NCBI GenBank assembly: GCA_017871115.1
Contig: JAFCIZ010000006.1
Span: 3,844,001-3,908,000, forward strand
DNA: 64,000 nucleotides
From: Cunninghamella blakesleeana
Taxonomy: Eukaryota > Mucoromycota > Mucoromycetes > Mucorales > Cunninghamellaceae
Direction: 5' to 3'
In this document: positions 1 through 64,000 of the stretch, piece after piece
How positions within the stretch are numbered: the stretch's first letter is position 1
Layout of the letters: every line of letters starts with the position of its first letter
Made by a program: the position numbers and the translations under genes
The notes under the pieces: model-generated
Told to the model about the DNA's origin: nothing
Database searches by the model: none
The model's input: only the letters and a program-made list of their open reading frames with translations

Positions 1-1143
1 GTGATTTTTATCATAATAATTTATATTATGAGCAGCAACAGCAGCAGCAACAATGTAATCTAAATAAATAATAAACTATAAATAAATAATAATGCATAAA
101 TAAACAAATAAATAAACAAATAGATGGATGGATAGATAATAGTAACAATAGCTGTTTTACACCTGTTTGTTTTATATATATATATATATATATTTATATA
201 GGCCATTATACATACCAATCCCCTATGTATTCAACAACAGACCCTTATTATGAATCAAATCCTAATTTAGCAAATGATCCTTATCATTCCGCTTATGATT
301 CACAACAACAACAGCAATTCTATCCATATCAACAAGAAAGCTATGTCTCATATTCAGCCCCATTATCGCCTCAATACGTTTCCACTCCTATAGCATCCCA
401 TGTGGTATGTGAGGAACCAGCATCTATTTCACCATTATCACCGCAGCTACCACAACCTACTCCTTGTTTAATACCATCTTCACCCACTATGACCACCACC
501 ACTACTGATACTACACCAACAACAGCAACAAATGACAAACCACCATCCCCTAATGCTACGTCTAATAATAACAATAAAAATATCAATACTCCCAAAAAGA
601 AAAAGTTTATTACATCAAAATCATCATCATCATCTTCTCCTTTAGATAGTAGTAAGTTTATTCATACTTGTATACACATGAAGACAGCTTCTCTATTATA
701 TATATATATATATATATATATTAATTACGCGATGCATTGATTGATTGATATGTTGGTCTTTTATATTTTTTTATTAAAAAAATGAATATATAGGAGAACA
801 TATTCGACAAATTACTGTTAAATCTGTGAATAAGGAATACAGAGTATGGATAGATATTTTACCAACAGAAACAGGAATCTCTTTAGCCAACAAGATTCGT
901 CAAATTGCTACGTTTGGGACCAGGAAAATTACAAAAATCACAACAAAACAAGGAAGAGTAATTCCTTTAGACGCTCGACCTATTTTTGGGAATTGGATGG
1001 ATATGTCTACGTTTGAAAATGGTGAATTTTGGCAAGTGGAATGGTGTGATTTAGATAAATCAATGATGGATAAATTTATTTCAAAATGGTTACAGGTTGG
1101 TATTAATTCCTCTTCCACTAAAAAATCAAGATCTTCATCTTAG
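1..1143 (+). CDS. Q/S/T-rich protein with C-terminal basic domain, 5' truncated by the window
   Basis: Exons: before 1-54, 202-651 and 794-1143. Frame is continuous across GT-AG introns 55-201 and 652-793. The visible part holds a polyglutamine run (exon ending at 54), a Tyr/Pro/Ser/Gln-rich segment, a Thr/Asn-rich linker and a PKKKK stretch resembling a nuclear localisation signal. The last exon encodes a compact, non-repetitive domain of about 110 residues (REHIRQITVKS at its start, RVIPLDARPIFGNW and FWQVEWCDLD near its end), followed by a Ser/Lys tail. I do not recognise this domain. A disordered, Gln-rich N-terminus with a globular C-terminal domain would fit a nuclear regulator, but that is inference. 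The true start lies outside the window. The reading of the first exon fragment is supported only by frame continuity and polyQ codons. Confidence 0.65.
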
Positions 1144-1499
1144 AAAAAAAAAGTAAGGGAGAGAATGACAATATATATGCTACTTTTTTCTTTTATATAT
1201 CTCTGGGTATATATATATATATATTTATAAACTTACGCTAATAATAAAAAGCTATGATTTTTTTTGTCGTGATATATAAATGAATATATTACCATATCTA
1301 TCTTGTAATGATAATAAAAAACTTATACTCGTCTGTTATGTTATTTGCTGAGATTATTTTATTTTATTTTTTACTTTATTTTTTTTTTAAAAAAAAAAGC
1401 AAGATTACACTTTTCTTTTCCTTTTTTCTCACTTTTTTATATTATTTTTATTGTATGTCTACAAAATAAACATAAAAAACTACTATAAACAAATACAGC

Positions 1500-1946
1500 A
1501 TGATCATCAAGTTACCACTAGAATTAAAAAGAGAAATATACTTTTATTTAGGTACACAAGACTTATTATCAGTGTCTTATACTTGTCATTATATACGAAA
1601 AACTATTTTGGAAGTTATCAAGTGTAAAGAATGTCATTATTTAAAAACCGTAGCATTATGTCCATTGCACTGTTGTAATAACTTTTATTGTAAAGATTGC
1701 CTACCGGAACATTTTCATGACTATCTTCAGCCTATTTCTTCACCAAGATATTTGTTTGAATTTGACATGATTACTAAAGTGGAAGACAATATGTATTCTT
1801 ACTATATAACCGATACACCCTATGATGATAATCCTTATTATGATAGTGACGATGACGATTTTGAATGCATTTCATGTAGAAATGAAAGGGATATAAAATT
1901 TATTAACCTCTTAAAATCATATATAACGGATAAATATTCTGATTAA
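1500..1946 (+). CDS. small F-box-like protein with cysteine/histidine zinc-binding segment
   Basis: Intronless, 148 residues. Residues 4-34 (LPLELKREIYFYLGTQDLLS then CHYIRK) fit an F-box: the LP..L.. start, the L..DLL..S core and the closing basic residues. F-box proteins bind Skp1 and recruit substrates to SCF ubiquitin ligases. Residues about 40-75 are rich in Cys/His (CKEC, CPLHCC, CKDC, then HFH), consistent with a B-box-like or other small zinc-binding module. A further CISC pair follows an acidic DSDDDD run near the C-terminus. Family knowledge supports an adaptor role; the substrate is unknown. It is short for an F-box protein and lacks LRR, WD40 or Kelch repeats. Alternative: an F-box fold used outside SCF complexes. 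Confidence 0.7.
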   Translation: MIIKLPLELKREIYFYLGTQDLLSVSYTCHYIRKTILEVIKCKECHYLKTVALCPLHCCNNFYCKDCLPEHFHDYLQPISSPRYLFEFDMITKVEDNMYSYYITDTPYDDNPYYDSDDDDFECISCRNERDIKFINLLKSYITDKYSD

Positions 1947-2081
1947 TATGTATCTCTGTAAAATAGCTGAATAATGTAGATATATTTACGTATAAAAAAA
2001 TAAAATATAAAAATAAAAATAAAAAAATTACCATGAAAAAATAAAAATCAGCATAATTACCGTTTTATTTCATTATATTAT

Positions 2082-2126
<45 letters not shown>

Positions 2127-2376
2127 ATAGTTTATAATCTAATTTTTATATAAATTAAATATTACTTGCTTGATTCAATAAAATAATGATAGTTATATTT
2201 TTATTAATTAATTATACCCGCTTATAAAAGCCTCGGTGGTGTTTTTTTTATTAGTATTTTATAAGTACAACAAAATAGGTCATGTTCACTCCTGTAAGCC
2301 AGCTTAAAATTTTAAATTTTACAAAAAAAAAGCATCACTCTTTCTATTAATATAAAAATATTAAAGTTTCCATTTG

Positions 2377-2412
<36 letters not shown>

Positions 2413-2919
2413 TACCCATATTTAGAAGTTGGTAAACTTCAATTGTTATGTATTTACAAGTCGTTAAGAAAATCTACGTCAGATACAATAACATGTAAAG
2501 CCCATCCTTACTAAGAAAAGATTGTAAGTTTACTTTATTGTTTAAAAAAATTCCAAACTTGAGTAACACCCCCCCTCTAGTTGAGTTTGAGTTATTATTC
2601 ATGCAAATATGATTTTAGTGGTACTCTTTATTATTATTTCAATATATTTTCATACATGTATGTATATAATTGTATTTAGTATATTCTTTTATTAGTTAAA
2701 GTTATATTTGTCTCTTTTGCTATATAAATTAGAAAGTATTTCTCTTTCTTATTTTATTTATTAAAGAAATAATCCTTATATATTTCTTTTTATTAGTTAA
2801 AAATCATTTTCATCACTTTTATTATTTAAAATAATAAACATTAATATTTTATTGTTTATTTATATTTATTTGCATAAAAAAAGTACATTCTAGATTTATA
2901 TAGTACATATAATCGTTGT

Positions 2920-2952
<33 letters not shown>
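1947..2952. other. intergenic, AT-rich, no gene seen
   Basis: Convergent 3' region between the F-box gene and the CotH gene. Holds a TA dinucleotide run (about 2085-2123), a 33-nt A run (2377-2409) and two diverged copies of a segment containing TTATTAGTTAAA about 105 bp apart (near 2690 and 2795). No supported coding exon. Confidence 0.6.
2377..2409 (+). repeat. poly(A) homopolymer, 33 nt
   Basis: Uninterrupted A run in the intergenic region. No retroposon body or target-site duplication is recognisable next to it, so it is listed only as a homopolymer. Confidence 0.9.
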
Positions 2953-2957
<5 letters not shown>

Positions 2958-5041
2958 TTGATGAAGGAGGATGTTGATTAAAATATTGCTGCATATTATT
3001 ACTAAGAGTTGTAAACCATTCAACAACATTAGGATATAAATTTGAGCCTGTAGGACCATAAACAGCTTGTTCCATAGTTAAAGGTTGGCGCTTCATCAAT
3101 TCTTCTATAGCAGCCCAATCCAAAGGAGGAGGAATCATATCAGGGGTAAAAGGTACTTGATCTTTAATACCATCCCAAGTAACATTTGCAGCTTTAGGTA
3201 AACGATAATCCCATTCTACATCTTCACGAAGAAAAGCAACAAGTTCATCAATACGTTTATTGGCTACATTAGGATTCACTAATTCTTTGGTAATTTGCTG
3301 TAATAAAGTTTCCAATTGTAATTTAAAAGCAGGGACTTGAATTAGTTTTGTTGTTAAGGGTCGGAGAGAAAATCCAGGATAATCAGTATAGTTACCATTT
3401 AATTGTTTGGACAAAGTTACAAGTGTATTACCCAAGGTGGTATCGAAATCAGCAGCTAAATAGGTGAATCGTTTTTCTTGTAAATTATCATAAAGGAAAA
3501 AATTATTTGCATTGGCAATGTATCCATCGGAAAATCCAGCAGCTATTTCGATGGCCAAACTAATGATAATGTAAACAAATAAAAAAATATTATTGTTATT
3601 ATTTGATGAATAAATATATATATGGTCAATTTTTTTAATATTTACAAGTGCTTATAGATTACCTTCTAATAACGCTATCCATATCAATATGTTGATTCCA
3701 AACGGATTCAGCACCTTCACCAACAGGAGCTTCAGAAAGGAATTTTGTAAATTCCATGATTCTATCAAAAGAGGGTGTACCTTGATCAGGATCTTCTTCG
3801 ATCTTATAAGGGCCATCATATTTTGTGATATTATCCCCAAAATAAGATAAATCAGAAACGCTGCCAACACCTTGATAAGTAATACCTTGATCTAATTTAC
3901 CTCCATTAGCAAATACATTTTTATACCAAGGGTTTTTATAACCTTCAATCATTAAAAATAAACCAATAGGTTGATTATTCATAATTACTCTATATAGAAA
4001 TAAAAAATAAAAAGTATGATTGATTAATATATAAAATAAATACTTTATGACTCAATTTAATATATACATATGTTTATTTATTTCATATTTATTGTATTTT
4101 TACCTTGTATAAGAAGCACCAGATACAGGTAAACCGACAGATTTCATCAAATCATAACATAATTTTTCACGGATATAGGCAGGATCAGCACGCATGGCAC
4201 GAAGTTTCAATCTACGATAACCATATAAATCTTGCTCTTTAGGAATTTTAAGCCCATAAGATAGTTTATCCATCCAGCGAGACGATCTACCAGCCAAAGA
4301 AATTTCTACACCTTTGACTGTTTGTATTTTATCATTTCTAAACAAAAATAATAAAAAAAAAAGAACATAGGATTCATCAATAAGTAAATAATAATAATAA
4401 AAAGAATAAGGCTATATATAGTTGATGGTAATGCTGATAATATAAACTTACTCTATTAAAGTCAAATCTACTACTACTTTTGTTTCAAGTGTTGTATTAG
4501 AATGCATTAAATCGATTTCAGCTTGATTTCCATGGATATAGAAAGTAGTAATACTATCTTCTTTATGAAGTGGGGAATCTAATCGATGCATAGAAGGTAA
4601 ATTTTCTAAAATTTGAGGAAAAGGAGAAACTTGTTTTGTAGTCCAAGTACGATTATAAAATTCATTAGGTGTACTATTTTCAGTTATAGTTGAACGTAAA
4701 AATGGTTCCTTTTCTAATACTCCTTGGTTGTTAGAATCTAATTTTGCATAGCTGTAATCACCAGAAGGTGCTTCCCCAGTATATAAAATAGGTGTATCTT
4801 TAGAAACTTGTAAAGGATAAGACTGACCATTCACAATAACACCCATATTACTATTGGTAACAGAAATAACGTTATATTTTACATTTTGGCCTGAAATAAA
4901 AGTAGATAAAGTGGTTGCCAAAACTACAAGTAAAAAATAAACAAGGATATAGAAAATAGTGAAGGTTAGATAGAGAAAAAAAAAGAAAATATATAAATTA
5001 TTTTCATTTTATATACCAGTGGCAAAAGTTAAAATACGCAT
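2953..5041 (-). CDS. secreted CotH-family protein kinase (spore coat CotH-like)
   Basis: Minus-strand exons 5041-5017, 4923-4452, 4337-4104, 3989-3663 and 3559-2953; 554 residues in continuous frame. The N-terminus is a signal peptide (MRILTFATVLATTLSTFISG) split by intron 1. The CotH kinase domain fills the second half: SLAGRSSRWMDKLSYGLKIP, RRLKLRAMRADPAYIREKL, the loop before GLFLMIEGY, then SDGYIANANNFFLYDN and LAADFDTTLG, where family catalytic and metal-binding residues cluster. CotH proteins are atypical kinases of spore coats, widespread in Mucorales, where some members act as cell-surface ligands. I do not recognise the host-binding surface motif described in those members. The protein ends HPPSSN without a hydrophobic tail, so a GPI anchor is unlikely and it is probably secreted. 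Assignment is strong; substrate and biological role are not visible. Confidence 0.9.
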
Positions 5042-5130
5042 TTTTATAAAAGTAAATAAAATAAAATAAGAAAGAAAAGATGTAGAATGGATAAAAAAAA
5101 TTTTAAGCTGCCCTTTTTATATTCTCGTTT

Positions 5131-5161
<31 letters not shown>

Positions 5162-5993
5162 GTTGGTTTTGTTTCTCTGTTTAAATGATAATAAAACATC
5201 ACAAATGCTAAGTAGTTTCCTTTAATAGAAGCTGAAGAACGGGGGTTGAATGATTATTTACTTTGTTTGTTTGAAAAGGGCCGAAGTCTCTATAAATGTA
5301 ACTTTTTTAACTTGGCAGTTTTTTTTTTTTACCATCATCTAATCGTGAGATCATACGATGTCTCGTGTTATTAGTGGGATTACTTATTAATTTATTATAA
5401 GAGTTCTATTATTATTATTATTATGATTTTGCCAAGTATATTTATTTTATGGTGGTCATTTATTTTGCCGCCCTTCTCCTTTGGAGTAAATATTTTTTTT
5501 TCATGTATACAATAAAAAATAAAAATGAATAACCAACCACCCTATAGAATTATGTGCAAATTAAATTCTGTTGTTTTTATACTTATATATCTACATATCC
5601 ACACTTGAATTATATATTGATTTTTATGATTTAATTAAAAAAAAAAATGAATATGTAGTACCTTTTTTTATATGTGCTCAGCAATTCATGTACGCAGTTG
5701 AAACGATTATTAAATCAGTAAACCGTATATGCATAACAATTTTTATATTTTAGTTTTTTATTTTGCATTTAGGTGATTTCACTCTCTCTTTTTTTTAGTT
5801 TGATATAAAGCGCGTAGGTATAATGTATATCTCTTGTGATTAAGCATTCTATATTATGGTAGCGACCTTCCAATATAAAAATTGTATTGGTCCATTTTAA
5901 AAATAAAAACTTAAACTTTTATAAAAATAAAGTATTATAAGCGGAGTAATTTTTTTTTTTTGTTTTTTTTTTTGATCTCTCGTTTTTTTTTAA

Positions 5994-6028
<35 letters not shown>

Positions 6029-6322
6029 GATACAGATACGTATGCATATACATATACAGATACGTATACATATACATATACGTATATATATATATTACAA
6101 CATATATTTTTTAATAAAGATATAGCTACGTACGTATATGTTTTTACAATTTTTTTTCTTTTTATCTAGTTATTCTTATTACGGAACTACAAATAAATTA
6201 GACTTCGCCACACAAAAAAAAGCATTAATGACTTAAGTAAAATTTTCTACCTCTCACCCACTTTTTCTTTTTTTTTTCTTTTTTACTAGTAAAAAAGTGA
6301 TAATCACAGTAATAATAAAAAG
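5042..6322. other. intergenic between divergent genes
   Basis: Shared upstream region of the CotH gene (minus) and the thioredoxin-like gene (plus). Holds a T run near 5138-5160, pyrimidine-rich tracts near both starts and a TATACA repeat block (listed separately). Short ORFs here are low-complexity and not supported. Confidence 0.55.
5995..6094 (+). repeat. TATACA-type hexanucleotide tandem repeat
   Basis: About 100 bp of period-6 repeat (ATACAT units) with scattered GATACG/GATACA variants, ending in a TA run. It lies about 230 bp upstream of the thioredoxin-like start codon. It generates a spurious Tyr/Thr ORF. Confidence 0.85.
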
Positions 6323-6733
6323 ATGACCTGTTTTGAACCCAAAACCTATGAAGAATTCGAAAATTTAATAAATGAGCATCCACTCATTATTTTTTTCTTT
6401 ACTACAGCATCTGAAACTAATCCTGAACGTAAAGCTATTGCTAATAAATTTGAAGGTTATACTAGCTCTTATTATTGGCAAAGGTTTGGAAAAGTTGATC
6501 TTGAGCAACATCCTGTAAGTTTTGGTATTTTTTATATATTAAAAATATAATAGATATAATAAATAGCCCATTTCTAACTTTATTGTATTTTTTATATTAT
6601 GTAGGAAATTGCTGAAGTATATAAAAAATATGGAACTCATAATTTTGTAGCTTTCAAGAATGGCAGAGTTCATTCATACTGTAATACAACTGATGCTAGT
6701 GACCTTTTGTATATGTTGGATAGAATTCGTTAA
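6323..6733 (+). CDS. thioredoxin-fold protein lacking the CxxC active site
   Basis: Exons 6323-6514 and 6605-6733 (intron GTAAGT...GTAG); 106 residues, the normal thioredoxin length. The pattern fits the fold: an N-terminal helix (YEEFENLINEHP), core strand LIIFFFTT, helix NPERKAIANKF, strand GKVDLEQHPEIAEVYKKYG, strand FVAFKNGRV and a C-terminal helix ending MLDRIR. At the active-site position the usual WCGPC is replaced by TTASETNP, with no cysteine, and the conserved cis-proline before the FVAFKNG strand is replaced (THNF). It is therefore unlikely to be a dithiol oxidoreductase. A binding or chaperone role is possible. The only cysteines are near the start and in the last strand region (SYCNTTD). 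Assignment to the fold is firm, function unknown. Confidence 0.8.
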
Positions 6734-6834
6734 ATATGATTTATATATATACCTAAAGCCTATTTAAATGTTGGATTGTACATATTATACTATAATTAAA
6801 ATAATAAATGGTTTAAGTGATTTTTTTTCAGGTA

Positions 6835-6885
<51 letters not shown>

Positions 6886-7422
6886 TATATCTTTCTTTTA
6901 TTTTATTCTGTAATAATAATGACAAAAAATAACTTGTTTTATTTTATAAAACAGAAAGATTATTAAAAAATAAATTATTTTAATTGAAAGTGTACTTATA
7001 TTTACTTGTTTTTCTGCATAAAATCATTTTTTGTTGGGGGTTTAATTTTTAAGATTACCATCTTTATTTTCACTAGCTTGTCATCTTTTCTATATACTTT
7101 CTTTTTCTTTTTTTTTAATAAAAAGGATGGTACTCCTTTTCTATTCTTCCGAAAAATGAAATATACTTAAAGAGGAACTATATATATTCATGATTTTTTA
7201 AATATTCGGGTGGAATCGCCAAAGCATATGAAAAAACGAGCGAAATAAGGGAACAACGCCTGAGTTTGAATTAGTTTAAAGAACTATAATTTTTTTTGCT
7301 TTAGACCCAACACTTTTTATTTTTTTTAAAACCCATACACTTTTATATTTTTCTTTTTTCTCTCTTCTTTTTTTTCTTTTCATTGTTTTTTATATATAAT
7401 CAATAAATAAAAATAATAAAAA
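6734..7422. other. intergenic with 45-nt T run; PGK promoter region
   Basis: Contains the T run 6838-6882. The last 100 bp before the PGK start are pyrimidine-rich (TTTCTTTTTTCTCTC-like), as is common upstream of highly expressed fungal genes. No coding exon seen. Confidence 0.6.
6838..6882 (+). repeat. poly(T) homopolymer, about 45 nt
   Basis: Uninterrupted T run about 105 bp downstream of the thioredoxin-like stop codon. Confidence 0.9.
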
Positions 7423-7590
7423 ATGTCTTTATCTAACAAACTTTCTATCCGTGATGTTGAACTTAAGGATAAGCGTGTACTTATTCGGTAAGAAAAAAGA
7501 ATATATAAAATAGAAATATAAATAAAAAGGAAATAAAGAATAAAAAATACGCGTTTGATTTTCATTAAAGAGATAAAAAAAAAACTTACG

Positions 7591-7626
<36 letters not shown>

Positions 7627-9111
7627 ATAATTTATATGTATGTGTGTATCTTGTATATATCATCTCATTTATTTTATATTCATATTTTTTTTTTTTACAT
7701 ATTTTTTTATAATGACATAGTGTTGACTTTAACGTCCCTTTAAAAGAAGGCAAAATCACCAATAACAACCGTATTGTTCAAGCTTTACCTACCATCAAAT
7801 ATGCTTTAGACCAAGGAGCTGCCTCTGTAGTCTTGATGTCTCATTTAGGTCGTCCTAATGGTGAAGTTCAATCCAAATATTCTTTAAAACCTGTTGCTGA
7901 AGAATTAGAAAAATTATTAAATAAAACCGTTACCTTTTTGGATGATTGTGTTGGAGATTCTGTTGAAAAGGCCTGTCAAGAAGCCACTGGTGGTCAAGTT
8001 ATCTTATTAGAAAATTTACGTTTCCATATTGAAGAAGAAGGTAGTGCTAAGGATGCTGATGGTAAGAAGGTCAAGGCTGATGAAGCTAAGGTCAAGGCTT
8101 TCCGTCAATCTTTAACTCGTTTAGCCGATGTTTACGTCAATGACGCCTTTGGTACCGCCCATCGTGCCCATTCTTCTATGGTTGGTGTTGATTTACCTCA
8201 ACGCGCCGCTGGGTTCTTGATGCAAAAGGAATTAGAATACTTTGCTAAAGTTTTGGAAAGCCCTGAACGTCCTTTCTTGGCCATTCTTGGAGGGTAAAGA
8301 TAAAAAATATATACTAAAAAGGAGATAGAAAGGAATAGAGTAATAGAAGAAGAGAAAAATAAATGAATGGAAGATGGAAAGTTGTATATAATTAATTCTT
8401 TTTTTAATCTCTATTAATAGTGCCAAGGTTTCTGATAAAATTAAATTAATTGAAAATATGTTGGATAAAGTCAATGCATTAATTGTATGTGGTGGTATGG
8501 CTTTCACTTTCAAAAAAACCTTGGATAATGTTGCCATTGGTTCCTCTTTGTTTGATCAACCTGGTTCCGAATTAGTTAAAGGTTTAGTAGAAAAAGCCAA
8601 AGCAAAGAATGTCAAATTACTTTTACCTACTGATTATATTACTGCTGACTCTTTCAGCCCCGATGCCAAGACTGGTTATGCTACTGATCAAGACGGTATT
8701 CCTGATGGTTGGATGGGTCTTGATTGTGGTAAAGAATCTAATAAACTTTTCACTGAAGAAATCTTATCTGCTAAAACTATTTTATGGAATGGTCCTACTG
8801 GTGTCTTTGAATTTGAAAAATTCGCTACTGGTACCAAGGAAGCTTTAAATGCTGTCATTAAGGCTACTGAAAATGGTGCTACTTCTATTATTGGCGGTGG
8901 AGGTAAAAATAAATAAATAGATGATAAAAAAAAAGAAAAACATTTTTTTTAATGATCATTTATTTTGTTGTTTATAATTATAGATACCGCTACTGCTGCT
9001 TTACAATGGGGAGCTGAAGGTAAAATTAATCACATTTCTACTGGTGGTGGTGCTAGTTTAGAATTATTGGAAGGAAAGGTACTCCCAGGTGTTGACGCTT
9101 TATCTACAAAG

Positions 9112-9114
<3 letters not shown>
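7423..9114 (+). CDS. PGK1: phosphoglycerate kinase (glycolysis)
   Basis: Exons 7423-7487, 7721-8293, 8421-8902 and 8984-9114; 416 residues, the usual length. It catalyses reversible phosphotransfer between 1,3-bisphosphoglycerate and ADP in cytosolic glycolysis. Family signatures are intact across splice sites: RVLIRVDFNVPL spans intron 1, [50 protein letters not shown] spans intron 2, [25 protein letters not shown], and GGGDTATAA spans intron 3, followed by [14 protein letters not shown]. Codons are richer in C-ending forms (GTC, ACC, AAG) than neighbouring genes, consistent with high expression. The promoter side has a pyrimidine-rich tract. The ATG is the only one in frame with the conserved N-terminus. 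Confidence 0.98.
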
Positions 9115-9147
<33 letters not shown>

Positions 9148-10410
9148 TAAATAAATAAAATAAAAAAGTATAAGTATACTTTTTCTTTTGTGTATATGCA
9201 TTTATTACTATTATCACTATTCCTATTTTTTTATGTATGTATGAATTTTTTTTGAAAATTGATTTTTTTTTTTTTTTTTTTATTTATAATATATATAAGG
9301 TATATTAAAGGATCATTGTAATTAAGAAACACAATATTTAGCCTAGATCTACATTTGTTCAAATCAAGATCCAATTTTAATAAAAAAAAGATATATACTC
9401 CTACAATTTTTTTTACATATTGGTATAATGGTGACTGATATTGTGTAACCAGTGTCTTTTTTCCGCACTTTAAAGGTGAAGGAGCTCTAAAATGTCATTA
9501 ATTAAAAAAAAAGGTATAGTCTGATTTGAATTGTGATTGAAAACAAAAAAAAAGTTCGTTTCGTTCGCTCTATTATTCATATGTGTTATACAATATACGT
9601 GTGCCATGTGTACAAACTGATTCGTCATTCTAGTTGAACAATGGATTTTTATTTTTTATAGTAATGGGTTTTAATTTTTAATATCAATACGTAATTATAT
9701 AATTTGGAGGTTTGTTTTTTTTTTAAAAAAAAGGGTCTTTTTATATACCTACTTATTATTATAATCCAAATAAAAATAATATCGTATATATATATATATA
9801 TATATATAAATTGATGGAACTAGAATATTTCTTTTCGTTCTAATATAGTAGAATTGAATTTCAGTTTTAAAATATATCAAGTAGATGATTTCTTCGCGCG
9901 ATGTAATGTACGTGCACATTCTGCTTGTTCCTAAAAAGGTATTTGATAATGAACACATTACAAAGCATATTACAACACCTTTTATCCTAATTTTTACGTA
10001 AAAATATTGGATTGTATATGAATATATAGATATTATTTATATAATATTTTTTTATTTACTAAGAAATTTTTTTTAACTTTGCCTATACAAAAATGTATAT
10101 TCATATAAATAGTTGAATATAATTAAGAATGATATGATGATATTGCTATTGTCAAATTGCTAATCTGGTATTAGTTTCAACTATACACTCTATTTTTGTG
10201 GACGGGTTTAATTTAAAAAAGGAACCCCGAAAAAAGTTTTTTTATAAACTCAAAAAATAAAATTATAACCAATGGATTTTTTAATTTCTTTTTTTTCTCT
10301 TTCTTTTCCTTTTCTTTCACTTTTCTTCTACACTCTTTTTTTTCCCTCTTTTTTTTTTCTTTTTTTTTTTTTTTTGTTGTATTTGTAATTTATTAAAGTT
10401 ACTGGGTGAA
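9115..10410. other. intergenic, no gene seen
   Basis: AT-rich with TA runs (9116-9141, 9786-9808) and a T run near 9262-9280. The last 110 bp before the RGS gene (about 10285-10375) are a CT-rich pyrimidine tract. Short ORFs in the middle are not supported. Confidence 0.55.
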
Positions 10411-12952
10411 ATGAAGTCAACCACCACTTATACAACTATGATGAGGGTGACACCTGATGGTCGACCATTCGCAAAAGTACATTTATAATTATTATTATTT
10501 TGATTAATAACTAATATTGAATGTATTATTAAAAAATTTAAAACCAGCCAGTATTAATAACTTTATCTTTTTTTTTTTTTATATATAGGACCTTTATGAT
10601 ATATTTGCAGCCATGATATTTCAAATTAAAATAGGAGAACAAAAGTCATTATTTCGCACTTATCATGCTTGCTTTACAACTGAAGCTATGATCGATATAC
10701 TTGACCATTTACAGTTTACTCATGTATTAAAACAGCCTGATCCTAATGATCCCAGTCGACAATTAGAAACAAAGACCATTACCACCTTTAGTATGTCACG
10801 TACCATGGCCAAACAATTAGGTTATCATTTTGTAACAGCTCGTTTAATAGAAAATGCTACTGATCCTTCGCAAAAGACGATCAAAGATCGTGGGATCTGG
10901 CAGGTCACCAGTAAAGGGAAATGGATGGTTTATGATTTTGCACAACGAGGTCATATTTCCTGGAGCCAGCAATCTCATACTAGTGTAGCATTAAAAAGTG
11001 TTCCAGATCGTAAAGTGATGGTGTTAACAAGATTAGATACTCCCATTACAATTGAATCATCAAAAAGTAAAAATGGTAGTGATGATGATGATGATCATAC
11101 TTTTAAAAGACGATTTTTAAATTTAAAAAGTTCGTCTTCAAAAAAGAAAAAACAACAAATCATGGATGTATTAGCTTTCGACCGCAAAAACATGACAGAT
11201 GCTTTTAAATTAATGATGGATCATTTAGAAACCTCTTCTTTATTAGCTGATGATGTAGGTGGGATTGGATCAGATAAAATTAGTGATTATACAGACACTT
11301 TCTATGGGTTTCACGTGGTGGAATATATTTCTCAATACATGTCAGTTATCTCTCACCAAGAAGCCGAATCAGTAGCTAGCGAATTTGTTTTATGTGGCTG
11401 GATTTGTCAAATCATAGATAAGAGTGATCGATCCTCTTTACAATATAAAAAAAATAATGACGTCAAATTCAACTCGCATCGTAATGCCCTTTATGCTCTT
11501 ACAAAACGAGGTAAAGAAGTACTTGATTGGAATAAATCGTCTTATTCTTCATCAACTAAATCTAAATATAAAACAACAGCTACTCCTCCTCCTCCTTTAC
11601 CTGCTTTAATCGCAACAAGTACCAATACAAATTCATCCACTTACTCATCTTCATCTTCCAACTCTTCTACTATATCTACTTCTTCTCTTTCGAAAAAAAA
11701 TTCATATTCTCAACTTCATCCTCCTGCGCCTAAAAAAGACCATGATCAGCCTTCAATTCCTAACACTCTATCACCTCATATGCAACAACAGTTTTATTTT
11801 TCTTCGGATACTTTATCAACCACTTCTTCTTCAAATTCATCACACCATACTGATGAGTTTGATCTTCAGCAGCAGCAGCAGCATGATAATAGCCATAACA
11901 GTGGTGACCCTAGACAATTCCATCGCTCCATGTTACCTTCATTTGGTTTATCTTCTCAACAATCTTCCATGAACTCCACTCATTACATAAGATTAAAGCC
12001 TATTTTGGAAGATCCTTTATTAAGAATGTATTTCCGTGAATTTTTAAAACAAAACTATTCTGAAGAAAATTTGCATTTTTGGGTAGATTATAGAAACATG
12101 TTACAACACTATGAATTACAACAAAAAAAGGAAAATCGAATTTTATCTGAATGCTATGCCATATATGTTACTTATTTAGCTCCTGATGCTTCTAAAGAAT
12201 TAAATATTGACCATACTTTACATCAAGATATTACTTCTTTTATTCAATTAGCATTTAATGTTCATCGTAACCATGGTGGCAATGGCAATAGTAGTAATAA
12301 CAATAATCAAGCATCTTCATCATTTACATCAATTACCGAAAATAATAATAATAATAGTAATAATACCCAAACCAATAATACTAGTAATATTATGCAACCT
12401 CATCAACAGCATTTACCCTTTTTTTATACACCCACTCATCCATCTCAAGAACAACAAACAATTATCGTTGTTAACGGCAATCGAACTCAATGTTTGAGAG
12501 CTTTGTTACAAATGTATGATCGAGTCCATGATCAAGTATGTAAAAATATGGCAGAAGACTCTTTACCTAGATTTTTAAAATCTCCTCGTTATCTTGAATG
12601 GCAACAAAGACAACAGCAATTAAAAACCATTTCTGAATCACCTAACCCATCTAAATCTACTTCTTCTGGCCATTCTTCTCATGGTAGCCATAATACTAAT
12701 AAAAATAAAATCAATACAAAAACATTTGATGCTAATGATGATGAAGAAGATCTTTTACATGATGATGAAGATGATGAAGATGATGAAAAGAAACAACAGA
12801 ACGTATTGATGGACGGTGATAATGATGACGAAGAAACTAAAAGTACTTTGGAAGAATTAGAAAAGTTGACGTTAACGGGTATTACAACCACTACCACTAC
12901 TACTACTTCAAATCCTCCTCTTACTCCTACTCCTTTAACTACAAAAAATTAA
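10411..12952 (+). CDS. flbA: FlbA/Sst2-type regulator of G-protein signalling (DEP-DEP-RGS)
   Basis: Exons 10411-10476 and 10589-12952; 809 residues. The intron is supported because exon 1 ends RVTPDGRPFAK and exon 2 continues with KDLYDIF-like sequence, the conserved opening of fungal FlbA/Sst2 proteins. Domains: first DEP about residues 40-155 (FRTYHACFTTEAMIDIL, KTITTFSMSRTMAKQLG, GIWQVTSKGKWMVYDF), second DEP about 222-340 (FYGFHVVEYISQYM, HRNALYALTKRGKEVLDW), then a Ser/Thr/Gln-rich linker. The RGS domain spans about 490-693 (LEDPLLRMYFREFLKQNYSE, LHFWVDYRNML, ending DSLPRFLKSPRYLEW). Such proteins accelerate GTP hydrolysis by G-alpha subunits at the plasma membrane and control growth versus sporulation. 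The RGS domain is split by an Asn/Ser/Gln-rich insert of about 70 residues. The C-terminus is acidic. Function is well supported; the symbol is by analogy. Confidence 0.92.
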
Positions 12953-14700
12953 AAAAATTCATTTATATATAGATCTTTTTTTATATAGTTATATATACAT
13001 ACTTTTATTAGCACTCTTTTTTACCTTTTCTTTTTATATATAGACTTTTTTTTAAAAAAATTATTTTTTTATATTATTTTTAATATGCACATACATTATA
13101 TGCCTCAATAGATTACTAATTCACACACACACACTTACACACCCATATTATAATTTCCTTTTTAATTTTTTTTTACCTGCAGCATCATTAAAAAAAATAA
13201 AGTTAGATAAAGTTTAATTTAACATTCACCAGTCATTGATTTTTGATCATGACAATAGTTTTCCATTTTTAGATTAGCTTGATAAAGAAGAATCTATTAT
13301 TAAATCGTAAAGTGTATATACATATGTATATATATATATATATATATATTGTGAATAAAAGAAGAAAAATAATACAAGTTGAAAAATGAAAAAGTACTAA
13401 GCAGATAGAAAAGTATATGAGACTATAATTAAAATCATGAAATAATAATAAAAAAAACGGGTAAATGAATAAATTCCTTTTTTATTGTAATTGGTTTTTA
13501 ACCCAGGGATCATGTTTTTTTTTTAATCATTTTAATATTTTAGTACCATTGTTTCGGGCTCATTTAATGTCCGTTTTAATCTGATATTCAATATATGACT
13601 GATTAATTTTGTTATGTTAGAAATAAAAAAAAAAAAAAAGGTTTGATTGTTCTGAATATACAAAGTTTTACTTGTTATTTTACTGAATGCATCTCGATAG
13701 AATGTGTATATATTTATAGTAATAGACAACAAATAAATTGGATTTAATCTATCAAGTGTGCAGTGGTGTATGAAATCCATTAGAAAACAGTAATGATCAT
13801 ACTAACTTTATTTATATATTAGATTTATCATTATACAGTGTCTTCTTTTTTTACTAGTATTATTATTTTTGATTTTGTTTTTTCAATAATTACCCATTAC
13901 AGTTTTTAAAATTGTTCTAGACTTAATAAATAACGATCTTAAGAAAAAAAAAAAAAGGAATATGTATAATTGATTTAATAGTATAAGAGGTTATTTATCA
14001 AGGCTAATTAATTAATGTAGTAATAGATCATGTATCTACTGTTAAAATAAAAATATAATTATTTATTTAAAATAAATAAAATAGTAACGTTAACAATTTT
14101 ACATCACCTTCTTTCGTTTTCTTTAATACGAAAAAGAAGCAAACAGTTTTAAATAATTATGGAATGGATAGGTATAGCATAAGGTATTTGGCCCTAGGTT
14201 ATTATTTTTTATGTATATACTTTAAATATTTCAATTTTATATTATGTTGACTTCCTCCAGTTTATTATACCAGTTTATAGACAATTTTATTTTATTTTTA
14301 CCTTGGCTATGAATATTTTTTATATTATATATCAGATTTCATGGTATTGCCCTATTTGAATTCTTTTTTTATAAGTAAACTACAACATACTGAGAATTAC
14401 TCATATCTAAACCCTTTTCTTTCTTCTTCCTCTTGTAAACAGATCTATCAATAATTTTAAATGAAGGTTATAGATATGCATAATATATTTTTTTTTATAA
14501 TTTTGATATGCCTCAAAAATGATGTAGTATGATAAAATAGCTGAATCATAGAAAAATAGATGGGACATAGAAAAAAAAGATTAGGTTCATTATGAGCAAA
14601 AAATTAAATCTCAGTAGTAGTTTTTTTCTGTAAAAGAGTTTTGTGGTAATTTTTTTTTCTTACCCCTTTTCTTCACTCAATTTCTATTTTCATTTAAATT
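12953..14700. other. intergenic, 1.7 kb, no gene seen
   Basis: AT-rich, with a CA/TA run near 13120-13150 and a TA run near 13327-13350. Short ORFs on both strands lack family similarity or codon structure. A pyrimidine-rich tract precedes the threonine aldolase ATG. Confidence 0.5.
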
Positions 14701-16084
14701 ATGCTATTAAACACGTTAAAACAATTAAGAATAAAGTCGGTGCATAATAATATTCTCAATAAAACAATATCAACAAGATGGATAACCTATAATATTACTA
14801 GTGATACAGCAACAAAACCAACTGATGAAATGTTTGACCTTATGAAAACTGCCTCAAAGGAAGACGATGTCTTTGGGGTAAAAAATAAGAAAAAAACTCG
14901 TGTTATAATTAGTATCCATTTTATTATGAAATAAATAAATAAACAATTCATTAATCTATATGTTTGAATTATTAAAAATAGATGGATACTAGTACTAATA
15001 ATTTAGAACAACATGTGGCTCAGTTATTTGGTCATGAAAGTAGTTTATTTTGTGCTTCAGGTAGTATGACAAACCAGCTAGGATTACGACTTCATTTAAA
15101 GCAACCACCTCATTCTGTTTTAGTAGATACACGTTCCCATGTCAATTTATATGAATGTGGTGGATTGGCTTATCACTCCCAAGCATCTATGACAGCCATA
15201 CTACCCAAAGGCAAATTTTTAAGTGTAAAAGATATTGAACAACATGCTATTCGAGATACATTGTGTGGCGCTTTAACAAAAGTGGTATCAATTGAAAATA
15301 CATTAAATGGAACTATCATGCCCTTAGATCAAATCAAAGAAATTAGTGATTATTGTAAACAGCAGGGATATAAGTTGCATATGGACGGGGCAAGAATATG
15401 GGAAGCAAGTGAAGCTACTGGTCATAGTTTAAAAGAATATGGTGAATTATGTGATACTATCTCAGTTTGTGTTTCAAAAGGAATTGGTGCACCTATTGGA
15501 TCTTTGATTGTTAGTGATTATGAAAATATTCAGAAAGCAAGACACTTAAGAAAATTAATGGGAGCTGGATGGAGACAAAGCGTAAGTTATTAAAAAAAAT
15601 AAAATGAATAAAAATTACATATTCATACAATTAGATCGTTTATAAATGCTAAAATTTTTCTTCTTTGTCTTTTTTTCTTTTTAATATATAGGGTGGATTA
15701 GCTATTGTAGCTCATTATTGTTTAGATCAAGTCATACCACAACTAAAAACAGTTCATCAAAGAACACAACGGTTATGGGAAGGATTAAGAAAATTAGGTA
15801 TGGATTCAGTCTTACCTGTGGAAACCAATATGATCTTTATTGATACGTGTGGCATCATTCCATTAAAATCATGGGCTCAACGATTATTACAAGAAGCAAA
15901 TATCATTATAGATAGCTCAGATGATCGGGTGGCTAGAATTGTATTACATTATCAAATTCCAGATAGTGTGGTGGATCAAATGCTATATGTCACTGAAAAA
16001 TTAATTAAGGAAGAAGGAAAAGAGCCTATTGCATCAACATCTTCTGATATTAGTAATGCCTACCCATCAGCTCCAAAACAATAA
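14701..16084 (+). CDS. L-threonine aldolase (PLP-dependent)
   Basis: Exons 14701-14877, 14982-15581 and 15692-16084; 389 residues. The enzyme splits L-threonine or L-allo-threonine into glycine and acetaldehyde with pyridoxal phosphate. Signatures: ITSDTATKPTDEMFDLM, EDDVFG at the end of exon 1, LEQHVAQLFGHESSLFCASG, SMTNQLG, HMDGARIWEAS, and the PLP-lysine motif SVCVSKGIGAPIGS (Schiff-base Lys), then LRKLMGAGWRQS and GGLAIVAHY. About 28 residues precede the catalytic domain, rich in Lys/Arg/Asn with no acidic residue (MLLNTLKQLRIKSVHNN), which could be a mitochondrial presequence; that is inference. The C-terminal 20 residues are low-complexity (Ser/Ala/Pro). No in-frame upstream ATG competes with this start. 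Confidence 0.93.
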
Positions 16085-16249
16085 TCTGTTAAAAAAATAT
16101 AATGAAATCCCTTGTATTATTATTACACCAAAATAAAATGTAAAATAATATCAAGTTTATATTACAATAAACTTGAATCAAAATATAACAATTATTATTA
16201 AAACTATACCAACTCTTCGTTGTTTATTATTATATTATATATTTACAAA

Positions 16250-16636
16250 TTAAAAGAAATATGTAATGAATTTAAGTATAAATATTGAATAAAATAAAAT
16301 GTTGTATAACCATGAACAATCAAACCCTGTTACCCACGAAAAAATCAATAAAGCAAAATATATGGCCATAACAAAAAGAGCAGGTTTGTTAACATTCGTA
16401 TATGAGATCGACCAACCATCACTGCCACTTGTTAAGGTTGTTGACCATTCTGTATGGAGAGTGGATACCGACGATGTGAAACTAGTATGGTGAAAGCCAT
16501 TCACCATACTATTATGAAAATCTCGATGTTGTTGAAGATGCTGTTGGTGATGAAAATCATCAAACACTCTTGTACTCATACGATTCCATCCTTGTCCTTG
16601 ATACTCATCAATTTTTTCGTTTTCTTTATTCTCCAT
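16250..16636 (-). CDS. QGQ-family small membrane protein, copy 1
   Basis: Intronless, 128 residues, starting MENKENEK. I do not recognise the family, but two further copies lie at 60624-61019 and 63012-63446. Shared N-terminal motif: YQGQGWNRMSTRVFDD, then a His/Gln-rich stretch and QQHRDFHN. The middle is Ser/Thr-rich. The C-terminal third is hydrophobic (FVMAIYFALLIFSWVTGF, then LYNILFYSIFILKF) and probably forms one or two membrane segments. There is no signal peptide at the chosen ATG. The ORF is open for 37 codons upstream, but those run through a pyrimidine-rich leader and are not conserved in the other copies. A conserved upstream element at 16786-16840 is shared with the other two genes. 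Function unknown; probably a tail-anchored or hairpin membrane protein. Confidence 0.7.
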   Translation of the reverse strand: MENKENEKIDEYQGQGWNRMSTRVFDDFHHQQHLQQHRDFHNSMVNGFHHTSFTSSVSTLHTEWSTTLTSGSDGWSISYTNVNKPALFVMAIYFALLIFSWVTGFDCSWLYNILFYSIFILKFITYFF

Positions 16637-16785
16637 TATTAGGGTAGTAGCTTTTTTTTTAAAATAAAATAAAAATAAAAAATAAAAAGGAACAGAAAGA
16701 GCCAGAAATTGGGCAATAGTTATTTTTTTTTTTTGAGAAGTTATCAAGATTATTTTTTTTCCAAATCTTGTTCCTTACGAATTGC

Positions 16786-16840
16786 GTGTAACAAAATAAA
16801 TGGAAAAAACGAAAAAAAGGTTTTTTTACACAGCCCGAAA
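16786..16840 (-). promoter_or_regulatory. shared bipartite upstream element of the QGQ family, copy 1
   Basis: On the minus strand this reads CGGGCTGTGTAAA...ACC, then a T/C-rich spacer, then TTTTGTTACAC. The same two boxes in the same order occur at 60421-60477 and 62834-62890, upstream of the other QGQ genes. The second box ends 150 nt before the ATG at 16636. Conservation across copies whose flanks otherwise differ suggests a regulatory site. The binding factor is unknown. Confidence 0.65.
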
Positions 16841-17263
16841 AGAAAGAAAAAAAAAAGGTACATATGCTTTTTATTGTTATATTTTTTCAGAACAAAATAC
16901 AAATTTACGCATAAAAGAACTATAGTTCCGCTCAAATTCCTCCGGATTCAGTAGGGAAGAAAAATATTTTTAAGTGGTCTTGACAATATTTTTATTTATA
17001 TTAAACATTCGTACAAAAATGGGGAAAGGTAGGAAATAGATGTTTAAAAATAGTTACATTAAAATTAAAGAAAAGCTGCTATACTTCGAGAATCCAAATA
17101 GCTATATATTAGAAAGCGAAGATTACTTTTTAAAAAAAAATAACAACTTGAATAATACTATATTATTTATTACTCATATATATACCATCTTTAAATAAAA
17201 ATGCTAAAAAGTAGTTGAATCAATTTTTTATAAAGCATTGATTTCTAATATAAAAAGTAAACT

Positions 17264-17309
17264 GTGTAACTATTTTAATTTTTATGGCGTAAAATAATTT
17301 TTAAAGCCC
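17264..17309 (+). promoter_or_regulatory. possible shared promoter motif of HET gene A
   Basis: GTGTAACTATTTTAATTTT at 17264 followed by AAAGCCC at 17303. HET gene B has GTGTAACTACTTTAACTTT at 19722 and AAAGCCC at 19748. The distances to ATG are 85 and 117 nt. This may be a regulatory element or simply residual homology from the tandem duplication. Confidence 0.35.
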
Positions 17310-17348
17310 TCTTTTCTTCACGCTTCTACTTTTTCATAATAATACTAA

Positions 17349-18965
17349 ATGATTCAATCAACTCTTTTTAGCTACTTTACTTTTAATAATACATCAATTA
17401 AACCAGCAACTTATAAACTGCAATCACTAAAGCAAACTATCCTAAAAGATTACTTTGCAATAAAACCAAAGAAAAAGACAATATTAGATTATTTTAAGCA
17501 ACAAGAAGAAAAAGTAAAGGAACAAAAAAGTAAATAACCAGAGTATATGTATATAGAAAAGAACTTAACATATATTGAAATTTTTAATGCTTTCTACCAT
17601 TTTATTCAATATTATATATATATATATATATATATATTAATTTAGAAGGTTTAGTATATGATCTTGTGCTTGTGGATATATGGAATTCATATCATGGTGG
17701 GGTTTTACCTTGTGTAAAAAAAAATATGTATGATCCAGACTTAAAATATATAGCTGTATCCTATCGCTGGGGTGAAGTTGAGGAACAGTCAGTGAAAACA
17801 CCTGATTATATAGCTTATGTTACTTCATTTCGATTAATGGATTTAGGATTCCTTTGTTATCATATTAAATCTGAACCTGATTTAAAAGATATTCAGTATT
17901 TATGGATCGATGCCATCTCAGTTGACCAATATAATAATTATGAAAAGAAAAAGGAAATAATTTCACACGTGTCAGATATATATAAAAAAGCAGCCTATAT
18001 CTTAGCCGTGCCCGATTTACATTTTGGTTATTTAAAAAAAAATCCATTAAATAATAATATTTTAGATGCAGACGAAAAATATAAACAAGCAGTTTATAAC
18101 GATATTTTTAATAATAATAGCTATAAGCAACCCATCAATAAAAATGAAATAGCAACAATAAAAAGGGAAAATGAAAATAGGCCTAAAAAGAAAAATGTAC
18201 ATCGAATTTTAAAACAATTTATACATAGTGATCATCAATCAATTACCGATAACAAAACAATACAAATAGAAAACGAAAATAAAAAGAAAATATATCAATT
18301 TTTAGCATATCTCATAGAAGATTGGTCAAATCGTGCTTGGGTTATCAGCGAATACTTAATTGCAAAAGAAAAACAAAAAACACAAGGAGTACCATTAAAA
18401 TATATATTTATATCGTTATTCCATCAAGAGCTGACTTTTTTTTTCTCATACTCTTTTGATCATCAACATCATTCACCATTTACAACTATAAACACTGATA
18501 AAAATGACAAGATAAAACCCTGGGAAGTAGACGATGGCTCCAAATTCAACAACTTTTTAAAAACAGTATTTGCACAACGTAGTTATTTAAGTATGTTATT
18601 GGTTTCGAATGCCACAAGAAATGAAGATAAATTCAATGCTATATTACCAATATGGGGTAGATATAATCATTGCATAAAAGGCATAAACACTATATCAGAA
18701 TGGAATATAACAGACTCGATATCAGTCCAATTAAAGTTATATGAAATGATGGATGATTTATGGGATAAAGCAAGATTACTTTACGCATGTTCCAAAAATT
18801 TATCTCTAAGTCTACTTCCTTCCTATGTTAGGCGATATCGAGATTTTGATTTATTTATTATTGAAAAAGATAAAGTAGATATGGCTTATGAAAAGTATTT
18901 GTCTTGTATAAAGGAATATGCACTTGATACGTTTGGAAATAATAACTCTCTACAACATATAATGG

Positions 18966-18999
<34 letters not shown>

Positions 19000-19384
19000 G
19001 GAATATGCTTCTTCACTCTACACCGAAAATTTAATGGATATTCAACTAAATTTTCATAATCATCATCACTATCACCAGTATCATTATCTTTCTATCAAAG
19101 TAAAGCAATACTTTATATGTAAAGAGAAACCTAAATACAATTATGGCATTTTATCAGCTTGTTCATTAAATTATGACGACGATTTGATATCTGTATATAT
19201 ACCTTTTTTTACTTTTACAATACCATATTTTACAAATGTTCTTCCTCCTATAGATTCCGCCGGGATTTTTTTATTTGGCAGCATGGGCCAAAATAGATGG
19301 GTCGTATGCTCCCAAGGTAAATATTTAGACTACAAAAATAGATCTTCGTGCTGTATTTTTAGTAATGTTTTTAATATATATTAA
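17349..19384 (+). CDS. HET-domain protein A with PIP-box-like N-terminal exon
   Basis: Exons 17349-17529 and 17646-19384; 639 residues. The first exon encodes about 60 basic residues with three similar motifs: QSTLFSYF (3-10), QTILKDYF (29-36) and KKTILDYF (42-49). They match the PCNA-interacting PIP-box pattern Q-x-x-hydrophobic-x-x-aromatic-aromatic; the third has K for Q. The second exon carries the HET (heterokaryon incompatibility) domain: YIAVSYRWGE (about 95-104), LWIDAISVDQ, IYKKAAYILAV, then an Asn/Lys-rich insert and WSNRAWVISEY. HET domains trigger incompatibility cell death in filamentous fungi and have been proposed to resemble TIR folds. The C-terminal half is conserved with gene B (NATRNEDKFNAILPIWGRYN, MDDLWDKARLLYACS, GQNRWVVCS) but is not a known domain. 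It contains a polyN run. DNA- or PCNA-linked function is inference from the motifs. Confidence 0.82.
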
Positions 19385-19838
19385 ATATATATATTTAAAA
19401 CTTTAAAAGCTATAATACCTAACCCTGACAACCCAAACTTAATTTATAATTTTCCTTAGAAAAAAAATATTATGTATGACAATAATATATACTATTCTAT
19501 TTTTAAAGTCTCCTTTGAAATTATTGATGAATGCTTCCTACGTTCTAAGTAAAATAAATAAAATAAAACATTTATTATTATCAAAATATCGAATTAGATT
19601 AATAACCGTAAAAAACACGATATTTTTGGCCGATCAATAATTTTATATAATTTTAAAAATTAAACAATACTGTGGAAATAAATAAATCAAGTACAAGAGA
19701 TATATTAAAAAAGGAAATCGAGTGTAACTACTTTAACTTTAAAGTTCAAAGCCCAATTTATTTTTTTCTTATCTTCTCTCTCTTCCTCTTTTTTTTTCTT
19801 TTCTCCTTCTTCTTCTTTCTTTCTTTCGCTATATTAAA
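19385..19838. other. intergenic between tandem HET genes
   Basis: 454 bp. Contains the shared motif at 19722-19754 and a CT-rich tract (about 19765-19828) directly before the HET gene B start. No coding exon. Confidence 0.6.
19722..19754 (+). promoter_or_regulatory. possible shared promoter motif of HET gene B
   Basis: Counterpart of the element at 17264-17309: GTGTAACTACTTTAACTTT followed by AAAGCCC. Could reflect duplication rather than selection. Confidence 0.35.
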
Positions 19839-22144
19839 ATGATGCAAACAACTCTATTTAACTATTTTCACGGCACCAACAAACCAATTAAACCAGCAAC
19901 TCATAAAATAAAATCATTAAGGCAAACCATTCTATATGATTACTTTTCAATAAAACCAAAAAAAAAGACAGTGTTAGACTATTTTAAACATTAAGAAGAA
20001 AAACTAGAAGAAGAAAAAGGTAGTAAGAAATTGAAACAATTACTATATATTATATATGAAAATCTTTATTATAAATTAGTACTTACCATTATTTTATTTA
20101 TTTTATTTTATGCTATATATTTAATTTAGAGCCTGTATTTGAACTTGTACTTGTAGATATAGATGTGACAGCTGAAAATTATTATTATCGTGAAGTTACC
20201 AAAGATATTACTTGTGTAAAAAAGAATATGTATGATCCAGATTTAAAATATATAGCCATATCTTATCGTTGGGGTGAAATGAATGAACAATTAGTGAAAA
20301 CGCCTGATTACATTGCACATATCACTTCCTTTGATTTGCATGATTTGGGGGCACTTTGTAGTTATATTACTGGCGAACCTGATCTAAAAGATATATCCTA
20401 TTTATGGGTTGATGCCATTTCTGTTAATCAACACGATCATGCGGGGAAAAAAGAAACCATTTTACAAATGACGGAAATCTATAAAAGGGCAACTTATATC
20501 TTGGCCGTACCTGATTTTCATCAATCTTATTTAGAAAATAATCCAGCCAATCTAGAATATCTTAATATTATAGAAAAACATAAGTCAACTATATATAATG
20601 ATATCTTATTCCATAATAATATTGATAATAATAAAATCAATAACAATCAACCAATGGATAAAAATGAAGTAAAAGTAGAAGAAAGTAGTAAAACGGTAAA
20701 TGATGATCGCCAACTAACATCTACTACTAATACTACTATCATCAATACCAATGACAAAGAAATACAAACGGATGATGAAGAAATAAAGAAAGCATATCAA
20801 TTTTTAGTTTACCTTGTACAAGATTGGTCGGATCGTGCTTGGGTTATCAGTGAATACCATATCGCAAAATCAAAAATTCGAACACCATTAAAATTAATAT
20901 TCATATCGCTATTACATTTTGAAATATCCATTTTTTATTCATGTTTTTTTGATCAATCATTACCTACAACTATAAATGCTGATGAAAATATATACTCTTG
21001 GGAAGTGGATAATGGAAGCAAGTTTATCAAATTTTTAAAATCAAGATTTACACAACGTCACCATTTAAGTATGCTTTTAAATTCAAATGCAACAAGAAAT
21101 GAAGATCGATTTAATGCTATTTTACCATCATGGAAGAAATACAATCATGTTATTCGGGATAAAAATACAATATCCAATTGGCACATTACAGATACGATCT
21201 CGGTTCGCATCAAATTATTTGAAATAATGGATCAATTATGGGATAAAGCAAGAATACTTCATGCCTGTTCTAATCATAATGCATCCCCACTTCTTCCTTC
21301 CTTTGTTAGTCGATATGATAAAGATAGTGGTTATTTATATATAAATGAAATTGATAATCCTGAGCATGCTCATGGAGAGTACTTTAAAACTTTATCAGAA
21401 TATACTACTTATATGAATGCGATAAATGAAGCCGACGACGATGATACTAATGATACACCAATTACTATACCAAATGATGTGTCACCACTCTATACTCAAA
21501 ATTTAATGGATATCCAATTGAACCCTAAATACCTTTACCTTGCTATCAAAGCAAATAAATATTTTATTGTAATTAGCGAAGAAAAAGGATATGAAGAAGT
21601 AGAAGAAGTAGAAGAAGTAGAAGAAGTAGAAGAAGTAGAAGAAGTAGAAGAAGTAGAAGAAGTAGAAGAAGTAGAAGAAGTAGAAGAAGTAGAAGAAGTA
21701 GAAGAAGTAGAAGAAGTAGAAGAAGTAGAAGAAGTAGAAGAAGTAGAAGAAGTAGAAGAAGTAGAAGAAGTAGAAGAAGTAGAAGATGTAGAAGATGTAG
21801 AAGATGAAGAGGAAAATGAGGATGATAATGAAGAATATGAACAAGAATATGAATATGAAGAAGGAGAAATAGAAAAAGAAGATGGTTACAGATTTGACGA
21901 GGAGTTTTTATCAAACTATTCATTAAAACATGACGATGATGATAGCTTAAAAATAGTATTTATACCTTTTTTTACATATACGTTACCTAGGTTTACTGAA
22001 ATAGCCCCTCTCAATAGTTGTGGTATCTTCTTAGCTGGTAATATGGTCCAAAATAGATGGATAGTACTATCTCACCGTAAATTTGAGGGATATTATCAAG
22101 ATACTGTTTGCTGTACTGACAATTATAGTTTTAATGTATATTAA
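19839..22144 (+). CDS. HET-domain protein B; exon 1 carries an in-frame stop
   Basis: Exons by homology to gene A: 19839-20019 and 20130-22144. Exon 1 has exactly the same length (181 nt), the same phase and the same motifs: QTTLFNYF, QTILYDYF, KKTVLDYF. Codon 52, CAA (Gln) in A, is TAA here (19992-19994), so the full-length product is interrupted. Exon 2 is open for 671 codons and keeps the HET motifs (YIAISYRWGE, LWVDAISVNQ, IYKRATYILAV, WSDRAWVISEY) and the conserved C-terminal half (NATRNEDRFNAILPSW, MVQNRWIVLS). A tract of about 21 EEV triplets (21593-21783) plus acidic sequence is inserted before the C-terminus. If exon 1 is dead, translation could start at the ATG at 20228 (638 residues), just before the HET motif. 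Alternatives: pseudogene in progress, truncated short peptide, readthrough, or a single-base error. Confidence 0.72.
21593..21807 (+). repeat. coding minisatellite GAAGAAGTA (EEV), about 21 units
   Basis: Period-9 perfect tandem repeat within HET gene B, encoding Glu-Glu-Val, with two or three GAAGATGTA-type (EDV) units at the 3' end. Gene A lacks it. The period is a multiple of three, so expansion or contraction keeps the frame. Long Phe- or Leu-rich minus-strand ORFs here are shadows of the repeat. Confidence 0.95.
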
Positions 22145-22399
22145 TTAAATAAGAGATTTTCTACACAAATATTTTAAAATAAATACCTCAAGTAACCAGT
22201 TTCTTGTAATAATATAAATAAATATTACATCCATCAAAACATCTTCAATTTTTATGATAATCTAGAATTTATTTGTAAAAAATTTATATTATTTCTTTAA
22301 TTTAAAGAAAAAAATATAATGAATTTGGCATTATAAGGTTAAAAATAAAACTCTCCCCAAAAGAATAAATAAGTCATGTTATATGCATTTCTTATTTTT

Positions 22400-22564
22400 A
22401 CAGCATCCGATTTTATTGAAGCTTCTCCATTGTATGAATGTGATATGTTATTAATCGATAGTGCTAATCAGAATAGGTATATTTTAATCTCATGTCCTAA
22501 ATATTTTGGATACGTTCAATATACTTCATGATGTACTGATAACTATAGGTTTTATATATATTAA
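22400..22564 (+). pseudogene. relic of a third HET-family gene, C-terminal end only
   Basis: A reading frame of about 55 codons aligns with the C-terminus of HET proteins A and B: DFIEASPLYECDMLL matches RFTEIAPLNSCGIFL, NQNRYILIS matches VQNRWIVLS, and CTDNYRFYIY ends with a TAA at the same place as CTDNYSFNVY. An in-frame TGA (22529-22531) replaces the conserved cysteine codon (TGC in B). No HET domain or PIP-like exon remains upstream; 22145-22399 is ordinary AT-rich DNA. This is a remnant of a third tandem copy. Confidence 0.8.
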
Positions 22565-23165
22565 CTAAAAAAAAGTAATAAGATTAAAAGTGGTAAAAAA
22601 ATTCTGGAGATGGGCATAAAATATAAATTTTTTGGTTATAATATTTAAACACCGTTCGAAAAAATGTGCAATAACCTTTTTTTTTAGTTTCTTGATAAGT
22701 TTTGTTAATTTTATTTTATCAATAACTACTTTATTTTTATTTTTTTGAAATTGTCTTTTTGATTACATTTTTATTCTTTTTAATGTTATTATAATTTTAA
22801 TTATGCCTTATACTACCACTAGAAGATGTCATTATGCAAAAAAAAAATACCTGGGTTTGAATAAGTTTGAGATTTTAATATTAGTACGATTTTATTCTTA
22901 TATATAATATATATAATATTAATTGATTATTTTCTTTCTTTTAATAAATATAATTTATAATAATAAATAAATAAATTAAAATAAGTATTAGTAACATGAA
23001 TAAACTAGTTTATGAATGTATGTTTTATAAAGGAATGTATTTAGACTCCGGATTTGATAAGTGGCTTTTTTAATTTTTTTTAAATTGGCGGGCACATTTT
23101 TTAATCTACCTTTTCCTTTTTCCTTTTCTTTTTTTAAAAAAAAATAATATTTATATAGCGTTAAT
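22565..23165. other. intergenic, no gene seen
   Basis: AT-rich DNA between the HET relic and the Trm8 gene. A weak pyrimidine tract lies just before the Trm8 start. Confidence 0.5.
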
Positions 23166-24352
<1,187 letters not shown>

Positions 24353-27315
24353 GTCCACCCAAATCATTTTGAATAAAAAAATAATTAAAAAAGGAAATGG
24401 TCATCAATCAACATTTGATTTATCATTGTTATTATTATTATGATTTTATGTAAATATTATTCATCTTTTTGAAAAAACAAAAATAAAAATAGAAAATAAA
24501 AAATATCTTGGTTTATTTTGAATTCATACAGCCTTTTTATGGATAGCCTGTAACGGATTGACAAAAGAGTATATACATAATTTGAGCTAAAGCAAAGACC
24601 TTATATTTCCACATCATTAAATGAATATGCAATGTTAGATTTACAAGTACTTTTTTTGTTTTTGATGATTAAATGGGAGGCTTTGTGTAATGCCAATTTT
24701 AATTAGTGTAAAATGTAAAAATATATAATAAAATGAAACTTAGAATAATATATATATATATATATGGTGTATGTGTGTGTGTGCCATTAATGTATTATTC
24801 CTTTGTATATGTCGTTGTAGATGAGAGCATCAAAATGTATTTGTATATTAATATAATGTCTTATTTGACATTAAAAATCTGAATAAAAATAAATCTACAA
24901 TAAATGCTTTATAAATGAATGGTTTTTTAAGAAAAAATTTAAAATAAAATAAATGGTGTATTTGATTAATTGTATTTCAGTTTATATCTAATGTAATTAC
25001 TTTTTTATTAGATTGATGAGCAATTACATAAAACTTAATGGAATAAAATAATATAAATGTCAATAATGTATTAAGATATCTATTAGTTATATATTAAAAT
25101 AAAGAATAAAGATAAAGATAAAAAAAAATAAAAATTGCAACTAGTGTTAATAAATATAACATTCAAGCTTATAATCATTGATTTGTTCTTTTTTTTTTTA
25201 CTATTCTCCAATTAGATATCAAAGTTAGCAATATAAATAAAAACATATTTCAAGGAACACTCCCAACAAAGGAATATCAATTTAAAATATCTAGCTATTA
25301 TTTAATACTGACTTTAATAATACTGTTGAGAAGGTATGTATATATAAAATAATATCTTGACCTATTGTTGAATACGTAAATTTTTTCAACATTATTCATT
25401 TTTTTTTTACTGTCTGAATATATATACATATAGTTCTAATCTTCTATTTTGTAAGTAGTATTCTATTATTTGAGCTGTAAAACACGATTCTCTTTTTTTC
25501 AGTATGATATGCTATATCCACTTTACGCTTACGCTATACTATAAAGAAAGAAAGAAAGAAAAAAAGGTAAATATATGGATTATAAGTCCAAAAATTATTT
25601 TTTATATTTAAATAAAAAAAATATAATTTTATACCTTTATATTTTAACGTGAAGTATTATAAAAGCATTGTGACGATATATAAACTTATTATGTGGTAAT
25701 ATTTTATATTCATATATATAAGACTTTTCTACTTTTATACCTATCCGACACATAATCGTTCTGATATAAACTTTTACCATCTTTTACATTCTATATTGTT
25801 GTCATTATGTGAACTCTTTACCTTGATATGAATATAATACATTCGTTATAAATATATATATATATAGTTAGTATCATTTTATTTTTGGCTACAATAGTAA
25901 TTGTATAAACATATATATATGTATATAATGAATACATGTATAAGTAATATTGTTGTTGTTTTTTTTTTTAATAAACTATTTTTAAAAACCTACTTGTCAA
26001 CCATTTTTATTATTAATCCTTTTATTTTTTTAAAAAATAAATGTTTGAAAGAAATATAAAAAATTAAAAAATTGAAAGATGGAGTTTAAAAACATTTTTT
26101 CTTTTCTTCGCATAAACTATTTATTTTGAAAAACAGCATTAAATATAATTATAAGCATCTACCGTTGAAAAATAATAAGATCAAATTCTCCTTATTTTTT
26201 TTTTCCTGGTACAATATATATTAAGTGAAAGGTTTTTTCTTTTTTTCTTTTTTAATTTTTTTCACATCACGCGAGGTCAAGTTTTTTTACATTTTCATAT
26301 GTAACCATTAATAAATTAATGATTGAGTTTAGAATTATTATTATTATTATTTTCCCAGAAATAATAAGAATGACATAAAAAATAAAAAATGAAAGCGAAA
26401 GTATAAGTAAAAAACAAAAATGTATGCAACAATGTTTTTTTTTATTGTTTATTGTTTATAAAAGTTACCAACATCTTTTAGTACTATATTCTAGACTTTT
26501 TTGTATACTTTTCAACAAAAGTAGTTAGGTTATAAATGATTTATACCTTTAATGTCACACACAAAATTTTTATCCGGGCAACCACCATGTAATCCAAGCA
26601 ACCAAGATTTTTATGGGCGTGTGTGGTAGATTGATATAAGCTTTTTTTTTTGAGTAATAGATGTTGATATAAAGGGAAAAAATGTCTAATTTTTTTCACC
26701 TCCTTCCCCTTAAAATGGATGGATGAATGGTTGAATTGGGTTTTTTTATCCAATGAAAAATTGGATGGAATATTAAGAAAACTGTAATTAGAGAATATTT
26801 TTTTTGCTATAATGAAAAAAAAGATCCATCGCCGTCGATAAAGAAAAAGTAAATATATATTTATTTATTCTATATATTTTTTTAAAAAAAAATAAAGAAT
26901 AGTAAAAGATTTTATAAAATTGAATAAATTCCTATTTTATTATTATTTTAATATCTTTATTTTCTATACATTTCATTTAACTCTCCAGTTTTACGTTTTA
27001 CAGAAAAAAAAAAAAAAGAGCGTTTGCTGTCGGAGTTATCTATTGAAGCTATGGTAACACTTATTAAACTGGCCCTGACCTTATTTAATATAATTTTGTA
27101 CTACATTTTATTTAACTTTATATAAAAGAAATAAAAAAAAATTTTTACCTCTTTTTTTTTTTTTTTCTTTTTCTTTTTTTTATTTAAAATATAAATTCAT
27201 TCCTCTCTTTTTATTACTTTGTAAATATATAGTATATATTTCCATCACCTCTCTTTTTTATTTTTATTTTTTTGTATATTATATTTCAATTCGTCACCTT
27301 TGTATTGCTGGTACA
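24353..27315. other. 3 kb gene-poor AT-rich region
   Basis: Nothing with coding character on either strand. TA runs (24751-24764 and near 25855), a GT run at 24770-24781, a GAAA repeat at 25542-25561 and pyrimidine-rich tracts close to the DPBB gene start (27150-27180, 27235-27275) are the only structure. The ORF at 26541-26753 (minus) is not supported. Confidence 0.5.
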
Positions 27316-28398
27316 ATGCAATTAAAATTCACTAGTCTTGTTTTATTGGCTACTCTTGCCACCAATACATTAGCCTGTCATCACCCTAAACCTAATCATG
27401 ATGTTACTTGTAAATTAAGTTTCAATCGTGGTAAATTATCTTCCAACGGTACTCATATTATCATCCAAGGTACCACCACTCAAGCTACTAAATGTAAAGA
27501 TTTAACCAAAGAAAAACGTGAAGAAGCTAAAATCCCAGAAATTCTTCCTGGTGGTAGTGTTGTTCATGTCTTTACCAAAGACAGTACCAAAATTAAAGAT
27601 GCTAATGGAAATGTTCATCATGGTAATGATTGTTTAGTTGCAATTCCTGATGTCTTATTACCTGATTTCAATAAAAAGGAAACTGTTAAATTAGTCATTC
27701 CTATTGACCAAAAGACTCAAATTGACTGTGAACGTCTTATTCCTAAATCTTCTCAAACTAAATCCAAATCCATTCCTACTCCTACTGGCACTCCTTCTGA
27801 TTCTAACCCTGTAAAACAAAAACCTACTCCTAAACCTGAAGATGAAGAAAAGAAGCAAAAAGAAAAAGAACAAAAAGAAAAAGAAGAAAAAGAACGTAAA
27901 GAACGTGAAAAAGAAGAAGAACGCAAAGAAGAAGAACGCAAAGAGCGTGAAGAAAAAGAACGCAAAGAAGAAGAACGCAAAGAAAAAGAAGAAAAAGAAC
28001 GCAAAGAAAAAGAAGAAAAAGAAAAAGAAGATGAAGATGACGAAGATGATGATGAAGAAAAGAAAAACAATGGTGGTGGTGTTACCAAATGGTTATTCGA
28101 TGATGGTATGGTCACTTTCTTCACTCCTAACCAAGGTGCTTGTGGTGACTGGAATGATGATAATGATATGATTGCTGCTGTAGGTGAAGACTTCTACGGT
28201 GATATGGATGAAGAAAGTGATCTTTGTGGTAAGAAACTCGAAATTGAAGGCCCTCGTGGCAACAAGATTATTGTCACCGTCAAGGATGCTTGTCCTCCTT
28301 GTGATGCTGACCATGTTGATTTATCTCCAGCTGCTTTCCGTAAATTGGGTGAATTCGATACTGGTATTCTCAAGGTCAAATGGCGTATCTTGAATTAA
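27316..28398 (+). CDS. secreted RlpA-like double-psi beta-barrel (expansin-like) protein with KE-rich linker
   Basis: Intronless, 360 residues. Signal peptide MQLKFTSLVLLATLATNTLA. Residues about 21-150 form a Cys-containing domain I do not recognise (CHHPKPNHDVTCKLSFNRGK at its start). A Ser/Thr/Pro segment (150-175) leads into about 75 residues of almost only Lys, Glu and Arg (KEKE, ERKEEERKE patterns) and an acidic stretch: probably one long charged helix. The C-terminal 100 residues are a DPBB/RlpA-like domain: GMVTFFTPNQGACGDW, FYGD, CGKKLEIEG, VTVKDACPPCDADHVDLSPA, then AFRKLGEF. Such proteins (barwin/expansin-like, loosenin-like) act on or bind cell-wall polysaccharide outside the cell. 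Codons are biased to C-ending forms, suggesting strong expression. Wall-loosening activity itself is not shown. Confidence 0.88.
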   Translation: MQLKFTSLVLLATLATNTLACHHPKPNHDVTCKLSFNRGKLSSNGTHIIIQGTTTQATKCKDLTKEKREEAKIPEILPGGSVVHVFTKDSTKIKDANGNVHHGNDCLVAIPDVLLPDFNKKETVKLVIPIDQKTQIDCERLIPKSSQTKSKSIPTPTGTPSDSNPVKQKPTPKPEDEEKKQKEKEQKEKEEKERKEREKEEERKEEERKEREEKERKEEERKEKEEKERKEKEEKEKEDEDDEDDDEEKKNNGGGVTKWLFDDGMVTFFTPNQGACGDWNDDNDMIAAVGEDFYGDMDEESDLCGKKLEIEGPRGNKIIVTVKDACPPCDADHVDLSPAAFRKLGEFDTGILKVKWRILN

Positions 28399-28575
28399 TG
28401 TTATTTTTCTTAAAAGAACATATATAAATATATATCATTTTTATTTTATAACTATAAATACTATTATTTTTATTACTATATATACACAATTACTATTATT
28501 TTTTTAATCATGAAAAAATAAATAAACCATCCTAGTAGAGTATTATTTTTATTATTATCATTACGTACTCATTAG

Positions 28576-28614
<39 letters not shown>

Positions 28615-29050
28615 AGTTGTAAAAAAAGAGCTCCGCGTTTTCAATTTTTGGGTTGTCAAATTATTTTTTATTTACTATTATTTTAAGTCCATTCATTTTG
28701 ATAAAAGTGTTTTACTTTATACCTTTATATATATATATTTGTTTACTATATATTTATATAATATATATAAAATAAATAATAAAAATCAAAAAAAAAAGAT
28801 ACCTTGATATATGATTGGCCAATAAAATTTTTCATTACAAAAGACGATACTCTTTTTTCTTTAAAAAAAAAATAGATGACAGATATATAATTTGAGTATG
28901 TTCATCAGTGCATAGAAATCAAAGAACATACAGATGGACATGTTATACAAAAAAAAATTAAGGTTGTTCATTTCAAATCAAGGTAACTCCTAAAATTAGA
29001 ATTCCATGCGATAGGATTAATTTATTACTGTTATTATTATTATTATTTAT
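28399..29050. other. intergenic with TA run
   Basis: Convergent 3' region of the DPBB and ARM/SPRY genes. A TA run lies at 28579-28612. No gene seen. Confidence 0.6.
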
Positions 29051-35716
<6,666 letters not shown>

Positions 35717-37009
35717 GAATTATTTTATTTTGTTATTATACGAGCTTTAAAAATAAATGTATATAATGAATTTTTTTATGTAAAAATAAAAGTGAAAGAG
35801 AAAAAGAAAAATAAAAGAATAAGTTTCAAGATTTAAAATGATTAAAAATTAAATTAAATTAAATACCCGCTTCTTTGTCCTTTTATATAAAAAAAATCAT
35901 TTTAGAAGTAATGATTAAATACTAGTATCTAGTACTTCATGATAATAAGGCTAAATTATAAACGACAATTCTTTAAAACAAAATGATCAAAAATATATTA
36001 ACTAACATCGTATTTATATTTCTTACTGTTATTATTTTATTTATATATATAATAAAATAAATTTAAAATAAAATTTAAAAATTCTAAAGTGAATAGACAA
36101 TACTTACAAGCAAAATATTACTTATTTGCATGAATAATAGACCAATTAGCATGTAATGATACTGTTTAAATAACATAATGATCCTCTAAATAAAATTTAT
36201 TTTTTATTTAATGATTATTGGTATTTGCGGGTTAATTTAAATATTGATTTGTATTCAACAATAATTGTCTAATTTACTTGAAATTATAATTATTCAATCA
36301 CATATTTATTCTCTGAGTACATATAAACTGAGCAATTTCCATGAATGGTAGTATTCGTAATTGCTAATTTTATCCAAAAATACCCATAGTCATCGTAGAA
36401 AAATAAATCTCATTTTAGAGAATAAATGGATTGCTTATGTCCTAAATTTTGAGTTGAGTTGGTTTATTTTTTATGAAATTAATTCAATATTTAATCAGCC
36501 AGTTTTAAGATAGACACATAAAACTTGATCATTATGTAAAAAACGATGATTTTATTAAACTGTTAAAATTTCTAGTTGATTGGTTTATTATTCACGAAGA
36601 TAAATTAAGAATATATAAATATGTTAAGTATGATATTTCCTTTTATGGTTTCCATGGTTCTAACGTACACCACAGCTCTTTTTTCTTACTTTTTTTTTTT
36701 ATTAAAAAAAGTTATATATGGATTTACTAATCTAAAATTTTTTAATAGCAGGCCATATAAATATAATCATACATATATATAATTCAGTAATACAGACAAA
36801 CTATATTTACTAATGTATTTATGTAAAAATAAAGAAAATGAAAAATGTTTAAAAAAAATCATGCACACGCGAAAATTTATAGTGGCTTGGAGTAAACTCA
36901 GATACAATTTTCAGGGTAAATAAAAAAAAAGGAAAGGGTTTTCTTTTTCTTTTCTCTTTTTTACTATTTGCTATTTTTTTTATATAAAATATTTTACATT
37001 ACTTGTATT
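35717..37009. other. intergenic between divergent genes, no gene seen
   Basis: 1.3 kb upstream of both the ARM/SPRY gene (minus) and the RsfS gene (plus). AT-rich without coding exons. A pyrimidine tract lies at about 36940-36960, before the RsfS start. Confidence 0.5.
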
Positions 37010-37822
37010 ATGCATCGTTTATCTATTCTACGACCCATTATATCCTATAGTAGAAGACAGCCCCCTGTATTCATAAAAAAAGCTATATCACCTATCCTTT
37101 TATCACGCCAACAACAGCAACCATTTAGTACTTTTGGATCTTTGTATACAAAACAACATGTAGATAATAATAATAATAATAAAATATCAGAAGAAAATGA
37201 AGAAGATATACTTGAAGAAGAAGAAGAAGAAATACTTGATCCAAAAGATTATCCTGAATTATATCCTGATGAGCAAGATGAAGAAATAGATACCGAGTGG
37301 TTTGTCGATAAAGAATTTATTAGTGAAGAAGATTTTATTCCATTATGGCAAAAACAAGCGACGGAAAAAAAAGACCATTTTTTAAAAGAGGACTCAACAA
37401 GACGACAATTAAAAGCTATTTCTGAACAACTTATTCAGGATAACGGAATCTTATCTCCTACAACCATTGAACAATTGTTAACTAAATTAAAAATGGATAA
37501 GATTGAAATCTTAGATATTCGTGATAAATGTGACTGGACAAGTTATATGATCATCGCCGAAAGTTCAAAAGGGGATCGATTTTTAAATAATGTAGCAGAA
37601 CAATTCACTTCAACAGTACGTAAAGCAATCATGGCAGCAGATCATCCACAATTACCTTCACCTCATATTGAAGGAAGAAATGATGATTCTGGTTGGTTAT
37701 TGATTGATTTAGGTCATTGTGTTATCCATTTATTTACTCCAGAAGTACGTGAAAAATATGACATTGAAGGATTATGGAAATCTGTCCCAAATGATCCAAG
37801 TTTACCTATGCCAGAACAATAA
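37010..37822 (+). CDS. mitochondrial ribosomal silencing factor (RsfS/Iojap/MALSU1 family)
   Basis: Intronless, 270 residues from the ATG at 37010. The ORF extends 14 codons further upstream, but MHRLSILRPIISYSRRQPPV gives an Arg-rich mitochondrial presequence, so this start is preferred. Residues about 55-110 are acidic (EEEEEE, YPDEQDEEIDTEW). The RsfS domain is C-terminal (about 155-265): IEQLLTKLKMDKIEILDIRD, CDWTSYMIIAESSKGDRFLN, then VAEQFTSTVRKA, GWLLIDLGHCVIHLFTPEVR and YDIEGLW. The family binds the large ribosomal subunit protein uL14 and blocks subunit joining; mitochondrial members help assemble the mitoribosome large subunit. In ascomycete yeasts this domain is the N-terminus of Atp25; here it stands alone. 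Confidence 0.9.
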   Translation: MHRLSILRPIISYSRRQPPVFIKKAISPILLSRQQQQPFSTFGSLYTKQHVDNNNNNKISEENEEDILEEEEEEILDPKDYPELYPDEQDEEIDTEWFVDKEFISEEDFIPLWQKQATEKKDHFLKEDSTRRQLKAISEQLIQDNGILSPTTIEQLLTKLKMDKIEILDIRDKCDWTSYMIIAESSKGDRFLNNVAEQFTSTVRKAIMAADHPQLPSPHIEGRNDDSGWLLIDLGHCVIHLFTPEVREKYDIEGLWKSVPNDPSLPMPEQ

Positions 37823-38425
37823 GTAAACATTTATATCATGCATTCATTTATATTTAATATTTTTTTTTTGTAAAATTATCAATATCCTTTCTCATCATCC
37901 CTTCTCTTTCCCTCTCCTTTGTAATATATTATATATTTATACGTGTTATCATTTTTTTAATTGATAATTTTTATTGTTTTTTACTTATCATATTGTATTA
38001 TATTAACTTATTCTTTATATATAATATACTTTCATGCAAAAATAAACGGAGATTTGATCTTTTTTTTTTAACTCAAAATATAGAATTTATAACATCTATC
38101 TCAATATATTATTTTCAACTTTTATATGGTTTTCATTTTTATTATTATTATAAGTCAATTAAGGATAAAAAGGATTGAATATTATAAGGCGTGTTTTTTT
38201 TTTAAAGAGATAAATATTTAAATAAAATAGCCATATTTATAAGAATTGTATTGAAAAAGATATAAAATAATATTACCAAGGGAAAATGATCAAGGATTAA
38301 AAAAAAAATATAAATTTTTGAATTCCGTCTTTTTTTTGACACTTGCCATTATTTTTTTTTCTTTTCTCTTTCCAGTACCTTTTTCTTTCTTTCTTGTATT
38401 TATTTTCTTTTTCAACTCAACAACC
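37823..38425. other. intergenic, no gene seen
   Basis: AT-rich spacer. A pyrimidine-rich stretch (about 38330-38415) directly precedes the methionyl-tRNA synthetase start and creates a false Phe-rich N-terminal extension of that frame. Confidence 0.55.
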
Positions 38426-38989
38426 ATGCTATGCCAGTTAAAAGGAATAGCTGTTCAATCCTATCGTCAATCATTTACTAAACCATGTTTTGTATATACA
38501 ACTTATCGGTGGAATCATCAAAAAGCATATATTACCACACCTATTTATTATGTAAACGCCGGTAATAATTAAATAAATAAATAAATAAAATAAAATAAAA
38601 TAAAAAAAGGTCTCTATGTAGATTTATATTTATATTTACTTTATATAAAAGAATCATAATTAAAAATATATAAGCTTTATTTATTTATATATATCATGTA
38701 TTCATTTAAAATAGTTCCTCATATTGGTCATTTATATTCTTCAGTTATTGCTGATACATTAAAAAGATACTATGCTCTGAAAGGATTTGAAGCTAGCTTA
38801 ACTACTGGTACCGATGAACATGGGTTAAAGGTATAGATATATAGACCAATAGATAGGTAGATAAAATTTACGTATACATGTACATGGATTTTTATTTTTA
38901 TTTTTTATTTAGATACAACAAGCTGCTGTAAAAAACAACTGTACGCCTATAGAATTATGTGATCGTGTTTCAAATAGTTTTAAGGTACG

Positions 38990-39029
<40 letters not shown>

Positions 39030-40506
39030 TTCTATAACTATATATTGAATAGCAACTTTGATAAAATGAATCTTTGTATTCACCAATTGCTATTTTATTT
39101 TTATATTTATTCTTTTATCATTTAGAAATTATGTGATAAAGCTAATATTGATTATACAACATTCATGCGTACAACAGAACCAAGACATGCAAAAGCAGTA
39201 CAGCACCTTTGGAACATTTTATTAAAAGAAGGTTATATTTATAAAGGCCAACATGAAGGATGGTATGCAGTATCTGATGAAGCATTTTACCCTGAAAACC
39301 AAGTGACCAAAATCAAAGGAGATGATGACAGTAATAACCCACAGGAAGAAAAGATGGTTGCTATAGAATCTGGTCAACCTGTAGAATGGATGGTGGAAGA
39401 AAATTACAAGTTTAAATTAAGTGCATTCCAGAAACCTTTATTGGATTGGATTCATAGTAACCCACAGGCCATTGTTCCAAGCAATCGAAAAAATGAGGTA
39501 GTATCATGGATTGAGGCTGGATTAGAAGATTTATCTATCTCAAGATTAAGATCAAGATTGGATTGGGGGATTCCTGTACCAAACGATCCTGAGCAACATA
39601 CTATTTATGTTTGGTTAGATGCTTTAACAAATTATATTACTGCTAAAGGGTATCCATCGAATAGCAATGACATCAATGCAAAAGTACATGTAGTAGGAAA
39701 AGATATTTTAAGGTTTCATGCTGTCTACTGGCCAGCTTTTTTGATGGCGGCAAAATTACCTTTACCTGAACAAATCTTGGCACATGCTCATTGGACTATG
39801 AATAAATCAAAAATGTCAAAAAGTAAAGGTAATGTGGCCGACCCATTTTTGGCTATGGATACCTTTGGTGTGGATGCTGTAAGATATTATTTAATGAAAG
39901 ATGGTGGGTTTGCAGATGATGGGGATTATTCCGAAGAGGAATTAAAAAAAAGATATAAAAAGGATTTGGCGGGGCAATTGGGTAATTTGCTAAATCGATC
40001 GATTGGTAAGAGTTTAAATCCTATGAATCAATTAACAACAGCAGACTTAACCGAAGTAGATAAACGCGATCAAGTCTTGCATGATAAATTGGTATCGGCT
40101 TCTTCTTTGTTTGATTCTTATTTTGAAGAAAGAGAATTTAGTAAAGCATTAAATGTAGTGATGGACATTTTATCAGAGGTAATAAAAAAAAGTTTATTTA
40201 ATAAATATATATAAACTTATTCATTTTATTTATTCTATTTAGGCTAATAAATACTTTACAGACAATGAACCATGGAATTTGAAACAAGATCAAAAAAGAT
40301 TAAATACCGTATTATATTATTCATTGGAATCATGTAGAATATCAGGGATTTTACTTCAACCTATTATGCCAACAAAAATGAAGGAACTTTTAAATCGATT
40401 AGGTGTACCTGAAAATGAAAGATCTTTTCCTTTTGCGACCACTTTAACCAAAGAATCAAGATCATTAGGTCCATTGACTAAAAACGTATTATTCCCTAAA
40501 CTTTAG
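38426..40506 (+). CDS. MSM1: mitochondrial methionyl-tRNA synthetase
   Basis: Exons 38426-38561, 38715-38830, 38913-38984, 39126-40178 and 40243-40506; 546 residues. Class I synthetase charging tRNA-Met. The first about 30 residues ([20 protein letters not shown]) look like a mitochondrial presequence. The catalytic domain starts [12 protein letters not shown], with the HIGH motif in [20 protein letters not shown] (joined across intron 1), [10 protein letters not shown] at the end of exon 2, then [30 protein letters not shown] and [14 protein letters not shown]. The KMSKS loop is in [16 protein letters not shown]. The anticodon-binding helical domain follows ([27 protein letters not shown]). 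There is no C-terminal tRNA-binding extension, as usual for the mitochondrial enzyme. The start is preferred over an upstream in-frame ATG lying in a pyrimidine-tract leader. Confidence 0.95.
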
Positions 40507-41251
40507 ATGAATTAATTCAATGTATATATATATATATATATATATCGTGTACTTTATTTTAATAAACATTATTCAATTTTTTTTTTTTTTACATCATCAA
40601 CGTATCATCATGCATTATTTTAAATTCAGTTTGATCACAACATATTACAATAACTTTTATTAATAATGAGTAATAAATAAAAAAAGACCTAGACTTTTTT
40701 TTTTTTTTACATATGCACTGGTATTTTATACAGGAGTTATAAATAAATTATAATTAATTCATTTGAATAAATCTTGTTTTTTTTTTTCCTTCTTTCTTGA
40801 GATAATACCAATATCTATATAATAGCTATTAATCAAGTTTTATTTCTTTTCTAAATATAAACTATGATATCATTGTCCAGTCAGTTTTATAACTTTTCAT
40901 TATTTTATTCTCTACAAGTCTAAAAAAGGGTGTTTTTTATTTTCTTTTAATGATAAATATAATCAATCCTGGTATTTCGTTTTATGAGTTGTTTATTTTA
41001 ATTCAAAAAGAAGTATTCGTTATTTACGAAGAAATAAAGAACAGACCAAAAAGTCTATACTATCGAATCGGCGGAGACTTAAAACCGCTCTAGTATATTT
41101 TTTTCAATATACATAAAAAAAATACCATTTTTTCTTTCCCTACCTTTTTTTTTTTTTTTTTTCCTTTTCAATAATAATATCCATATTTTCACCTTTTTAA
41201 TCTTTTTATTATTATTGTTATTAATGAGATTTGTATATAAATAGAAATAAA
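40507..41251. other. intergenic, no gene seen
   Basis: AT-rich spacer with a TA run at 40523-40544, T runs, and a pyrimidine-rich tract (about 41130-41170) before Med19. No coding exon. Confidence 0.55.
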
Positions 41252-42121
41252 ATGACACCATCAACAACAACAACAACAACAAAAAGATTAACTGGTAGTA
41301 TGGATTTATTAAGTTATTATAATTTATTACCTTGCTATCATAAATATATTCCTCAAACGATGGATCCAACACTTTTTCCTTTTCTTGCAGATTTACCAGG
41401 AAAGACTACAGTTGAACCTGATGATTATATAAAACGGTTATTATTTGATCCTCATATTGAAGAATCGCCTTCACAACCTATTCAACCTTTAGATTTAGAT
41501 ACTTTAAAAGAAGCTTATAAATTAAAAGAAGGGCCCATTCCTGGTGTAAATAAGTGATGAAGAAATGAATATATATATATTTATATGTATTTATGTTTAT
41601 ATTTATGTTTATTATTGTTGTCCTTCTATTTTTATATAGTTTGATACCAGTTTAATTTTTAGTGAAGAAGGTGAAGCAAATAATGGAAATACAAACCAAT
41701 ATTTAACTTTAGATAAAGATACAAATGGTATATCTTCTGATGGGGAACGTAAACATAAAAAGAAGGTAATAGCTGTAAATAATGATAATAATGATTGTTA
41801 TTATTATTCTACTTTTATTCTATATCACTTTTTTTTTATTATATTATATTAATGATAGAAAAAGAAAAGAAAACACAAGCATGAACATGATGAAGAGGGC
41901 CATGGTGATCATAAAAAGAAAAAGAAAAAAAAGAAGGTAATGAACGATAATAAATGAGATGATTTTTTATTATTATTATTTTATGATGTGATGATATATG
42001 ATAAATATACATATTTATACATATTTATGATCATGATTTTTTTTTATTTTTATAACTTGATTTTTTTTAGGAACGTGAACATAGGGATGAATTAGAAGGA
42101 GATAATGTTATAGTGGATTGA
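41252..42121 (+). CDS. MED19: Mediator complex subunit 19
   Basis: Exons 41252-41545, 41640-41765, 41859-41936 and 42071-42121; 182 residues. Exon 1 holds the Med19 core: LTGSMDLLSYYNLLPCYHKY, then DPTLFPFLADLPGKT, a PIQPLDLDTLKEAYKL helix and EGPIPG. Exon 2 continues FDTSLIFSEEGE. Exons 2 to 4 build a C-terminal tail of Lys/His/Glu clusters (HKKK, KKRKHKHEHDEE, HKKKKKKK), similar to the basic tail of animal Med19. Med19 sits in the Mediator head/middle region in the nucleus and bridges transcription factors to RNA polymerase II. The exon 1 donor is ambiguous by three bases; the chosen one keeps the GFDTSLIF junction. Each later exon begins and ends in phase 0. Confidence 0.88.
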
Positions 42122-42590
42122 ATAATAATAATAATAATAAAAAAAAGTATTTTAATAAATGATTATCTTTTATATATGTATATATATATATATATATTTA
42201 AAAAATTTATTAGTTGATTTATAAATAAATGAATAGAGAGAGAGTGAGAGAGAAAAAGAGTTTTTAAAAGGGGAAAAAGGGAAAAAAAAAAAGAGTAGGG
42301 GAAAAAGGATATGATAATAATAATATATATATAAAAATGATATGCAGAACAAAAATAAAGAATAGCTTTTTTTTTTTTTTGAAAAAAAAAATAATCTAAA
42401 AGAAAGAAGGGTAATAATAAAAATACAAATAATCAAAAGGATAATAATAAAAATGCAATCAAAAAAAGTAAAAAAAAAAAAATCTATAGGGTAAATTATA
42501 TATTTATATATTTATATATATAAAGAGTATATATGAAAAGTGTATGGTGTATGCTTTTTTTTTATATATTTATATATATATGATATATAG
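42122..42590. other. intergenic, purine-rich on the plus strand
   Basis: Convergent 3' ends of Med19 and the small gene at 42591. Purine-rich stretch 42233-42298, TA runs and A runs. The minus-strand Phe/Ser ORF here is a shadow of this composition. Confidence 0.55.
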
Positions 42591-42821
42591 TTAAAATGAA
42601 GGAGCATCAGGTAAATTAGCACAAACAGCGTTACGTCTTCTTAAAGCATAGATAGGTAGATTTATAGTATCACTACCCATAGTTAAAGTAGCACGAATGG
42701 TAGGACTTTGTTGAAGATATTGAGCAATGGATGATGCTGATAAATAATGAACAGTAGAAGCTAAAACATTTTCACCATCTTGAAGAGAATAAGTTGGCAT
42801 GGGAGTATTTACAGTAGACAT
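42591..42821 (-). CDS. small protein of unknown function
   Basis: Intronless, 76 residues, no family recognised. The sequence is well mixed and not low-complexity, unlike the shadow ORFs around it: MSTVNTPMPTYSLQDGENVL, an Ala/Ser-rich helix (LSASSIAQYLQQSP), IRATLTMGSDTINLPIYALR, then RRNAVCANLPDAPSF. No signal peptide or membrane segment. The start is the first ATG after a TA/T-rich leader, and about 310 bp of polypurine/polypyrimidine DNA lies upstream (42890-43145), which resembles promoter tracts of other genes here. Coding status is likely from composition; function unknown. Confidence 0.6.
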   Translation of the reverse strand: MSTVNTPMPTYSLQDGENVLASTVHYLSASSIAQYLQQSPTIRATLTMGSDTINLPIYALRRRNAVCANLPDAPSF

Positions 42822-42967
42822 GTGTGTGTATTTGTTTTTTATTTATTTATAATTGATAGATAATATATATTTATGTTTTTTTTTTTGTGTGTGAGAGTGC
42901 GTGCGTTTTATTTATATTGATTAAAAAAAAAAAAATTTTTTTTTTTTATGGTTTTGATATTTTAATG

Positions 42968-43143
42968 ATAAGAAAAAAAAAAAAGAAGAGTAAGTGAAAG
43001 AAAGAAAGAAGAAAGAAGAAAAAAAAATTTTTTTTTGAATGGGTTCACAAAAGACTATTTATATTTATTTGGAAAAGAGCGAGGGGAGAGAGAGAAGGGG
43101 GGAGTAGGAGTGAAAAAGGAAAAAGGAAAAAGAAAAAAAAAAG
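42968..43143 (+). repeat. polypurine-rich tract
   Basis: Nearly uninterrupted A/G on the plus strand with GAAA, GAGA and GGAAAA units, broken by a short T run and a mixed segment at about 43029-43077. It corresponds to a CT-rich promoter tract for the minus-strand gene 42591-42821. Confidence 0.7.
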
Positions 43144-43733
43144 TGATGTGATGATAAAAAAAAGTTACACTTATGTACCACGTTTTTTTATAATCCTCCT
43201 ATCATTTGGGTTTACAGTCACCTGATCTATCCTTTTTTAGAACTTTATTTATTTATTTCTCTCTTTTTCTTTCTTTCTTTTTCTTACATATAAAAAAAGA
43301 TGAACCAACCAAAAAACATGTAGGTATAATAGAATTTGATGTCATCATTCTTTTTATATATTATAAAAATAATGGCAATAATAATAATAATAATAATAAA
43401 ATAACTATATTAAGAAGTGATAATCTCTATTTTTTTAATATTAAAAATTACTAATAAATCATGCAATGAGTTTGTTTAAAGTACCGATGTAAAATAAAGC
43501 AATGATCATATGTTTTTTTATTTTATTTTTATTTTTTTAATAGTCGAGGTTAAAAAAAGTTACACGTGGTATAGCTATTAATCATGATAGTATTATATAC
43601 AAGTTTGGAACTTGAACAACACCCTCTCCTAATTAGTATCCCTCCCTCCCTTTAGTTTTGGATTTTATGTTTGATATGACTTACTCATTTTTAAGGGTCC
43701 GATAAAAAAAAAGAATATTGGACCCAGGTGAGG

Positions 43734-43792
43734 GTCTCTTTCTCTCTCTCTCTCTCTCACTTTTTTTTTTTTTTCTTCCTCTCTCTCTCTCT

Positions 43793-43825
<33 letters not shown>

Positions 43826-43826
43826 C
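43734..43826 (+). repeat. polypyrimidine CT-repeat and T-run tract
   Basis: Two (CT)n blocks (about 43739-43759 and 43780-43797) separated and followed by T runs, the last about 29 nt. It lies 145-235 bp upstream of the SMP-domain gene start. The plus strand is almost pure pyrimidine. Confidence 0.9.
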
Positions 43827-43969
43827 CTTTTTTAATATAATTCTTATTATTATTCCCTTTATTGTTTTGGTTGTTTTTAAAAGATATAAAATAACTGAAA
43901 ACAAAAAAAAAAATAAAAATTAATAGAAACACTTTATTAATTAATACATGATCATACTTATTAATAATA

Positions 43970-46318
43970 ATGAATATCTTCAACATATTTATCATTGGTT
44001 ATTTAATGGGAGGTCTTACTTTATTTCCATTGTTATTAGCCCTTTATGTTTATTTACCGAATAAACCTTTACATAAAATACCTTATCTAGATCAATTGAA
44101 AAAAAAACTGACTATAATAACAACAACTACTACCTCACCAACCACTACGGATTCAGCAACTGCTGCTAATGCTACCACTGCTACCAACAATAAAGAAAAA
44201 GAAAACAACAATAATACTGCGACAGCAACTACTCTTTATAAAGTGGGTTGGTTACGTATGACTTTTGGATCGCCTCCTATCATTAGTTTAAAAAAGCCCG
44301 ATCAACGATCTTATTTTACAGTATTAAAGCAACATACTTTATTTTTATATGATTCTGAAGAACAGTATGATTGTCAACTCGTTTTGTCTTTAAAAGATTA
44401 TAAAGTTAGTGTATATCCCGAAGATGTGTTAGATCCTGAACTTTTTTCAAGGCCTTATTGGATTCAGTTGAAACCTTTATTAGCTAATGAGCACCAGACT
44501 TATTACTTCCACTGTCATGTTTGTATTGAAAAAGAAGACTGGTATCATATCTTTTTACAAGCTAGTGGGCAGCCAAAATTCCCCCAGCCAATGTCGTTAG
44601 AACCTTTAATCCAAATGATTCACAGTAACAGCCATCATCTGGAAGTCCAATGGTTTAATGCTTTATTAAGTCGCCTATTTATGGGTATCCATTTAACCAA
44701 AAAATTCCACCAGGCAATCGAAAAAAAGATTATGGCCAAAGTCGATAAAATCAATGCAAGAAAGCCCCCTTTTTTAGGCGAGATCCAAGTTCGAAATATT
44801 GATATTGGAAAACAAAACGGATCCATCCCCTTTATTACACAGCCTAAATTACTAAGCGTTTCCCCTCAAGGCGAATGCTGGTTGGAATTCATGTTGGATT
44901 ATCATGGCAATAACTGTACCATTGAAATTGCTACTGTTTTACAATGGTCTTATTCGGATCGTTTGCCTCCTTTGACCATGGACATCGTTTTATCGGTTTC
45001 ATTACAATCGATCCAAGGTAAGATGAAATTATTAATCAAACCTCCCCCTTCCAATAGATTATGGTACGGATTTGAAGGGTTACCAAAAATGAAATGGAAC
45101 ATTGTTCCTTTGGTTTGGGAAAAAAAAATTGGTCATTCTATGGTAGTGAAGGCTATTATTAAGCATTTGGAAGAAGTGTTTAGTGACACCATGGTGTTGC
45201 CTCACATGGACGATACTACCTTTTTTGATAATGCTGGGTTTGGTGGTATATATCAAGATGATATGATTCTTCATCACGATAATGAGCAGGATGAAAGCAA
45301 GATGGAGGATATAACAACGGTGGAAAATAATCAGAGAGGAAGTCAATCAGCCTCCGATTCAGCTCAATTAATCAAATCACACTCTTCTTCTACTGCTACT
45401 AGCGCTAATGCTACCGATATTAAAAATAAAAATAACAAAAAAGGTTTATTCAAAACATCGCCAACAAGTGTATCATTATCTCATTTATCATCTATGGATA
45501 CCCAAACTTCATCATCACCATCATCAGCATCAGCATCATCATTGTTATCACCATCGGCATCATCTGAAACAAACTATAGTAATAAAAAAGCATCAACGGA
45601 ACCTATTCCTATTCAGAACAATAAAAAGGATCAACTCACTAAAAAGCTACCTTTACCCAATAAAAAGAAAAACAATAAAAAAGAAAATCTAGAACGGAAA
45701 AAAATGAAACAACAAGATATAAAATTATTATCCACTGTAAAATCTTTACCGGAATTAATTTCTGCACATACAAGCCAACATCAATCATCACAACAGCAGC
45801 AACAGCAGCAAAATGAGGAAGACGATACATCATTCTTTTTATCTACTTCACCATCCAATCATCATCATAATGACACTTCATCTTCATCTTCTTTTATTTC
45901 TCATTCTTTATCTCCACCTAAATTAAATGAATCCTCATCCGCCACTACCAAATCTATGCCCGTCTTTTTATCCACTTCTTCCTCGTCTACAACAACCACT
46001 TCATCTTCATCTTCTTTATCTTCTTCTTCATTAGCTACATCCATTCAACCAAATGATACTGAGGAAAAGGCTAATCATGATAATAATGTATTAAGTACTT
46101 CTCCTAATGCTCCTCTTCCACCTCCTAAATTACCTAATGATAAATCAGAAGAAGATAATAATAATACGGATCAACAACAGCATCCGACTTTAAGAGCAAG
46201 GAAATCCATAGCTCATTTAACTCAAAAAACATCAGCTTCAACAGCTATTACTCAAATATCTCCTGCTGTGGGTGTCTTTCTGGGAAAACAATTACCTACT
46301 ATTAAAACAACAAATTAA
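43970..46318 (+). CDS. NVJ2: ER membrane SMP-domain lipid-transfer protein (Nvj2/TEX2 family)
   Basis: Intronless, 782 residues. Residues about 5-30 (IFIIGYLMGGLTLFPLLLAL and following) are a membrane anchor. After a Thr/Asn-rich linker, residues 85-200 form a PH-like domain (KVGWLRMTFG, RSYFTVLKQHTLFLYDSEE, YYFHCHVCIEKEDWYHIFLQ). The SMP domain follows at about 220-410: EVQWFNALLSRLFMGIHLTK, KIMAKVDKINARKPPFLGEI, PQGECWLEFMLDYHGN, KMKLLIKPPPSNRLWYGFEG. This order (TM, PH, SMP) defines Nvj2 in yeast and TEX2 in animals, proteins that act at ER contact sites and move ceramide or other lipids. The last about 350 residues are disordered Ser/Thr/Asn/Gln-rich sequence with a polyQ run. The symbol is by family analogy. 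Confidence 0.9.
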   Translation: MNIFNIFIIGYLMGGLTLFPLLLALYVYLPNKPLHKIPYLDQLKKKLTIITTTTTSPTTTDSATAANATTATNNKEKENNNNTATATTLYKVGWLRMTFGSPPIISLKKPDQRSYFTVLKQHTLFLYDSEEQYDCQLVLSLKDYKVSVYPEDVLDPELFSRPYWIQLKPLLANEHQTYYFHCHVCIEKEDWYHIFLQASGQPKFPQPMSLEPLIQMIHSNSHHLEVQWFNALLSRLFMGIHLTKKFHQAIEKKIMAKVDKINARKPPFLGEIQVRNIDIGKQNGSIPFITQPKLLSVSPQGECWLEFMLDYHGNNCTIEIATVLQWSYSDRLPPLTMDIVLSVSLQSIQGKMKLLIKPPPSNRLWYGFEGLPKMKWNIVPLVWEKKIGHSMVVKAIIKHLEEVFSDTMVLPHMDDTTFFDNAGFGGIYQDDMILHHDNEQDESKMEDITTVENNQRGSQSASDSAQLIKSHSSSTATSANATDIKNKNNKKGLFKTSPTSVSLSHLSSMDTQTSSSPSSASASSLLSPSASSETNYSNKKASTEPIPIQNNKKDQLTKKLPLPNKKKNNKKENLERKKMKQQDIKLLSTVKSLPELISAHTSQHQSSQQQQQQQNEEDDTSFFLSTSPSNHHHNDTSSSSSFISHSLSPPKLNESSSATTKSMPVFLSTSSSSTTTTSSSSSLSSSSLATSIQPNDTEEKANHDNNVLSTSPNAPLPPPKLPNDKSEEDNNNTDQQQHPTLRARKSIAHLTQKTSASTAITQISPAVGVFLGKQLPTIKTTN

Positions 46319-46974
46319 AAAATAAAATAAAAAAGTATTACTAATAATAATAATAATAATAATAGTTATGTGTATATGTAATATGTGAATAAGCATTTTT
46401 TTTTTAAAGCCATTATTAGTTTTTAATTTTTATTAATGTACAGTATAATAAATTATGTTTTTTTTTTTTTTGTATGTTATTATCATGAAAGTATATTATT
46501 AATAAAAATATAAGAAAAATGTGAAATAGGATAATAATAATTAAGAGTTGTATACATACTTTATTAATAAAAAGTCAAGTTGGATTTATTTATTTATATC
46601 TATAAATAACTATGTACCCATTCCACGTTTTTTAGATTTTAATTTTTATATTATTATACATACATACATACTTACAAATATAGTCATTATTACTATTTTG
46701 TCTTTATTTGATTTTTGATTTATAATTATATTTAAAAAAGGAATGGTTATAATATATGTATGTAACCCACTTTTTTTAAAAAAAAATAAAATAAAATAGA
46801 GAACGCGTTTTCATTTTTTTATGCTTGACACTTTTTTTTTTTTTTTTTATTTGACCATGAAAAAAATAAAATTTAAAATTCCGGCAGAGAAATTTTTTAT
46901 TTAGGCGCCTTTCTTTCTTTTTGCACTCTTTTTCTCCTACACTTTATTATTATTTTTTTTCAAATAATATAGAC
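46319..46974. other. intergenic, no gene seen
   Basis: AT-rich spacer with a TAA repeat block near 46340-46363, T runs and a TACA block near 46658-46671. No coding exon. Confidence 0.55.
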
Positions 46975-48085
46975 ATGAGTGCTGCTGTAGCTGAAGCCAA
47001 TCCAAGAGGTATTCCACGTTCTCCTTTTGTGGTAAATATATACAAGAATATATATACATATATATTATATATGAATTGATTATATAGGAAAAAAATTAAG
47101 AGAGGATAATTGTAATAATTCATAACAAATAAAAATAACAGGGTTATTAAAAAAAAAAAACTCATCTATTTATTACTATTTTTTTTATTACCATCATTAT
47201 TATGGTAATAATAATATATTGCTATTATTATATTAGGAACGAGTTGAAGATTATGTATCCGATGCAGAACCTGCTGAATTAGTATTAAAAAAATTCCAAG
47301 AAGCCATTAGGTATTTTTAGATGATAGGAGGGAAAAGGAATAAGGATTAGTGCCATTATTTTTACAAAAGGGATAGGAGGATAGTAATGTATATGAGCGA
47401 GTATGTGCGTTTATGCGGAAATAGAGTTGAAAAGTAAAAAAAAAAAAAAAACTAAAAAAAAAAAAGGGAGGATGAATGCAGCAATAGAGTAAGAAAATAT
47501 ATTACTATAACTTTTTTTTTACTGAATCATCCTTTTTATTGTTAATTAGTAAATACAAGTTTATGGAAATGAATTTATTACAACGACGTAAAATATTAGA
47601 AGAAAAAATCCCAGAAATTGAAAAAACAATTTCCATGGTATCCTTTTTAACCGAAAAAAAAGAAGAACAAGAATCTGTTTTAACTGATTTTGAATTAAAT
47701 GATACGTTATTTGCACAAGCTAAAATAGAACCCAACGGCACTGTTTACTTATGGTTAGGTGTAAGTAAAAATAAAAGAGTATTTTGTCTATTTAATTTAA
47801 TATACATATATAAAAGGAAAGAAAAAAACATCTAAATGTACTTTTTTATATTTCTTTATAAAATAGGCTAACGTGATGTTGGAATATACTTATGAAGAAG
47901 CTACAGACTTATTAACTAGTAAATTAAACACAGCTCAAACATCACTCAAAAATACCATTGAAGATTTATCCTTTTTACGTGATCAAATTACAACCATGGA
48001 AGTCAATACTGCTCGAGTTTATAATTGGGATGTTAAACAACGTAGACTTAAAAGAGATCAAGAAAAAGCTGCATCTTCTTCTTAA
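46975..48085 (+). CDS. PAC10: prefoldin subunit 3 (PAC10/VBP1)
   Basis: Exons 46975-47031, 47237-47310, 47550-47760 and 47867-48085; 186 residues. An alpha-class subunit of the hexameric prefoldin chaperone, which passes unfolded actin and tubulin to CCT in the cytosol. Signatures: NPRGIPRSPFV (end of exon 1), the N-terminal coiled coil (ELVLKKFQEAI, then KYKFMEMNLLQRRKILEEKI), the beta-hairpin region FELNDTLFAQAKIEPNGTVY and LWLGANVMLEYTYEEA spanning intron 3, and the C-terminal coiled coil ending QITTMEVNTARVYNWDVKQR. Length matches the family. All four exons join in frame at GT-AG sites. The ATG is the first in frame after a pyrimidine tract. Confidence 0.96.
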
Positions 48086-48265
48086 TTAGAAATTATATAA
48101 TGTAAATAAAGTATTTTTTTTTTTTTTGAATTTATATAATTAGGTTATATTTAAAAAAAAAAAAAGTTTAAAAAAAGGTGATTAGAAAAGCTTAAAAAAA
48201 AAAAAAAAAAGTATAATAAAAAATGTAACATGTTTCAAATATAAAATGTGATCTTTTTTTTTTTC

Positions 48266-48314
<49 letters not shown>

Positions 48315-49050
48315 AATCACAAGATTATTATATTTTTTTTTGTATATTGTTTTGAAACAAAACAAACAAAAACATTGAGTCTTTCAAAAAAAGGGGAATG
48401 ATCACTATTTTTTTTTTTTGACAGGTCAAAGAAATTAACAGTTGTTTTATTTTCATCACATGTTGAAAAGAGAAGACATAAGTGGTTTTATTCTCATTAT
48501 ATTTATTTTAAACAAGTTTTTTTGGTATTGGTATTTATTTATTAAAAAAAAAAAAAGGGCAAGGGGAAAAAAAAAGAAAGTGGGTAGGAAAAAAAAAAAA
48601 AAAAAGAAATGGTATGAAGGGGAAATATAAGAATCAATAATAATAAATCATAATAATAATAAAAGAACAAAGTAAACATTTTTTTAAGGGTTTTTGTTTT
48701 TTTTTTACAAGAGATAGATACTAAAATAAAAATAAATAAATAATAACAATAATAATAAAGAATAAGAGATAAAAAAAAAAAATAGAAATAATAATAATAA
48801 TAATATTCTATAAATGTTAAATGATAATATAATTTATTAAAAGATAAAAAATAATGAAAGTGTTGAAGGATATGTATGTGTGATAAAATAAAAAGAGATA
48901 AAAAAGAGAGAAAGCGAGAGAGTATATAGAATCATATTATCCATTTTTTGATATGGTTTGATTTGATATATATTTATATATTATTTTATTTTTTTTATAT
49001 ATATTTATTTGTTATTGTTATTAAATTAAATAGATAAAAGGTAATATAAT
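48086..49050. other. intergenic with long homopolymers
   Basis: Convergent 3' region between prefoldin and the pepsin-like gene. T run 48269-48313, several A runs and an A/G-rich stretch near 48541-48620. No gene seen. Confidence 0.6.
48269..48313 (+). repeat. poly(T) homopolymer, 45 nt
   Basis: Uninterrupted T run about 180 bp downstream of the prefoldin stop codon. Confidence 0.9.
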
Positions 49051-50965
49051 TTAAGCATCATAGATTTTAAGTTCCTTGTTCTTATTTCCTTTCTTGATAC
49101 CAAAACCAATACGGTTATGTAAAGGATCAAAGACGGTATAGAAGGGAGTAGTGAAAGGAGTACCCAAGATCCAATTGGTTTCAGAAGCACCTTTAGCAAG
49201 AAGGACTTCACAACAATCACGGTCAAGATCTTTAACGCGAGTCCAGTAGCTAGCAGGAATTTGAATGATTTTATTATCCAAAGTGATTTTAAGAACAGGT
49301 AAATTCTTAACTTCAGAACATTTAACACTATAAGTACCAGACTTTCTATAGAATTTACCACCATAAGTCTTTTGGAATTGTTCAGCTTGGGATTTAGGCA
49401 TAACAATATAAGGAGAGGAAGTACTAATGGCAGCAACAGCACCTTCAGCTTGAGGCATGATCAATTGTTTACCAATCTTGGCACGGTTAATTTCAATATC
49501 GAATCCACGAGCTTTACCTTCTTTAGCTTCAGCCATGGGTAAATAGTTAATATCACCTTCTACAATACCAGGCATAACACCACCGATGATTAAGTAACCA
49601 TCGTTTTCATCTTTTTTGTTGTGACGTTTTTCTAATTGATCACGTTTAGAGAAGCCGAAACCGAAACCACCAGAGCTGACTTCGCCGTTACCAGGACTAG
49701 TGGTTCCTGGGTTAGTGGTTCCTGGGTTAGTAGTTCCTGGGTTGGTGGTGCCAGGATTGGTGGTGCCAGGATTGGTTGTAGTAGAGTTGTTGTTACCACC
49801 AGTAGGAGGTAAAGTACCACCATTACCAGGATTGGTAGTGCCAGGATTACCAGTGTTACCACCGTTATTACCACCAGTAGGAGGTAAAGTACCACCGTTA
49901 CCGCCACCGTTTTGGTCAAAACCTGAACCGTTATCGGTTACATAAATACCAGTAGCAGAAGAACCGGTTTGACCTTGTTGGTAAGCATTACCAACATAAC
50001 CAGAGCTACCAGTTAATTCACGTTTTTGCCAATTGGCAGCAGGAGCTAAAGATAATTTATGGGCATTTAAATCTACATCAGGACCAATACCGAAATGACC
50101 ATCAAAACCATGATCAAAACCAGTCATACGATAAGCAGCACCGAAAGGTAAACGGTCTATTTTAGATTTACCAAAGGACAAGGTATCATAAATTACGTGA
50201 GTATCGACACAGCTAGCACCATATTTAACAGAGAATTTTTGTCCAGTAGGTTCACTGGTTTTGGAACTAATAGTAGAATAAGAAGTACGACCAAGACAAT
50301 TTTCGGTTTTACACTAGATAATAAGAAAGAGATATGATTTAGTATACTTGATTTAATCATCTATGTACATGTATGTAGATATATATGAAGAAAATAATTG
50401 AAAAAAAAAAAACTTACTCTGTAACCTCTAACCCAAGAATAACCGGATGCTAAATAAAAAGAATAGAAAAAAGAAAAAAAAAAATGAGTTTTCTATTTCA
50501 TTTATATCAAAATATTATTTCTGTATGTATGATAATGATGATGTGTTTTTTTTTTAAAAAAAAAAAGAAAAAGAAAAATAAACATACAAGAATCCATTAC
50601 AACAGTAAGGTTTTGAGGAGGGGTACCAATTTGAAGTGTACTAACAAACTATTCAATAATAATAATAATAATAATAATAATTATATATATATATATATAT
50701 AAATATATATAAAAAAAAAAAAAGGGACAAAGGAGGTTAAAAAAAAATAAAATAAAAAGGGTATATAAAATATGTTGACTACTATTGTTTTTTATTTTAT
50801 TATATATTTCTTTACCAAACCGTTATCTAATTTTTTAAGGCCGGTAGCAAAAACGCCATCATTATTAGTACGACGTTCTAAAGGATTAGGAATGGGTTCA
50901 GCTGATGATACAGAAGAGATGACAAGTTGAGCAATGGCTGCAAGACAAAGGAAAGTTGAACGCAT
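49051..50965 (-). CDS. secreted pepsin-like (A1 family) protein with degenerate catalytic sites
   Basis: Minus-strand exons 50965-50816, 50648-50588, 50449-50418 and 50313-49051; 501 residues. Signal peptide MRSTFLCLAAIAQLVISSVS. A1-family landmarks: FVSTLQIGTPPQNLTVVMDS (N-terminal lobe), KFSVKYGASCVD, FDGHFGIGPD, GYLIIGGV, and NWILGTPFTTPFYTVFDP with RIGFG near the C-terminus. The first active-site motif, normally DTG, reads D-S-S across intron 2 (VVMDSSSGYSWVRG). The second, normally DTGTS, reads STSS (AAISTSSPYIVMP), so the second catalytic Asp is gone. Proteolysis is unlikely: a pseudoprotease, perhaps wall-bound or carbohydrate-binding. A Gly/Asn/Pro/Thr-rich insert with TTNPG repeats (about 49700-49900) interrupts the domain. 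Codons are C-rich, suggesting high expression. Confidence 0.85.
49690..49905 (-). repeat. coding tandem repeat TTNPG / GGNTGNPG in the pepsin-like gene
   Basis: Period-15 units encoding Thr-Thr-Asn-Pro-Gly (about five in a row), flanked by two copies of a longer GGTLPPTGGNN unit. It sits in the middle of the protein and looks like a wall-type flexible stalk. Confidence 0.85.
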
Positions 50966-52646
50966 ATTATATATATATTTATAAAAACGATTGAGTTGTG
51001 TTGGGTTTAATTTTTTTTAAAATATGTTGTTACAAAATATGTGTTGTTACAAAAAGGAATTAATGGTAAAATATGGAAAAGAAAGAGAATAACAATTAAG
51101 AGTAAAATACGATTGCTATTTTGTTATTCACTTCTTTAAATTGTTGTTAAAAAAAATAGATGTTGTTTTGACAACTCTTTTTTATTATATAATGATTCCT
51201 CTGTTGTATTTGTTGAGTAAAAAAAAGTCGTAAGTTATCTAATTCTTTTTTTTTATTATTGTTGATTGTTTTTCCTCTAAATGTAAATGGTTAAGAAAGA
51301 CAAATAAAAAAAAAAAAAAAAGAAAAAGAAGGTGTATATAAAATAACCAGCTGATATATATAAAAAAAAGGACAAAGAAAGAAAAAGTGAAGAAAAGAAG
51401 AAAAAGAAAGAAAATAATAAAAAGGAGCAAACTATGAAATAAAAAAAGGAAATGTAAATTGAAGGAGTTTGAAAGATATATACATGATTGGCTGAACTTT
51501 GAGGACAAAACTAATTAAACTCGGAGTTTAGAATAATAATAATAATAAATAAATTATTTATACACATTTTATATATAAAAATGAACAAATCGAATCAAGG
51601 GGAATCATCATCAAAAAAATATAACACTTTTTACTATTTTTATAATCTAGTATTTAAGTCTATTTCTCTCTTTCATTTTTTTTTTTTTAATAAATAAAAA
51701 AGTCATCTTTTTCATTTTATCTATTTTTAAAGTAGTAAATGGATGATGATAAAAAGTAAAAATAAAATAAAAAAAATTTTTTATACCTCTGAATTAAATC
51801 TCAGTACATAAAATAGCTTTTTTTTATTAATACATAAATATATCTATCTACGTATATATGTATTTATATTATTATGTAGATATGTACACACATACATACA
51901 TACATACACACATACACACACACACACATATATATATAAATGATAATAAAGTTTTTTATATCATGGCTGTAAAAAGAAAGAAAGAATGACATACTTAATT
52001 ATTTTCATTTATTTATTTCATATCAAAATGTTCTATATTCTATTTTTTTGATGGTTCTCGAACTTTGTATCACCATTCCTACTCTTTCTCTGAAGTTAAA
52101 CTCGCTTTGGCCCTTATAGTTTTTTTGTAGGAACCAAAAATAGTATTCCTTTTCTTTTTTTCTTTTTTACTTGTTACAAAACTTTTTTTAGTTAAAACTA
52201 AACTAAAAAAAAAAACTTGGCTATTTTTTTTTTTTTTCCCAGTTCCCCTAAAAAAATAAAAATAAAAAATGGACCCAAGTAAAAGAATCATCCTTCATCC
52301 ACAACAAAGCTTAAATAATAAAAACAAAAAACTATCGATGGTTTAAGGGTACCTTATTTATATATCATTATTTATTATTTATTTATTTATTTATTTATTA
52401 TTATTATTATTATATTTATTTTATTATTATATATTTAATAATAACATATAATGCTGGATCTCATTGAACCTAACTCGATTTGGTAACCTAGTCAATCTTT
52501 TTTTTTAAAATAAAAAGAGGCAGGTCCTAAAAAGTAAATTGTCTAGTTCTTTTTTTGTAAAAATATAAATATGAATATATAGATTTATATATATATAAAA
52601 TCTATTGTTGAATAACCTTGAAATTTTCGAGATCTCGGCGAGATTC

Positions 52647-52677
<31 letters not shown>

Positions 52678-53452
52678 AGAGAAAATTACAACGTTTGGTT
52701 AAAAAGATGATGTCATGCGTTTCTCTCCTCTCTTTTTTATTTATTTTCTGCATAAAAATATCCCTTTTATAAAAAAAAAAGATCGACTTGTCTCTAGTTT
52801 TTTTTTTAAGAAAAAAAACCCACTTTATTACGTATCATTCTTTCTTTCTTTTCTTTTTTTACAAGAGAAAATAAAAAAAATGCTGGTAGATCGTCCGTTT
52901 TATCAAATAAATAATAATCATAATCCAAAATCTCTCACTTTTCTTCATTTTTCATTAGATAATAAATTGTTTGTACCGAAGAATAGCGAGAGAATGGGAC
53001 TAATTTATTTTTAGAAAATAATCAATTTACTATATTAATTCAATAGTTGCCTTAATTGTTTTTTTACTCTTTTAAAAAACCTAGATTATTTAATATTGTT
53101 ACTCTATTTAATATAATTCTTATTTTATCACTCATTTTAATTTTTAATGATAGTGATTGTTACTTCCACCAGCGTTATCTTCTTTCCTTTCTTTTTTTTA
53201 TATAAAGTTTATTATTATTATTATTATTGAAAATAATAATAATAATAAATAAATAAAGGAAAATACGTATTACCTTCTTATTATTATATAATATCAAATA
53301 AATTATATTACCAAGCCTTATTGTTTCAGAATACATATTTATACAACCGTGGACTACTAAAAATATGCACTTTTTTTTCTTGATTTTTTGATTATGTAGA
53401 TGGTGAAAATGATAAAGGCGCCTTTCTAATATTTTTTTTTTACATACATTCT
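50966..53452. other. 2.5 kb intergenic, no gene seen
   Basis: AT-rich. A purine-rich block at 51360-51440, a CA/TACA dinucleotide block at 51889-51935, a TTTA repeat at about 52377-52403 and T/A runs near 52648-52675. ORFs at 52715-53014 (plus), 52505-52753 and 53175-53456 (minus) are low-complexity and not supported. Confidence 0.5.
51889..51935 (+). repeat. CA/TACA simple repeat
   Basis: ACACATACATACATACACACA-type dinucleotide and tetranucleotide block, ending in a TA run. Confidence 0.85.
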
Positions 53453-53560
53453 TCATTTATCTTCATAATCTTTATAACGTTGTAAAAGTAAACTTTTTCT
53501 TGCTTCATCCCTTAAAATGGTAGAAATGATAGAAAATAAAATATGTAAGAAGCAATACAT
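53453..53560 (-). CDS. possible 35-residue small protein
   Basis: Minus-strand ATG at 53560 to TGA at 53453. The first half is hydrophobic (MYCFLHILFSIISTIL), the second charged and amphipathic (RDEARKSLLLQRYKDYEDK), which reads like a short membrane-anchored peptide and unlike the low-complexity ORFs nearby. It lies 250 bp downstream of the ARP6 stop on the same strand. Alternatively only the charged half is the last exon of an unrecognised gene, with an acceptor just before GGATGAAGC. A second short ORF start at 53710 (MEKKHKAHCLIC) lies upstream, but I could not join the two in frame. No family recognised. Confidence 0.35.
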   Translation of the reverse strand: MYCFLHILFSIISTILRDEARKSLLLQRYKDYEDK

Positions 53561-53807
53561 GATGGGTGAAGAATACTTTTTATGTATATATATTTATTAA
53601 AATTTATCGAAAATAATAATGATAATGATAATAAATGTAATAAAAAAAAAAAAAATCCCCCCACTAGCCACAATACAAATTAAACAATGTGCCTTATGTT
53701 TTTTTTCCATATAAAGATTTTTTTTTTTTAAAAAAAATAAAAATAAACCCTTTTAATTATAATTATTATAATTATTATAATTGTTTATTGTTTATTTATC
53801 ATTTATT

Positions 53808-55914
53808 TCAATAACCAAATTTCCTTTTACATATATCGCTACCATATTCCAAATATTCTTCTCTACTCACAAATAACTTTTGTAAATCCGATTTGCCTAA
53901 ACTTGTCATCATTTTCTGTCCTCCTGTCCAAGCAGCTATGGTGGGACTATAATTAATATATAATATAAAGTAATTAAGTTAATTAATTAAGAAAAGATAG
54001 AGTGATCAATTATTATAAAGATTAAAACTTTACTCATCAGGTACGGTTACTCTAAATTCATAATCTGTTGGTATTATTTGTCTTAATTCTTTTTCACTAT
54101 TCAGCAAATAAATAAATAAATAATAATTGCTTGTTAATAATCATCTTTCCATCTTCTTCTTTTATGCCACTTACATCCTTTGTCGGTAACCTGGTATATG
54201 TGCATTACCACCAACCAATATAATATTAGCATATAGTAAACCATGTAAGGAAGGATCACATTGTTCAACGCTTTGTATAATCGTTTCAGGAATCCCAGCT
54301 TGATTCATACCAATATCGGATGGGTGCATTAAGATTTCAGGTATCATGAATCGTTCATTGTTCATTAATAATACTTGTTGATCAGCCATCCTTTTATCCT
54401 CTTCTTCTTCTTCATCATCGTTCGCACGTCTTTTCTTTTTTTTCTGTTTTTGTAATGTAAGTGGTGTAGTCCTGACATGTCCTTTCACTGTAGTTGTAAA
54501 ATCTGGTAATACGTATTCTTGAATGATGGTATTTTTTGGATAAGGTTCTCTAATAATAACAATAATAACAATAATATTAATATATATATGCAAAATAAAA
54601 TAAAGACGACTAAAAGGAATACTCACTTTCGCTCTTGCTCTCACTCTATATACATATTGTTTTTATCCATTCACCATTTTCTATCGCTCTTATTATTATT
54701 ATTATTATTATTATTAATATATACCTAGCAATGGCCAAATCACTCATTATATCTTGGGATATATAGCAACATTCTTCTTTTACATCATTCACAATATATG
54801 TTTCTTCCATCAAATCATATTGTCTATAAAGAATAGTTAAATAAAAATAAACATTGATGTCTATATCAATAAACAACTCACACTCATACACATACATACT
54901 TATATATCTATAGACTATAATATAAAATCATCATGCTTCATTACCTAAAAGACACTGTTTCTTTTAAATGATTCGTTAATAATTTCCCACCTACATCAAT
55001 TCTAACATTTGATATAAAAAAATAAATAAATAAATAAAATAAAAACCATAGATTGAATGTGATCCTCCCTTTTTATATATTATTTACCTTTTTATAGCTT
55101 TTGTAATTGGTTTTCTTTTTAAAAATGGAACAATGTGTGTAAACGAATATCCAGAATCCACTACCACACAGCAATCTGCTACAGTGTCGTGAGAATGATC
55201 TGTACCAAACAAATAATGCCAATCATTATAAACGCATAATTGAGGTGCCAAAGTACGATAACAGGAGCTCACTTGATACTCTTCAAATATAATTTGATTA
55301 TAAGCTTCTTGAATCGAAGATAAATTAAATAGAGGTTCCGTGATAATCAATTGTGTATCTGCTGGTTCTACTTTTAAAACGTGTTTATAAACGCGATCCC
55401 ATATAGTCCTTTCTAGTCCCCAATTTGTTAAATAACCCTATTTTGTGCATATATGTTATAGCTGTTATGATTAGTATTGATATTCTGCTTATATTTGTAT
55501 GTCTATCTGTCTGTCTGTCTGTCTGTATATATATATATATATCTATCATAATAAACCTCTTTTCCTATATCTATATCTATATTTTATTATTATTATTTTA
55601 CTTTTTTACTTTTTCAAAAGCAAGTCGATAATATAACGAAGAAAAGTCGGTACATTCACTTAGCTGATCAGCAATATAATAGCGTTTATCATTTACTCCA
55701 TCATTTTTTCCACGTACAACAATATTAGGTACAACTCTATTTCAGATATATATAATGCGTATACGTATATAAATTAAAAATAAGTTGTATTTATATAAAT
55801 CATACATAATAATAATATTCATATAAATCTTTTTCTTTACTTTGGTTGACGATGTTGAACTAAGCCTACTTTAATACTTGAAGCACCATTATCAAATATT
55901 ATAGTTTTAGTCAT
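53808..55914 (-). CDS. ARP6: actin-related protein 6 (SWR1/SRCAP complex)
   Basis: Eight minus-strand exons: 55914-55841, 55736-55610, 55437-55088, 55001-54945, 54823-54725, 54549-54175, 54096-54034 and 53946-53808; 427 residues. Actin fold: N-terminal phosphate loop TIIFDNGASSIKVGLVQH, then GLERTIWDRVYKHVL, LIITEPLFNLSSIQEAYNQI, FEEYQVSSCYR, the second phosphate region VVVDSGYSFTHIVPF, and IDVGGKLLTNHLKETVSF. ARP6-specific parts: YDLMEETYIVNDVKEECCYI, an insert with basic and acidic runs (KKKKRR, DEEEEEDKR), IVLVGGN-like IILVGGNAHIPGYRQR, and DPTIAAWTGG near the end. Arp6 belongs to the nuclear SWR1/SRCAP chromatin remodeller that deposits H2A.Z. Length is typical. Confidence 0.95.
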
Positions 55915-56790
55915 TGCTATAATAGAAAAATTAAAGAACAGGGTAAAAAAAAGTTTTTGCTTATTTTTGAAAATTTTGATCATTTTTTTAAAACTCCACT
56001 ACATTCTAACTAGCTGTCTATCCTTTTGCATTGATTCTTTTATTTTTTTAAAATAAAAAAGGATGAAGAATACATATATTGTTTTGTTTTGTTTTGTTCA
56101 TCTTTAAGAAATACTATTAAATGTCATTAAATCTATTTATAAATAACGTATTTTTTTGGTTTAATATGGATTTTATTTACATATTTTTTTCTTTTTCTTT
56201 TTCTTGTCGTATATTATAAAATGCTAAATAACTACCCATTCATTCATTGTTTTTAAAGCGTTTTTTTTATAATACAACAAATCAATACTCACTGAACGCA
56301 ATAAACAAAATAATAATAATAATATATTTAAATAATGCTAATAGTCAATAAAAATAAAACACCATCCTCTTTTATATTTATTCTCCTCTTTTTTTTTTTT
56401 CTTTATTGGTGATGATTTTTAATCCATTATGCTTCCATCAACACTATATGCAATATTGTCAATATATTTAAAATTATCAAATATATTGCCAATGTCTTTC
56501 AATTAACCCTCCGTCATAAATTTGGATATTCCACACAATCATTTCACAGAATATTAAAAAGACCTTTTCATTTTTAATTTAATTATAATAAATAAATATA
56601 AACAGTCTTTTAGTTATATTTATTCGAGTAACTTTTTTTTTTATCCTCCTATAATGCGATTTTTATTGATATTATTTATTATATAATGATTACTGGTAAA
56701 AAATTGAATAGAAAATAAAATGATGATGATTAATAAAAATGCATGGTATAACTGAAAATAGTTAAAAAGTCTCGTATAATATAGAGATGG
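55915..56790. other. intergenic, no gene seen
   Basis: Upstream region of ARP6 and 3' side of ACR3 (both minus). AT-rich with pyrimidine stretches and no coding exon. Confidence 0.55.
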
Positions 56791-58510
56791 TTATTGCTTT
56801 TCTTCTTCATCTACTGCAGGTTTTTTCCAATTAAGTTTACGCTTGAATAAAAGTGCTACATGTACAAGAATAAGCAACACTAAATGAATTTAAATAGAAT
56901 ATAACACAATGCAAAATGAGTAATATATATCTTTATGTAAATGTACCTTTATCTTTCTCATCTTCCTTTTTCTTTCCTTTCCTTTCACATTTTATTATTA
57001 TTATTATTTTTAATACCTGGGACCTCAATAAGTGGACCAATTGTAGCAGCTAAAGCTTGCTCAGATCCAATTCCATAAGTTCCAATGGCTACAGCAATAG
57101 CCAATTCAAAATTATTACTACCGGCTGTAAAAGATTGAGTGACAATTAATGCATAATCTACTCCCGCTGCTTTCAAGATAAAGAAGGTCAAGAAAAACAT
57201 TATGGTGAAATAAACAAAAAGAGGGACAGCTACACGGCAGACAGAACCAATATTTTCAATAATATGATGGCCTTGATTAGCAAACATGACAATGATAGTA
57301 TAAATCAAACCAATTAAAGCCAAAGGGCCAAAATGAGGTAAAAATACATGATCATACCAGCTAGCGCCTTTTAATTTACGAAGACTGAAACGAGTAATCA
57401 CACCAGCTAATAAAGGAATTCCTAAATAAATCAAGACTGATTGGGCCACTGGCCAAACAAGATTTTGCATATCAGCATCATTGGATGAAGCAGCACCAAA
57501 CCAACTAGGAACCACATTAATAAATAAAACAGCATAAGGAGAAAACAATGCGATTTGTAAAATGGAATTAATAGCCACTAAAATAGCACAGTAATTAGGA
57601 TCCCCACCTGCCAATTGATTCCAAATCATAACCATTGCTATACATCTTGCGATCCCTACCATAATTACACCAGTGCGGAACCCAGGTAAATCAGGTAATG
57701 TAGCCCAGGCCAATGCCGTCATCACAATAGGGCCAATGATCCAATTTAATACTAAAGAAATCAAAATTTGGATCCAAACATGACGGTCAGATAATATCGT
57801 GGGTAACTGTTCATATTGTACCTTACAAAGGACAGGATACATCATTACTAGCAATCCAATAGCTATAGGTACAGACACTGATCCAAATTGAACAGTTTCA
57901 AAAGAATGTTGTACGTTAGGAGCAAAATAGCCTATGATAACACCAATAATCATTGCTAATAAGATCCACACTACTAAAAATCTGTCTAATATACCAAGCT
58001 GTTTTACTAACCCTAATAAAATGAAATAGTATATATAAAATCATGTCAGTGCTATGTTTTCTTTTTAAAAACCTTATTGTTATTAGTACTACTGTTATTA
58101 ATATTGTCATTATTATTGTTGTTGCTGCTGTTGCTGTTCTTTTTAAAAATATTCCTCATTTACTTTTTGTTAAAAGCTATATATATATATACTTTCTCTC
58201 CTTTTTTTTTTTATTATTTTTTAAAAAAAGGCAGCATCATTCTTTTTCTTTCGTTATTATTATTATTATATTATATATATAGAATATGATATTTACCAGT
58301 AGGCTTTGTAGGCGAAGAGATGTTAATCATAGCTTGGTAATCGGCAGGTCTTTTTATACAATAATCGAATTTACAGTCGTCTGTTATATAACATACTTCT
58401 TGAGCTGGCGATGGTGAATGTTCTACAGTTTGTTTAGGTTTTTCATTACTACACTTTGATGAATTACAATTGTTAGTATTAGATTTATTGCACGAAGTCG
58501 TCAAAGTCAT
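56791..58510 (-). CDS. ACR3: arsenite efflux transporter ACR3
   Basis: Minus-strand exons 58510-58297, 58012-57017 and 56879-56791; 432 residues. An ACR3/BART-superfamily carrier that exports arsenite across the plasma membrane using the proton gradient. Exon 2 encodes about ten membrane helices: VVWILLAMIIGVIIGYFAPN, VPIAIGLLVMMYPVLCKVQY, WIQILISLVLNWIIGPIVMT, GVIMVGIARCIAMVMIWNQL (the conserved Cys lies in IARCIAMV), then the AGSNNFELAIAVAIGTYG signature and GPLIEVPG before the last helix in exon 3. The about 75-residue cytosolic N-terminus has six cysteines in its first 51 residues (positions 7, 15, 20, 40, 46, 51), more than I would expect for ACR3. No arsenic operon-type neighbours are present (no arsenate reductase or regulator). 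Confidence 0.95.
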
Positions 58511-58635
58511 GTTAGACTTTTTATATTATTTTCAAAAAAAAAAATAAAGAAAAAATTGGATTTACTATCAAAAAAAAAAAAAATTTATAGTTCTGACTCT
58601 AAAAAAATTACAAAAACGTTTTATTTTTATTTTAT

Positions 58636-58666
<31 letters not shown>

Positions 58667-59192
58667 ATTTGAAAAAATAAAACTATTTCACACATAATTA
58701 TAATCAATTATATATTATTTCCTAATCTTTTAATATTATTTTTTTTTATATTTTTGGGTAATTAAAACGATAACAAAATTAATAGAATTATTAGATACAA
58801 AGAACTAAGATGATCGATGCCTATAACCATATATGGTAGGGGTAGAGTAATACAAACTGATGAAACTCTTCACACAAAATAATACTAAAGCATATATATT
58901 TTACTATATTGATTTGAATGTTTCATTTAGTTATAATAATATAATACTTAATGATGATATATAAATTTTAAATTTAAAAAAGCTGGTAAATTTGCTAGCA
59001 TTATCCTCTTCTAATAACATATATTGATATTGCTATTTCATCAGAAATTTATATTTATAGATCATAACTGATCTTTAAAGAGGTGCATAAAAAATGGGTA
59101 TATCGAGGTGTAATTATGTTATAAATATATATTTGAATGGTATTCCTGTTTTTAATTTAAAATGTGATATTTTCTAATTGTTCAATCTATTA
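58511..59192. other. intergenic, no gene seen
   Basis: AT-rich; TA runs near 58638-58670. No coding exon. Confidence 0.5.
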
Positions 59193-59483
59193 ATGAATAA
59201 ACTAAAAAAAAGTATGATTTTTTTTACTTTATTATTATTCGGTTGTGTTTCTTTGTTTACGGTGATGGTTAGCTGGATATCATCGTATACTATATCTATT
59301 TCTACTAGTATTTTATTATTATTTCTTGGTCAAGCATTACCGTATTATTATCGTTATTATGAAAGAGAAGGATATAATTATAAACGATTGTTTATATATT
59401 TATATATATCGAATTCAATGCGTCTAAATTTGCTGAATTTTTTCCTGGACAAGTTTGATGAAAACCAGGTATATATTCTCTAG
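59193..59483 (+). CDS. possible small membrane protein
   Basis: ORF of 96 residues from the ATG at 59193. The first 55 residues are strongly hydrophobic (MIFFTLLLFGCVSLFTVMVS, SISTSILLLFLGQ), suggesting two membrane segments. The rest is Tyr/Arg-rich (PYYYRYYEREGYNYKR) and ends LDKFDENQVYIL. Just before the stop, a possible splice donor (CAG then GTATAT) would allow a second exon, but I found no convincing continuation. It lies beside the duplicated QGQ region but shares no clear motif with that family. No known family; it could be chance AT-rich coding. Confidence 0.35.
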   Translation: MNKLKKSMIFFTLLLFGCVSLFTVMVSWISSYTISISTSILLLFLGQALPYYYRYYEREGYNYKRLFIYLYISNSMRLNLLNFFLDKFDENQVYIL

Positions 59484-60623
59484 ATGTACAAATCGCTTTT
59501 TATACCTTCCTATTAATTTTTTTTTAAAAAAAAATATTCCTTGCATGAACTTGTTGGTTGACCGGCTGGAATAACTTCAATTTGTAAATATAATATACAT
59601 TAATAAATCTAATTTACGATAATAAATTAATTCCTATATGTATACGCTGGTTATTATCACATTGCCTTTATTTTTTATTTTTTTTTTAAAAAAAGTTTAA
59701 AGTATTAATAATATTCCTATTCATACTCTTATTCTTATCTGACTAGTGTAAAGGAATCTTATATGGGAGCTAGCTCCGGTTGTTTTATTTTATGAGTTGT
59801 CAGTTTCATTGATTAATCCTTCTCATAAAGATAATTAAATAGTATAGTTTATACCATTTTAATAAGTAAAATGAAAGAAAAAAAGTGAAGAGAAAAATAT
59901 TGGACAAAAAGAAGGCTTTGAAAATGTATTTCAACATAAAATTAAAATGGTAACATTACTTTTTTCTTGAAAGTGGCTAAAACTTTATAGAAAATTTGAT
60001 TATTATTTTTGTTTAAAATTATTATTTAAAGGTAATATATATGTATATATAAACGGTAAATAACATAATACTTTTCAAGTTGGCCCTTTATTTTTAATTT
60101 TATTTATTCAAATACTCTATCTTCTAGTATAATGCCTTTATATTCTTTGAGGCACAGCCATCCTTATTTTGTTCCTGGTGAGGCTAATTTTAATCATTTG
60201 CCTTTTATTTTTTCCCATGTTTTTTGGGAGGAGTTTTTTTTTCTGTAATCTATTTTTATGAACTACTTACCTTAAAATATTCCATATTGACTTTGGAAGA
60301 AATTGGGGTAGAACAAGTAGTTCATTGATGCATAATTTGTAAACTTAACGATCGAAAACTACTTTTTACAAAACAAGCAAATGAAGATATTATACTTGGA
60401 CCATTTTTTTTATTCTTAGTTTTCTGGCTGTGCAGAAAACCTTTCCCTCTTTTCCTTTTTTTTTCATTTTGTCACACTTGTTTTGTAGTTAAGATAAAAA
60501 ATAAATAAATTATAAATTCTCTGAAAAAATCATTATCCATTTTTTGTTTTTTTTTTTCTTTTTCTTTCTTCTTTTTTTCCTTTTTTATTTTTAAATCAAT
60601 AATATTAATAAATTACTACTATA
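59484..60623. other. upstream region of QGQ copy 2 (duplicated)
   Basis: Diverged first copy of a tandem duplication whose second copy is about 62050-63011. Matching islands: 59600-59644 with 62058-62102, and 60296-60372 with 62714-62792. Contains the shared QGQ element at 60421-60477. No exon seen. Confidence 0.55.
60421..60477 (+). promoter_or_regulatory. shared bipartite upstream element of the QGQ family, copy 2
   Basis: CTGGCTGTGCAGAAAACC, a pyrimidine spacer, then TTTTGTCACAC. The second box ends 147 nt before the ATG at 60624. Order and spacing match the elements at 62834-62890 and, on the minus strand, 16786-16840. Confidence 0.7.
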
Positions 60624-61019
60624 ATGGGAAGTGAATATCAGGGACAAGGATGGAACCGTATGAGTGCAAGAATGTTTGATGATATTCACCAACAACAACT
60701 TCAACAGCATCACGATTTTCATAACCAACTTCACAATAATATGATGAACGATTTCCATAATGATCCATTCATGTCTTCGACAAACTCACCTCCTTCCTCA
60801 AATAGTTTCTCTATAAAGATTGGAAACTATACTTTTCGGTTATCTTCCTTGGCAGGGTTTTTTGGTATATATTTTCTTTTATGGGTATTTGGATTTGAAG
60901 TTCCATTATTATCTTTTATAGTGTATTATTTTATTATTTTTCCAATGGTTGTGATTGGTTTAATATTGCTATTATTTGGAATTATATGGTTTGCAATTTT
61001 TAGGTCATCAAAACAATAA
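60624..61019 (+). CDS. QGQ-family small membrane protein, copy 2
   Basis: Intronless, 131 residues. The N-terminus MGSEYQGQGWNRMSARMFDD is close to copy 1 on the minus strand at 16250-16636 (same YQGQGWNRMS and FDD), followed by a His/Gln/Asn-rich stretch with QQHHDFHN. A Ser/Pro-rich spacer leads to the hydrophobic C-terminal half: LAGFFGIYFLLWVFGFEVP, then a long stretch IVYYFIIFPMVVIGLILLLF followed by GIIWFAIF and a short basic end (RSSKQ). Two or three membrane segments are likely, with the polar N-terminus on the cytosolic side as there is no signal peptide. The start is fixed by alignment with copy 1 and by the pyrimidine-rich leader. Function unknown. Confidence 0.75.
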   Translation: MGSEYQGQGWNRMSARMFDDIHQQQLQQHHDFHNQLHNNMMNDFHNDPFMSSTNSPPSSNSFSIKIGNYTFRLSSLAGFFGIYFLLWVFGFEVPLLSFIVYYFIIFPMVVIGLILLLFGIIWFAIFRSSKQ

Positions 61020-61132
61020 ATAATATTTAATTTAATAATAACAATAGCTGATAAATAAAATACATACAAACTTGGCCTTTACAGTTTACATTGTTTTCCG
61101 GAAAAAAAAAAACCTTAACAAATGTAGTAATA

Positions 61133-61133
<1 letters not shown>

Positions 61134-61172
<39 letters not shown>
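61134..61172 (+). repeat. (TA)n microsatellite
   Basis: About 19 TA units, 115 bp downstream of the QGQ copy 2 stop codon. Confidence 0.9.
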
Positions 61173-61174
<2 letters not shown>

Positions 61175-62833
61175 GTTGTTTTAGAGATAGAAGATAAGTA
61201 TTGGTAATATTAGATAGAGCTAACGCAAGTGTTTTTTACTTGGTTGATTTTTCAGTGATCAGCTATATCTCTCCGAGATTTGATAATGAAATATGTCTTT
61301 ATTTATTTGATCACCCGAATCATCTATCTACAGTAATACCTACCTCTTTTGATGATTGTTGAATCCACAATTCTAATAAAGTTGCCACTACAGATCAATA
61401 AGACCACATTAGTTTTTATTGATAAGACTAAGCCTATGTTTGATTTTTTAAAATTATTCTTATAATCGCTGTACTTTTTGATAAATTGTTTTTAATCGTG
61501 ATATAATATGATTTAAACAATAATGAATTACAATGGCTGATAAACCATATGTATTTATATATATACAAAGGAAAAAGGAAAAAGAAAAAAAATATTTTAT
61601 TAATCATGGATAGTCCAATTGTTTATTGCTTTTTTTTAAAAAAAAAATTTTTTAATATATATATATATATATATATGTGTGTGTATTACTTGAATTTCGT
61701 CTTCATTCATGCACTATTAACTTTTTAAATCGTCTTTCTTTCTAAATAAATATTTTTTTGTCTGTGACCATCCATCAAAATCTCAGTGGATGCAACCTAG
61801 CACCCTTTGAAACACAATATTCATTAATTAAAATGATGTTACATAAGCTCATATATTCAGGTGTTTTCGCTGGATTTTCATCTACTTCTCTCTGAAAATA
61901 AGATGTAGCTATATATTTTAATTCTATATCATACATTTATTCTTGAAAGCTAGATGAAGAACAATCATGTAATGAATTCAATTTATGCACAAATAAAAGA
62001 CTAAAGATTGTTTCTTTTAAATTGAACATAAATAATAAATAAAATAAAATAGCAAGTATTAATAAATCTAATTCGTAGTAAAAATTTAGTTTCTATATGT
62101 ATATATCAATCACTATTAATCTTTCTTTTCTCTTTCCTCTTTTTACTGTTTAAAATTATCTAATATAACCTTTTCTTTGATTTTATTGAGTAGTAATCTT
62201 GAAAGATGGTTTGATTTTGCGGCTATACTTTATAAATTATTGGTTAATTTAATTTATCATTACAAGTAAAATAGCCGAAGAGAGCTGTTTGTACCATTTA
62301 GCAGTGTTATTAGAGGCATAAGTGAAGAGAGAGGAAAAAAAAAAAACAATAATTGATTTTATTAAATATAAAAATTAAATTAGTTGTATAGCCTTTTTTA
62401 CCAATATCCCCCATAGCTTTATAAAAAAAATAAGCTATTGAAACTTATCATTACTATTATTTAAAAACAACACATATAAAACTTATATTTAATATAATAT
62501 ATATATATATATGCATATCTTTAAAGATTCTTTATCTTTTAATATATAATTATTCTATACCTCAAAGCACGGCCGTCTTTTCTCTTCTTTTATTGTTGAT
62601 GGGGTTATTTGTAAATCATTCATTTTCTGTTTTTTTTTTTTTTTTTATGATTTATGCGTTCTATTTTATTTTTTTTATATATTTTAAAAACTACTTGTTT
62701 TCCCTATTTATCTGAAGAAATTTGAGAGGGATTATAGTTCTTTGGTGCATAAATCTTTAAATATATTAATCGCAAACTACTATATATAAAAAAAATAAAA
62801 CTGTAGACTCTTTTTTTTTTTTCTTCTTCTTCT

Positions 62834-62890
62834 TTTCTGGCTGTGTAGAAAACCTTTCTTTTTTTTCCTTTTTACTTTATTTTGTCACAC
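62834..62890 (+). promoter_or_regulatory. shared bipartite upstream element of the QGQ family, copy 3
   Basis: CTGGCTGTGTAGAAAACC, a pyrimidine spacer, then TTTTGTCACAC. The second box ends 122 nt before the ATG at 63012. Confidence 0.7.
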
Positions 62891-63011
62891 ATAATTGTAA
62901 GTAACAAGGCAGAGAAAAAATATTTAAAAAAATCATCATCCGTCTTTGCTTTTTTCTTCTTCTTTTCCTTTTTTTATCTTTTTTTAAAAATAAATATAAT
63001 CTATTACTACT

Positions 63012-63446
63012 ATGATGGAAAATGAAACTCAAGGCCAAGTATGGAGTTACTCAAGTACAAAAACAACCGGGTATTTTAATCAGCAGCATATTCATCAACA
63101 ACAGTTTCAAGAACATCGTGATTTCAATCAACAATTTCAAGAAAATCTTGATTATAATAACAATCTAATGAATACTATTCAAAATAATATCCTTAAACCA
63201 TCATTTATCGCTGGAACAATCTGGAATTGGATTAAACGGTCTACTAGCTTACATATATTTACAGCTGTTTATATTCTTTCAAGGATATTTGATTTTGAAA
63301 TTCCATACTTTAATGTCTTATTTTTTTATTTTTTCATTTTTCCAATTATTACTTTTTTTTTATTTTATACCTTATTTATATTCGTATGGCGTAAGTTTTT
63401 TAAGCTAGCCAATGATATGGTCAATAATAATAACAATAATAATTGA
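63012..63446 (+). CDS. QGQ-family small membrane protein, copy 3
   Basis: Intronless, 144 residues; the most diverged member. The N-terminus MMENETQGQVWSYSST keeps the QGQ-x-W motif, and QEHRDFNQQ keeps the HRDF motif. The middle is Gln/Asn-rich. The hydrophobic C-terminal half (IFTAVYILSRIFDFEIPYF, then VLFFYFFIFPIITFFLFYTL and FIFVWRKFF) aligns with copy 2, including the FEVP/FEIP turn between two membrane segments. A polyN tail ends the protein. Either of the two adjacent ATGs may be used; MENET would match the MENKE start of copy 1. Arrangement: same strand as copy 2, 2 kb downstream, inside a tandem duplication. Function unknown. Confidence 0.72.
   Translation: MMENETQGQVWSYSSTKTTGYFNQQHIHQQQFQEHRDFNQQFQENLDYNNNLMNTIQNNILKPSFIAGTIWNWIKRSTSLHIFTAVYILSRIFDFEIPYFNVLFFYFFIFPIITFFLFYTLFIFVWRKFFKLANDMVNNNNNNN

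Positions 63447-64000
<554 letters not shown>

Follow-up and report, generated by a model that had tools for sequence, protein, structure and literature searches.

We propose that gene A, a HET-domain gene in a stretch of 64,000 nucleotides of the Cunninghamella blakesleeana genome (hereafter, the window), belongs to a Cunninghamella-specific expansion of HET genes, and that its first exon encodes a disordered basic tether, with up to three PIP motifs, to PCNA. We hold this reading as a whole with moderate confidence, and its parts differ in strength. It seems likely that the tail binds PCNA. That a HET effector would be kept at PCNA is about evenly balanced, and activation triggered by the clamp is a tentative suggestion. 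HET domains are known as triggers of cell death in fungi, and PCNA is the sliding ring by which the replication machinery stays attached to DNA. The domain and the motif class are both known. Their combination, kept in one lineage, appears to be new.

Two genes with a three-motif first exon

Gene A occupies positions 17349-19384 of the forward strand and has two predicted exons encoding 639 amino acids. Exon 1 (17349..17529) was originally predicted to specify three PIP-like motifs in a short basic peptide, and we could locate them all on the forward strand: the exon encodes 60 residues, basic in character, with QSTLFSYF (17355..17378), QTILKDYF (17433..17456), and KKTILDYF (17472..17495). As given in excerpts of the published definition, a PIP-box is Q-x-x-aliphatic-x-x-aromatic-aromatic, i.e., QxxPsixx-aromatic-aromatic (PMC6881253). 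The first two motifs are canonical by this definition, in agreement with the prediction, while the third is PIP-like, with K replacing Q. Eighteen residues separate motif 1 from motif 2, and five separate motif 2 from motif 3. A basic cluster, KPKKK (17463..17477, forward strand), lies between motifs 2 and 3 and overlaps the start of the latter. It is possibly both a nuclear signal and a flank contributing to PCNA affinity.

The predicted intron (17530..17645, forward strand) spans 116 bp, from GTAAAT to TTTAG, with GT-AG borders and in phase 1. Its retention would place a stop two residues past exon 1 (17530-17537) and release a free 62-residue peptide carrying the three motifs. Exon 2 (17646..19384, forward strand) encodes the HET domain, as had been anticipated, and a C-terminal region. 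HET domains were called with Pfam PF06985 at its gathering cut-off of 22.5 bits, and both genes of the window score above it: 42.4 bits for gene A (17747..18352) and 49.6 bits for gene B (20249-20854), both on the forward strand. When exon 2 of both genes was scanned for NACHT, NB-ARC, or any other Pfam domain (E 0.001), HET alone was returned. The layout of fungal NLRs, with NACHT or NB-ARC and repeats beside the effector, is therefore not the one found here. The best protein match of gene A is P0001 from Cunninghamella echinulata (Mucorales), with 88% identity and 74% of the query covered.

Gene B lies on the same strand. Its exon 1 (19839..20019, with an assumed donor at 20020) encodes QTTLFNYF (19845-19868), QTILYDYF (19923-19946), and KKTVLDYF (19962-19985). 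The expectation that gene B keeps all three motifs despite different spacers was thus correct, and what it had left out is an in-frame TAA at 19992..19994 in exon 1, past motif 3 and ahead of the likely donor. Exon 2 follows at 20130..22144, with an assumed acceptor at 20129. Gene B may be a pseudogene, it may use an alternative start in exon 2, or the TAA may be a sequencing error. Its C-terminal region includes a long Glu-Glu-Val repeat (21586-21890), at which the match to gene A is interrupted. On the reverse strand, a degraded third copy (61810..62297) consists of relics of exon 1, with internal stops, and of the beginning of the HET exon, and a weak match at 59084-59329 may be part of it.

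The splice between exons 1 and 2 of gene A is a prediction. We tested the exon joins at 12 loci of the same genome and found eight with an open GT-AG join in phase 1 and two with a join in another phase (L027 and L035). L029 and L030 gave no join under the same filter, and L029 has a phase-1 candidate in a looser test. At several loci the join is ambiguous, more than one being possible. Public protein models likewise join the array exon to the HET part.

Distribution of the array in the genome and the genus

The motif set is poorly explained by chance. We shuffled the exon-1 peptide 200,000 times: three loose motifs appeared in 2 shuffles and two Q motifs in 27, and none gave three loose motifs including two Q motifs. 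At the DNA level, a degenerate motif-1 pattern has two matches in the 64-kb window, one in each of genes A and B, where 0.03 would be expected. Given these shuffles and pattern counts, we reject a chance origin.

We then consider the 31.9-Mb assembly holding the window. A pattern of ATG plus motif 1 has 12 matches in this genome, all 12 in exon-1 sites of the family, upstream of a HET match, and its reversed control has none. The genome contains 22 HET matches, 14 of which have an array-type exon just upstream. All three motifs are present at 12 of these 14 loci, gene B included; the others are L037, without motif 1, and L042, which is degenerate. The remaining 8 of the 22 HET matches have no array recognizable with a loose pattern (L010, L012, L018, and L022 being read over the full frame), and L012 has a degraded exon 1. 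The tail has been lost, wholly or partly, at L037, L042, and L012. Contig C8, which makes up 5% of the assembly, holds 10 of the 22 HET matches (L002, L007-L013, L015, and L016), partly clustered; the binomial p of 4e-8 applies to copies that, when in tandem, are not independent. Exon 1 itself has at least 20 matches in the genome; among the 20 matches listed, 14 are just upstream of a HET match and the other six are relic-like. Of these six, which include one in the window, four are followed by HET-family remnants, and two (L036 and L039) have no such remnants within the flank examined. The relic first exons of L040 and L041 (C5:664383 and C5:673973) are 9.6 kb apart, have an identical relic translation, and are followed by HET-family remnants, a pair that looks like a segmental duplication.

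Among database proteins, a region search with residues 1-60 of P0044 retrieved 14 proteins (17 candidates scored), every one of them with a precomputed HET domain. A profile search gave five short proteins. Four are ORFs 58-73 residues long, from short contigs, and we read them as additional first exons; the fifth is a C. blakesleeana fragment that extends into the start of the HET part. In neither of these searches was the exon found shuffled freely onto other proteins. The arrays in the database come from C. echinulata and C. blakesleeana, with the four short ORFs in addition.

We built a quick tree of 91 homologs, of which 28 have the array, 4 have a partial one, 35 are other proteins, and 24 have a model starting inside; 40 of its 88 inner branches are poorly supported. 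The rows with the array are all from Cunninghamella and form a main clade and a separate branch of three proteins (support 89). The array label changes 19 times on the tree, compared with a mean of 24.2 when shuffled, and 8 of 500 shuffles are as low, which amounts to moderate clustering. On these gene models, the history of the array is therefore not a simple single gain. Because many models in the database begin within exon 2, the absence of an array in a row of the tree is weak evidence. No array was seen in Absidia, Halteromyces, or Chlamydoabsidia, as judged on database gene models rather than on DNA.

Conservation of the motifs and the choice of a partner

The original prediction held that the motifs are kept in gene B while the spacers differ, and that free drift of the Q, L, and YF positions in homologs would count against a PCNA ligand. 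We aligned 29 N-termini, i.e., 28 database proteins of two species and gene A. They were chosen from 106 homologs by taking those numbered below P0085 whose HET domain starts 85-125 residues in (29 proteins), with the addition of P0005 and gene A and leaving out P0025 and P0029, which are without motifs 1 and 3. Q is present in 29/29 sequences in motif 1 and in motif 2, an aliphatic residue is present in 29/29 in each of the three motifs, and the first aromatic residue is Y in 29/29, 27/29, and 28/29 in motifs 1, 2, and 3. The second aromatic position is F or Y in 29/29 in motif 2 and F in 29/29 in motif 3. In motif 1, position 8 is F in 20/29, with I in five, L in three, and N in one, and is thus non-aromatic in 9/29. 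Hence, Q, L, and the first aromatic do not drift freely, and the second aromatic of motif 1 does so in part. The mean pairwise identity of the motif cores in these 29 N-termini is 0.84, 0.86, and 0.93 for motifs 1, 2, and 3, against 0.25 in the first linker and 0.23 in the last; the short middle linker, with its lysines, reaches 0.46. The conserved HET part has a mean identity of 0.66 and the C-terminal part 0.38, so the first and last linkers are lower than both. The contrast between kept motifs and drifting long spacers holds in most full-length relatives. Islands of motif amid drifting linkers are the pattern typical of short linear motifs.

Such conservation names no partner by itself, and the array could serve a partner other than PCNA, either another nuclear hub or self-assembly, as with the amyloid signaling motifs of some fungal NLR/effector pairs. 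We give this a minor but real chance. Two features of the motifs fit it. Motif 1 is more strongly conserved than a PIP-box requires: its x positions (T-T, then F-N) have an identity of 0.69, and the third residue is T in 27/29. Furthermore, the third motif is usually without Q. We counted this in a wider tally of 43 N-termini (30 from the database, gene A, and 12 loci of the genome, with gene B excluded), using an expression that demanded Q in motifs 1 and 2. Three frames are present in 39 of the 43, the misses being P0025, P0029, L037, and L042. Canonical PIP-boxes are found in 25/39 first motifs, 33/39 second motifs, and 4/39 third motifs, leaving 35/39 third motifs without Q: the first residue of motif 3 is K in 30/39, Q in four (P0033, P0070, P0074, and L033), R in three, and E in two. 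Since P0033, P0070, and P0074 form the separate branch with support 89, Q may be ancestral in motif 3 there. On the other side, the motif starts of gene A are unevenly spaced, by 26 and 13 residues, and the exact motif-1 start pattern occurs in this genome within the family alone, so that no NLR partner sharing this start is seen. Finally, motifs 1 and 2 repeat the spacing of the published PIP-box, as given in the excerpts of PMC6881253, and motif 3 does so apart from the Q. For these reasons PCNA remains our preferred partner.

A PIP-box can also be a degron. During S phase, the CRL4-Cdt2 ligase would then target the HET protein for destruction on PCNA bound to chromatin, keeping a toxic protein low during DNA copying. 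A PIP-degron needs K or R at +4, frequently together with TD at positions 5-6 (excerpts of PMC6881253). TD does occur at these positions in 3/39 second motifs (QTNLTDY or QTSLTDY), as in p21. The combination of TD with a basic +4 is found in 0/39 first motifs and 0/39 second motifs, the +4 residue of motif 2 is P in 26/39 and K or R in only 5/39, and position 5 of motif 3 is L, I, V, or F (rows read by eye). We consequently reject the degron and regard it as very unlikely.

Selection on the motifs was estimated from pN/pS across 12 first exons of the genome, gene B included, with pairs that are not independent and a high pS of 0.5-0.7. The values are 0.15, 0.23, and 0.26 for motifs 1, 2, and 3, compared with 0.81 and 0.63 for the linkers; the last-linker value is rough, since its block contains the stop of gene B and, for L032 at least, extends into the intron. 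Within the motifs, the core has lower values than the x positions in motif 1 (0.11 versus 0.19) and in motif 2 (0.10 versus 0.32). In motif 3 the core is barely below the x positions (0.28 versus 0.29), which counts against the tether, as do the stop of gene B and the whole or partial loss of the tail at L037, L042, and L012. In four close pairs, which were chosen by similarity and offer small numbers, changes affected 0/44 core sites, 5/52 other motif sites, and 17/138 remaining sites.

These values bear on two further explanations. The ordinary one is that the proteins are decaying products of a family burst and that the tail is inherited without use, as might be suggested by the stop of gene B and the genome's six exon-1 relics, of which one lies in the window. 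We find this quite improbable given the low pN/pS of the motif codons and the absence of core changes between close pairs. The other is that the array is an integrated decoy, mimicking PCNA clients as a bait, with HET firing once a product of a virus, mobile element, or symbiont attacks or displaces the array. Baits in arms races usually vary, and the motif cores are the best-kept part that we measured, unlike a variable bait. Still, the family has expanded, with several relics and 10 of the genome's 22 HET matches on one contig, and HET genes have been proposed as immune genes (excerpts of PMC10197012). We consider the decoy improbable, and continue with the tether to PCNA.

PCNA as the predicted partner and its implications

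The genome has one PCNA gene that we could find (three PF02747 matches within ~560 bases). Its pocket segments IALQAMDNSHVALV, the interdomain loop (with one difference), LSNEVPLLVEY, and YLAPKIG match the PCNA of Chaetomium thermophilum (7o1e/7o1f), of which 7o1f is a complex with a PIP peptide (excerpts of PMC10087552). By sequence, then, the Cunninghamella PCNA keeps an intact PIP pocket. The mean net charge of the five residues on each side is +3.1 for motif 2 and +3.2 for motif 3, and positive flanks favor PCNA binding (excerpts of PMC6881253); that of motif 1 is ~0, which counts against the tether. The tail is predicted to be disordered: in the relative P0006, blocks of residues 1-60 have pLDDT of 41-58, while 411 of its 594 residues are at pLDDT of 90 or more. 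A sequence search of the PDB with the peptide gave no match, an outcome to be expected with such a short motif. In the XPG-family loci of the genome, a FEN1-like locus has QSRMMDFF, and QPTINSYF is near another, in a frame differing from that of its XPG match. These candidates (at L060 and L059, respectively) were judged by eye among six pattern matches, in 3/6 loci and on both strands, so single PIP matches at such loci mean little.

We can outline how the tether might work. The disordered basic tail, with KPKKK, would carry the protein to nuclear PCNA, where motifs 1 and 2 would enter the pocket under the interdomain loop with their Q, aliphatic, and aromatic residues, and motif 3 with its lysines could provide a weaker third contact. 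With five residues between them, motifs 2 and 3 of gene A are probably too close to occupy two pockets of one ring, and are likely to be alternatives or to bridge rings, while motif 1, at a distance of 18 residues, might reach a second pocket. The HET part, possibly similar to TIR domains or deoxyribosyltransferases, would be the effector, held on PCNA in the nucleus, and a trimeric clamp loaded with such proteins would gather up to three HET domains. More speculatively, PCNA would be both sensor and scaffold: PIP arrays would load TIR-like HET domains on the rings. Where DNA replication is abnormal or foreign, rings that are numerous or persist would become crowded, bringing HET domains together into a cell death signal. 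This could follow from the clamp being a trimer and from TIR domains forming large signaling complexes (excerpts of PMC10197012). We regard this last step as doubtful, though worth stating.

The closest known systems share only parts of this architecture. Fungal incompatibility HET proteins have the same domain (PF06985, above the curated cut-off) and form a many-copy family; in the Cunninghamella array proteins, HET is preceded by the 60-residue array. FEN1, MSH6, UNG2, PolD4, and p21, which are replication, repair, or cell-cycle proteins, share the Q-x-x-aliphatic-x-x-aromatic-aromatic pattern with motifs 1 and 2 of gene A, and to our knowledge none has a HET domain. The array of gene A is dense relative to known PIP-box proteins, with three motifs in 50 residues. 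MSH6 (RQSTLYSFF) and a UNG2 variant (MIGQKTLYSFF) are very close to MIQTTLFNYF (excerpts of PMC6881253). Possible counterparts of the HET part are immune effectors with a TIR domain (SARM1, ThsB) and nucleoside deoxyribosyltransferases; a Foldseek search for a TIR/NDT-like fold gave no significant match, and we found no phage records. In the open-licence literature, we found no paper combining the HET domain with a PIP box and PCNA, tying PCNA to fungal programmed cell death and heterokaryon incompatibility, or linking PIP box and PCNA to an immune receptor and effector domain. For HET biology in Mucorales, three papers that name both Cunninghamella and heterokaryon incompatibility came up, along with one review. 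A 2023 review of the fungal immune system, whose HET section is headed "mysterious players," nowhere names PCNA, and its excerpts make no mention of a PIP-box tail (PMC10197012).

What HET proteins sense and where they act has been established for few incompatibility pairs (excerpts of PMC10197012). With a conserved tether of PCNA type shared by tens of relatives, HET proteins gain a concrete and quickly testable candidate partner, and the array family provides an entry to HET biology in Mucorales. Such a tether would join fungal self/non-self cell death to DNA replication. If the proposed mechanism is true, fungal immune-type effectors would include a cell death system that monitors replication.
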